Assembly (NCBI GenBank): GCA_002816875.1
Contig: MUCP01000039.1
Span: 1 to 45,725 of the forward strand
DNA length: 45,725 nt
DNA from: SAR202 cluster bacterium Io17-Chloro-G2
GTDB lineage: Bacteria; Chloroflexota; Dehalococcoidia; Lucifugimonadales; UBA3495
Direction of reading: 5' to 3'
Position 1 is the first letter of the stretch. Each line of letters starts with the position of its first letter. Position numbers and translations under genes: made by a program. Shown piece by piece: positions 1-45,725 of the stretch. The notes beneath the pieces were generated by a model that saw only the letters and a list, made by a program, of their open reading frames with translations, had not been told where the DNA came from and did not search any database.

Positions 1-1170
1 CCTCAGATGGTCACCGAGCAATTGGATTCGATGATCGACGATTTGCAGCATCAACCCCGGCAACGGGAGCCGTCGGACAACGACTCAAACTCGAGTCCAG
101 ACCAAGATGACTCAGACCCCCACCAACCGGACGAGCCGCTAGACGAGCCGGAGAACGAGCAGGAGGACGATTCCCAGGAGTCTCCGCCTGAATCCGGTGA
201 CGCTCCCGACAACCGGTCCCCTCAAGACGAAGTCTTCGAGGTCGGCTCTCCCTTGTCCATCGCCTCCCTTCAAGTGCAGCCGCCCGACCGGCGAGCCAGA
301 ACGTCCACTGGTAGACGGGCGAAAACCGTCAGTGGCTCGTCTATCGGGCGCTACGTGGGCGCCAGGCCTCCGGTGGGAGATGTGACCGACCTTGCCCTGG
401 ATGCCACCCTGCGGGCTGCAGCACCCGCCCAAAACCGGCGTCGCGACGCATCGGCTTCGTCCGATGGCCTGCCGGCCCTGCTCATTGAGCCCTGGGACGT
501 CAGGGAGAAGGTGCGCGAGACAAAGACCGGAAGCCTGATCATATTTGTGGTGGACGCCAGCGGATCCATGGGGACACAGCGCCGGATGGTAGCTGTCAAA
601 GGCGCCATCCTCTCCCTTCTGCTGGACGCGTACCAGCGCCGGGACCGGGTGGCAATGATCGCCTTTCGCGGTGAAGGCGCCGACCTGCTTTTGCCTCCCA
701 CCAACAGTGTCGATCTCGCCCAGGTATGCCTGCAAGAGATGCCCACTGGAGGGCGCACGCCCCTGAGCAGAGGGCTGCTCATGGGCCTGGAGGTCGTCGA
801 GGCCGAGCGGATGAAGGATCGGGACGTCCTGCCCTTGCTGGTGCTCCTATCCGACGGGCGGGCCAACGTGGGTTTGCAGAGCGCCGAGACGGGGCAAAAC
901 TCAGGCGCGTCGGGCGGGCCTGCTCAAGTATTGGAGGCCGCTGCCGAGGTTGAGCCGGTGGCATCCCTGTTCCAACAACAGCGTATACCTTCGGTGGTCA
1001 TCGACACCGAGACAGGGTTCATACGTCTGGAACTGGCCCGAACCATCGCCCAAGCCATGGACGCCAAATACCTTCAATTAGAGGACCTTCGGGCCGACAA
1101 CCTGGCGGAGGCCGTCCGGCAGGAGTTGCCGGGGCTCATCTCAAACACCAGCATTGAAACCGGCCCGTAG
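1..1170 (+). CDS. Magnesium/cobalt chelatase subunit D-type VWA protein, 3' part
   Basis: The frame is open from the first base, so the gene starts upstream; the ATG at 7 is probably internal. About 390 residues are visible. The first ~120 are an acidic, Pro/Asp/Glu-rich linker, which in ChlD/BchD proteins joins the AAA+ part to the VWA domain. A basic stretch with RYVGARP and then LDATLRAAAP precedes the VWA domain, as in the family. The VWA domain (about 175-360) carries a MIDAS motif DASGSMG (Asp183, Ser185, Ser187) and a TPLS segment near 250. Family knowledge: the D subunit works with an AAA+ I subunit to insert Mg or Co into a tetrapyrrole. No chlorophyll gene is nearby, so a cobaltochelatase-like role is possible but not shown. 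The AAA+ part, if fused, lies outside the window. Confidence 0.85.
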   Translation, partial: PQMVTEQLDSMIDDLQHQPRQREPSDNDSNSSPDQDDSDPHQPDEPLDEPENEQEDDSQESPPESGDAPDNRSPQDEVFEVGSPLSIASLQVQPPDRRARTSTGRRAKTVSGSSIGRYVGARPPVGDVTDLALDATLRAAAPAQNRRRDASASSDGLPALLIEPWDVREKVRETKTGSLIIFVVDASGSMGTQRRMVAVKGAILSLLLDAYQRRDRVAMIAFRGEGADLLLPPTNSVDLAQVCLQEMPTGGRTPLSRGLLMGLEVVEAERMKDRDVLPLLVLLSDGRANVGLQSAETGQNSGASGGPAQVLEAAAEVEPVASLFQQQRIPSVVIDTETGFIRLELARTIAQAMDAKYLQLEDLRADNLAEAVRQELPGLISNTSIETGP

Positions 1171-1201
1171 GGGCGCCCCGATCGAATCGGGGCGCCCCTA
1201 C
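1167..1201. repeat. REP-like perfect palindrome (GTAGGGGC family)
   Basis: A perfect 16-bp inverted repeat (1167-1182 and 1186-1201, 3-base loop) starts GTAGGGGCGCCCC and overlaps the stop codon of the chelatase gene. It could act as a transcript end, but no T-run follows. The outer GTAGGGG arm recurs at 2841, so I read it as a dispersed hairpin repeat. Confidence 0.7.
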
Positions 1202-1340
1202 ACGCAGCTGGACCCATGTCGTCTTGTTTACACCCCACCGGCTGAATTGATACCCTCTAAGTAAAGCTAAAAAATTATCACGGCCCCGTGTTGGATCTTA
1301 ATGAACTGGGGCCGATGGCTTAAACCCCTGGAGGCCACCT

Positions 1341-2687
1341 TTGGCTCGATTCGTTTCTACCCCCGAGATGGACAAGATGCTGTCTTTGTCCAAGAGGCGA
1401 GGTTTTATCTTTCAAGGCAGCGAAATCTACGGCGGTCTGGGCTCAACCTGGGATTATGGCCCTCTGGGCGTTGAGCTGAAGCGCAACGTCAAGGATGCCT
1501 GGTGGCGGTCGGTGATCCAGGAGCGCGACGATATGGTGGGGCTGGATGCCGCCATCCTGATGAACCCCCAGGTGTGGGTGGCCAGCGGCCACGTGGAGAA
1601 CTTTTCGGACCCGCTGGTGGAATGCCGGGAATGCCACCGGCGTTACCGCACCGACGACCTAGAGGGTCCTTCCGCGGAAGCATGCCCGAATTGCGGCGGC
1701 CAGTTTGGCGAGCCGCGGCGTTTCAACTTGATGTTCCACACCTTTGAGGGCCCGGTGGAGGACACCGCCCACGAGGTGTTCTTGAGGCCAGAGACGGCCC
1801 AGGGGATCTTTGTCAATTTCGCCAACGTGGTGACCTCGTCGCGGAAAAAGCTGCCCTTTGGCATCGGCCAGATCGGCAAGTCATTCCGCAACGAGATAAC
1901 TCCAGGAAATTTCACCTTCCGGACCCGGGAGTTCGAGCAGATGGAGGTGGAGTACTTCGTCAAACCCGGCACCGACGAGGAATGGCTGGACAAGTGGGTC
2001 CAAGAACGGCTGGCGTGGTACCAGGATCACGGGATACGCAAGGAGAATCTGCGTCTTCGCCGGCACGGAAGCGACGAACTGGCCCACTACGCCAAGGATT
2101 GCTACGACATCGAGTACCGGTTCCCTTGGGGGTGGGCCGAGCTGGAAGGGATCGCCGACCGCACCGACTTTGACCTGCGCCAGCACTCCGAGCACAGCGG
2201 CCAGGACCTGACCTATTTCGACGAGGAAACCAAGACTCATTATTTCCCCTACGTCATCGAACCTTCGGGGGGAGTCGACCGGGCCACTCTGGCATTCTGG
2301 TTGGATTCATACGATGAAGAAACTGAGCCGCCAACCGGTGAAGGACAGGCGGCTGTGAGGGTGGTGCTGCACCTGCATCGCAAACTGGCCCCGGTCACCG
2401 TGGCGGTGCTGCCATTGAGCCGCAATGAAAGGCTGACGCCCACAGCGCGAGAGGTGTTCAACCAACTGAACCGCCATTTCAAGGCCCAGTTCGACGATGC
2501 CCAGAGCATCGGCAGGCGCTACCGCCGGCAGGACGAGATTGGCACCCCATATTGCGTGACGGTGGACTTTGACACCCTGGACGACCACCGGGTGACCATC
2601 CGCGACCGGGAAACCATGCACCAGTCCAGGGTGGCCATATCGGACCTGACTGCCGTTCTCCAGGATAAATTCGAGCATGGCTGGTAG
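1341..2687 (+). CDS. glyQS: Glycyl-tRNA synthetase, single-chain alpha2 type
   Basis: A class II aminoacyl-tRNA synthetase that charges tRNA-Gly. The 448-residue length fits the dimeric type. Visible signatures are the N-terminal GFIFQGSEIYGG, a four-Cys zinc ribbon (CRECH...CPNCGG, about residues 95-120), RPETAQGIFVNF, motif 2 (FRNEITPG...FRTREFEQMEVEYF), and motif 3 (GVDRATLAFWLDSY). The anticodon-binding domain follows from about residue 345 (VAVLPLSR). The start is a TTG at 1341 with a GGAGG-like site about 6 nt upstream; no ATG gives a better N-terminus. No T-box leader is apparent. It appears to be transcribed alone and is followed by an intrinsic terminator at 2799. Confidence 0.97.
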   Translation: MARFVSTPEMDKMLSLSKRRGFIFQGSEIYGGLGSTWDYGPLGVELKRNVKDAWWRSVIQERDDMVGLDAAILMNPQVWVASGHVENFSDPLVECRECHRRYRTDDLEGPSAEACPNCGGQFGEPRRFNLMFHTFEGPVEDTAHEVFLRPETAQGIFVNFANVVTSSRKKLPFGIGQIGKSFRNEITPGNFTFRTREFEQMEVEYFVKPGTDEEWLDKWVQERLAWYQDHGIRKENLRLRRHGSDELAHYAKDCYDIEYRFPWGWAELEGIADRTDFDLRQHSEHSGQDLTYFDEETKTHYFPYVIEPSGGVDRATLAFWLDSYDEETEPPTGEGQAAVRVVLHLHRKLAPVTVAVLPLSRNERLTPTAREVFNQLNRHFKAQFDDAQSIGRRYRRQDEIGTPYCVTVDFDTLDDHRVTIRDRETMHQSRVAISDLTAVLQDKFEHGW

Positions 2688-2798
2688 CGCGCGATTGAGC
2701 CGCCCATAGCCGGGAGTTGCCCCAGCTATTTGGGACCAACGCCGCCGGCGTCTTAAGACCGGTGTAGCCAAGTCGATTGTTGTCAATTTTCGTTGTTT

Positions 2799-2833
2799 GC
2801 GGCCAAGGCGTATACGCCTTAGCCGCTTTTTTT
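2799..2833 (+). terminator. Intrinsic terminator after glyQS
   Basis: GCGGCCAAGGCG, loop TATA, CGCCTTAGCCGC (one mismatch in 12 bp), followed by seven T. It lies 110 nt past the glyQS stop. Confidence 0.85.
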
Positions 2834-2840
2834 GTTGACG

Positions 2841-2868
2841 GTAGGGGTACGGCATGCCGTGCCCGTAC
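2841..2868. repeat. REP-like imperfect palindrome
   Basis: GTAGGGGTACGGCA and TGCCGTGCCCGTAC form an inverted repeat with one mismatch and one wobble. The outer arm matches the palindrome at 1167. Confidence 0.5.
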
Positions 2869-2931
2869 CGACGCGTTCGCAACGGGCGGCCAGGGTAGGA
2901 GAAACACCGTGTTCATGTCTCAATAACACTG

Positions 2932-2960
2932 TTGAGACTAATTGTTGGTTTATTTACACT
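2932..2960 (+). promoter_or_regulatory. Sigma70-type promoter, secreted paralog 1
   Basis: TTGAGA, 17-nt spacer, TACACT. The same arrangement with identical spacing and the same TTTACACTC context lies before the paralog at 4589-4617. That conservation across an otherwise diverged leader supports function. Confidence 0.65.
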
Positions 2961-3027
2961 CTACAACATACGTATTGATTTTCATGGCAAGTCGTAAGTG
3001 CGCCAAGGGAAAATCAAATCTCACCAC

Positions 3028-4353
3028 ATGGTCAGGGTGGGGCTCAAGATACCAACCATAGGTGCAAGGTTTTGGGTATCGGCATCGCCGATTGTTTTAT
3101 TGGCGGCCCTCGCTTGGCTGTCAGGCTTTCCGGTTGCCCACGCTCAGGGACCTCCCCGCCATGTTTGGTCAGGAAATGCCTTCATTGACCTCAACCCAGC
3201 GCCCGATGGCACAACCATCTCCGCTTGGATCGAGGGAAATGTCATTGCCGAGACTACAGTTCAAGGCGGCAAATTCACCCTGACCATGGAGGAGCCCCCG
3301 GGGGAATCCTACTTGGGGAAATTGGTCACCTACCAAGTTGGTGAGTTGCAAACGGGCGACATCGGGCCCTGGCCAGAGGGCGAGGCCTTCACACGAGGAG
3401 ATCTACATGTTTATCCGGGCACGCCCTTTGATCAAGAACGGGTAGCGCGGCGTCTCATCCGGGAGTGCGTCACCATCGCGCTGGGCTGGATGCCTTCGGG
3501 GCCAGACTACCTGACGCCTCAAGATGTCCGCAAAGCCTTGGGGTTGTGCCCGGACCTGGAAGGACACATGGCCGCCCTAGAGTGGGAACACCCGGAATAC
3601 CACGTCTTCGAAGGAACGGCGGTTCTTTTCGGAGGACCGGCAGAAGACGGAACGGGCGTGGCCGCTTTTATCGACGGTGTCAACATAAGCGGGACTAGAA
3701 CAAGGGACGGGCGGTTCCGCCTGGAAGTGCCCCAGGCTCCGGGCCAATCATTCCTGGGGCGAATGGTGGAGTTCAGAGGAAGCACCGCCCAGGGTAGGAG
3801 ACTTGCTTGGCTCAAATCGGCTGTTTGGAAAGGTTCAGGGACTTCGATCACACTTGGTCCCGAGGTCCGTTATTCGTCACAGGAAGGACTCGAGGATAGT
3901 TCAGACCCGGGGACCCTGGAGTGCATCCGGGGCGTCCTGGGATATTTGCCGTCCCACACTCAGGAAATGACTCAAGACCAGCGTGAAGCCGCCGGCAGAG
4001 CCTGCCCTGGAGCAAAGGACCGTTTGGGCCGGGTACTTAATCCGGCCGCGGTGGATCGGTCCAACCGCGAATGCATTGAACGGGTCCTTGGGTATTCGCC
4101 GCCTGCTACTCGGACTATGACCGCCGATGAGACGCGGCTCGTGCAAGGGGCCTGCTTCTGGGGCAAGCCAAAGGGAGGTGCTCCGGCGCTGGACCCGGTC
4201 CCCACTCGGGGCCAAACTCGGGGTTTCTTCATCAATTCTGCCTCGGGCGACATGGCCCAAGTCGATGATTTAATGGACCCCACATCCTTGGCGGTGTTGG
4301 GTCTCCTTTTGACCCTGTTGGCGACGTCCCTCACTTTGGTAAAAGGGAACTAA
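3028..4353 (+). CDS. Secreted C-terminally anchored protein with Cys-paired helical modules (paralog 1)
   Basis: I recognise no named family. From the ATG at 3028 (441 aa) the protein has a signal peptide ending AHA-Q near residue 40 and a beta-type module (VWSGNAFIDL...GKLVTYQVGELQTG). Next come a Cys-paired helical module (RECVTIALGWMP...LGLCPDL), a second beta module (VFEGTAVLFGGPAEDGTGV...) and two more Cys modules (LECIRGVLGYLP...RACPG; NRECIERVLGYSP...GACFWG). It ends in a transmembrane segment (LAVLGLLLTLLATSLTL) and VKGN. A GTG at 2998 would add 10 residues, but the paralog aligns from the 3028 ATG. It is probably exported and held in the membrane by the C-terminus, facing outward; this is inferred. 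It is a diverged tandem duplicate of the gene at 4683. Confidence 0.8.
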   Translation: MVRVGLKIPTIGARFWVSASPIVLLAALAWLSGFPVAHAQGPPRHVWSGNAFIDLNPAPDGTTISAWIEGNVIAETTVQGGKFTLTMEEPPGESYLGKLVTYQVGELQTGDIGPWPEGEAFTRGDLHVYPGTPFDQERVARRLIRECVTIALGWMPSGPDYLTPQDVRKALGLCPDLEGHMAALEWEHPEYHVFEGTAVLFGGPAEDGTGVAAFIDGVNISGTRTRDGRFRLEVPQAPGQSFLGRMVEFRGSTAQGRRLAWLKSAVWKGSGTSITLGPEVRYSSQEGLEDSSDPGTLECIRGVLGYLPSHTQEMTQDQREAAGRACPGAKDRLGRVLNPAAVDRSNRECIERVLGYSPPATRTMTADETRLVQGACFWGKPKGGAPALDPVPTRGQTRGFFINSASGDMAQVDDLMDPTSLAVLGLLLTLLATSLTLVKGN

Positions 4354-4446
4354 CCGTATACCGGTGTGCCAAGAACAAGCGTAGGGTCAAGTATCTACGG
4401 CAACTGGGTATTGGCGTTGATATGGGATCTTTCAGCTGGGTTGCTT

Positions 4447-4479
4447 GCGGCTGAGGCAATGTGCCTTAGCTGCGTTTTT
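4447..4479 (+). terminator. Intrinsic terminator after secreted paralog 1
   Basis: GCGGCTGAGGCA, loop ATG, TGCCTTAGCTGC pairs over 12 bp with two G-U wobbles, followed by G and five T. It resembles the stem at 2799 (GCGGC.AAGGC), so the duplicated unit may include it. Confidence 0.8.
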
Positions 4480-4588
4480 ATTTAGGATACGGGAACTGCG
4501 TCCCTTTCCCTCTCTGCCAAAAATCCTGCGCGGTGCGGATTCGGCGACAGCAGCCTTGGCAAACCCTGACGCAGGCTAGAAAACACCG

Positions 4589-4617
4589 TTGACTCTAGAA
4601 TCTGATTTCTTTACACT
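4589..4617 (+). promoter_or_regulatory. Sigma70-type promoter, secreted paralog 2
   Basis: TTGACT, 17-nt spacer, TACACT, about 65 nt before the ATG. It matches the paralog 1 promoter in both boxes and spacing. Confidence 0.7.
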
Positions 4618-4682
4618 CGGAATATCGCCAGTTTAAACGAGTTTCGTAACCCTGGGTTGAAACAAACAAGTCTGGCAAATCC

Positions 4683-6113
4683 ATGGGGACCGGTCTCAAA
4701 ATGGCTCCGCTAGTTGCTAAATTCCGGTGGTTAACAGCGTTGTTGGTTATGTCCTCCACTCTGGGCCTGTTGGCCGGCGCGGCGGTCTCCCACGCCCAGC
4801 AACCTCCGGTTCACGTCTTCTCTGGAGGGGTATTCATTGACGGCACCCCGGTTTCCGACGGTACGGCAGTCACCGCCTGGATAGATGGAAATGTTGTTGC
4901 CAAGACTATGGTTGAGGGCGGCGAATACACCTTGACCTTGAAGCAGCCACCGGGCCAATCCTACGCGGGAAAAATCGTCACCTTCCGGGCCGGAGAGGTG
5001 CAAACAGGCGTACGCCGGGAGTGGAAAAAAGACGCTGAAACAATCGTGAATCTGGATGCCTACATTCGTGGCTCAGGTCCACCGGGGTCGACCGACCGGG
5101 TGCCGGGCCGGTTTATCAGGGAGTGCGTTCTCAACGCGCTTGGGCGGTTGCCTTCAAGTGTAGAGGACATGGCGGCCCCAGAGCTCATAAAAGCCAACCA
5201 GTTGTGCCCGTCGCTAAAAGGGCGCGGCGGGGCTCTCAGGGGCGGCTCCGGCGCCCGGCCCGCCCCGGATAGCCAACCAGCTGCCGATGTTTCCGCCCAT
5301 ATCTTCCAAGGGAAGGCCTTGATCTCCGGTGAGCCGGCTGAGGACGGAACGGGGGTGACCGCCTATATCGACGGGGTTCGTATTAGCGGAACCAAGACAA
5401 ACGGTGGGCGGTTCCGCCTCGTGGTGCCCCAGGCTCAGGGCCGGTCATTCGTGGGCCGGTTCGTGGAATTCAGAGGAGTCACGGCGCAGGGAAGGAGATT
5501 CGAATGGCTCGCGCCGGCTGCCTGGACCGGTAGCGAGACTTCCATCACACTCGGCCCTGAAGTACGATTCGCGTCAGGCGGCCAATCGGGCGGAGGCCCC
5601 GTCGGGAACCCGGTGAGTATCCCGGATCCCGTGACCTTGGAGTGTGTCCGAGGTGTCCTGGGATACTTGCCCGCCACCGGACCTCGGGAAATGACCCAAG
5701 AGCAGCTTGATGCGGCCGGCAGCGCCTGCCCTGGATTAAGGGGGCGCATGGGCCAGGTGCTCAATCCCAGGGCGGTGGACCAGTCCAACCGGGAGTGCGC
5801 TCAGCGGGTCCTGGGATATCTGCCACCTAATGTTCAGGCGATGACGGCCGAGGAGACTCAGCGCGTGCAGGCGGCCTGCTTGGGGGGAAGGTCCATTCCG
5901 GATGATCCAACGCTCAGCCGGGATTCCATCCGGGGAGAGCCCATTCCGAGCGATCCGGCGCCCAGCCAGGATCCGATTCGGGGGTTCTTTACAAACTCTG
6001 CCTCGGGCAACATGAGCGACCTGAATAATCTCCTGGACCCCACCATGCTGGCGGTGCTAGGCATCCTGCTTACCCTGGTAGCCACCTCCCTCTCCCTAGT
6101 CAAAGGGAGCTAA
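4683..6113 (+). CDS. Secreted C-terminally anchored protein with Cys-paired helical modules (paralog 2)
   Basis: 476 aa, same architecture as the gene at 3028. A signal peptide ends SHAQQ near residue 40. Beta module A is about 42-110 (VFSGGVFIDGTPVSDGT) and beta module B about 203-300 (IFQGKALISGEPAEDGTGV). Three helical modules each carry a Cys pair: Cys148/175, Cys321/349 and Cys372/399, i.e. spaced 27 or 28 residues, with LGYLP or LGRLP after the first Cys. A Pro/Asp-rich linker follows, then GFFTNSASGNM and a terminal membrane segment (LAVLGILLTLVATSLSL) ending VKGS. The regular pairs suggest one disulfide per module outside the cytoplasm (inference). The linker before the anchor is longer than in paralog 1. 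Function unknown; a surface or envelope structural role is the simplest guess. Confidence 0.8.
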   Translation: MGTGLKMAPLVAKFRWLTALLVMSSTLGLLAGAAVSHAQQPPVHVFSGGVFIDGTPVSDGTAVTAWIDGNVVAKTMVEGGEYTLTLKQPPGQSYAGKIVTFRAGEVQTGVRREWKKDAETIVNLDAYIRGSGPPGSTDRVPGRFIRECVLNALGRLPSSVEDMAAPELIKANQLCPSLKGRGGALRGGSGARPAPDSQPAADVSAHIFQGKALISGEPAEDGTGVTAYIDGVRISGTKTNGGRFRLVVPQAQGRSFVGRFVEFRGVTAQGRRFEWLAPAAWTGSETSITLGPEVRFASGGQSGGGPVGNPVSIPDPVTLECVRGVLGYLPATGPREMTQEQLDAAGSACPGLRGRMGQVLNPRAVDQSNRECAQRVLGYLPPNVQAMTAEETQRVQAACLGGRSIPDDPTLSRDSIRGEPIPSDPAPSQDPIRGFFTNSASGNMSDLNNLLDPTMLAVLGILLTLVATSLSLVKGS

Positions 6114-6542
6114 CCGTGGGCGGTGTAGCAAGAACAATGGTGGCGTAGCGGTGGTATGACAAGTGGCAGTAAGGGTGGTGACAGGTGCTTGAGGGGAAGA
6201 CAATAGAACAACCGGGAGCCGCCAAAGGACTCTCAAGTAATCAAGAAATCCCCTTCGTCCCGCGTTTGCGCCATTGGACAAACTTAGGGCGAACGGTCTC
6301 AGATAATAGTCGCGGATGCGAACAACCGGACTAAACTTCTGGGTAAACGGGAACCCCCGTTGAGCCAACGGCCGCTCATGGTAAACCCGTCGGCACCAGA
6401 TGCCGTGGCCCATGATTCAACGTTAGCTCAAGGGGCGGTTCCCGGCTGGCGGTGGGCCTTTGCCCGGGCCAACCGGGATCAGCGCGGACTCTCAGAATGG
6501 TCAGCCGGTCCCAAAGTATAACGGGACCGGCGGCTTTGACCA
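6114..6542. other. Intergenic region with degenerate repeat and hairpin
   Basis: No gene is supported. The reading frames here translate repeat DNA: a stretch at about 6276-6300 (GGACAAACTTAGGGCGAACGG) looks like a degraded TTCGACAAGCTC...GAACGG element. A hairpin GCCGGTCCC (6504-6512) and GGGACCGGC (6523-6531) lies just past the end of the minus-strand gene; it lacks a T-run on either strand. Confidence 0.55.
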
Positions 6543-7406
6543 CTATTTGCCGGCCTTTTTGCTAGGCCGAGGCTTGGACGCATCATTTTCTGCCTGACCG
6601 TTGGCATGGGCGGAAGCCTCCAGCGGCTCCGACTCAATCTCCGGCAGTTCGTCAGTGGTTGGCGGCCCAACATGTTCGACCGAAAGGGCTCCGGCCACCT
6701 CTTCCCAAAGGGGGTCCCCGGTTACCGCCAGCGATTGGGAAGAGTCACCGTTGTCCTCTTCCGATGGTTCCTGTGATTCCGGCGGCTGGTCCACCCAACC
6801 CTTGACCTCAGACAACGCCTCCAGTGACTCCGCCTTGAGCCGGGAAACCTGGGTGTAGATCCGCTGGGTCTCCATCTCTTCCTGGGCGGCCTCTTTCATC
6901 ATCTCCACCTGGGCCAGCATCTTCCTGGCCTGCAGTGTCGTCTGCTGAATGATCTGTTCTGATTCTTTTTCCGCGTCGGCACGGCCCCGGGACATGATAG
7001 CCTCTGCCTCTTGCCTGGCGTGGTTCACGATCATTTCCGAATTGGCATCGGCTTCCCTCAATCTGCTTTCCGCGCTCTTATTCGCCGCCTCGGCCTCCAA
7101 GTGTTTCCGGGTGGCGTCGATCTCCATGTGTTTGGCCGAGTCGAGGGCTTTCCGGGCATCGGAGGCAATCTCATGGCACACCTCTCTGGTGGCCTCGAGA
7201 ATTTCTCCGGCGACCCTTTGACGCTCCACCTCTGCCTGGCTCCGGTTGGATTGGGCATTGGCCAACTGGGTCTCCACCGTGAGGTCATAGGCTACCGCTT
7301 CTTCCCAGCGGTCCTTGGCCAAATCAGGCAGCGTCTCCCAGTCGAAGGCCCCGCCGTCAGCTTCCGGGTCCCCTTGATGTTGTTCGGTTCCGTTGGTCTT
7401 TTTCAT
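6543..7406 (-). CDS. Coiled-coil protein, DivIVA-like in appearance
   Basis: 287 aa. After a short charged N-terminus (FDWETLPDLAKDRWEEA), residues about 45-205 are a long heptad-rich coiled coil with many Ala, Glu, Arg and Lys (SRLREADANSEMIVNHARQ; AEAIMSRGRADAEKESEQI). The tail is acidic and disordered-looking (QPPESQEPSEEDNGD) and ends in a basic KPRPSKKAGK. There is no signal peptide, membrane segment or Cys pair. Such composition occurs in DivIVA-like septum or pole organisers and in ATP-synthase b-like stalks. Composition alone does not decide the family, and the DivIVA N-terminal motif is not evident. It is a single gene on the minus strand, divergent from birA. Confidence 0.7.
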   Translation of the reverse strand: MKKTNGTEQHQGDPEADGGAFDWETLPDLAKDRWEEAVAYDLTVETQLANAQSNRSQAEVERQRVAGEILEATREVCHEIASDARKALDSAKHMEIDATRKHLEAEAANKSAESRLREADANSEMIVNHARQEAEAIMSRGRADAEKESEQIIQQTTLQARKMLAQVEMMKEAAQEEMETQRIYTQVSRLKAESLEALSEVKGWVDQPPESQEPSEEDNGDSSQSLAVTGDPLWEEVAGALSVEHVGPPTTDELPEIESEPLEASAHANGQAENDASKPRPSKKAGK

Positions 7407-7776
7407 TTCCCCACCTCTGATTCTTACTCACATCCTCGGCTATCACCGCCGTGCGTCCATGGAGGGGCGGCTTGGGTTGCCCACCGAAAGACAAGCAACC
7501 TTCCAGGGCCGGTTCCCAACCAAAACTAACTCTTTATCAAGGCTATCGTCGGCTGGATCGGGTGGCCCAGGGTATCAACACCCTAACTGCCGTGGTGCGT
7601 TCCCACGGCGGGCTTAAGTCTGTTTCGCCAAGTCCGCCAAGCAAACGCGATGGACCTGACCTCCAGAGGCGCTTGACACTCTTTGCGGCGCTGGATAGTA
7701 TCGCCCCGTCTTGACCCTGAGAATCCAGCCAAAACAAAACCGAGCGAATTCCCCCGATCGATCCCATAGGAGCTCA
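7407..7776. other. Divergent intergenic region
   Basis: 370 bases between the coiled-coil gene (minus) and birA (plus). Several short overlapping frames exist on both strands, but none has a ribosome site or recognisable product. Promoters for both flanking genes should lie here; I could not assign one confidently. Confidence 0.5.
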
Positions 7777-8556
7777 ATGCCCAGCGATCTAGTATCGGCG
7801 ACGATCAGGCGAGGATTGTTCACCCGGACGGTGGGCAGACGCCTGGTGTTCTTTCAGGAGATACCATCCACTATGAACGAAGCCGCCCGTCTGGCGCGGG
7901 AAGGCGCTGCCGATGGCACCGTGGTGGTGGCGGAAACCCAGACTGCCGGCAGGGGCCGTTTTGGCCGGAATTGGGTGTCGCCCGGTGGGAACATATACAT
8001 GTCGGTGATTTTTCGGCCAACGTTGGATGCCCTGCCCTTCTTAAGCCTCTTGGCCGGAGTAGCTACGGCCCAAACCATCCGCAAGACCACCGGATTGTCG
8101 CCCAAGATCAAATGGCCCAACGACGTGATTCTCCATGGAAAGAAGGTGTCCGGCATCTTGGTGGAGAGCGTAATGGAGGGCGGCGCCGTATGCTATGCTG
8201 TGCTGGGGATCGGCCTCAACGTCGCCTTGGATCCCTCACAAAGCGAAGAGACCTCCGGCATCGCCACCAGCCTGGAAGCGGCAACTGGTAAGCCGTTGGC
8301 CAGGGAAGAAGTGCTCCGGCAGCTGCTTCAAGACCTGGACTCTCTGTATTTAAGACTCTGCCAGGGGCAGACACCGCTGGAGCCGTGGCGAGCCATGCTT
8401 GAAACCCTGGGCCAAAGGGTGCAGGTAACTTGGCGAAACGAAACCTACTCCGGTCTGGCCGAGAGCATAGACCCTCTGGGCAATTTGCAGCTGCGCCTGG
8501 AAGATGGACAATTGATCACCATGACAGCCGGTGACGTGACTCTACGAAGTAGCTGA
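7777..8556 (+). CDS. birA: Biotin--[acetyl-CoA-carboxylase] ligase, catalytic type
   Basis: Attaches biotin to the carrier lysine of biotin-dependent carboxylases through biotinyl-AMP. The 259-aa protein has the key motifs STMNEAARL, the biotin/ATP loop GRGRFGRNW, KWPNDVI, KVSGILVE, and GIGLNV, followed by the small C-terminal domain (ending DGQLITMTAGDVTLRSS). It lacks the N-terminal helix-turn-helix of bifunctional BirA, so it should be an enzyme without repressor function. I chose the ATG at 7777 because AGGAG lies 4 nt before it. The open frame continues 22 codons upstream to a TTG at 7711, which has no such site. The gene ends in TGA, a normal stop, which matters for the UGA cases elsewhere in the window. 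Confidence 0.95.
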   Translation: MPSDLVSATIRRGLFTRTVGRRLVFFQEIPSTMNEAARLAREGAADGTVVVAETQTAGRGRFGRNWVSPGGNIYMSVIFRPTLDALPFLSLLAGVATAQTIRKTTGLSPKIKWPNDVILHGKKVSGILVESVMEGGAVCYAVLGIGLNVALDPSQSEETSGIATSLEAATGKPLAREEVLRQLLQDLDSLYLRLCQGQTPLEPWRAMLETLGQRVQVTWRNETYSGLAESIDPLGNLQLRLEDGQLITMTAGDVTLRSS

Positions 8557-8586
8557 GCACTGACTGCCAAGAGCTGATAGCTAAAA

Positions 8587-9396
8587 ATGCTGGAAACACT
8601 GAGTTTGGATGATAGGGTGGTGGTGATTACCGGCGGCGGCACCGGTTTGGGATTGGCTATGGTCCGGGCCCTGGCCAGAGCAGGAGCCAATCTGTCCATC
8701 GCCGGACGCCGCCAAGGGCCCATTGATGACGCCGCGGCCGAGGTGAAGGCTCTGGGCAGGGACTCCCTGGCCGTGTCCACCGACGTGACGGATTCAGCCC
8801 AGGTAGACCGGTTGATAGCCGCCACCATGGACCACTTTGGCCACATCGACGTGCTGATCAACAATGCAGGGGCGGTGCTGGAGGCCGTGCGTAAGCCCAT
8901 TTGGGAGATAACCGACCAGGAATGGCACTCCGAGATGGACGTGAATCTCACCGGGGCCTTTTTCTGCGCCCGCTCCGCCTCCAAGCCCATGGCGGACCGG
9001 GGCAGCGGAAAGATCATCAACGTGGCATCAGGCTTCGGCCTGCGGGGAGGCCGGGACATATACATGTATTGCTGTAGCAAAGGCGGCATGATCCAATTGA
9101 CCAGGGTCTTGTCGTTCAACTTGGCACGGCACGGTATCACCGCCAACACCATAGTTCCCGGCTTCATACCCACCGTCAATGCCTCCGAGTCCATGGGAAA
9201 CAGCGTCCCCCAGTCGGGAGACCTGCTGCCCATCGGTAAACTGGGCAAACCGGAAGACCTGGGGCCTCTGGCGGTTTTTTTGTCGTCTGAAGCCTCGGAT
9301 TATATGTCCGGGGAGATGTTCATCGCCGATGGCGGCGGTCTGGCCGCAGGTATCGCGCCAGCCGGACACGCGCCGGTGGTTCCGCTGGAGGCTTAG
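8587..9396 (+). CDS. SDR family NAD(P)-dependent oxidoreductase (active member of a pair)
   Basis: 269-aa classical short-chain dehydrogenase/reductase. The nucleotide-binding motif GGGTGLG is at the N-terminus, INNAG follows strand 4, INVASGFG supplies the Ser, and YCCSK (Tyr161, Lys165) is the catalytic pair; the C-terminal SGEMFIADGGG is also typical. The substrate cannot be read from sequence; the fold covers 3-oxoacyl and sugar or alcohol dehydrogenases. It is followed after 3 nt by a second SDR (9400) that lacks these residues, and it starts 30 nt after birA. The pair is probably co-transcribed and may form a mixed oligomer (inference). Confidence 0.9.
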   Translation: MLETLSLDDRVVVITGGGTGLGLAMVRALARAGANLSIAGRRQGPIDDAAAEVKALGRDSLAVSTDVTDSAQVDRLIAATMDHFGHIDVLINNAGAVLEAVRKPIWEITDQEWHSEMDVNLTGAFFCARSASKPMADRGSGKIINVASGFGLRGGRDIYMYCCSKGGMIQLTRVLSFNLARHGITANTIVPGFIPTVNASESMGNSVPQSGDLLPIGKLGKPEDLGPLAVFLSSEASDYMSGEMFIADGGGLAAGIAPAGHAPVVPLEA

Positions 9397-9399
9397 GCC

Positions 9400-10158
9400 G
9401 TGCCCATCCTGCCCGAATTCAGCCTGGCCGGCCGGGCCGCCATTCTGGCCACCTCCGGCGGAGACCAAGCCCCTCTCTTAGCCCAAGCCCTGGTGGAAGC
9501 GGGCGCTTCGGTGTTCACCATTGCCCGCACCCAGCCTTTATTGGACGCCGTGCTGGACGGCCTGCCGGGAACCGGAAACCAGAAGGGGGCGGTCATCGGC
9601 TCTCCCTCTTCCGAATCTCTAAGAACCGCCATGGCTGAATTCGGCCTCGCTCACGGCCGGCTAGACATCCTGGTCAACGACAACCGCAGCATGTTTGCCA
9701 AGCCGTTCACCGAGATCACTTTGGAAGAGTGGGATGAAGTCCACTCCCGCAACGTTAAATTCACATTCATGCTGTGCCAGGAAGCCGGACTGCGGATGAC
9801 ACAGCAGGGCTATGGCAGGATAGTCAACGTGGTGTCGGAACTGGCCGAGAGGGGCATGGCAAACGGAGCAGCATTCGCCGCCAGCCAAGCCTCCCTCCTG
9901 TCTTTGACCAGGTCCCTTGGCGTCGAATGGGGCAGGTCCAACGTGAGGGTCAACGCACTGGGCATGGGATGGTTTTCCTCGGAAGACCTGCCGTTGGAGG
10001 TGCAACGGGAAGACCTGGTTGTGCGTTACACCCCGCTTCGCCGGCTGGGGCATCCACGGGACATCGGCCCGCTGCTGGTATATCTTTGCTCGGAGGCCTG
10101 CGATTACACCACCGGGCAGCCGGTATACGTGGACGGCGGCTTGAACGCCCATCCGTGA
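9400..10158 (+). CDS. SDR-fold protein lacking catalytic residues (probable pseudoenzyme)
   Basis: 252 aa, GTG start at 9400, 3 nt after the preceding SDR. The fold is clear along the whole length (RLDILVNDN, RIVNVVSELAERG, LTRSLGVEWGRSNVRVNALG, YTTGQPVYVDGG). The signature residues are changed: the glycine-rich loop is ATSGGDQAP instead of TGxxxGxG, NNAG is replaced by NDNRS (93-97), and the YxxxK pair is Phe159 and Gln163 in FAASQ. The frame is intact and codon use looks normal, so this is not a decaying gene. Known precedent: in anaerobic toluene degradation BbsC is an inactive SDR subunit partnering active BbsD. A non-catalytic partner of the gene at 8587 is my inference. Confidence 0.85.
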   Translation: MPILPEFSLAGRAAILATSGGDQAPLLAQALVEAGASVFTIARTQPLLDAVLDGLPGTGNQKGAVIGSPSSESLRTAMAEFGLAHGRLDILVNDNRSMFAKPFTEITLEEWDEVHSRNVKFTFMLCQEAGLRMTQQGYGRIVNVVSELAERGMANGAAFAASQASLLSLTRSLGVEWGRSNVRVNALGMGWFSSEDLPLEVQREDLVVRYTPLRRLGHPRDIGPLLVYLCSEACDYTTGQPVYVDGGLNAHP

Positions 10159-10212
10159 TGCGGAGGCGTTTGGCTTTCTTTAGTAACCGTTCGAGCGCTG
10201 CACTAGGATTAC

Positions 10213-10280
10213 CCCTCACCCTCGTTCCCTCTCCCGGCGAGAGAGGGATGCCCACGATAGAATCGGGGGCTGGGTGAGGG
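10213..10280 (+). repeat. Dispersed CCCTCACCC/GGGTGAGGG hairpin repeat, copy 1
   Basis: About 68 bp flanked by CCCTCACCC and GGGTGAGGG, with an inner CCCTCTCCC / GAGAGAGGG pair. A copy with about 90 percent identity by eye lies in the opposite orientation at 41408-41475. Confidence 0.8.
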
Positions 10281-10324
10281 CGAAGGCGGCAACGCAATGA
10301 CCCGGACCGTGCACCCCAGTTACA

Positions 10325-10354
10325 TTGAAGGCCGTCTCGCCGCTGAGGTACAAT
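10325..10354 (+). promoter_or_regulatory. Candidate promoter of the histidine cluster
   Basis: TTGAAG, 18-nt spacer, TACAAT, ending 78 nt before hisZ. The leader holds two small hairpins (CCCTGG...CCAGGG near 10364 and CGAGG...CCTCG near 10397). No run of His codons is visible, so a classical his attenuator is not supported. Confidence 0.55.
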
Positions 10355-10432
10355 GTTCAGCAGCCCCTGGACTCTGACCAGGGTTCGTTGTAGTTCGAGG
10401 TATTACCCTCGGGTTGAGGCTAGTTCATATTC

Positions 10433-11908
10433 ATGAATCCGGTAAACCGGCTCCGGGGAATGGCGGACCTTTCCCAGGAAGCCTGGATCAAAAAACAAGA
10501 CATCCAGAACCGCCTCCTAGAGTTGGGCGGCAGCCATGGCTATCGCTGCTTGGAAACACCCATTCTGGAGCCTACCGAACTCTTCCTTCGGAAATCCGGC
10601 GGGCAGCTGGCCTCCCAGCTTTATAGCTTCACCGATTCAGGCAGCAATCCGGTGAGCCTGCGGCCGGAATTCACTTCGCCCATCATGCGGTATTACCTGG
10701 AACACTCCGCAGAAGTATCCCTTCCGGTGCGCTGGCAATACGCCGGCCCGGTTTTTCGCTACGAGGATGACGGCGGCGCCAGCGGCCAGTTCACCCAGAT
10801 CGGCGCTGAATTGCTGGGCTCCTCAAGCATCATGGCAGACGCCGAGTTGTTTGGCTTGGCCGCCTTGGTCCCCGCCCACCTAGGGCTGGACGGATACACG
10901 CTGGAATTGGCAGACCTGGACCTGATGAACAGCGTGTTGGACACCGTGAAAATCTCGGACCGGGCCAGGTCATTTATCGTCGGAAGCATCCCACAGCTAC
11001 GCGTCGGCCCCGGCGGTGTTGGATCAGCTATTGAATCCGCCCTTCAACAGGCTGGAAGGATTCGGCTTACCTCCGGTGGTGGGCAGGACGATTACCTGAG
11101 CCAGAGCATCCAGGGATTGGACGACATTCAGGCCAAGAAAGTGCTTCAGGGGCTGCTCGATTGGAACACGCCCGACCAATCGGGGATCGCCTCGGATCAG
11201 GTGGGGCAGCGGGGCCCCGAAGAGGTTGTGGACCGGATGCTCCGCAAGGTGCGGGGCAGCGACACCGAGATAAATCTCAGAAAGGCGTTGGAAATGGCCT
11301 CCCGGATGGCTTCCATCCGCGGGAACCCCGCCGCGGCCATGGAGTCTTCCCGGTCGGTGGTCAAGGAATCGGGGGCCAACCCCGCCGCCCTGGAACGGTT
11401 GGAACGATTCGTCGAATTGGTGCTTCGCGACCCCGCAGTGGAAGGGCGCCTGATCATAGACTTAGGATTGCTGCGGGGGTTGGCATACTATAATGGGATA
11501 GTTTTCGAGGTTAGGCATGAAAACCAGCCCACCGCCCTGGGTGGGGGCGGCAGGTATGACGGCCTGGCCGGCGCCTTGGGAAGTCCCGTGGCGGTCCCGG
11601 CATTGGGCTTCGCTTACAACCTGGAAACGCTGGTGGCCTTGACCGAAGCCACCAATGGCAACATGGAACCCCAAAGCGATCGTGTCAACACACTGGTCAC
11701 GGGCAACGATTCGAGCAGCGACATGAACGCCCTGCAGGCGGCGCAAGAGCTACGCCGGTCCGGCCAAAGGGTGGAACTGGACGTTTGCGGCTTGTCGCTG
11801 GACGAAGCCTTGGCCTACGCCAGATCCAAGGGTATCCAGCAGGTGATGGTGGCAGGCCGGGACGGAGCTCGTACCGAACACCAAATAGCCGGTGGCAAGA
11901 CCGCATGA
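10433..11908 (+). CDS. hisZ: ATP phosphoribosyltransferase regulatory subunit / HisRS-like protein
   Basis: 491 aa, a class II synthetase-fold paralog of histidyl-tRNA synthetase. Visible signatures: GMADLS near the N-terminus, TPILEPTELF, LRPEFTSPIMR (motif 2 region), VFRYEDD, QIGAELLG, LLRGLAYYNGIVFEV (HisRS-specific loop), and GGGGRYDGL...PALGFAYNLE (motif 3). The C-terminus (about 400-491) still looks like an anticodon-binding domain (ALQAAQELRRSGQRVEL, ARSKGIQQVMVAG). Placement directly before hisG argues for HisZ, the partner needed by short HisG enzymes. However the HisG here is the long form, so the pairing is odd. A second HisRS or a bifunctional protein cannot be excluded. The gene ends in TGA. 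Confidence 0.85.
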   Translation: MNPVNRLRGMADLSQEAWIKKQDIQNRLLELGGSHGYRCLETPILEPTELFLRKSGGQLASQLYSFTDSGSNPVSLRPEFTSPIMRYYLEHSAEVSLPVRWQYAGPVFRYEDDGGASGQFTQIGAELLGSSSIMADAELFGLAALVPAHLGLDGYTLELADLDLMNSVLDTVKISDRARSFIVGSIPQLRVGPGGVGSAIESALQQAGRIRLTSGGGQDDYLSQSIQGLDDIQAKKVLQGLLDWNTPDQSGIASDQVGQRGPEEVVDRMLRKVRGSDTEINLRKALEMASRMASIRGNPAAAMESSRSVVKESGANPAALERLERFVELVLRDPAVEGRLIIDLGLLRGLAYYNGIVFEVRHENQPTALGGGGRYDGLAGALGSPVAVPALGFAYNLETLVALTEATNGNMEPQSDRVNTLVTGNDSSSDMNALQAAQELRRSGQRVELDVCGLSLDEALAYARSKGIQQVMVAGRDGARTEHQIAGGKTA

Positions 11909-11933
11909 ACCAGCGCAACTGGCAGACCTGAAA

Positions 11934-12950
11934 ATGACTGATTCGAAAGACGACATATTCATGCGCCTGGTGCTGCCCAGCGACGGCGAGTTGCACGAGA
12001 ATACGTTGGCGTTCATGAAAGCCTGCGGTCTGGCTGTGCAGCGTCCAAATGCCCGCCGGTACACGGGAAGTATACCCGCTTTGCCGGGAGTGGCCGTGCT
12101 CTTCCAACGCACCGGCGACATTCCCATGAAGGTAGAAGAGGGGAGCGCCGAACTGGGCATCACCGGCCTGGACCGTCTCTTGGAAAACCGGATCGAAGAG
12201 GACCGGGTCACCACCCTAATTCCGGACCTTAGATATGGCGGCTGTGAATTCGTTCTGGCGGTGCCGGATTCCTGGCTGGACGTGTCTTCGGTGGCAGACC
12301 TGGCCGACCTGGCCCTGGAATTTCACCAGGAAGGCAAGCAGCTGCGCATCGCCACCAAATACCCCAGGATGCTACGCCGCTACCTGTTCGGCCGGGGGAT
12401 AAATTACTTCACCTTGGTGCCCACCAGCGGGTCATTGGAGGCGGCGCCGGTGGCCGGGTATGCCGATCTGATTGCCGACCTGACTGCAACCGGAACCACG
12501 ATGCGGGAGAACCGGCTCAAGACATTGGAAGAAGGGACCATCATGGTCTCCCAGGCATGTCTGATCGCCAACCCTCTGCAACTTGCCAAGTCGGACGGAT
12601 GCTTAAGCCTGGCCCGGTCCTTAGCGGAATTGATGGAGTCTCACCTTAGGGCAGAGCCGTACTACCGCCTCACTGCCAACGTCCAGGGGACTTCGGAACA
12701 GCAGGTTAGCGCCACCATCTTGGCCCGGCCCCAGTTGGCCGGTCTACAGGGGCCCACCATCGCCAGGGTCTACAACATAGAGGCACAGGACTGGTACAGC
12801 GTAAGCCTGCTGGTTACCAAGGAGCGCCTGCTGGAGGCCGTGGACCATCTGAGGGATTCGGGCGCGGTGGACATTGCCGCCTCCCAATTGAGCTATCTAT
12901 TCGATGGCCGGTCCCAGGCTTTTGAACAGCTATTCGGACATGGCACGTGA
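11934..12950 (+). CDS. hisG: ATP phosphoribosyltransferase, long form
   Basis: First step of histidine synthesis: ATP + PRPP to phosphoribosyl-ATP. From ATG 11934 it is 338 aa. The catalytic part has LVLPSDGELHENTLAF, ELGITGLDRLLE, LRIATKYPRMLRRYL, and the PRPP-binding loop ADLIADLTATGTTMREN. After about residue 240 there is a C-terminal ACT-like HisG_C domain (VSATILARPQL...PTIARVYN...WYSVSLLVTKERLLEAVDHL). Long-form HisG is normally self-sufficient and inhibited by histidine through this domain. Start choice is uncertain: a GTG at 11892 overlaps hisZ by 17 nt, and ATG 11961 begins exactly where homologs usually start (MRLVLP). Confidence 0.93.
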   Translation: MTDSKDDIFMRLVLPSDGELHENTLAFMKACGLAVQRPNARRYTGSIPALPGVAVLFQRTGDIPMKVEEGSAELGITGLDRLLENRIEEDRVTTLIPDLRYGGCEFVLAVPDSWLDVSSVADLADLALEFHQEGKQLRIATKYPRMLRRYLFGRGINYFTLVPTSGSLEAAPVAGYADLIADLTATGTTMRENRLKTLEEGTIMVSQACLIANPLQLAKSDGCLSLARSLAELMESHLRAEPYYRLTANVQGTSEQQVSATILARPQLAGLQGPTIARVYNIEAQDWYSVSLLVTKERLLEAVDHLRDSGAVDIAASQLSYLFDGRSQAFEQLFGHGT

Positions 12951-13049
12951 GCTGTCATCAATCAGTTTTTAGGGGTCTGATTTTTATCTGATGGCTGAAG
13001 GCTTTGCCTTAACTGGGCGATTGTTGAGAGAATAACATTCAGGATTAAA

Positions 13050-13817
13050 ATGCCGAACTTGCCGATGCACATATTCATGGCTCAACAGGCGGCCGAAACG
13101 CTGGACTGGGGCTTTGCCTACGACTGCGTGGGCAGTTTTTACCTGGGGTCTACGGCGCCGGACATACGGGCCATGACCAAGTGGCCCAGGGACCGCACCC
13201 ATTTTGTCGATCTCTCGGTGCAAACGGTGGGGGAAGGCGCCCGCCGCATGTTCGAGATTCACCCGGAATTGAACGACCCTTCGGCCCTTAACGCCACCAC
13301 CCGTGCGTTCATGTTGGGTTATATATCCCACCTGGTGGCCGATGAGGTGTGGATCACCACCATGTTCCGGCCCCATTTCGACCCCAGCCAGCCAGACAGC
13401 CGGGTCACCAGCTCCCAAAGCGAAGCGCACATCTGGGACCGGGCGTTGCAATTGGAGATGGACCGCCGGGCGGCCGATCCCATGGACGGGTTCGCCATGG
13501 CCACCAAGGCGATAGATTGCTCAGACCAGGCGCTGGAAGTGGGCTTCCTAGAGACGGAGATCCTGGTTGAATGGCGAGGCTGGGTCCAGGGGTTTCTTGG
13601 GCGGGAATTCACCTGGGAGCGGTTGAAGCGGGCCTTGAACCGGATGTACCGGGACAACGATGACGTGCAAAGCGAAGTCGACCGTTTCCTAGAACAGATG
13701 CCCTTCAGCATGGAAAAGGTCTACGAGAAGGTCCCCGAAGAAAAGCTGGCCGCCTACCAGGAGCGGGCCCTGGAAGAGACAGTATCCCTGGCCCGGGAGT
13801 ACCTGATTGGAACTTAA
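13050..13817 (+). CDS. Zinc-dependent phospholipase C-like protein in the his cluster
   Basis: 255 aa, no signal peptide or membrane segment. It resembles the zinc-dependent phospholipase C / S1-P1 fold: an N-terminal PMHIFMAQQAAE, GSFYLGSTAPDIR, RTHFVDL, and the helix GYISHLVADEVW. The conserved His and Asp residues of these segments would form the metal site. Such proteins in Chloroflexota are usually annotated only by fold. The gene sits between hisG and hisD and its last 11 nt overlap the hisD start, which implies translational coupling. That context may only reflect operon capture; no step of the histidine pathway needs it. Confidence 0.75.
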   Translation: MPNLPMHIFMAQQAAETLDWGFAYDCVGSFYLGSTAPDIRAMTKWPRDRTHFVDLSVQTVGEGARRMFEIHPELNDPSALNATTRAFMLGYISHLVADEVWITTMFRPHFDPSQPDSRVTSSQSEAHIWDRALQLEMDRRAADPMDGFAMATKAIDCSDQALEVGFLETEILVEWRGWVQGFLGREFTWERLKRALNRMYRDNDDVQSEVDRFLEQMPFSMEKVYEKVPEEKLAAYQERALEETVSLAREYLIGT

Positions 13818-15165
13818 GCTCATAAAGGGCACAGACAATGCCCGCGAGATCTTAGACCGGGCCGACCTCCTAGACATGTCCGCCCTTCCCGAGTCCGTGG
13901 CCGCGCGAACCCGCGAATTGTTTGGCGAAGACGTTACCCCGGAGCAGTCGGTGGTCCGAATGTTGAAGGAGGTCCGCGAAGAAGGCGACGTGGCGGTGCG
14001 CCGGTACGCCAAGTTATTGGACGGCGCTGACCTGAACGATTTCCTGGTGGAGCCCAAGGAGATGCGGCAGGCTTTGGAAGGCATCCCCAAGGAACTTCGC
14101 GAATCCCTGGAGTTGGCCGCCCAGCGGGTGACGGACTTCCACCGGGCAGTGATGCCCCGGAGTTGGGTGGACCTGGAAAAGGGCCTGGGCGAGATGGTCC
14201 GCCCTCTAGCGATAGTCGGGTTATATGCCCCCGGAGGCACCGCGGCTTACCCATCCACGGTTATAATGACCGCCGTCCCGGCCAGGGTGGCCGGCGTGAG
14301 CCAGGTGATAATGGCCACTCCCAGGAGAGGCGAAGAGCCGCTAAACTCCGCCGTGCTGGCCGCCGCCCAGATCGCCGGGGTGGACGCGGTCTACCAGGTG
14401 GGTGGGGTACCGGCCATCGGCGCAATGGCTTATGGCACCCAGTCGATCCCCAAGGTAGATAAGATCTGTGGTCCTGGCAACGTGTTCGTGTCCTACGCCA
14501 AGAAGCTGGTGCAGGGGCAGGTGGACATCGACGGTATCTTCGGCCCAACGGAGACCATCGTCATCGCCGACGACTCCGCCAACCCGAGTTTTTGCGCCGC
14601 AGACCTGATAGCTCAGGCCGAACACGACACCATGGCCACGGCCATCCTGGTCACTGATTCCGAGAGCCTGGTCCGCCGCATCGAAAAGGCCCTCGACGTC
14701 CAGCTAGACAAACAAGAAAGGCGGGACATCGCAGAAAATTCCTTGAAGAACCAGGGCCGCGTGGTCTTAGTGGAATCCATCGGCCAGGCCATTGAACTAG
14801 GCAACACTCTCGCGCCGGAGCACATGTGCCTTATGGTCAAAGACCCGTGGGCGTGGGCCGGCAAAGTCGAGAACGCGGGAGGCCTGTTCCTGGGAGAATT
14901 CTCGCCGGAAGTCATGGGAGATTACATCGCTGGGCCCAGCCACGTGATGCCCACCGGAGGCACCGCCAGGTTTAGCTCCGCCCTAAGCGTGCACCAGTTC
15001 TTGAGGACCATGCCCGTGGTGGGTCTGAGCCCCCAGGATTTTTCCGGCCTGGGCCCGGCGGCGGTGCACATAGCCCACGCCGAAGGGCTGGGCGCCCACG
15101 CCGGCGCGATCCAGGTCCGGCTGAACTCCCTGGCGGATAGATTTAGCCCATGGGTCCAAATCTAA
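13807..15165 (+). CDS. hisD: Histidinol dehydrogenase
   Basis: Oxidises L-histidinol to L-histidine in two NAD-dependent steps at a zinc site. 452 aa. Typical segments: VGLYAPGGTAAYPSTVIM, KICGPGNVFVSYAKK, DGIFGPTETIVIAD, AQAEHDTMATAILVT, and near the C-terminus FLGEFSPEVMGDYIAGPSHVMPT and the catalytic AHAEGLGAHA. The likely start is TTG 13807, overlapping the previous stop by 11 nt. It belongs to the block hisZ-hisG-x-hisD-hisC-hisB. hisA, hisF, hisH and hisI/E are not in the window and must lie elsewhere. Confidence 0.96.
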   Translation: MELKLIKGTDNAREILDRADLLDMSALPESVAARTRELFGEDVTPEQSVVRMLKEVREEGDVAVRRYAKLLDGADLNDFLVEPKEMRQALEGIPKELRESLELAAQRVTDFHRAVMPRSWVDLEKGLGEMVRPLAIVGLYAPGGTAAYPSTVIMTAVPARVAGVSQVIMATPRRGEEPLNSAVLAAAQIAGVDAVYQVGGVPAIGAMAYGTQSIPKVDKICGPGNVFVSYAKKLVQGQVDIDGIFGPTETIVIADDSANPSFCAADLIAQAEHDTMATAILVTDSESLVRRIEKALDVQLDKQERRDIAENSLKNQGRVVLVESIGQAIELGNTLAPEHMCLMVKDPWAWAGKVENAGGLFLGEFSPEVMGDYIAGPSHVMPTGGTARFSSALSVHQFLRTMPVVGLSPQDFSGLGPAAVHIAHAEGLGAHAGAIQVRLNSLADRFSPWVQI

Positions 15166-15214
15166 CGGCCTGGCGATAAAATAATGGGCAGTGTCCGAAT
15201 TCGCGATTCGCATT

Positions 15215-15278
15215 CCGTTCACCCTGAGCCTGTCGAAGGGCCAAGTGCGGATGGTTCGACAAGCTCACCACGAACGGA
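15215..15278. repeat. Dispersed inverted repeat (CCTGTCGAA...TTCGACAAGCTC)
   Basis: Two 22-bp imperfect arms (15216-15237 and 15255-15276) run from CGTTC at the outside to GTCGAA at the inside, with a 17-base centre. Related elements are at 20608-20709 and 27448-27475. It separates hisD from hisC. Confidence 0.75.
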
Positions 15279-15351
15279 GTCTATGATGCGGGTTTTCGGG
15301 CAAGCCTAAAGGCCGGACACCCTGCCCTCAACCAAAGCAGGACTTGGCAAC

Positions 15352-16452
15352 ATGAACAACAGTGACTCAATAAAAAATCTGCTTCTTCCCCACATCCGCA
15401 GTATCAAACCGTACAGTGGCGTGGACCCCATGGAGGCCATGGCCGCGCAGGCCGGGATACCTCCGGAAAAGGTGATCCGGCTCAACGGAAACGAAAACCC
15501 CTACGGCCCTTCGCCAAAGGTGGCCGAGGCCTTGGGCGCCTTTCCCCATTACAACCACTATCCCGACCCTGACCAGCGGCGGCTGCGGGATAGCCTGTCG
15601 GATTACCTGGGCGTGGACCCCGGCCGCATCGTGGCGGGCAACGGCAGCGACGAGCTCATAGACCTGCTGCTGCGGATGTTCGTGGGTCCGGGAGACAACA
15701 TCATCATCCCCACGCCCACATTCGGCATGTACGCCTTCTCAACCGAAGTGTGCGGCGGAGAAGTCATCTCGGTGGAGCGGGACGAGAATTTCGAAATCGA
15801 CCTGGAAAATATGCGCACCGCCGCCACCGCCAACACCAAAGCCACATTCTTCCCGTCGCCCAACAACCCGTCGGGCAACATCGCCAGCGAGGCCCAGATA
15901 AAGGGCATGTTGGATACCGGCATGTTGGTAGTGGTGGACGAAGCCTACTACGAATTTTGCGGAGAGACGGCCATACCCCTAGTCGACGAATACCCCAACC
16001 TGGTGGTGTTGCGCACCTTCAGCAAGTGGGCAGGCCTGGCGGGATTGCGCATCGGCCTGGGGGTGATGCACCCTGACCTGGCCTCCACGATGATGGGCAT
16101 GAAGCCTCCCTACAACGTCAACCTGGCGTCGGAAATCGCTCTATTGGCTTCGCTGGATGACCGGCCCGGCCTGCTGGAACGTGTGAACAGCATTGTGGAA
16201 GAGCGGGACCGGATGATGGAACTGCTGAAACAGATTCCCGGGGTTGCCCCGTGGCCTTCCCGGGCCAACTTCATCCTGTGCAAGTTGCCCGTTGGCCGGG
16301 GCCAGGATATCTTTGAAGGATTTTGCCGTAAGGGCATCTTCCTGCGTTACTGGGACACGCCCCAGCTAAAAGATTTTATCCGGATCAGCGTGGGATTGCC
16401 CCACGAGACCGACGCGGTAGTGGAAGCACTTCGTGAACTGGCGGGAGGGTAG
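15352..16452 (+). CDS. hisC: Histidinol-phosphate aminotransferase
   Basis: PLP enzyme converting imidazole-acetol phosphate to histidinol phosphate with glutamate. 366 aa, fold type I. Landmarks are IRLNGNENPYGPSP at the N-terminus, GNGSDELIDLLLR, FFPSPNNPSGN, VVDEAYYEFCG, and the PLP lysine in RTFSKWAGLAGLRIG; the C-terminal Arg is in FIRISVGLPHETD. It starts with ATG at 15352, 186 nt after hisD, with a repeat element in the gap. Its end overlaps or abuts hisB, so the two are probably translated together. Confidence 0.95.
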   Translation: MNNSDSIKNLLLPHIRSIKPYSGVDPMEAMAAQAGIPPEKVIRLNGNENPYGPSPKVAEALGAFPHYNHYPDPDQRRLRDSLSDYLGVDPGRIVAGNGSDELIDLLLRMFVGPGDNIIIPTPTFGMYAFSTEVCGGEVISVERDENFEIDLENMRTAATANTKATFFPSPNNPSGNIASEAQIKGMLDTGMLVVVDEAYYEFCGETAIPLVDEYPNLVVLRTFSKWAGLAGLRIGLGVMHPDLASTMMGMKPPYNVNLASEIALLASLDDRPGLLERVNSIVEERDRMMELLKQIPGVAPWPSRANFILCKLPVGRGQDIFEGFCRKGIFLRYWDTPQLKDFIRISVGLPHETDAVVEALRELAGG

Positions 16453-16456
16453 GGTT

Positions 16457-17095
16457 TTGGCGTCGAACCAAGAAACGGCAAAACAACTGGCGGCTCGGAC
16501 AATCCGCACTGCCTCCCTTGAGCGGAAGACCAACGAGACCGATATCTCCATCTCCGTCAACCTGGACGGCCAGGGGACCTACGATGTGGACACCGGCAAT
16601 GGCTTCCTAGACCACATGGTCAACCAGTTGGCCCGCCACGGTCTATTTGACATAAGATTACGCGCCCAGGGTGACCTGCACACCGGTTGGCACCACCTGG
16701 TGGAGGACGTGGCCATCATGTTGGGCCGGGCGTTCAACCAGGCCCTGGGAAAGCCGGTGGGCATTCGCCGCATGGGCCACGCCATCGTGCCCTTGGACGA
16801 GACCCTGGCCCAGGTGACCGTAGATTGCAGCGGACGTCCCTACGCGGTGGTGGAGACCGGGCTGGAAGGGGTGATGGTGGAAACCCTGCCGGGAGACTTG
16901 GTCCGCCACTTTCTTGAGTCATTCGCCATTGAGGGCAAGATCAACCTGCACGCCAAGGTCCTGACCGGTGAGAGCCCTCACCACAAGGCGGAAGCCCTGT
17001 GTAAGGCCCTGGCCCGCGCCCTGAGAGACGCCGTGGAACCCGACCCCCGTGCCCCCAGTCAGGTGCCCAGCACCAAGGGCACGATCTCAGGGTAG
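16457..17095 (+). CDS. hisB: Imidazoleglycerol-phosphate dehydratase
   Basis: Dehydrates imidazole glycerol phosphate in histidine synthesis, a di-manganese enzyme. 212 aa from the TTG at 16457, which has GGAGGG 7 nt upstream; a GTG at 16433 would overlap hisC by 20 nt. Metal-ligand motifs are GNGFLDHM and HHLVEDVAI in the first half, and RHFLESFAIEGKINLHAKV and PHHKAEALCKALARAL in the second. These give the two-repeat IGPD pattern. It has no phosphatase domain, so histidinol phosphatase must be separate. Confidence 0.95.
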   Translation: MASNQETAKQLAARTIRTASLERKTNETDISISVNLDGQGTYDVDTGNGFLDHMVNQLARHGLFDIRLRAQGDLHTGWHHLVEDVAIMLGRAFNQALGKPVGIRRMGHAIVPLDETLAQVTVDCSGRPYAVVETGLEGVMVETLPGDLVRHFLESFAIEGKINLHAKVLTGESPHHKAEALCKALARALRDAVEPDPRAPSQVPSTKGTISG

Positions 17096-17403
17096 CGTAG
17101 GGTTTTCCGCCGCTTGGGCTCCAGTCCAATTCTGCCATTGTGAGCGGTCCCCCTAGATGGGGCGTTGCATAAAATGCCCCCAGAGCATGTCACACCGAGC
17201 CCTTCGGCGGAGCTCAGGATAAACTCCACGAGGGGTCTAAAATCGCGACCTTAACCCCGCCAACTGGGGCGTCACAGCCACGATTTTAGATTTCACGACT
17301 CTGTCGAGGACTCGCCCTGATGTAATCGGGGGAGCTTCGATCGCTGCGCCCTCCCGCGGAAGGGCAAGGATCGAAGAATGACAGTTTTTCGCAAGGCCCT
17401 TTG
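17096..17403. other. Intergenic region filled by a dispersed repeat
   Basis: No gene. Most of it is the repeat at 17184-17389, described separately. Confidence 0.6.
17184..17389 (+). repeat. Dispersed AGCATGTCACxCCGAG...CTCTGTCGAGGACTCGC repeat, copy 1
   Basis: About 200 bp beginning AGCATGTCACACCGAG and ending GAATGACAGTTTT. Copy 2 at 30262-30416 shares the same start, a CGCCAACT.G.GCG block, GACTCTGTCGAGGACTCGC and GGAGCTTCG.TCGCTGCGC. A partial inverted copy is at 44402-44478. Confidence 0.75.
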
Positions 17404-18486
17404 ATGGCGAATCGACGCAATTTTCCCCGACAATCTCCGGCATCCCTGTCTGAATCCTTTACGAGGTTCGCCGAACTTGAATGCCAAGGAATGTCTGACC
17501 TTTATTACCGGCTCTCCCTGGGAATCGCGGCCGACAACGACCTGCTGGAATTGGCGATACAGGCCAAATCCGGCCAGCCCAGACCCAACCTTTTCTTTGC
17601 TGCCGTCCAACGGCTTTTGATGGACGAGCCAGACCACCCGCTGGCGGCTTTTTATCCTCATATATCCGGCGGTTCCGCACCTCATGGCGGTCCATTACCC
17701 GAAGACCCCGCGCCCGCCTTCCGGGTCTTCTGCCTAGAACGCCAACAAGCTCTGACCGGCCTGCTGGCCAACCGAATGGTGCAGACCAACGTGGTCCGCC
17801 GTTGCGCGCGCATTCTGCCAGCCTTCGCCTACGTGAACCGCCTGGGATTGGGCGGAACGCTATTTCTGATAGAGATAGGAGCCAGCGCAGGGCTGAACAT
17901 GTTGTTGGACAGGTACGGGTACGACTACGGGGAAGGCAGAGTTTACGGGAACCGCCTATCTCCCGTCCAGATCTCCTCCACGTTCCGGGGTAGCCAACGG
18001 CCCGTGATTCCCGGCGCGATTCCAGACCTGGCAGACCGAATCGGGGTGGACTTGAACCCTGTCGAACTGAACGATCCGGAGGAAACCCAGTGGTTGAAGG
18101 CCTTGGTCTGGCCGGAACGCCGGGATGAACTGGGGTTATTGGAGGCAGCGTTAAAGGTTGCCTCTGAGCATCCTCCCCGGGTGGTCAAGGGAGACGCACT
18201 GGACCTGCTGCCGGGATTGATAGACGCTGTCCCAGGAGATCAAGTCCCTTGCCTCATCCACAGCCACGTATTGAACCAGTTCCCCAGGGAGGCCCGTGTG
18301 ATGTTTTGGTCTTTGGTTGAAAACCGGGGCGTCAATAGAAACCTGGCGGTGATATCAATGGAGGGTGTCCGGGAAGGCGAGCACGCGGCTGAAGAGGTCA
18401 CTTATTTTCGTGACGGCGCAAGAACGAATCTGAGGCTAGCGAATAGTGACAGCCACGGCTATTGGGTCGAGTGGCTGGTCGAGTAA
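17404..18486 (+). CDS. DUF2332 family protein
   Basis: 360 aa from ATG 17404 (a TTG directly precedes it). It matches the DUF2332 pattern: N-terminal SLSESFTRFAELECQGMSDLYYRLSLGIA, PNLFFAAVQRLLMD, QTNVVRRCARILPAFAYV, a glycine-rich LFLIEIGASAGLNMLLDRYGYDYG that resembles a methyltransferase-type nucleotide loop, and QVPCLIHSHVLNQFPREAR. No signal peptide. Family function is not established; the IEIGASAGLN loop suggests a SAM-dependent methyltransferase-like fold, which is inference. It stands alone between a repeat and the HAD gene. Confidence 0.85.
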   Translation: MANRRNFPRQSPASLSESFTRFAELECQGMSDLYYRLSLGIAADNDLLELAIQAKSGQPRPNLFFAAVQRLLMDEPDHPLAAFYPHISGGSAPHGGPLPEDPAPAFRVFCLERQQALTGLLANRMVQTNVVRRCARILPAFAYVNRLGLGGTLFLIEIGASAGLNMLLDRYGYDYGEGRVYGNRLSPVQISSTFRGSQRPVIPGAIPDLADRIGVDLNPVELNDPEETQWLKALVWPERRDELGLLEAALKVASEHPPRVVKGDALDLLPGLIDAVPGDQVPCLIHSHVLNQFPREARVMFWSLVENRGVNRNLAVISMEGVREGEHAAEEVTYFRDGARTNLRLANSDSHGYWVEWLVE

Positions 18487-18583
18487 CGTTGCATCAACTC
18501 GCCAACTGGGGATTGGCGCGGCCACTCCACCACAGATATCCGGTTTTCGTGGTCAACCTCAATTTGATAGGAGAACCTGAGTC

Positions 18584-19306
18584 ATGAGTCTCGAAGATGT
18601 GAAAGCCCTCACCTTTGACACCGGCGGCACTATCCTCGATTGGCACACCGGTTTCAGCAATGCGTTGGGCAAGGCAGGGGCCAACCACGGGCTGCAGAAG
18701 GACTGGCCACGGATTGCAAATGAACTACGCCGCCGGGCACTGCGCAGGATGGTGTACCTGGGAAAAGACTCTCCTCCCGAGTACAACTTCGACGATTCCC
18801 ACCGGGTAGTCCTGGACGATTTGATCGCCGAGAATAGACTGGAAGCGATTACTGAGGAAGAGCGGCATGACATATGGTGGAAGGCGCCCCATAGTTTCGG
18901 GGCATGGCCCGACTTCCCCGGGGTACTGCCCAAGTTGCGACAAAATTTCATCTGCGTGTCGATGACGATCCTCAGCTTCAGGATCGTCATCGACACGGCG
19001 AGACACAACAACCTGAGTTGGGACGCGGTGATTTCCTGTGAGGGCATCGGAACGTATAAACCGCTGCCCGAATCCTATCTGACCGCAGCTCGGTGGCTAC
19101 AGTTGAAACCCGAGGAATGCTGCATGGTCGCCTGTCACAATTTCGACCTAGACGCGGCGAAAAAGGCCGGTTTCAAGACCGCGTTCGTCCGGCGGCCGGA
19201 CGAGTGGGGCGACGAGGGGCCGCCTGATCCTGAACCAAATCCGGCGCACGATATTATTGCCGACGGCTTTCCCGATCTGGCAAGGCAGTTGGGAGTCCCG
19301 ATTTAG
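18584..19306 (+). CDS. HAD superfamily hydrolase, haloacid dehalogenase type II-like
   Basis: 240 aa. Motif I is FDTGGTILDW (nucleophile Asp; the second Asp of phosphatases is absent, as in dehalogenases). Motif III Lys is in TYKPLPESY, and motif IV is ACHNFDLDAAKKAGFKTAFV. An alpha-helical cap follows motif I. The ATG at 18584 has AGGAGA 9 nt upstream. Motif II is expected near residues 126-133 (CVSMTILS). That stretch is encoded by an exact 18-bp inverted repeat (18955-18997), which is curious. Substrate unknown: a 2-haloacid or a phosphate ester are both possible. Confidence 0.85.
   Translation: MSLEDVKALTFDTGGTILDWHTGFSNALGKAGANHGLQKDWPRIANELRRRALRRMVYLGKDSPPEYNFDDSHRVVLDDLIAENRLEAITEEERHDIWWKAPHSFGAWPDFPGVLPKLRQNFICVSMTILSFRIVIDTARHNNLSWDAVISCEGIGTYKPLPESYLTAARWLQLKPEECCMVACHNFDLDAAKKAGFKTAFVRRPDEWGDEGPPDPEPNPAHDIIADGFPDLARQLGVPI
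18955..18997. repeat. Perfect 18-bp inverted repeat inside the HAD gene
   Basis: CGTGTCGATGACGATCCT (18955-18972), 7-base loop, and its exact complement (18980-18997). It lies within the coding frame at the HAD motif II. Confidence 0.85.
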
Positions 19307-19496
19307 GGGAGCCTATTTTATCGGCGGCGCAGAACGCAGAACCGCCCGGGTCCTCTTGAGGCTCCGGGCGATCTTAGGGGCTGGGGTCATGAAGAATACT
19401 TCTTGCCCCAGTTGCTTGGAAATCTTGGGTAATCAGGTGATTACACCGAAGGCAATGGGCCGCCAAATGGACCGGCCCTGCCTTGTTAACGATTAC

Positions 19497-20531
19497 TTAC
19501 AGAGGACCGCCGGAGAAATTGGCGGTCTGCTTGCGAAAGATCTGGAGGCGCTGGCGTGAGCATTCCACCACAAAGATCCTGCCCTCATCGTCCACGTCGA
19601 CCGCTATTGGCCCGTGGAACAGCTTCTCCTTCTCTATTAGGCCCTGGGCCCTTTCCCTGCCCCTAACCATCGATGGGTCCAGATTCACCCGCTCTCGGCC
19701 CCACTTTGACAGGGTCGCCTCGCCGGTCAGTGTGGTGATAAAGGCCCCATCGGCGTGGAACACCTGAAGTCGGTCGTTCTTGAAGTCGGTGACGTAGATG
19801 ATGCCATCCTTGTCAACAGCCACTCCGGTGGGCCTGTTGAACTCTCCATCGCCCTGTCCAGAAGTTCCGAACTTCATCAGGAATCGGCCGTCACGATCGA
19901 ATTTTTGAATCCTGTCGTTGCGCCAGTCGGCCACGTACACGTCGCCATTGCCGTCGATCTCTATGCCCCAGGGATGGTCAAACTCGCCATCGCCGGTTCC
20001 AAACCGGCCGAATTTGGATATGAATCTTCCCTCTTTGGTGAACACCTGAACTCGATGGTTCACGCTGTCCACCAGATAGAGATTGTCGTCGGCATCGAAA
20101 GCCAGCCCGGAGGGCCGGTTGATCTCGCCGTCGCCATCGCCCAGGGTCCCCCACTTGGCGACACACTCTCCGTCCTTGTCAAACACGGAAATGCGGTTTA
20201 GCCATTCATCGGCTACGTAGGCGTTGCCAGCCTTGTCCAGGGCTATTGCCGTGGGCCACATGAAGGTCCCGTCGGGGGCTGAAGCGTCGGCCTCTTCGGG
20301 ATGGACTTTAGTGCCGAATTCCCGGACTAATTCCTCGTCGACAGTGAACACTGTGACCCGCTTGCAGGGGAAAAACGCCGGGGTCTCGGAGCCGCGGTTC
20401 AGCACGTACAATTGGTTCTCTTCGTCCCGGGTTATTGCTATCGGATAGAAGAACCCGCTCCCACTCCGGTTTTCTTGCCTTCCGATGGTATGGCTATATT
20501 CGAACGTTATCGGCGCAATCTCAGTGACCAT
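19497..20531 (-). CDS. NHL-repeat six-bladed beta-propeller protein
   Basis: 344 aa. Successive blades follow the NHL pattern with GDGDGEINRPSGLAFDADDN, LYLVDSVNHRVQVF, FGTGDGEFDHPWGIEIDG, YVADWRNDRIQKF, GQGDGEFNRPTGVAVD and IYVTDFKNDRLQVF. The ATG at 20531 has GAGG 5 nt upstream. No signal peptide or membrane segment is visible, so it should be cytoplasmic unless exported another way. NHL propellers are binding scaffolds; some have lyase or lactonase activity. The partner or ligand cannot be read. It lies downstream of the DUF1501 gene on the same strand, separated by a repeat. Confidence 0.88.
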   Translation of the reverse strand: MVTEIAPITFEYSHTIGRQENRSGSGFFYPIAITRDEENQLYVLNRGSETPAFFPCKRVTVFTVDEELVREFGTKVHPEEADASAPDGTFMWPTAIALDKAGNAYVADEWLNRISVFDKDGECVAKWGTLGDGDGEINRPSGLAFDADDNLYLVDSVNHRVQVFTKEGRFISKFGRFGTGDGEFDHPWGIEIDGNGDVYVADWRNDRIQKFDRDGRFLMKFGTSGQGDGEFNRPTGVAVDKDGIIYVTDFKNDRLQVFHADGAFITTLTGEATLSKWGRERVNLDPSMVRGRERAQGLIEKEKLFHGPIAVDVDDEGRIFVVECSRQRLQIFRKQTANFSGGPL

Positions 20532-20607
20532 TTTTCCTCACAAAGGGTGTGTTTTCACCAGGCTGCTTGGAAACCATCTCAACATCATGGTTCAACGTTG
20601 GATAATC

Positions 20608-20709
20608 CTTCGACAGGTCCGACTTTGTCGCGACTCGCGACCTCCGGTCGGAGCTCAGGACGAACGGGTGGTAGAATCCAACTCCGTTCGTGGTGAGCTT
20701 GTCGAACCA
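20608..20709. repeat. Dispersed TTCGACA...GAACGG repeat with insertion
   Basis: The right arm (CCGTTCGTGGTGAGCTTGTCGAA) equals the right arm of the 15215 element in reverse. The left arm TTCGACAGG is separated from CTCAGGACGAACGG by about 35 bases, with their own TCCGAC / GTCGGA hairpin. Confidence 0.6.
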
Positions 20710-20761
20710 CTCTTTGAGATAAGTGCCTGACCTTGTGGGCCGCGCCTGCCGGCCCAGACGG

Positions 20762-21898
20762 TTACTTGATGAAGTCGAACTGCTCGTAGGTTGCCCCGAG
20801 TATCGGATTGGCATCCAAGCCCATCCACTGCTCCAGCAACGTGGCGTAGCTGCTCCGGAAATCGTTGTTCCATTGCAGATCGCCCGAGTCCAGTTTTTCC
20901 GGCTCCAAAGACGGGTATTCTCCGTATAGGCCACCCTTCACGGCGTCGCCGATGACGAAGGCCACTCCGCCAGAGCCGTGATCGGTGCCCGAGCCGTTCT
21001 CCTGTACCCTGCGGCCGAACTCGGTGAACAGCAACATCACGACTTCCTCGTTGGCGTTGTGTTCCTTCAGGTCTTCGTAGAAGTCGCCGATGGCGCTGGT
21101 CACGTCGCCCCACAGTTTGGGCAAGGTGATGTTCTGGTTGGCGTGGGTATCGAAGGTGCCGGGATTTACGCCGGTGTAAAGCACCCGGGTCCCAAAGCCT
21201 GCCAGATGCACCTGGGCGATGCTCTTCAGCCACTGAGCGAAGGGGCTGCCGCCGTACTCCACGCTGGAGGAATACATTTCCGGCGCCGTGCTGAGGATGT
21301 CAGCTCCCTTAAGGGCGTCCAAACCGGTCTGGGACAGGTAGTCGCTCACGGGCCCGGAGCCGATCATGGGAGCGTACATGCGGGCGAATATGTCCAGGGC
21401 TTCAGTCCGCTGGTCGTCGCCCTGGATCCCCGTCAGCACTCCGTAGTTGCTGAGATCGCCCACGGAAGCTACCGATACGCCGGGCGCGGCCAGAGCCCTC
21501 GGGAGCCCACGGCCAAAGTTTACGGCGGTCAATATGTTCTCTTTGTTGGGGTCGATATCACGAATGGCCTTGCCCAGCCAACCTTCGGTGATCATCTTTT
21601 CGGGCTCGGCAGTATGCCAAATGTCCAAGGACCGGAAATGGGAGCGAATAGGGCTGGGATACCCGATGCCCTGCAGCACGGCGACCTTACCTTGGTCGTA
21701 CATTTCCTTTATCGGACCCATGCCCGGGTGGAACCCGACCTTGTCATCCACGGCCAGTACTTCGTCCGGACCGACCTGCAGCGTAGGCCGGTAATCCGGG
21801 TAATGGGGGTCGCTGTAGGGAATGAACGTGTTCAGGGCGTCGTAGGCCCCCGTCATTTGCAGTACTACCAGCACCGGGTCTTTCTTGTTGGAGGTCAT
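20762..21898 (-). CDS. DUF1501 family protein
   Basis: 378 aa. DUF1501 proteins are related to sulfatase or phosphatase folds and are usually Tat-exported. Here the N-terminus (MTSNKKDPVLVVLQMTGAYDALN) has no twin-arginine or Sec signal. Typical segments: VGFHPGMGPIKEMYDQGKVAVLQGIGYP, SHFRSLDIWHTAEP, FDTHANQ, LLFTEFGRRVQENGSGTDHGSGG. The ATG has AAGGAG in front. It follows the DUF1800 gene by 84 nt on the same strand. This two-gene pair is recurrent in many phyla, so the proteins probably act together; the reaction is not known. Confidence 0.92.
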   Translation of the reverse strand: MTSNKKDPVLVVLQMTGAYDALNTFIPYSDPHYPDYRPTLQVGPDEVLAVDDKVGFHPGMGPIKEMYDQGKVAVLQGIGYPSPIRSHFRSLDIWHTAEPEKMITEGWLGKAIRDIDPNKENILTAVNFGRGLPRALAAPGVSVASVGDLSNYGVLTGIQGDDQRTEALDIFARMYAPMIGSGPVSDYLSQTGLDALKGADILSTAPEMYSSSVEYGGSPFAQWLKSIAQVHLAGFGTRVLYTGVNPGTFDTHANQNITLPKLWGDVTSAIGDFYEDLKEHNANEEVVMLLFTEFGRRVQENGSGTDHGSGGVAFVIGDAVKGGLYGEYPSLEPEKLDSGDLQWNNDFRSSYATLLEQWMGLDANPILGATYEQFDFIK

Positions 21899-21982
21899 CG
21901 TTTACTCCTTAGTAAATTGAGTTGTGGTCCCTATTCTACCGATGGTCCGGGCCCATGCCGGACGCCAAAACCGAATATTCAG

Positions 21983-23386
21983 CTAGGCGTAAAGATATTC
22001 CTTAGTAGCCACAATCATTTGCAGCATCTCGCTTACGTGCTTCGGGAACTCTTGCGCATCGGTGGACGACACGCCGCTCTTCCGGGCGTGTTCCACCAAC
22101 GACTGATGGTTCTCATCGGTCAGTTCGTAGTGCCCCAACAGCTTGAGGCAGCCGTCCACCAGGCCCTGCGGGGAGATGGTGGGGCCTTCCGAGGCTAGCT
22201 TTTGAACTATATCCTGTATGCCAGGGAAGCTGACATCGCCCACGTGGTCGGCTATGAAGTTGATCCGGCGGACCAGGGTGCCACCGTCGATCCACTCTTT
22301 ACCCGTATGCCAACCTTCGACGGATGGCGGGTTCAATATCTCCTGACCCATATGCTTCATTTCCTCGAAAATAGCCTCGAAGCCGGGTTTGGGAGTCGTC
22401 CAATCGCCGACCAAGCGCAACGTGCCGATCACGGTCTCTATCGGCCCCTTGATCCTGGCAAAACGGGCGTTCTTGAAAGCGTCGGAGTTGAACAGGACCC
22501 GAAGCATGGAGCGGATGTCGTAATTAGAGCGGAAATACTCGTCTTCCAGCATCTTAATGGTTTCCGGGTCCCGGGGCGGGGTGTCCATCCAAGACGGCAC
22601 CTGGGCTTCGTCGGCTACAAAGTAGTCGTAAAAGTGGCGGGAGATGAATCTCGCCGTCGCCGGCTGCTGGCAGATGATATCGATGACATCTTCGCCGTTG
22701 AAGTTGCCCGTGTGGCCCAAGAAAGTCTTTTCTTCGTCATCGTGGTCGTCGGGGTTATAAGCGAAGCTCGCCGGGTAGCGCCCGTAGGGCTGCCCTGGGA
22801 TACCGTTTGAGATGGTCCAGCCGGTGAATGCCCGGGCGCACTCCTTCACGTCATCTTCGGTGTAATTGAAATTTCCGTCCATGCCCACACCCATGGAGAA
22901 TAATTCCAGCAACTCCCGGCCGTAGTTCTCGTTGATCGCGCCCTTATGGCTCAGGCAGTTGTCTAAGAAGTACAACATGGCGGGGTCTTTGGAGATCTCT
23001 ACCAGCAGGTCTTTGAAGCTGCCCATTCCCTTCAGGCGCAGCATCTCCAACTCGGCGTGGGACGTGACGTAACTCTGTGTCTTGCTGTCAGCGGTGCATA
23101 GAATGCCATGCCAGAAGAGCATCATCTTTTCTTGCAGTTGGCTATAAGAATTGATCATGCGAAACGCGGTGTATTCGGGGACGCACCGGATGAAGTGGTT
23201 CCATTCTATGAAGTACCGCTCACCAAGGTCCAGGTCCATGCGGTTGGAATTGTTTTCGGGATGGAGCAGTTCCTCCACCGTTTCCTCGTACCCTTTCCCG
23301 GCGCGGGCTTCAAGCTCTTCGTACTGGGCGCCGAATCCGGCGCGCCGCATGAGGTGAGCCATCAAAGCGATATCTTTATCTCCCAT
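21983..23386 (-). CDS. DUF1800 family protein
   Basis: 467 aa, mostly helical. Family landmarks: AHLMRRAGFGAQYEELE at the N-terminus, MLFWHGILCTAD, YFLDNCLSHKGAINENYGRELLELFSMGV, YTEDDVKECARAFTGW, FLGHTGNFNGEDVIDIICQQPATARFISRHFYDYFV, and NPPSVEGWHTGKEWIDGGTL. The start ATG at 23386 has GAGGAG 6 nt before it. No signal peptide. It is the first gene of the DUF1800-DUF1501 pair, probably driven from a minus-strand promoter at 23449-23476. Confidence 0.93.
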   Translation of the reverse strand: MGDKDIALMAHLMRRAGFGAQYEELEARAGKGYEETVEELLHPENNSNRMDLDLGERYFIEWNHFIRCVPEYTAFRMINSYSQLQEKMMLFWHGILCTADSKTQSYVTSHAELEMLRLKGMGSFKDLLVEISKDPAMLYFLDNCLSHKGAINENYGRELLELFSMGVGMDGNFNYTEDDVKECARAFTGWTISNGIPGQPYGRYPASFAYNPDDHDDEEKTFLGHTGNFNGEDVIDIICQQPATARFISRHFYDYFVADEAQVPSWMDTPPRDPETIKMLEDEYFRSNYDIRSMLRVLFNSDAFKNARFARIKGPIETVIGTLRLVGDWTTPKPGFEAIFEEMKHMGQEILNPPSVEGWHTGKEWIDGGTLVRRINFIADHVGDVSFPGIQDIVQKLASEGPTISPQGLVDGCLKLLGHYELTDENHQSLVEHARKSGVSSTDAQEFPKHVSEMLQMIVATKEYLYA

Positions 23387-23448
23387 CCGTTCTCCTCGTC
23401 AAACTGAGCACGCGTTCAAACGTTGATCTTTAGAGTGTTCAATAGGTA

Positions 23449-23476
23449 TGTATAGTAGCACTCGAGCTTTTCCCAA
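23449..23476 (-). promoter_or_regulatory. Candidate promoter of the DUF1800-DUF1501 pair
   Basis: Read on the minus strand: TTGGGA, 16-nt spacer, TATACA, about 60 nt before the DUF1800 start. The -35 box is weak. Confidence 0.35.
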
Positions 23477-23588
23477 TTCAAGGTGTCAGTTCGTCCTGGC
23501 TACGAATCAATATCTATTCCGAAAATATCCGATGTATGAAACCCATCGCACCCGGAAGGTAAAATGGCCGCGGGCGCCCGCATGCTGG

Positions 23589-23618
23589 TTGACGTTATTA
23601 GATAACACATTCTATCAT
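23589..23618 (+). promoter_or_regulatory. Candidate promoter of the UGSC gene
   Basis: TTGACG, 18-nt spacer, TATCAT, about 80 nt before the ATG at 23700. Confidence 0.55.
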
Positions 23619-23699
23619 AGCTGCCAACGCCTGAGATCATTCATCTTAAAGATTCGCCGAAAGCAACGGCCGAAAGCACCAGGGCAACAGGAGGAGTAA

Positions 23700-24248
23700 A
23701 TGGTAACCGAGACTGCCAAAACCCGAATGGTGATCCTGAATCCGACCTCGCCACCGCTGGAAGTAGACGCCAGATTGGCCACGAGGCCATTGGACCTGAA
23801 CGGCAAGGTGCTGGGTCTACTCAATAACAGCAAACTGAACGCGTCCAATCTGCTGGACGAGGTCGGTGAACTGCTTTCTCAGCGCTACGAGTTCGCCAAG
23901 GTCATCAAAGGCTCCAAGCCGAACGCGTCAACGCCGTGCCCGGAACACATCGTCAAGGAATTCGCGGCCAGTTGCGACGTGCTGGTAACCTCCAACGGTG
24001 ATTGAGGGTCCTGTTCATCGTGCAGTTTGCACGACGGCATAACTTTCGAGAAGCTGGGCATCCCAACCGCCGTCCTTTGCACCGAGCCTTTCATCCCCAC
24101 GGCGAGGACGATGTCCCGCATCTTGGGGATCCCTGACTACCATTTCGCCGTCCTTCCCCATCCCTTGGGAAGCCTAACTCCGGGAGAGTTGAAGGAGCGG
24201 GCCAAGGTGGCCCTGCCCCAGGTCATAGAGATCCTTCTGGGGACCTAG
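23700..24248 (+). CDS. UGSC family selenoprotein (Sec at UGA 24003)
   Basis: The frame from ATG 23700 (AGGAGGAG just before it) reaches a TGA at 24003-24005 and continues in the same frame to a stop at 24246-24248. Read with Sec at residue 102 it gives a single 182-aa protein whose centre is SNGD-U-GSC-SSC-SLHDG. This is the U-G-S-C motif that names the UGSC (seleno)protein family. The second half (EKLGIPTAVLCTEPFIP, PHPLGSLTPGELKERAKVA) is coding in style and ends normally. A SECIS-like hairpin follows the UGA at 24018. The family's reaction is not known; Sec with nearby Cys suggests redox chemistry. The next gene (24398) is on the same strand. If the cell lacks Sec machinery the gene would be a truncated pseudogene, which the motif makes unlikely. 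Confidence 0.93.
24018..24034 (+). promoter_or_regulatory. SECIS-like hairpin of the UGSC gene
   Basis: TCGTGCA, loop GTT, TGCACGA: a perfect 7-bp stem whose loop starts 19 nt after the UGA. It has a G in the first loop position, as known for bacterial SECIS elements read by SelB. Confidence 0.75.
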
Positions 24249-24397
24249 TTCTCCCCAGGAGATCTCGATTAGCGAGGGCCGGTTCCCGTTTATGAGGGGC
24301 CGACCATCCGATTATCCTTCTTGGCCCGGCGTTGGGGACTAGCCTCCCGTGGGTTCGATACGGCCACGCCATGTCAAAATTTGATCTAGAGGCCACC

Positions 24398-25432
24398 ATG
24401 GAACAAACAAACCTGACCTCTGAGCGAGTCGCCGTGGAAGACGCGGCCAATGTCATAGAGTTCTACTACGAGAAGGGCTGGACCGATGGCTTACCGGTGG
24501 TCCCGGCCACCGAAGAACGTGTCCGGGAGTTCTTGTCGGCAGCGGGCCGGTCGCCCAGCGACGTCATCGGCGTGGTGCCCACGCGAGGCCGGGTGATCAC
24601 CGCCGAAAAGGTAGCCATCAACGCGGTGATGGCCGGTTGCCGGCCCGAATACATGCCGGTGCTGGTGGCGGTCATTGAGGCCATGTGCGAACCAGAGTTC
24701 AACTATCACGGCAGCCAGGCCAGCACGGGCAGTTCGGCCCAGCTCATCGTCGTGAACGGACCCATTGCCGCCGACTTGGAAGTGAACTCGGGCGTCAACG
24801 TGTTTGGCCCCGGCGTTAGGGCTAACTCCACCATAGGCCGGGCGGTGCGCCTGATCAATATGAACGTCACCGGCGGCACCCCGGGCATACTGGACAAGTC
24901 CACCCTGGGCCAGGGCGGGAAATACAGCATGTGCATCGCCGAGAACGAACAGGCCAGCCCCTGGGAGACGCTCCACGTTCAGCGGGGATATGCCGCGACA
25001 GAGAATACGGTCACGGTTTTCGCCGTCATGTCGCCTTTGCAAGTTTCCGACGGCGCCAGCAATTCTCCCGAGGCTCTTTTGGATAATTTCGCTCTCGCCA
25101 TGAATGGCATGCGCAATGGCATGGGAGAATTCGTCATAGTCATGTCGCCGGAGCACGCTCGACTCTTCCGCAACGCCGAATGGAGCAAACGCCAGGCCAT
25201 GGAATACCTCCACGAGCACGCCGCCGTCTCAGCTGAGGACCTGAAACGCCAAGGCAGGTTATCTGGCGACGTCGAGCCGGGGGACGCCACGGACATGCAA
25301 CCCCTCGTGAAAACCTCCGATGGCATCGTTTTCCTGGTTGCCGGCGGCGAGGCGGGTGGATTCTCCTCTCTGATCTCACGATGGGGCGGCGGCACCTCCA
25401 GCCGATCGATCACCAAGGTCATCAAAACGTAG
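24398..25432 (+). CDS. Unknown protein downstream of the UGSC gene
   Basis: 344 aa from ATG 24398, which has AGAGG 5 nt upstream; the open frame extends to ATG 24371 and TTG 24332. I recognise no named domain. The protein is soluble-looking with glycine-rich loops. Notable segments are YYEKGWTDGLPVVPATEERV near the start, GVVPTRGRVITAEKVAINAVMAGCRPEYMPVLVAVIEAM, STGSSAQLIVVNGPI, GVNVFGPGVRANSTIGRAVRLINMN, GGTPGILDKSTLGQGGKYSMCIAENE and a C-terminal FLVAGGEAGGFSSLISRWGGG. Cys residues occur in MAGCRPEYM, EAMCEPEF and YSMCIAEN. Placement directly after the UGSC gene suggests a shared function. I believe the pair recurs in other genomes but cannot show it here. Confidence 0.8.
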   Translation: MEQTNLTSERVAVEDAANVIEFYYEKGWTDGLPVVPATEERVREFLSAAGRSPSDVIGVVPTRGRVITAEKVAINAVMAGCRPEYMPVLVAVIEAMCEPEFNYHGSQASTGSSAQLIVVNGPIAADLEVNSGVNVFGPGVRANSTIGRAVRLINMNVTGGTPGILDKSTLGQGGKYSMCIAENEQASPWETLHVQRGYAATENTVTVFAVMSPLQVSDGASNSPEALLDNFALAMNGMRNGMGEFVIVMSPEHARLFRNAEWSKRQAMEYLHEHAAVSAEDLKRQGRLSGDVEPGDATDMQPLVKTSDGIVFLVAGGEAGGFSSLISRWGGGTSSRSITKVIKT

Positions 25433-25481
25433 CCTCAACACCTAACCTCCGGAACGTAATCGTCTGGCGGACTACAAGCTT

Positions 25482-26264
25482 ATGCCATACGTAGAGATTC
25501 CCGGCGTAAAACTTTGGTATACCGACGCCGGTGGCGAAGGCACTCCCGCGATATTCCTGCACGCCGCCTCGGGCACCTGCGAGAGTTGGGTGTTTCAAGT
25601 GCCGGTATTCACGGCGGCGGATTATCGATGCGTCGCCTATGACCGGCGGAACTGGGGCCGGTCCCGCCCTTCCAATACCGGGGACCAACCGGGCTATATG
25701 GGTGATGACCTTCAGGGATTGGTGGACCACTTGGACTTGGACCGCTTCCATCTGGTGGCCACGGCCGCCGGCGGGATCACGGGTTTGGATTACGCGCTGG
25801 ACCATCCAGAACGGGTCCGCAGCTTGGTCATATCCAACACCATCGGCGGTGCAGAGGACCCGGCCTACCTTGAGGTCCAGCAAAGGCTCCGGCCACCGGA
25901 GATTCAGGACCTGCCCATCGAATTAAGGGAACTCGGGCCTTCATATCGAGGCACCGACCCGGAAGGGACTCAGCGATGGATAGAAATTGAGCGAAGCACC
26001 CGTCCAGACGGCTCCATTGGGCACGGGGCGAGGCAGCCGCTGCGCTATGCCATGACCCTGGCGCGGTTGGAAACGATGAAGGTCCCCGTGCTTGCGCTGG
26101 TGGGCGGCGCGGACCTATTGTCGCCACCGGCGCTAATGCGGCTGCTGACGGCCCCCATCCCCGGTTGCCAATTGGTGACGGTGCCGGATGCGGGGCACGC
26201 GGCGTTCTGGGAGGAGCCGGAAACCTGGAACAACCTGGTGTTGGAGTTCATAAACCAGCATTAG
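25482..26264 (+). CDS. Alpha/beta-hydrolase fold protein lacking the nucleophile
   Basis: 260 aa with clear fold landmarks: AIFLHAASGTCESW (oxyanion region), VAYDRRNWGRSRPS, then LVATAAGGITGLDYALDHPERVRSLVISNT, LALVGGADLLSPP (acid) and PDAGHAAFWEEPE (His). At the nucleophile elbow the usual GxSxG is ATAAGG, with Ala95 where the catalytic Ser should be. It is otherwise intact. It begins 49 nt after the unknown gene at 24398 and probably belongs to the UGSC transcript. It may catalyse a reaction that does not need a serine, or only bind a ligand. Confidence 0.85.
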   Translation: MPYVEIPGVKLWYTDAGGEGTPAIFLHAASGTCESWVFQVPVFTAADYRCVAYDRRNWGRSRPSNTGDQPGYMGDDLQGLVDHLDLDRFHLVATAAGGITGLDYALDHPERVRSLVISNTIGGAEDPAYLEVQQRLRPPEIQDLPIELRELGPSYRGTDPEGTQRWIEIERSTRPDGSIGHGARQPLRYAMTLARLETMKVPVLALVGGADLLSPPALMRLLTAPIPGCQLVTVPDAGHAAFWEEPETWNNLVLEFINQH

Positions 26265-26419
26265 GTTCCTACGGTCCATCCTTCCAGCCCGCTTCATTCA
26301 CCAGCCAGACCAGACGATGGGCGCCTAAAAGACAACATGGCCTTCCGGCGTGATGATTCCTGCATTCGTTAACCGGCAATAACGCAAAGGGGAAAAGCCG
26401 CCATGCAAGAGGACGTCCG

Positions 26420-27325
26420 ATGAACTCGAGAGATCTGATCGGCTACGGTCCCAACCCGCCGGTGGTGCAATGGCCCAACGGGGCTAGGATCGCCGTCTCA
26501 GTGGTGGTGAACTACGAGGAAGGCTCCGAGTACTCCCTTCTGGACGGCGACCCCCACGGGGAAACATCGGGCGAATCCCCGTCCAACGTCCCCACCGGAG
26601 AACGGGACTTGGCCAACGAGTCATTCTTCGAGTACGGCAGCAGGGTCGGCGTGTGGCGGATCATGAACCTGTTGGATCGATATCACGTCAACGGGACGTT
26701 TTTCTGCTGCGCCCTGGCCTTGGAGCGAAATCCCGAAGTGGGTCCGGAGATCATCCGCCGAGGCCATGAGGTCATGGGGCACGGCAACCGGTGGGAAGAG
26801 TACTTCCGGATGGACCGGGATACCGAGCGGGAGGCCATCAAACAAGCGATCGAGTCGATCACCCGCACGACCGGCCAGCGGCCCTTGGGTTGGTACACCC
26901 GCTACGGTCCAAGCGTGAACACCCGTGAGTTGGTGGTCGAAGAGGGCGGATTCATCTACGACTCCAACGCCTACAACGATGACTTGCCCTTCTACACCGA
27001 AGTGCATGGGAAAGAGTGGCTGGTGGTCCCCTATTCGTTGGAGGTCAATGACACCAAATTCTGGCGAGGCCAACTGATCACGCCAAACGACTTCTTTGAG
27101 GCCGCCCGGTCCTGCTTTGACACGCTTTACGAGGAAGGCGCCACACACCCGAAGATGATGTCGGTTGGTCTTCATTGCCGGATAATCGGCAAACCTGGCC
27201 GGGCTGACGGGTTAAGGCAGTTCCTCCAGTATGCATCGGAGAAGGAGGGTGTGTGGTTCGCCCGGAGGTTGGACATCGCCCAGTGGTGGCTGAAAAATTA
27301 TCCACCGGAAAATCAATCGGGGTGA
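26420..27325 (+). CDS. Polysaccharide deacetylase family protein, PuuE allantoinase-like
   Basis: 301 aa, NodB-fold. It starts RDLIGYGPNPPVVQWPNGARIAVSVVVNYEEGSEYSLLDGD, the pattern of cofactor-independent allantoinase PuuE and related proteins. Further segments are NGTFFCCALALERNPEVG, IIRRGHEVMGHGNRWEE, GWYTRYGPSVNTRELVVEEGGFIYDSNAYNDDLPFY and SVGLHCRIIGKPGRADGL. ATG 26420 has GAGG about 8 nt upstream. True allantoinase would need purine catabolism genes; a molybdenum hydroxylase lies at 32190 but no uricase or allantoicase is seen. Substrate therefore open. Confidence 0.88.
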   Translation: MNSRDLIGYGPNPPVVQWPNGARIAVSVVVNYEEGSEYSLLDGDPHGETSGESPSNVPTGERDLANESFFEYGSRVGVWRIMNLLDRYHVNGTFFCCALALERNPEVGPEIIRRGHEVMGHGNRWEEYFRMDRDTEREAIKQAIESITRTTGQRPLGWYTRYGPSVNTRELVVEEGGFIYDSNAYNDDLPFYTEVHGKEWLVVPYSLEVNDTKFWRGQLITPNDFFEAARSCFDTLYEEGATHPKMMSVGLHCRIIGKPGRADGLRQFLQYASEKEGVWFARRLDIAQWWLKNYPPENQSG

Positions 27326-27447
27326 CCATTTAGACTATCTATCTTGATCCCACGGCTGTAACCCGTTCTGGCTCCTAAGTATCGGCTCTCCAAATCCCCT
27401 TCGTGGTGACGCCGATGCCATGGGGGGAACGATCTGTCCGGGGGAAG

Positions 27448-27505
27448 GACCCTTCGACAAGCTCAGGGCGAACGGATGCTACTAGCGAACGGATGCTACT
27501 AACGG
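27448..27505. repeat. TTCGACAAGCTCAGG...GAACGG element with tandem duplication
   Basis: CCTTCGACAAGCTCAGGGC is followed by GCGAACGGATGCTACTA twice in a row (about 27469-27502). One arm is of the 15215 repeat family, with a short slippage duplication at its edge. Confidence 0.6.
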
Positions 27506-27571
27506 TTATTTTGGATGCCTACCACCATCTGAAAAACTCTAAGGAATAACGATAAGGCAAGGGTTATTGAT

Positions 27572-29560
27572 ATGGCAGTGACTAGGATCGAGATTTCCAG
27601 CCGGAGTGACTTTGCGGATGGAACGGCATTTGGCGACGTGGGGCCATATGAGTTTCTGGAAGGGACGGCTCACTTCTCAGTGGACCCCATGAACGGCCGG
27701 AACATGGCTATAACCGACCTGGAGCTCGCCCCCAGGGACGCCAACGGCAAAGTTGGTTTCTCGGCCCATTTCGCCTTGCTGCAGCCCGTCAACTCCGAAC
27801 GAGGAAATCGCCGCCTTCTATTCGACGTAGTCAACCGGGGCCGCAAGACCGCTTTGAGCCTGAACGACGTCCCGGCGGCCTCCGATCTTCTTGCCCCGCT
27901 CCAGGCAGGGAACGGGTTCTTGATGCGCCAGGGCTACACCGTGGGCTGGTGCGGCTGGCAGGCCGACGTGCCGCCGACGCCGGGGTTGATCGGGCTCCAT
28001 GCTCCGGAAGCGATCGGGCCGAACGGTCCCTTGACCGGCGGCATCCTTTGCCAATTTCAATGCAACGCGCCCACCCAGTCCTTCCTGCTGTCGCATCGGG
28101 AGCATCTCCCCCATCCCCCGGTGGACTTGGATGATCCAACCGCCACGTTAACGGTCCGCGACCTGCCCAACAGCCCGCCGCAATCAATCAACCGTGGCGA
28201 TTGGTCATTCATACGCGTGGAAGACGCCGGTCCTGAGGTGGACCCCAGCCATGTCTACATGCCCCAGGGGTTCCAGCCGGGCAAGATATATCAGTTGGTT
28301 TACCGCACCAAGGGCAGCACCATCGTGGGACTGGGCTTCGCGGCCGTCAGGGACACGGTGTCGTTCCTAAAGCATGCACCGCAGTCCGATGGAAATCCCT
28401 GTGCCGGTCCCATCGAGTACGGATACGCCTTTGGGCGCTCCCAGAGCGGGCGGTTCCTGCGGCAGATGATCCATCTGGGGTTGAATGAGGATGAGGAGGA
28501 GCGGATCGCCCTTGACGGAATCATCGCCCACGTGGCCGGCGGTATGAGGGGAGAGTTCAATCTCCGCTTTGGACAGCCTTCCCAAGATATCTGCTACATC
28601 GCCCCGGAATTGTTCCCGTTCACCGACACTGAGCAGAAGGACCCGGTGACCGGAGAGACCGGCTCGCTATTAGCTCGCATGGAAGAGCGGGGCAAAGTGC
28701 CCAAAATGATGTTCACCAACACCTCGGCCGAGTACTGGCGGGGCGACGCGGCGCTGATCCACACAGACCTGGAAACCATGCATGACGCACCTGAGTCGCC
28801 TTCGGTCCGGCGGTACCATTTTGCCGGTAGCCAGCACGGCGCGGGAGAATTCCCGCCCTTAGAGGTGCGGGAAAACGACGGCCTTCGCGGCCATCTTCCC
28901 TTCAACAGTGTTGACTACACGCCATTGTTGCGAGCGGCGTTGGACAACCTGGACCGGTGGGTCTCCAACGGCGAAGCTGCCCCGGCCAGCAGGCACCCGA
29001 GCCTATCCGACGGCACGGCGGTGGAGTCAGCCTCGTTGTTGAGCAAGTTCGCCCAGTTGCCCGGGGTCCGCGTACCCGCTCAAATCACCCGGGCGATGCG
29101 GCTGGATTACGGACCGGAAGCCGATCTTGGCAGAAGCACATTGCTCCCAGGCATCCAAGGGGAAGAGTTTCCTGCCCTGGTGTCAGACCTGGACGACAGT
29201 TATAACGAGCGGTCCGGCATCCGCCTTCCGGACTTGACCGTTCCGGTGGCTACCTATACCGGTTGGAACCTCAGGGACGCCAGCATCGGCAATCCCGAAC
29301 TTTTCATCGGCATCACGGGGGGCTTGCTCGGCTGGACGCTGCCATTGCCGCAGACACAGTCTGCCAGGGAGTCTTCAGGCGACCCCAGGCTTTCCATCCA
29401 AGAGCGGTATAGCTCCAGAAAAGAGTTCCTCACGCAGGTGGAGGCTGCCGGTCGAAGCTTAGTGGACGAAGGCTACATGCTGGCCGAGGACATGGAAAGG
29501 GTGGTAGATCGGGCGGGGTCAAAGTACGACTATTTCACCAGCAACGGAGGCCACGGCTAA
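27572..29560 (+). CDS. Alpha/beta hydrolase domain-containing protein (large)
   Basis: 662 aa, the long alpha/beta-hydrolase type often annotated alpha/beta hydrolase domain protein. N-terminal ISSRSDFADGTAFGDVGPYEFLEGTAHFSVDP is characteristic. The nucleophile elbow is GRSQSGRFLRQMIHLGLNEDE, followed by DGIIAHVAGGMRGEFNLRFGQPSQ. The His is probably in HFAGSQHGAGEFPP. No signal peptide is visible. The substrate is unknown. It is convergent with the small hydrolase gene, the two stop codons being 7 nt apart. Confidence 0.88.
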   Translation: MAVTRIEISSRSDFADGTAFGDVGPYEFLEGTAHFSVDPMNGRNMAITDLELAPRDANGKVGFSAHFALLQPVNSERGNRRLLFDVVNRGRKTALSLNDVPAASDLLAPLQAGNGFLMRQGYTVGWCGWQADVPPTPGLIGLHAPEAIGPNGPLTGGILCQFQCNAPTQSFLLSHREHLPHPPVDLDDPTATLTVRDLPNSPPQSINRGDWSFIRVEDAGPEVDPSHVYMPQGFQPGKIYQLVYRTKGSTIVGLGFAAVRDTVSFLKHAPQSDGNPCAGPIEYGYAFGRSQSGRFLRQMIHLGLNEDEEERIALDGIIAHVAGGMRGEFNLRFGQPSQDICYIAPELFPFTDTEQKDPVTGETGSLLARMEERGKVPKMMFTNTSAEYWRGDAALIHTDLETMHDAPESPSVRRYHFAGSQHGAGEFPPLEVRENDGLRGHLPFNSVDYTPLLRAALDNLDRWVSNGEAAPASRHPSLSDGTAVESASLLSKFAQLPGVRVPAQITRAMRLDYGPEADLGRSTLLPGIQGEEFPALVSDLDDSYNERSGIRLPDLTVPVATYTGWNLRDASIGNPELFIGITGGLLGWTLPLPQTQSARESSGDPRLSIQERYSSRKEFLTQVEAAGRSLVDEGYMLAEDMERVVDRAGSKYDYFTSNGGHG

Positions 29561-29567
29561 ACAGCGC

Positions 29568-30230
29568 TCACCCAAGGCTGGCCAGCCAATCCAGCAAACA
29601 ACTGGTGGCATCGCTCCAAACGTCCTCCCTGGTGCGGCCACTGGATTTTAGGACCGCGAACCCGTGGTCGGCGCCGTCCAACAGGTGGACCGTGGACACC
29701 GGGACCAAAGATGACGCCTCAGCCAGTTGGTCCGGCGTTCCAAAGGCATCGCGGGTTCCAGAGCAGAAAAGGGTAGGGACACTGATGCTGGGAAGATGCT
29801 CGTCCCGCGGCTTGTCTGGCCTGCCCGGCGGGCTGAGGGGATAGGCAAACAGAGCCAGGCCGTCCACCTGCGTCCCTTGCGCCACGACCTGGGAGGCGAT
29901 TCGTCCGCCCATGGACCGGCCGCCGATGACCAAAGGTGTCTCTTCCGCTCCCACTGTCTCAATCACCTGCCGCCAGGTCTCTTCCAACAGCCGGGGTGAA
30001 TCGGGCCGGCGCTTCCCCGCCTCCATGTATGGGAACTGGAAGCGGATGGTGGCGATCCCCGACTCCGCCAGCCGATGGCTCAAGTAGTCCCCAAAGGGGT
30101 CTTTGATGTTGGAGCCGGCCCCTGGCGCATACACGAACATCGCCTTGGCGGCCCCGCTATGCGGCAGCGTCCGGACGGCGGTCACCGCCAGGCCCTCTCC
30201 GATTTGTAGTAAGAAGCTCGCTTTACTCAT
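29568..30230 (-). CDS. Alpha/beta family hydrolase (dienelactone-hydrolase/KANL3-Tex30-like)
   Basis: 220 aa from the ATG at 30230 (MSKASFLLQIGEG); the open frame continues 12 codons further upstream into repeat DNA. Landmarks are MFVYAPGAGSNIKDPFGDYLS, IRFQFPYMEAGKRRPD, nucleophile elbow GGRSMGGRIASQV (Ser intact), LFAYPLSPPGRPDKPR, LFCSGTRDAFGTPDQL (acid) and LLDGADHGFAVLKSSGRT (His). The triad is complete. It is a small cytoplasmic esterase-like enzyme, substrate unknown. Confidence 0.88.
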   Translation of the reverse strand: MSKASFLLQIGEGLAVTAVRTLPHSGAAKAMFVYAPGAGSNIKDPFGDYLSHRLAESGIATIRFQFPYMEAGKRRPDSPRLLEETWRQVIETVGAEETPLVIGGRSMGGRIASQVVAQGTQVDGLALFAYPLSPPGRPDKPRDEHLPSISVPTLFCSGTRDAFGTPDQLAEASSLVPVSTVHLLDGADHGFAVLKSSGRTREDVWSDATSCLLDWLASLG

Positions 30231-30261
30231 GGCCTGCCAGGGCTTTGCCTCAAATCCCCAT

Positions 30262-30416
30262 AGCATGTCACCCCGAGCGCTACGAGGGGGCTAAAAGCGT
30301 GAATTTAGTCTCGCCAACTAGAGCGCCACATCCACGAATTCAGATTTCCCGACTCTGTCGAGGACTCGCGGCGAAGTCGGAGCTTCGGTCGCTGCGCTCC
30401 TCAGAATGACAGTTTT
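30262..30416 (+). repeat. Dispersed AGCATGTCAC...GACTCTGTCGAGGACTCGC repeat, copy 2
   Basis: Starts TAGCATGTCACCCCGAGCGC and ends CAGAATGACAGTTTT. It is shorter than copy 1 at 17184 but collinear with it. Confidence 0.75.
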
Positions 30417-30495
30417 GGAGCGGGGCCGCCTGCCGACGATTTTCGGAATTCAAGACGCCTCTATGACCATTCTTGGCAGTCCCGTTTGCCTCCAC

Positions 30496-32154
30496 TTATG
30501 ATCTGCCGACCCAGCCGCCGTAGATGGGGTACTGGCTGCAAATGAACTCGATGTAGGCGGGTTGGCCGGTTTCGTTGGCCTCAAATGCACGCTTGAGCGC
30601 CATTCCCACATCCGACGGTTCAGTGACCCGCTCGGTGTGGTAACCCAGCGCCCCGATCACGCTGGACATGTCAATCTCGTCGTTGCCGGTCACCCTGTGG
30701 GTGAATGGGTCATGGCCATCGCCCCAGAATCCGGGGCCATATCCCGCGAAACCGCCGTTGCTGACGTGCGCTATGGTGATGCCCAATTTCTGGCGCAGCG
30801 CCACTTCCAGATTGCCCATCATGTATCCCAGGCCGGCCTCTCCGGTCACGGCCACGCAATTCTTCTGGGGGAACGAGATCTTTGCCGCGATGGTCGCCGC
30901 CAGGCTAAACCCCAGGGATGAGACGTTGCCCCAACCCAGGAACCCCCGGGGTATCAGCGTGTCGTAGACCGTGCTGAGCTGGTCCCTGGTATTGCCCGAC
31001 TCGTGGGTGACGAAGGAGTTAAGCGGGTCCAGCACTTCCATCAATCCGGCATAGACCCGGTAAGGATTGATCGGTTTATCGGTAGAGGCCATGGCCTCCC
31101 GGTATTGGACCATGGCTTGATCGCGGACCGACTTGACCTCGGCCGCCACGGTGCCCGGGGCCCTGCCGCTGCCGGAGGTTTTGGTCGACACCTCTTTCAC
31201 CAGCGCTTGAAGGGTGAAACGGGCATCGCCGATCAAAGCCGCGGCCGTGGGATAGGACTTATTGACGTGCAACTCGTCTACGTTGCAGTGGATAATGGTC
31301 TTATTGACCGCGTTGGGGATACCGTGGCTGAACCGTCCCGGCGATAGACTGGAACCCACCGCCAGGATCAGGTCGCTTTTACTGAGATATTGGTTGACTT
31401 GGTCGCCCCGGACGCCCACGAACAAAGGGTGGTTCTCAGGGAACGCCCCCTTGGCCTTCAGCGTGGTGATCACCGGCGTGTTGGCCAGTTCAGCCAACTC
31501 TTTCAGTTCGGCGGAAGCGTTGGCGTAGATGACACCCTCACCCGCGTAGATCAACGGGTCTTGAGCCTTTAGCAGAAGTTCCACCGCGGCGGTGACGTCA
31601 TCGGGATTGGGCGCCGACTTCCAGCCCTTGACCGGATGGTAAGGGTCGGCTGTTTCGTCATATTGGCCGTCGGCGTTGGGAATGGCCAATACCACCGGAC
31701 CCGGCCTTCCCGACCGCAACAAGGTGAAGGCCCGGCGCATGAACTCGGGCAACCGCTCCGGCTTATCCAAGTAGCCATACCACTTGGAGACGGACTTCAA
31801 ACTGGACGTGACATCGAACTGGCTGTTCTCAGTGGCCCCGATAGGCACGCCATCGGTGATGCACAGCACCGGGGAGCCGTCCTCGAACGCCTGGGCCATT
31901 CCCGCGTATGCCACCTGCAACCCCGCTGCGTTGACACCGCCTTGGAAGGTGCAAACGCCGATGCGCGACCCGGCGTTGATGCGGGAAAAGGCATCTGCCA
32001 AGGCTACGGCGTACCGGTCGTCCCTCATCATGACCATGGGAACGCCTTCCCGGCCCAGAGCGTTGTTCACATGACAAACGGGAAAGGTGGAAACCCATTC
32101 CACGCCTTCTTGTTTGAGAATCCTAGCTAGTCCAGTGGCCACGTCGACGGTCAT
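30496..32154 (-). CDS. Thiamine-pyrophosphate enzyme with altered cofactor motifs
   Basis: 552 aa from ATG 32154 (GAGGAG 8 nt upstream). The three-domain acetolactate-synthase-like layout is present. Changes from the canon: the Glu that activates TPP (HEQGA in relatives) is Asp46 in MRDDRYAVALADAFSR. The GDG Mg/TPP motif is GEA in VTGEAGLGYMMGN, and the closing NN is NG in HVSNGGFAGYG. The FAD-type middle domain is short. It starts 35 nt after the stop of the molybdenum hydroxylase gene on the same strand, so the two are likely co-transcribed. Activity cannot be named; a carboligase or decarboxylase with unusual chemistry, or a non-catalytic protein, are both open. Confidence 0.88.
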   Translation of the reverse strand: MTVDVATGLARILKQEGVEWVSTFPVCHVNNALGREGVPMVMMRDDRYAVALADAFSRINAGSRIGVCTFQGGVNAAGLQVAYAGMAQAFEDGSPVLCITDGVPIGATENSQFDVTSSLKSVSKWYGYLDKPERLPEFMRRAFTLLRSGRPGPVVLAIPNADGQYDETADPYHPVKGWKSAPNPDDVTAAVELLLKAQDPLIYAGEGVIYANASAELKELAELANTPVITTLKAKGAFPENHPLFVGVRGDQVNQYLSKSDLILAVGSSLSPGRFSHGIPNAVNKTIIHCNVDELHVNKSYPTAAALIGDARFTLQALVKEVSTKTSGSGRAPGTVAAEVKSVRDQAMVQYREAMASTDKPINPYRVYAGLMEVLDPLNSFVTHESGNTRDQLSTVYDTLIPRGFLGWGNVSSLGFSLAATIAAKISFPQKNCVAVTGEAGLGYMMGNLEVALRQKLGITIAHVSNGGFAGYGPGFWGDGHDPFTHRVTGNDEIDMSSVIGALGYHTERVTEPSDVGMALKRAFEANETGQPAYIEFICSQYPIYGGWVGRS

Positions 32155-32189
32155 AGATATATCTCCTCGAATTTCTGGCAATTTTGGGG

Positions 32190-34532
32190 TTAAGCCCCGT
32201 TTGTATCTTTCTCCCACAAGGCTTCCAGCAGGCTGCCTGGGTTCATCGGCAGCCGGTTGGTCCGGATGCCGGCCGCGTGGGCGATGGCGTTGGCCACCGC
32301 CGCCATGGGTGGCACCAGCGACACCTCTCCCACCCCTCGCACCCCCAGCGGATGGCCGGGGTTGGCGACTTCCACGATCACCGTGTCGATCATCGGCAGG
32401 TCCAAGCTGATGGGCATCCGGTAGTCTAGAAAGCTGGAGTTCAGCATCAGCCCCTGTTGATCCACGAAATACTCCTCGTTGAGGGCCCAGCCGATGCCCT
32501 GGACCATTCCCCCCTGAATCTGGCCTTCCACATAGCTGGGGTGGATAGCCTTGCCCGCGTCCTGGATGGCGGTGCAGCGCAGTATGTCAACCTTGCCGGT
32601 TTCCGGGTCAACTTCCACGTCGACGATGTGGAGGGCGAAAGCGTTGCCCACTCCGCCGGGGTTGGCGGTGGCCCGCCCCACGATGGGGCCGCCGGTGCCG
32701 TTAAGCCGGCGGGCGATCTGCTTGAGGGTCATCTTCAACTCCGGGTCTTCCTTGTGGTGTAACTCTCCATCTTCGTACTCCACGTCGTCGGGGGTGACAT
32801 CCCAGATGCGAGCGGCCCGTTCGATGAGCTGACGGCGTACGTCTTCCGCCGCCTGATAGACAGCGGTCCCCATCTTGAAGGTAACGCCACTGCCCCCGGC
32901 GCCGGAGCTGTAGCCGATGGAGTCCGTGTCGGCGATGGACGGTTTGATGTCAGATGCCGGGATGCCCAGCACTTCGGCAACGTGCATCGCCATGGCGGCC
33001 CGGCTGCCCCCGATGTCCGGGGAGCCTTCTACCAGGATTATGGTGCCATCTGGGTTGACGCTGGCAACGGCACTGGCAGGGCCCGTCCCGTTGAACCAAG
33101 CTCCAGCCGCGACGCCTCGGCCCCGGGCCAGGCCCGTTTCGGAGGCTTCAAGGGGAGTGGCCAGATGCGGATGCTGTTGGGCAGCCTGAAGTATTTCCAC
33201 CATGCCGATGCGCCCGAAGGTCGGTCCGGCGGCCTGCCGCGTTCCTTCCTTAGAGGCGTTGAGCAGCCGGAACTCCACCGGATCCATTCCGATCGAGTCG
33301 CATATCTCGTCCACCAGCGATTCGGCTGCGAAGGCGGCTACCGGCGACCCGGGGGCCCTGTAGGCCGCGGATTTCTGGGTATTGATGACCACGTCGATCC
33401 CCTCGATAAAGGCGTTGGGAATCTCGTATGGAGCGAACATGGTCCGGCAACCCGAGGGCACCGGCGAGCCGGGAAAGGCCCCTGCCTCGTAGATCAGGTG
33501 GGCTTCAACAGCTGTTATCTTTCCCGCGTTGGTGACTCCCATCTTCACTTTGATGTCTGTGCCAGAAGTGGGGCCGGTACCGTGAAAGACCTCAGTCCGG
33601 CTCATGCTGATCTTGACCGGCTGCCCCGTTTTGCGGGCCATGGCCGCGGCCACCGGCTCCAGATAGCACCCGCCCTGGCCCTTCCCGCCAAAACCGCCGC
33701 CGATCTCCATTGGGATGACCTTAACCTTGGACACCGGCAAGCCCAGCATGACGGACGTGTGGTCGCGCAGGGCAAAGTGGCCCTGGCTGCTGGCCCATAT
33801 GGTCACCGTATCGTCGGTGTTCCACTGGGCGGTCGCGGAGTGGGGCTCGATGTACCCCTGGTGGACCGGCCTGGTGTGGTACTCTCGTTCGAGGACTACG
33901 TCGGCTTCCTGAAACCCCTGCTCCAGGTCGCCCATACGGAACTCGAAGCGGTTGGCGATGTTGCTCTGCTTGCCGGCCGCCACGTTTCCCCAGCCGCCCG
34001 AACGCATCGCCGGGCTGTTCATGGTAAGCAGCCTTTCGTGGAGGATGGACGCGCCATCCTTCATGGCCTCGGCCGCGTTTAGCACCGGAGGAAGCACCTC
34101 GTAGTCGACGTCGACCAGGGCTAGCGCTTCTTCCGCTATGTGGAGGCTTGTAGCGGCTACCGCGGCCACCGCGTGCCCCTGGTATAGGGCTTTCTCTCGA
34201 GCCAACACGTTCCGGCTATAGAAGCCATAGTTTACGGCGGCCCCTTCTTCCTGGTCGGCCACCTCCGCGGAAGCGTCGGGCAGGTCGGCAGCGGTGACCA
34301 CGCCGATCACTCCCGGCAGGGCCAGGGCCCGGCTGGGGTCAATGCTCCTGATACGGGCGTGGGCGTGGGGACTGCGCAGGATCTTGCCATGCAACATCCC
34401 CGGCAGGTGGATGTCGGCGGCGTAGCGGGCCCGGCCCATCACCTTATCGGCACCGTCGTGGCGGATCGGGCGGGTCCCCACCACTTTATACTCCTGGTTG
34501 GAAAGGACTATGTTCGGTTTGTAATCAAGCAT
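32190..34532 (-). CDS. Xanthine dehydrogenase family molybdopterin-binding large subunit
   Basis: 780 aa, full length for the molybdenum hydroxylase large subunit. Visible: VVGTRPIRHDGADKVMGRARYAADI at the N-terminus, GKILRSPHAHARI, IPMEIGGGFGGKGQGG (cofactor loop), AAYRAPGSPVAAFAAES, and GHPLGVRGVGEVSLVPPMAA, where the GVGE Glu is the catalytic base. No CODH-type active-site Cys loop is present. ATG 34532 is preceded by AGGGAGA. The FAD (medium) and 2Fe-2S (small) subunit genes, normally adjacent, are not in the window; the next gene is the TPP enzyme. Substrate is an aldehyde or N-heterocycle at best guess. Confidence 0.93.
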   Translation of the reverse strand: MLDYKPNIVLSNQEYKVVGTRPIRHDGADKVMGRARYAADIHLPGMLHGKILRSPHAHARIRSIDPSRALALPGVIGVVTAADLPDASAEVADQEEGAAVNYGFYSRNVLAREKALYQGHAVAAVAATSLHIAEEALALVDVDYEVLPPVLNAAEAMKDGASILHERLLTMNSPAMRSGGWGNVAAGKQSNIANRFEFRMGDLEQGFQEADVVLEREYHTRPVHQGYIEPHSATAQWNTDDTVTIWASSQGHFALRDHTSVMLGLPVSKVKVIPMEIGGGFGGKGQGGCYLEPVAAAMARKTGQPVKISMSRTEVFHGTGPTSGTDIKVKMGVTNAGKITAVEAHLIYEAGAFPGSPVPSGCRTMFAPYEIPNAFIEGIDVVINTQKSAAYRAPGSPVAAFAAESLVDEICDSIGMDPVEFRLLNASKEGTRQAAGPTFGRIGMVEILQAAQQHPHLATPLEASETGLARGRGVAAGAWFNGTGPASAVASVNPDGTIILVEGSPDIGGSRAAMAMHVAEVLGIPASDIKPSIADTDSIGYSSGAGGSGVTFKMGTAVYQAAEDVRRQLIERAARIWDVTPDDVEYEDGELHHKEDPELKMTLKQIARRLNGTGGPIVGRATANPGGVGNAFALHIVDVEVDPETGKVDILRCTAIQDAGKAIHPSYVEGQIQGGMVQGIGWALNEEYFVDQQGLMLNSSFLDYRMPISLDLPMIDTVIVEVANPGHPLGVRGVGEVSLVPPMAAVANAIAHAAGIRTNRLPMNPGSLLEALWEKDTNGA

Positions 34533-35107
34533 TATCGTCTCCCTTCAAGATACTGAATTCCCGCGTGGCTCGATATTAAAACCCTCAGGTTGCAACGGCG
34601 TTGGTCCCAGGCCAGGTGATCTTATTTCATCCCACTCTTTTAGGAAGGTACCCGGCCCTGACACTTGGCCTAACACTTGGTTAGTATAGTATGGCTACAA
34701 CAGGGATTCCATACGTTCTAATCTGGGCATCTCAAGGTCAGCGGAGGCATCCGGGGACTTAGATCCGAATGTGGCGATACTGAACCAACTTCTCAGAGGG
34801 CCCCCAGGGCAAGCCCGTCTCAACCCATGCCTGTAGGATTGCAGAGGCCATTCATTTCCGGCCCAGACCGTCATTCCGGCGCAGGCCGGAATCCAGAATT
34901 CCTTTTCAGCTGCGAACTTCGCTCATGGGAACAATGGCACGCTTGGACTCCGGCTTTCGCCGGAGTGACGAAGCTGGGCCAGCCGGTCCCATTTTAGACG
35001 CTATTGCCCTGAGAAGGGACCGCCTCTGCGCATTATTTACAGAAAGTGTAAAATCAGAGCGCCTAGGGAACGGATGATAAGACCAACGAAGCAGGGACAG
35101 ACAAAGC
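34533..35107. other. Long intergenic region with a hairpin repeat
   Basis: 575 bases. Apart from the repeat at 34869-34970 I see only AT-rich spots (GTATAGTATGG near 34684) and no supportable gene. Promoters for the hydroxylase (minus) and the cyclase (plus) should be here, but none is clear. Confidence 0.5.
34869..34970. repeat. CGTCATTCCGGC...GCCGGAGTGACG hairpin repeat
   Basis: The left half forms ATTCCGGC-GCAG-GCCGGAAT style pairing and the right half ACTCCGGC, TTTC, GCCGGAGT. The outer CGTCA and TGACG ends are also complementary. This layout is common among dispersed bacterial repeats. Confidence 0.7.
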
Positions 35108-35917
35108 ATGGCGCCTATCGATAGAAACGCCTGGTGGATGTCGGGTGATGGGCCACATCATCTGTTAAGGCCCATTGGCGCGGTGAGGCAACTGGCAGGC
35201 GGAGCTGCTGGGCTGCGGCGTTTCTGGCGGAGGATGCCGGCCAAGGCGCGCTGTAAGCAGTGTTATTCACCTTTCCTGGGTCCTTGGAGCTTCGGGTTCC
35301 GGATCATACAGCTAAGGCCCTCTCGCAAAAACCCCAACCTTTGCACTGTTTGATACGAGTTTACGCCTCCGGGAGGGGTGCTAGCTCAGGTTTCGGTAGT
35401 GTTCGTCGACGTGCGCGGGTTCACCGCATTGTCGGAAAAAACCGAGCCAACCACGTTGGTCGCCAGGTTGAACCGCTTTTATAGCCTAGCCGCCCGGTCC
35501 GTGTTCGATCTGGATGGGACCCTGGACAAGATGGTGGGCGACGAGGTGATGGCGTTTTTCGGGGCTCCCTACCGCCCCGAAGATCACGCCGCCAGGGCAG
35601 TTCAAGCCGCGCTGGAGATCGTCTCCGGCGCCCAATCCTCCGTCGATGGTCATGACGGGTTGCCGGTGGGCGGAGGCGTGGCTACCGGAGAGGTGTTCAT
35701 GGGAAACGTGGGGGAAGGGGAGGTGCGTGACTTTACGGTTATTGGAGACGCGGTAAATACCGCCGCCAGGCTTCAAGCATCAGCCGGCCCCGGCGAAGTG
35801 CTGATCACCGATGAGACTTTTGAGGCGGCATCGTCCAATATCCACTCATCGGAAGTGCGTACGCTGGAACTGAAAGGGAAAGAAGATCCTCTGTTGGCCC
35901 ACGTGCTCAGAATCTAG
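35108..35917 (+). CDS. Class III adenylate/guanylate cyclase with zinc ribbon, interrupted by in-frame UGA at a Cys position
   Basis: One frame runs from ATG 35108 to the stop at 35915-35917 with a single TGA at 35351-35353. Before it is the N-terminal ribbon of this cyclase type: CKQCYSPFLGP (Cys49, Cys52), RPSRKNPNLCTV (Cys79), then UGA82 where the fourth Cys of CxxC...CxxC is expected, then YEFTPPGG. After it is a complete catalytic domain: VSVVFVDVRGFTALSE (metal Asp), DKMVGDEVMAFFGAP, GNVGEGEVRDFTVIGDAVNTAARLQ (Asn/Arg). If UGA is Sec the protein is 269 aa. Otherwise a GTG at 35378, preceded by GGGAGG, could restart the bare cyclase domain, or the gene is broken. The flanking cNMP-binding gene supports a cyclic-nucleotide role. 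Confidence 0.75.
35363..35379 (+). promoter_or_regulatory. Weak SECIS-like hairpin after the cyclase UGA
   Basis: CCTC (35366-35369), loop CGG, GAGG (35373-35376), then one G-G mismatch and two outer pairs. The loop begins 16 nt after the UGA with G in its second position. It is weaker than the two other candidates. Confidence 0.3.
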
Positions 35918-35980
35918 GAATCGCAGCCGCGGCCCTTGGGGTGGCCTTACACCCCAGTCGTGGCTAGGTGACGGGCCGGT

Positions 35981-36418
35981 CTAGATCAGTTGGGAAACCC
36001 ATTGGTCGGCGCTGCGCACCATGCCAGCCAAGGCTATTAGCATCCCCAGGGCGAGCACCGGGTCTTCCCGCAGGGCCATCAGAAAGGATGCCCGCGGCAG
36101 GAAATAGCATTCCACCGGGCCCATGGCGGTGACGTTTGCGGAACGGGGCAGCCCGTCGATCAGGCTCAATTCGCCAAAGCTGTTACCCGACCTGAGAATC
36201 GCCAGCACGGCCTCCACCCCCGCCGATTCCGCAGCCGTCTTGGTCACCTTGGCATTGCCAGTCTTGATGATGTAGAGGCCGTCGGCGGCGTCGTTGTCTC
36301 TGATGATGTCTCCTTCGGGAAAGGAGACCTCGGTCATCTGTCCCGCAAGGCGCTGTAGATCGCTCTGTTGCAGGTTCTTGAAAATGTCTATCTGGGATAG
36401 GAACTCTACAGTTTCCAC
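35981..36418 (-). CDS. Cyclic nucleotide-binding domain protein
   Basis: 145 aa, a single cNMP-binding (CRP-type) domain with no DNA-binding helix-turn-helix. FLSQIDIFKNLQQSDLQRLAGQM at the N-terminus is typical, followed by VSFPEGDIIRDNDAADGLYIIKTGNAKV and the phosphate-binding cassette FGELSLIDGLPRSANV. The start is GTG at 36418. The gene upstream on the same strand ends 10 nt before it, so the two form an operon. It probably senses the product of a nearby cyclase; this is inferred from proximity (the cyclase gene is convergent, 63 nt away). Confidence 0.9.
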   Translation of the reverse strand: METVEFLSQIDIFKNLQQSDLQRLAGQMTEVSFPEGDIIRDNDAADGLYIIKTGNAKVTKTAAESAGVEAVLAILRSGNSFGELSLIDGLPRSANVTAMGPVECYFLPRASFLMALREDPVLALGMLIALAGMVRSADQWVSQLI

Positions 36419-36428
36419 AATCTCACAC

Positions 36429-36950
36429 CTATCTCGGTCCCTGATTATCCGGGTCCATCGGGTCCAAGCCCATCGCTTCCATGTCCTGGGGTCTCACCAG
36501 AGTTATTTTGCCGTCCTCAGGGTCCTCCAATGCCAGCAGCCGTCCATGGTAGATCAACCGCCGCACCTTGGAACGGCTGATCCCATTCTGGGCCATGTCC
36601 CGCAGGACGGCGAATCGGGCCATTGAGGGACGAGCTGGGCTAACCTGTTGGGAATCCTCCCTGGTAATCGCCCTGAAAGCCGCCTGGGGAGCCGCCGGCG
36701 TAGAATTGTCGACTGCCCGGCCTATCAGCACCGGTACAAGCAGGCCTGCCAACCCTCCCCCTAGGCAAACTGCCAGTCCACCCGGCCAACCGGTCCGTAT
36801 GAAGGCGAATGTCACCACAAAGACGAACAAAAGCCGGCCGATGGCCTTGACCGCGGGCATGACCACTATGCCCGGCCGGCTGGACGCGCCGAAGGAGATC
36901 GCGGCTATGACCAACGCCACCCACCAAGCCCAATCTAAAAAGAAGCCCAT
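36429..36950 (-). CDS. Small membrane protein upstream of the cNMP-binding protein
   Basis: 173 aa. Residues about 5-80 form two or three hydrophobic segments (WAWWVALVIAAISFGA, LLFVFVVTFAFI, GGLAVCLGGGLAGLLVPVLIG). The rest is soluble: a linker rich in Ala, Pro and Gln, then RFAVLRDMAQNGISRSKVRRLIYHGRLLALEDPEDGKITLV. No family recognised. It is translated just before the cNMP-binding protein and could anchor it to the membrane, which is inference. Confidence 0.7.
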   Translation of the reverse strand: MGFFLDWAWWVALVIAAISFGASSRPGIVVMPAVKAIGRLLFVFVVTFAFIRTGWPGGLAVCLGGGLAGLLVPVLIGRAVDNSTPAAPQAAFRAITREDSQQVSPARPSMARFAVLRDMAQNGISRSKVRRLIYHGRLLALEDPEDGKITLVRPQDMEAMGLDPMDPDNQGPR

Positions 36951-37175
36951 GCGATGCTCATACTATGAAATCCGCGGGGAATATCCGCAGGCCGTCCAGC
37001 GGTTGGCTTTCCCTCGATGAACCGCTGGTAGGAACAAAGCAAAGTGTAGTTACCCGCCCCAAGAGTGTCAATCCTGCCATCTTGTGCCGAACTTTGCCCG
37101 AATCAGCTACCGCTAGACCTATGCCGCCGACCAGACTGGACGTGTTCCCGCCGCTGGTATTACTATTCCCCCATC

Positions 37176-37600
37176 ATGGCCAGCGAGCGAATACGGAGAC
37201 GTCTGGGACGGCCTCTGGATCAACTAGATGAAGCCGAGGCTCATGGTTGGGAGTCCGTGCGCGCCTTGGCCCAGGACGTCCTGGACATCGACGCCGGCAA
37301 CAATGAAGCAGCCGTCTACCTGAGGTCTGCAAACCGGCGGCTGGATGCCACGCCTACCCTAGCCAATATCCAACCCGATAGCAAACCCGCTACCCCACCC
37401 GTATCACAGGCGAGGGCATGATGGTGGGCACCGTGTCCTACCGCATCGCCGACCAAGCCCAGGGCGCTCAGATCCTGGTGTCGTCACTGCTGAAGGAGCT
37501 CACCGAGAGCGCCGGAGACCTGGCATTTGGCGAAGAACGGGAAGTGGAGCTGAAGGGGCTGCCCGGCCCTCACCGGGTATATTGGGTGGACCGGCAATGA
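37176..37600 (+). pseudogene. Remnant of a Ser/Thr kinase-cyclase protein with two internal deletions
   Basis: Three pieces of a large signalling protein lie in order. From ATG 37176: MASERIRRRLGRPLDQLDEA...VLDIDAGNNEAAVYL, the N-terminal segment of such proteins. At about 37399, in another frame: RITGEGMMVGTVSY, a kinase activation segment. Immediately afterwards: RIADQAQGAQILVSSLLKEL and FGEEREVELKGLPGPHRVYWVD, a cyclase C-terminus. The kinase core, the cyclase catalytic core and anything between are missing, and the frame changes at the first junction. The two pieces occupy separate short open frames (to 37421, and 37418-37600). I read it as a gene that suffered large deletions. A mis-assembly in repeat-rich paralogs is the alternative. 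Confidence 0.7.
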
Positions 37601-37725
37601 CCTTAGCGCTTCGCCGGTAGGCCGCGGCCCTTTATTGGCGCGGGTACATTCTCTGCGGTAGACGCTTAGGCGTGGTTGCCGACAATCCGTCCTAACGATT
37701 GAATTTTAAGAGGCCTGAGGAATTC

Positions 37726-38193
37726 ATGGAACAACACCTCAAAGCTGGTGACCGGGCGCCGGAGTTTACGGCGATGGACCATGCGGGAAACGTGGTTAAC
37801 CTGTCAGACCTTAGAGGACAGAAGGTCTGGCTCTGGTTCTTCTCCTCACCGGGAGGCAATAATTGAACTCGCCATGGTCGCGGGTACCGCGACAAAGTTT
37901 CAGACTTCCTGGACAAAAATATCCGAATCTTCGGGGTCAACGACCGGGACCCGGAATCGGCCCGGGAATGGGTGGAGAAGGAAGGGCTGCCTTTCCCGGT
38001 GCTATCCGACCCAGAGCGGTCCATCGCCCTCGCCTACGGTATGTCAAAAGAGGGTGATAACCAGTACCTGGCCAACCCCGCCGAAGGGAGGCGGCCAGCA
38101 GTGATCATCGACGAAGAGGGTTTGATCCTCAAGCTGTTGCCGGACTTGGCTACCGTAGAGCAGCAACAGGAGATACTAGCGACGATAGGCTGA
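37726..38193 (+). CDS. Selenocysteine peroxiredoxin (Sec at UGA 37864)
   Basis: ATG 37726 has GAGG 5 nt upstream. The frame has one in-frame TGA at 37864-37866 and then continues to TGA 38191-38193. With Sec47 the product is 155 aa: LKAGDRAPEFTAMDHAGNVVNLSDLRG, VWLWFFSSPGGNN-U-TRHGRGYRD, IRIFGVNDRDPESAREW, FPVLSDPERSIALAYG, RRPAVIIDEEG. This is the AhpC/TSA thioredoxin fold, and the UGA is at the peroxidatic Cys that precedes Thr in relatives (PGCT). No other Cys is present, so it would work as a one-Sec enzyme using an external reductant. The usual Thr of PxxxTxxC is not kept. A SECIS-like hairpin follows at 37877. Sec peroxiredoxins are an established class. Role: reduction of peroxides in the cytoplasm. 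Confidence 0.93.
37877..37893 (+). promoter_or_regulatory. SECIS-like hairpin of the peroxiredoxin gene
   Basis: GTCGCGG, loop GTA, CCGCGAC: a perfect 7-bp stem whose loop starts 17 nt after the UGA. It has the same stem length and GU-starting loop as the UGSC hairpin at 24018. Confidence 0.78.
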
Positions 38194-38224
38194 GAAAGGT
38201 CATTGACCTGCCGGCGCCCACCGT

Positions 38225-38245
38225 ACCGCTTAGCCGCGGTTTTTT
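38225..38245 (+). terminator. Weak intrinsic terminator after the peroxiredoxin
   Basis: ACCGC, 6-base loop, GCGGT, leading into a run of six T. The stem is only 5 bp. Confidence 0.45.
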
Positions 38246-38411
38246 ATAGCCTCGGAGCCGGGTGTTTGATGAATCGGATCGCGATTGACGAGATCAGAGT
38301 GCCGTGTCATAGTCGGAGCCGTCCACGAGGGAACATTTTCAGGAATCAATGCGACCTGGGGTACCCTGCTGAAGTGAATTCTGGATCCTGCCGGTCAAAC
38401 GAGGAAGGGAT

Positions 38412-39167
38412 ATGGGACGACTAGACGGAAAAGTTGCCATCGTCAGCGGCGGCGCCCGGGGCCAAGGCGCCACGGAAGCCAAGATGTTCGCCCGGGAGGG
38501 GGCTAAAGTTGTCCTTGGCGATGTCTTGGATGAAGAGGGCAAACAGGTGGAGGCCCAAATAAATGAGTCGGGAGGAGACGCCACCTACGTACACCTCGAC
38601 GTCACCCGGGAGGACGACTGGCGCACCGCGGTTGAAACTGCCGTCGGCCGCTACGGAAAGCTTGATATCTTGGTGAACAACGCCGGCATTCTGATCCGTA
38701 AGGGCCTGGAGGACACAACGGTGGAGGATTGGGACAGGATAATGGGGGTCAACGCCAAAGGAGTGTTCTTGGGGACCAGGCAAGCCATTCCCGCCATGCG
38801 CCAAGCCGGAGGGGGTTCCATCATCAATATTTCCTCTACGGCAGGTCTGGTGGGCAGCCCTGACGGCTCCCCCAGCTACACCGCCAGCAAGGGCGCGGTC
38901 AGGCTGTTCACCAAATCCACGGCAATTCAGTATGCCAAAGAACGGATCAGGTGCAACTCCGTTCACCCCGGCCCCATCGACACGGAAATGATCCAAGATA
39001 CCTTGACCGATCCAGCACGATTGGAGCAACGCATGCAGCGGTTGCCTATGGGAAGAGTGGGAACGCCCGAGGACATTGCCTACGGCGTGCTTTACCTGGC
39101 TTCAGATGAGTCGTCCTTCGTCACGGGCTCCGAGTTGGTGATAGACGGGGGAACCACCGCCCAATAG
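38412..39167 (+). CDS. SDR family oxidoreductase
   Basis: 251 aa, classical SDR. GRLDGKVAIVSGGARGQG is the nucleotide motif, DILVNNAGIL, SIINISSTAGLVGS (Ser), SYTASKGAV (Tyr/Lys pair intact), RCNSVHPGPIDTEM, and SSFVTGSELVIDGG. ATG 38412 has GAGGAAGG just upstream. It resembles glucose-1-dehydrogenase/3-hydroxysteroid-type SDRs; cofactor and substrate cannot be set from sequence. It is followed after 95 nt by an amidohydrolase gene and the two may be one unit. Confidence 0.93.
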   Translation: MGRLDGKVAIVSGGARGQGATEAKMFAREGAKVVLGDVLDEEGKQVEAQINESGGDATYVHLDVTREDDWRTAVETAVGRYGKLDILVNNAGILIRKGLEDTTVEDWDRIMGVNAKGVFLGTRQAIPAMRQAGGGSIINISSTAGLVGSPDGSPSYTASKGAVRLFTKSTAIQYAKERIRCNSVHPGPIDTEMIQDTLTDPARLEQRMQRLPMGRVGTPEDIAYGVLYLASDESSFVTGSELVIDGGTTAQ

Positions 39168-39262
39168 CCCGGCTCAAGACCGCAACTGATCGTCCTCGAA
39201 CTGGTTGCTAGTTTGGTCTCATATCGATGATGAGTTGAACTTACTGTATAGGAGGCGCTAAC

Positions 39263-40288
39263 ATGCCATACGGAGGCAACGACTGGCTGGCTTTGACCCA
39301 GGAAGACACCCTGGAGCCGGAGATGCCCATCTGCGATCCGCATCACCACTTCTGGGACCTCCGGGCCCGTAGCATTCCCAGCCAAAGGTATCTTCTTCAT
39401 GAGTTGAACGCCGACATCTACAGCGGCCACAATGTCCGCTCCACCGTGTTCGTCGAGGCAAGGGCGATGTACCGTGCCGACGGGCCGGAAGAGTTGCGGC
39501 CGGTTGGTGAGGTTGAGTTCGTGCAAGGTCTTGCCGCGGCCAGCGCCAGCGGCGTGTACGGTCCCAGCCGTGCGGCGGCAGCTATCGTCGGCCACGCCAA
39601 CCTGAACCTTGGCGATCGGGTTGAGCCGGTGCTGCAGGCGTTGCAGGCGGCCAGCCCCAACCGGTTTCGCGGTATCCGCCATTCCGTTACCTGGGACCCC
39701 CACCCCGAAATCGAGAACACATCCGCTCACCAGGGTGAGAGTCAGCTGGCCAGAGACAATTTCAGGGCGGGCGCGCGGGTGCTGTCACGCATGGGGCTGT
39801 CATTAGAAGGGTGGCTAAACCATCCCCAGTTGGCCGAACTGGCGGACTTTGCCAAGGCCGTTCCCGACCTGACCATCATCTTGAACCACATTGGCGGGCC
39901 GTTGCGCATCGGCCCCTACGCCAACCGGGACGACGAGGTCCTGGCCAACTGGCGCAGCGGGATCGCGGCGGTGGCGGCATGTCCTAATGTGGTCCTAAAA
40001 TTGGGCGGCATGGGAATGCCCCGAAATGGCTTCGACTGGCACACCAGAGAACTGCCCATCGGCTCGGAAGAGCTGGCCCGGGAAATGGCGCCATTTAAAG
40101 AATATTGTATCGAGCAGTTCGGCCCGGACCGGTGCATGTTCGAAAGTAACTTCCCACCGGATAAGGTGTCCTTCTCCTACAACGTCATGTACAACGCGTT
40201 CAAAAGGCTGTCCTCGGGCTACTCGCCTGCCGAACGCGCCGCCATGTTTCACGACACTGCGGTTCGTACATATAAGATAGACGTTTAA
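39263..40288 (+). CDS. Amidohydrolase family protein (TIM-barrel, amidohydrolase-2 type)
   Basis: 341 aa. The metal motif at the N-terminus is ICDPHHHFWDL (DxHxH). Later landmarks are TVFVEARAMYRADGPEE, FRGIRHSVTWDPHPE, TIILNHIGGPLRIGPY (His ligand) and CMFESNFPPDKVSFSY (strand 8 with ESN in place of a plain SD). This type hydrolyses lactones or decarboxylates aromatic or pyrone acids; relatives cannot be told apart by eye. ATG 39263 has AGGAGG 7 nt upstream. It lies directly after an SDR on the same strand, a frequent pairing in catabolic loci. Confidence 0.92.
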   Translation: MPYGGNDWLALTQEDTLEPEMPICDPHHHFWDLRARSIPSQRYLLHELNADIYSGHNVRSTVFVEARAMYRADGPEELRPVGEVEFVQGLAAASASGVYGPSRAAAAIVGHANLNLGDRVEPVLQALQAASPNRFRGIRHSVTWDPHPEIENTSAHQGESQLARDNFRAGARVLSRMGLSLEGWLNHPQLAELADFAKAVPDLTIILNHIGGPLRIGPYANRDDEVLANWRSGIAAVAACPNVVLKLGGMGMPRNGFDWHTRELPIGSEELAREMAPFKEYCIEQFGPDRCMFESNFPPDKVSFSYNVMYNAFKRLSSGYSPAERAAMFHDTAVRTYKIDV

Positions 40289-40373
40289 AGCCCAAGGCGG
40301 ACGCCGGCATCAACACTTGTGAATCCAAACCCGGTGGACGCAAGTCCGGTCCAGATGCAGACGGGTTGTCGTA

Positions 40374-41282
40374 TCACAGCAGGGTAAGCACAGCGATCCC
40401 GCCAACGATCGTGACAATCGCTCCCAGCTTTACGGCCAGGGTGCGCGGTTCGAGGGGTTCTTCAAGCAGCGGGAATGCAGAGGTGCTAAGCAGTGTTCCA
40501 TAGATGAAGACGAAGATGGGGCGAGTCGCAGTGATGGTGGAGACCAACGACACGGGGCCCAGGTTGATGGCGGCCACGTTAAGCACCATGGCCAGGGGCG
40601 CCAAACTGAACTCAGCCAGAAACAATACCAACAGTGTCCGCCAATTACGAATCGCCCCGAAGAGCTGCCCAAAAGCCCCGGGCCGCCACAACGATACGAA
40701 CAGTATCGCCATACCGTAACTTCGCATTGAGAAGACGAACCATACCGGCAGCTCTTCCAGCGCGTACTTACCGGTGAGCAGCCCCAAGGCCGTAAACATG
40801 CTGGCGCCGATGAGGATGGGAAAGGCCCGGTTAAGGCGAAAGATCGTTCCGCTGCGCGAGCCCCATACGGAGATTGTGATGGCGCCGGCCACCACCACCA
40901 AGATCGCGGCCCATTGGCCGGCCACCAGGGTCTCACCCAGGAACACCACGGCCAGCACCGCCACGAACACTGGAAAGGTGTGGATGATCGCCGACGCTCT
41001 TGAGGCTTCCTCTAGTTTGTACCCCCAGAACATCATCCCCAAAGCGCCGCCCCAACATAAACCCGAAACGCCTGCCGCAGCCAACCGGTTTAGGGGAGCG
41101 TCTTCGGGCAGGCCGGTCAGGACCAACGCAACGGTCCCGTAGGATACCTGGGCGATCAACACGCCCATGTAGAAAGAGGGGAGGCTGGGCAAATCGTAGG
41201 AAGCCAGCCGTTTGTCCAGAACGGTGACCATCCCAAAGATGCCCGCGCTCAGTAGTGCGACCAAGAAGTAGGATGACGTCAA
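40374..41282 (-). CDS. EamA/DMT family transporter
   Basis: 302 aa, ten hydrophobic segments in two EamA halves. The N-terminal half begins SSYFLVALLSAGIFGMVTVLDKRL and includes FPVFVAVLAVVFLGETLVAGQW, the second half begins FPILIGASMFTALGLLTGKYAL. Members move metabolites across the inner membrane, typically exporting amino acids or related compounds. The start is a TTG at 41282. The C-termini of this gene and the amidohydrolase face each other with 85 nt between. No substrate clue. Confidence 0.93.
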   Translation of the reverse strand: MTSSYFLVALLSAGIFGMVTVLDKRLASYDLPSLPSFYMGVLIAQVSYGTVALVLTGLPEDAPLNRLAAAGVSGLCWGGALGMMFWGYKLEEASRASAIIHTFPVFVAVLAVVFLGETLVAGQWAAILVVVAGAITISVWGSRSGTIFRLNRAFPILIGASMFTALGLLTGKYALEELPVWFVFSMRSYGMAILFVSLWRPGAFGQLFGAIRNWRTLLVLFLAEFSLAPLAMVLNVAAINLGPVSLVSTITATRPIFVFIYGTLLSTSAFPLLEEPLEPRTLAVKLGAIVTIVGGIAVLTLL

Positions 41283-41407
41283 GATACGTTTTTGGCTTTA
41301 TTCGTAGCTGTAGTTTGGGACTTGAGTCCCAACGAAGTTGAACCAGCTAATAGCGTTGAACGAAGGGGACGGCAGCAGAGCCCCAGGGCCTTTCCGATAT
41401 CATCGTG

Positions 41408-41475
41408 CCCTCACCCAGCCCCCGATTTTATCGGCGGCATCCCTCTCCCAGTGGGAGAGGGACCGAGGGTGAGGG
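41408..41475 (-). repeat. Dispersed CCCTCACCC/GGGTGAGGG hairpin repeat, copy 2
   Basis: It is the inverse of the element at 10213: its reverse complement begins CCCTCACCCTCGGTCCCTC and ends GGGGGCTGGGTGAGGG. Confidence 0.8.
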
Positions 41476-41518
41476 TCTTACCCTGGACCTGTCCCGACTG
41501 AAATCAAACGGGCGTTCG

Positions 41519-42289
41519 CTAACGCCCCTTACGGCTCAGGAATTCGGGGAAGGCATCTTCCACGCCGTAACCAACCACCTCCTCGGTGGTGAAGCGGCGC
41601 TCGTTCTGGAATTGGTTGTAAAGGTCTTTCCCCATGTCTTGCATCAAAAGGTGCTTCATGCCCATCACCGATTCGTGGCGGTTCTTGGCTATGACGGTGC
41701 AGATCTCCATGGTTTTGGCCCGCAATTCTTCCTTTGGCACCAGGTGGTTCAGCAGACCGATGCGGTAGGCTTCTTCCGCCTCGACCACTCTTCCGCTGAA
41801 CAGTAGCTCCTTGGCCATGGGCCAGCCAACCTGGTTGGGCAGGGTCCAGGTGCAATTGATCCTTCCGTAGGCCGCGGCCAGAAACCGGAATTTGGTGTTT
41901 TCGCAGCCCAGCCTAAAGTCCAACGAGGATGAAAGAACCGCTCCGCCACCATAGGCCAAGCCGTTCATCATGCCCACGACGGGCTTGGGGGAAGCCGAGA
42001 TATCGTAGGACCGCTCGGGGAATTCACCGCCGTGGAGCTTTCGCGCCTCGGAGATATTTCCCTTGGCCTCTTCCCTCTGCTCGTGGATATCGCCGCCCGC
42101 CGTGAACGCCCTCTCGCCGGAGCCGGTGATCACGATGCAGCCGATATCGTCATCCTGGTTGGCCTCCATCACCGCGTTGTGCAGTTCATAGCCCAACAGA
42201 AAGTTCATGGCATTTAGAACTTCGGGGCGGTTCATGGTGAGGATCGCCACCCCCTCTTCTTTTTCCACCAGGATATGCTGGTAATCCAT
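41519..42289 (-). CDS. Enoyl-CoA hydratase/isomerase family protein
   Basis: 256 aa, crotonase fold. Landmarks are VAILTMNRPEVLNAMNFLL, the oxyanion hole segment GERAFTAGGDIHEQR, and PKPVVGMMNGLAYGGGAVLSSSLDFRLGCENTKF (second oxyanion Gly). The usual hydratase Glu region reads GRINCTWTLPNQVG, so the standard hydratase glutamates are not obvious. Another crotonase activity (isomerase, hydrolase or dehalogenase) is possible. ATG 42289 has GGGAGG 5 nt upstream. Single gene, divergent from the TPP enzyme. Confidence 0.92.
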   Translation of the reverse strand: MDYQHILVEKEEGVAILTMNRPEVLNAMNFLLGYELHNAVMEANQDDDIGCIVITGSGERAFTAGGDIHEQREEAKGNISEARKLHGGEFPERSYDISASPKPVVGMMNGLAYGGGAVLSSSLDFRLGCENTKFRFLAAAYGRINCTWTLPNQVGWPMAKELLFSGRVVEAEEAYRIGLLNHLVPKEELRAKTMEICTVIAKNRHESVMGMKHLLMQDMGKDLYNQFQNERRFTTEEVVGYGVEDAFPEFLSRKGR

Positions 42290-42620
42290 CAGGGCCTCCC
42301 TAAATTAGCTTGGTATAGTCTGAATGAACCTTCGAGCCCGAGGGTTCGTATGCTTGGAATACAGGTTGGGACCAATGACCAAAAATACTAAAGGCTCACG
42401 GTTTAGCTAACGCCCGGCCATCGTTTGGCCAACGTCCGGCCATAGTTTCGATTGTATTGGCTGGGATTAGGGCCGTCAATTATCGGGGGCGGTCATTCAG
42501 CCGATTTTGTGCCCGAAGCCTTTGTGTTAAACTTCGGGCGGTTTTCGGGATTGCCTGGGTCGCGATGAGAACTTGAGGTTAAGCCTGGCCAAACCCGCCA
42601 ATCCTCCGGAGGTGCAACCG
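42290..42620. other. Divergent region before the TPP gene
   Basis: Holds a direct repeat (AACGCCCGGCCATCGTTT and AACGTCCGGCCATAGTTT, about 42411-42449) and a terminator-like hairpin (42511). I see no gene. The direct repeat could be an operator; this is a guess. Confidence 0.45.
42511..42545 (+). terminator. Terminator-like hairpin upstream of the TPP gene
   Basis: GCCCGAAG (42511-42518), 13-base loop, CTTCGGGC (42532-42539), then GGTTTT. It lies about 75 nt before the start codon of the TPP gene with no plus-strand gene upstream, so it may be a leader attenuator. Confidence 0.45.
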
Positions 42621-44318
42621 GTGTCCCCAAGAATGAAGGCCGGCGAGGCCGTGATAGAGCTCTTAAAACAAGAAGGCGTCACCCACATCTTCGGCATCGT
42701 TGGGTCTTCCTTCTTGGACATCCTGGACCCGTTGTACGACCGGGACGATATCAAGTTCATCGGCGTCCGCCACGAGCAGGGCGCGGCCCTGATGGCCGAC
42801 GGCTTCAGCCGCATCTCCGGCAAGCCCGGTGTGTTATTGGTTACCAACGGTCCAGGCGTGCTGAACCTGACCTTCGGGGTTGGATCGGCGTTCGTGGCCC
42901 ACTCCCCCATGGTGGTGCTGGCGCCTTCGGCATCACGGGACCACCAATACCGGGATTCCACACAAGAGTTCGACCAGGTTGCCCTGTTCGCGCCCATCAC
43001 CAAAGCCTCGTTCCCTGTTAACAAGATCGAACGGCTGCCCGACGCCATTCGCCATGCCTTCCGAGTGGCCACTTCTGGCAAAATGGGGCCGGTGCTGGTG
43101 GACATTCCTCGAGACCTGCTTCCAGGAGCAGAGTTGGACATAGATATCACTCCCCCCGACACCTACCGGACCGGCCAGACCAGGTCCAGGGGAGACCGGG
43201 ACCTGATCGATAAAGCTGCCCGGGTGATGCTGGCCGCCCAGAGGCCGGTGATAGTCGCCGGCGGCGGAGTGCAATGGAGCAACGCGGGGGGCGAAGTGAC
43301 CCGCATGGCCGACCTGTTGGGCGCGCCCATCGTAACCTCCTACGGCCGGGCCGACGCCGTGCCCAACGACCACCCTCATTTCCTAGGGCACCTGGGCCGG
43401 TTGGGATCTGACGAAGGGGCTGAAGCCATCCGCCAAGCCGACGCCATTCTAGCCGTGGGGACCCGCCTGGGCCAGTCCACCACGTTCTTTGACAACCGGT
43501 TCATTCCCGCCGGTGTCCCCATCGTGCAGATAGAGATAGACCCCCGGGAACTGGGCCGCAACTATCCCATATCGGTGGGTATCGAGGGCGACGCCAAGGC
43601 CGTGATGATGGAGCTTCTAGAGTTGGTGCAACAGGCCGAGCCTCGGCCCAACCCGGACTGGGTGTCAGAGGTCGGCGACTGGTATGCCCGGCGCAGCCAG
43701 CGGCTGGAAGACGAGGGCAAGCTTGCGTCAATGCCGATGAAACCCCAGCGGGTTTACGCCGAACTGCGAAAGGTAATGCCGCGCGACGCCATCATTGCCC
43801 TGGACGCTGGTCTGGCGCCCAACTTCGGCCAGGACCGGCTCATGTACTACGAACCCCGCAGCTTGATGACCTCCCTGGACCTGGGCGGTCTGGGTTTCAG
43901 CTTCCCAGCGGCGATAGGCGCCAGTTTCGCCGCGCCAGACAGGCCCGTGATCAACTTCAACGGCGACGGCGGATTCCTGTTCAACGCCCAGGAATTCGAA
44001 ACGGCCGTGCGCTACGGACTGAAACTGGTCACCGTGGTGATGAACAATGACTGTTGGGGCTCGGAAAAGGCCTACCAGCGCTATGCTTTCAACGAGCGCT
44101 ACGTGGGCGCCGACACCGTGAATCCCCGCTTCGACAAGTACGCCGAGCTTTTCGGGGGAACCGGCTTTTACGTAGAGCGTCCCGAAGACATTGGCGACGC
44201 CATGCTCGAGGCCCTGAAGGTAGACGGCCCCAGCATCATAGAGATTCCCACCGACCCCGACGAAATGCCCCGCCCGGCCCGTCTGGCCGATGTTCAAGCT
44301 CCCCAAGCGGGTGGTTGA
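42621..44318 (+). CDS. TPP-binding enzyme, acetolactate synthase / sulfoacetaldehyde acetyltransferase-like
   Basis: 565 aa from GTG 42621 (GGAGG 8 nt upstream); ATG 42633 and an upstream TTG at 42573 are alternatives. Cofactor motifs are complete: the activating Glu in RHEQGAALMADGFSR, TNGPGVLN, and NFNGDGGFLFNAQEFETAVRYGLKLVTVVMNNDCWG as GDG...NN. The WGSEKAYQ stretch after the NN and the overall N-terminus (EAVIELLKQEGVTHIFGIVGSSFLDILDPL) recall sulfoacetaldehyde acetyltransferase (Xsc), but acetolactate-type enzymes fit too. No sulfonate transport or pta gene is adjacent to settle it. It is canonical in exactly the residues that the TPP enzyme at 30496 lacks. Confidence 0.92.
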   Translation: MSPRMKAGEAVIELLKQEGVTHIFGIVGSSFLDILDPLYDRDDIKFIGVRHEQGAALMADGFSRISGKPGVLLVTNGPGVLNLTFGVGSAFVAHSPMVVLAPSASRDHQYRDSTQEFDQVALFAPITKASFPVNKIERLPDAIRHAFRVATSGKMGPVLVDIPRDLLPGAELDIDITPPDTYRTGQTRSRGDRDLIDKAARVMLAAQRPVIVAGGGVQWSNAGGEVTRMADLLGAPIVTSYGRADAVPNDHPHFLGHLGRLGSDEGAEAIRQADAILAVGTRLGQSTTFFDNRFIPAGVPIVQIEIDPRELGRNYPISVGIEGDAKAVMMELLELVQQAEPRPNPDWVSEVGDWYARRSQRLEDEGKLASMPMKPQRVYAELRKVMPRDAIIALDAGLAPNFGQDRLMYYEPRSLMTSLDLGGLGFSFPAAIGASFAAPDRPVINFNGDGGFLFNAQEFETAVRYGLKLVTVVMNNDCWGSEKAYQRYAFNERYVGADTVNPRFDKYAELFGGTGFYVERPEDIGDAMLEALKVDGPSIIEIPTDPDEMPRPARLADVQAPQAGG

Positions 44319-44781
44319 GTAACCCAGTCTCTGACCGGCCCTCGGGGCGCATGTTCATAAATCTTCATATAAGCAGGCGTTCATCTACTAATACCAAAAT
44401 ATCATGTTGAGCTTCGCCCCGATCGCGATCGGGGCGAAGCTCCCTCGATTCCATCGGGGCGAGTCCTCGACCGGGTTGGGACATCTAGGGTAAAGGGGCC
44501 GCCACACCATCGGAACGGGCCACTTTAACGAATCGGATGCGAGTTGACGCTCGCAGCATACCGTTTTATAGTTCAGGGATTCCGAGGGACCTATGTTCAG
44601 AGAAATCAATTTGATTTGGGAAATAAATTATAAAACCGGCCTGTAATAGCTTGCATACAGTCGGCGGTCCCCACTTTGTGGCCAGGCAAGGTAATATGGG
44701 ACGCCCATGTGGGCAGTGACCCGCCAAGCTCCTGAGCTTGTACAAAGCGTGATCAAACCAGAGACGACATAGAGGCGGACA
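44319..44781. other. Intergenic region with a perfect palindrome
   Basis: 463 bases containing the inverted partial repeat copy (44402-44478). I see no supportable gene. An AT-rich segment at 44595-44640 (AATCAATTTGATTTGGG, AATAAATTATAAAACC) could hold the promoter of the beta-helix gene, but boxes are not clear. Confidence 0.5.
44402..44478 (-). repeat. Partial inverted copy of the CTCTGTCGAGGACTCGC repeat with a 34-bp perfect palindrome
   Basis: 44409-44442 is an exact palindrome (GAGCTTCGCCCCGATCG and its complement). The flank reads, on the minus strand, GTCGAGGACTCGCCCCGATG, as in copies at 17184 and 30262. Confidence 0.75.
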
Positions 44782-45725
44782 TGAGACCGATACTAGGTGT
44801 GGTTTACTACAGGCACTTTACCCTCGCGCTGCTTTCGGCACTCCTTATGCTGTTTTTCGCGCAGAGCGGGACGGCTTACGCAGCGACCATCACCGTAAAC
44901 ACGACCTCCGACGTTTCGGCCGACGACGGCGAGTGCTCGTTGCCGGAGGCGATTACAGCGGCCAACTCCGATACCGCATCCGGCGCGATGACTGGTGAAT
45001 GCGCCGCCGGCAGCGGCGACGACACCATCGCCTTCAGTGTCACGCTCCCCGGCACGATCACACTCACAAGCGGCGAGCTGCCCATAAGCAACAACCTAAC
45101 CATTAACGGACCTGGCGCGGGATCGCTGACCATCGACGGCAACGCCAGCAGCCGCATCTTCAGCGTCGGTAGCGGCGTAACCGTCTCCATAACTGGGCTC
45201 ACTCTCACAAACGGGAATGACCTCCGTGGCGGCGGTATCTTCAATTTCGGAGACCTGACCCTAACCGACATCACCGTTAGCGGCAACACGGCCATCAGCG
45301 TCTCCCTCCGCGGCGGCGGCGGCATCCATAACTCCGGCACCCTGTCCCTGAGCAACAGCACCGTCAGCGGCAACACGTCCTCCTCCATCGGCGGCGGCAT
45401 CACTACCGAAAGGATCGCCACCCTGACCCTGAGCAATAGCACCGTCAGCGGCAATTCGGCTACACTCCTTGGAGGTGGCGGCGGCGGCATCTTCAACTTC
45501 GGCGGCACCCTGTCCCTGAGCAACAGCACCGTCAGCGGCAATTCGACTCCCCGCTTTGCCAGCGGCGGCGGCATCAATCACCGCGCCGGTACCCTGTCCC
45601 TGAGCAACAGCACCGTCAGCGGCAACACGGCCTCGGCCGGCGGCGGCATCGTTATCCGTCGCGGCACCGTGACCCTGAGCAACAGCACTGTCAGCGGCAA
45701 CACGGCCTCCGCCGGCGGCGGCATC
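44782..45725 (+). CDS. Secreted right-handed beta-helix repeat protein with CSLREA-like domain, 5' part
   Basis: ATG 44782 (GAGG about 8 nt upstream) opens a frame that runs off the window without a stop. A signal peptide (about 1-35: FTLALLSALLMLFFAQSGTAYA) is followed by ATITVNTTSDVSADDGECSLPEAITAANSD, a CSLREA-type start with CSLPEA. Then comes IDGNASSRIFSVGSGVTVSITGLTLTNG, a beta-helix cap, and at least five repeats of the type GGGI...GTLSLSNSTVSGNT. These surface proteins are often adhesins or binding proteins with a C-terminal anchor, which would lie outside the window. The repeat DNA is nearly identical between units. Confidence 0.9.
45338..45725 (+). repeat. In-frame tandem repeats of the beta-helix gene
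   Basis: Five copies of about 36 bp with core CTGAGCAACAGCACCGTC and AGCGGCAA (or one or two changes), spaced 75-90 bp, begin near 45340, 45423, 45508, 45592 and 45668. Variable linkers lie between. Confidence 0.8.

Follow-up and report, generated by a model that had tools for sequence, protein, structure and literature searches.

An apparent stop codon in a SAR202 gene is very probably the selenocysteine codon of the uncharacterised bacterial selenoprotein UGSC

The UGSC family has been known since 2008, when a UGSC-containing protein was described in the Global Ocean Sampling study of Zhang and Gladyshev (PMC2398784), excerpts of which also report UGSC fused to a domain called Unknown_1. 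A 2026 review (PMC13188914) places UGSC among the selenoproteins with functions that are largely uncharacterised. The excerpted open-access papers on UGSC cite no biochemical data, and the open-access papers in which UGSC and glycine reductase both occur are surveys of selenoproteomes. An open-access literature search for SAR202 together with selenoproteins found no paper, and UGSC is not mentioned in two papers on SAR202 that we searched for selenium (PMC6946804, and PMC10444878 on cultivated strains), although many selenocysteine (Sec) proteins are encoded in the related genomes we examined.

The gene described here lies in a 45,725-nucleotide stretch of DNA (the window), which lies on contig C40 of an assembly (G000) of a SAR202 cluster bacterium that totals 1.56 Mb and was judged 56% complete. 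An ATG at 23700 on the forward strand, preceded by a good ribosome-binding site (acaggaggagtaaATG), is the start codon of a frame that ends at TAG 24246-24248 and contains one other stop, the in-frame TGA at 24003-24005. Normal gene calling breaks this frame into pieces of 101 aa (23700-24005) and 73 aa (24027-24248, from a TTG start), the two short proteins that the initial annotation had expected of automatic calling. Read through with the UGA as Sec (U102), the gene (23700-24248) encodes a 182-aa protein that scored above the curated cut-offs of both family models, NF041046 of NCBIfam (E 2.9e-43, 147.4 bits, cut-off 125) and PF24696 of Pfam (E 2.3e-54, 184.5 bits, cut-off 25). The NF041046 match comprises residues 35-179 and so spans both sides of the TGA. 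U102-G-S-C stands at the conserved position of the U/C-G-S-C motif, and columns 100-106 and 108 of our alignment (A2) are invariant. The invariant residues are U102-G-S-C105-S-x-C108 and C127, with U102, C105, C108 and C127 unchanged in the 24 UGSC/partner pairs compared (the partner is described below). Given these matches, we assign the read-through ORF to the UGSC family (NF041046 / PF24696) as a predicted full-length (seleno)protein. The earlier proposals of a frame that is coding on both sides of TGA 24003 and of a UGSC selenoprotein thus stand, now with exact coordinates and a family match across the TGA.

The initial annotation had also pointed to a hairpin with a GUU loop at the right distance from the UGA. 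This hairpin (24018-24034, forward strand) has a 7 bp stem, UCGUGCA/UGCACGA, with arms at 24018-24024 and 24028-24034, and the 51-nt stretch that contains it has a folding z of -3.2. It follows shortly after the UGA with a G early in the apical loop, and both the 19 nt between UGA and loop and the G with which the loop begins agree with the bacterial SECIS model. No RNA family was found in the window with Rfam. The core CGTGCA-GTN-TGCACG was invariant in 36 distinct UGSC genes, and codons within the hairpin were fixed (TGC for Cys108, AGT for Ser109 and CAC for His111 in 36/36 genes, GAC for Asp112 in 34/36). Outside the hairpin both codons were used, with 21 CAT and 15 CAC for His154 and 22 GAC and 13 GAT for Asp93, and the mean codon entropy of conserved residues outside the hairpin region was 1.42 bits. 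In distant family members the stem was altered yet paired, and four pairs had changes on both sides; 12 cells with such two-sided changes were observed versus 1.2 in shuffles. Of the stem cells, 92.9% were paired versus at most 60.7% when the partner strand was slid, and no slid register came close. We predict the hairpin to be a bacterial SECIS because its synonymous sites do not change in a gene that varies elsewhere, and because distant members keep the stem by compensatory changes.

The codon itself is equally constant. The UGSC family was present in 80 of 118 related genomes, and every PF24696 match among those listed had exactly one in-frame TGA. The same pattern was seen among the matches listed for the eight genomes studied in detail and for ten further matching genomes of a phylum sample, and the codon alignment retained TGA at the Sec position in all 36 distinct genes. 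Homologs that end at this UGA, which would have spoken for termination, were absent from the PF24696 matches listed, all of which read on through one TGA. Separately, we observed that seven Chloroflexota genomes (G007, G010, G011, G020, G041, G238 and G253) have 8 to 13 UGSC matches each, a marked expansion for a selenoprotein.

The Sec machinery, for which a search of the genome had been proposed, was recovered in part. The window's own assembly contains a tRNA-Sec with a TCA (UCA) anticodon (C28:7992-8084, 66.9 bits). A search of this 56% complete assembly for SelA, SelB and SelD found none of them, which can happen when about half of a genome is available. The three proteins were found in most relatives: G001, of the same genus, has SelA and SelD, and G016 has tRNA-Sec, SelA, SelB and SelD together with a UGSC (L019) that is 80% identical to that of the window and has the same neighbour gene. 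The window's own genome also has three further UGSC genes and a second kind of Sec protein, a PrdB-like protein with a UPIC motif (C27:35350-36450; L132:351-1450). We read UGA 24003 as a codon because the TGA is conserved, the SECIS covaries and tRNA-Sec is present. The apparent stop is very probably the selenocysteine codon of UGSC, a known but uncharacterised bacterial selenoprotein, and as a prediction from sequence the combination of Sec decoding at this UGA with UGSC identity seems to us nearly certain.

The initial annotation did not include the gene that follows on the same strand (24398-25432, 344 aa), which by gene order appears to be a near-obligate partner of UGSC. Its product contains a GWTDGLPVVP motif and matched no Pfam or NCBIfam family; across the 24 pairs compared, Cys81 (within MAGC) never varied and Cys179 hardly did. 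Relatives of this gene adjoin most of the UGSC loci examined. In eight genomes a partner gene lay at most 6 kb from 32 of 33 UGSC genes and at most 1 kb from 29. When the fragmentary genome of the window was left out, 28 of the 29 UGSC genes of the other seven genomes had a nearby partner, whereas random placement gave 0.53 on average and never more than 4. Gene order varies, UGSC being first in the window and second in many other loci. Four pairs (G025:2799323, G033:4163018, G054:1838934 and G082:803170) are fused, the two matches sharing a reading frame with only one TGA inside and giving open frames of about 550-600 aa, and L110 is a further UGSC-partner fused protein. Pairwise distances of UGSC and partner correlate with r = 0.96 (permutation maximum 0.49), which is partly expected of neighbours inherited together. 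Unknown_1 of PMC2398784 is probably this partner family; the excerpts of that paper describe only the Unknown_1 fusions and no near-obligate neighbour gene. Gene order and fusion argue that UGSC and its partner in all likelihood form a functional unit, and that Sec decoding, UGSC identity and this unit hold jointly is, to our judgment, very likely.

The remaining neighbours were clustered across UGSC regions with a codon-usage gene caller. An alpha/beta hydrolase gene (25482-26264, forward strand) begins about 50 bp behind the partner gene and is possibly in the same transcription unit; it recurs in only two regions, so the pair does not have it as a conserved neighbour. Beyond it on the same strand lies a gene for an allantoinase PuuE-like polysaccharide deacetylase (26420-27325; TIGR03212, E 6.4e-103, below the cut-off). 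On the reverse strand, adjacent genes of the uncharacterised families DUF1501 and DUF1800 flank the UGSC locus on one side (20762-21898 and 21983-23386), and an NHL/6-bladed beta-propeller protein is encoded at 19497-20531, its cluster recurring near UGSC in six of the regions examined.

We compared UGSC with the GrdB and PrdB reductase selenoproteins. Profile-profile alignment with hhalign gave a remote relation to a set of GrdB-like Sec proteins from the same bacteria (E 1.9e-5, probability 78) in which Sec aligned to Sec, so homology to GrdB-like proteins was found around the Sec residue; the relation to a PrdB-like set was weaker (E 0.0018, probability 15). The window UGSC also matched TIGR01917 with E 2.4e-4 and 20.2 bits, far below the family cut-off of 602.2 bits. 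No relation was found between the partner and GrdB. By these alignments UGSC appears to be distantly related to the reductase selenoprotein GrdB. The Pfam model PF07355 (GRDB) stops right at the Sec UGA, as seen in matches L078-L101 from the related genomes, and GrdB-/PrdB-like Sec proteins consequently appear as open frames stopping at TGA. We had considered the short PF07355 matches as Cys versions of GrdB and rejected this, since a TGA comes immediately after the matched stretch and the Pfam model has truncated what are Sec proteins. Such GrdB-/PrdB-like Sec proteins are many in the related genomes, some having a UGTSTRSG motif without the second Cys.

The predicted fold bears on an alternative, in which UGSC would serve generally as a thioredoxin-like thiol oxidoreductase in repair or peroxide defence, with its neighbour linked to it just as one client. 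A UxxC motif is typical of thioredoxin-like redox motifs, and thioredoxin reductase genes neighbour UGSC in four loci among those examined, the window not being one of them: in L033 the end of UGSC is overlapped by a gene that just passes the NCBIfam cut-off for thioredoxin reductase, and in L035-L037 thioredoxin-reductase-like genes directly follow UGSC. The AlphaFold model of UGSC (mean pLDDT 86.5), however, alternates strands and helices in a Rossmann-like manner, and thioredoxin was absent from the Foldseek and VIA structure matches listed, a missing match not being proof. The model thus argues tentatively against the thioredoxin-like fold suggested in 2008. Moreover, the sequence relation of UGSC is to GrdB, and the tie of 32 of 33 genes to one partner, with four pairs fused, is unlike a general reductase; we consider this alternative unlikely. 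We also rejected assigning a function from the Foldseek and VIA matches, which are generic Rossmann-like: the best, with Z 11.0, was a designed protein, and one chain of the methyl-coenzyme M reductase activation complex, with Z 10.5, was matched in the same generic way. The UGSC sequence gave only chance matches to solved structures.

The predicted structure of the partner (pLDDT 84.2) raised another alternative. Its structure matches were weak and mostly to class I fumarate hydratases, which made up the first 21 Foldseek matches (best E 2.1e-4); its sequence found nothing among solved structures. The pair could then be hydratase- or lyase-like, with a partner distantly related to fumarate hydratases and UGSC supplying a metal or thiol ligand instead of electrons, a reading to which the invariant Cys81 and nearly invariant Cys179 of the partner would lend themselves. 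Superposition on the fumarate hydratases gave TM-scores of only 0.22-0.29 with an rmsd of about 16 A, however, and the best VIA Z for one of them was 5.0, values that chance alone could give. Only two cysteines are conserved in the partner, whereas class I fumarases use three. We regard a hydratase-like pair as quite improbable. Least credible is a true stop at UGA 24003, in a decaying pseudogene or between two separate proteins: the failure to find selA, selB and selD in the 56% complete assembly would suit it, but the TGA conserved in every listed homolog, the covarying SECIS, the tRNA-Sec and the strong conservation on either side of the TGA with no further stop make it extremely improbable.

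Our preferred reading is that UGSC most likely provides the Sec subunit in a reductase made of two proteins, for which we infer both a physical complex and reductase activity. UGA 24003 would be read as selenocysteine by tRNA-Sec and SelB, directed by the SECIS at 24018-24034, and the product would be the Sec-bearing redox subunit, the other half of the enzyme being the product of 24398-25432. The partner may bind the substrate and place it next to Sec. The U102 selenolate would then attack this small organic substrate held by the partner, leaving the Sec-Cys pair oxidised, in chemistry resembling that of the GrdB/PrdB selenoproteins. U102-G-S-C105 would cycle between selenol/thiol and selenenylsulfide forms; C108 and C127, also invariant, lie in the same protein. 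Electrons to re-reduce the motif could come from a thioredoxin / thioredoxin reductase system. To the more specific proposal of a thioredoxin-fed, GrdB-like reductase, in which we infer the reductase chemistry and the electron donor, we give about an even chance. A GrdB-like mechanism without a pyruvoyl subunit (GrdE, PrdA) would need another activation of the substrate. It is a tentative possibility that the Sec-dependent reductase made up of the two proteins, UGSC and its partner, represents a new class that lacks a pyruvoyl subunit and is distinct from the glycine, sarcosine, betaine and D-proline reductases. In SAR202-like and other Chloroflexota it would have multiplied, reaching as many as about a dozen paralogs in a genome, and individual pairs might have specialised on different organic substrates.

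The family itself was already known, and the window gene adds one member to it. What we add, judged against the open-access literature and with an earlier report elsewhere being possible, is the partner gene, the remote GrdB relation with a Rossmann-like predicted fold and the thioredoxin reductase neighbour in four loci. The near-constant partner, adjoining or fused, is a concrete lead on UGSC function, and with the GrdB relation and the thioredoxin reductase neighbour it would turn an orphan selenoprotein into one that can be co-expressed and assayed.

Among known systems, the thioredoxin-like UxxC selenoproteins resemble UGSC in their UxxC motif and in the thiol redox role presumed for it, but the predicted UGSC fold is Rossmann-like with no thioredoxin among the listed matches. 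GrdB and PrdB (TIGR01917, TIGR01918, TIGR04483 and PF07355) are remotely homologous to UGSC over about 100 residues around Sec, with U aligned on U, have the same UxxC spacing in some members and are encoded in the same genomes; in contrast to them, UGSC is shorter, is without the N-terminal part of GrdB and has a partner that matches no Pfam or NCBIfam family. To the UGSC family (NF041046 / PF24696, PMC2398784) the window gene is alike in its full-length match, its motif and its in-frame UGA with a SECIS, and differs from it in nothing essential.
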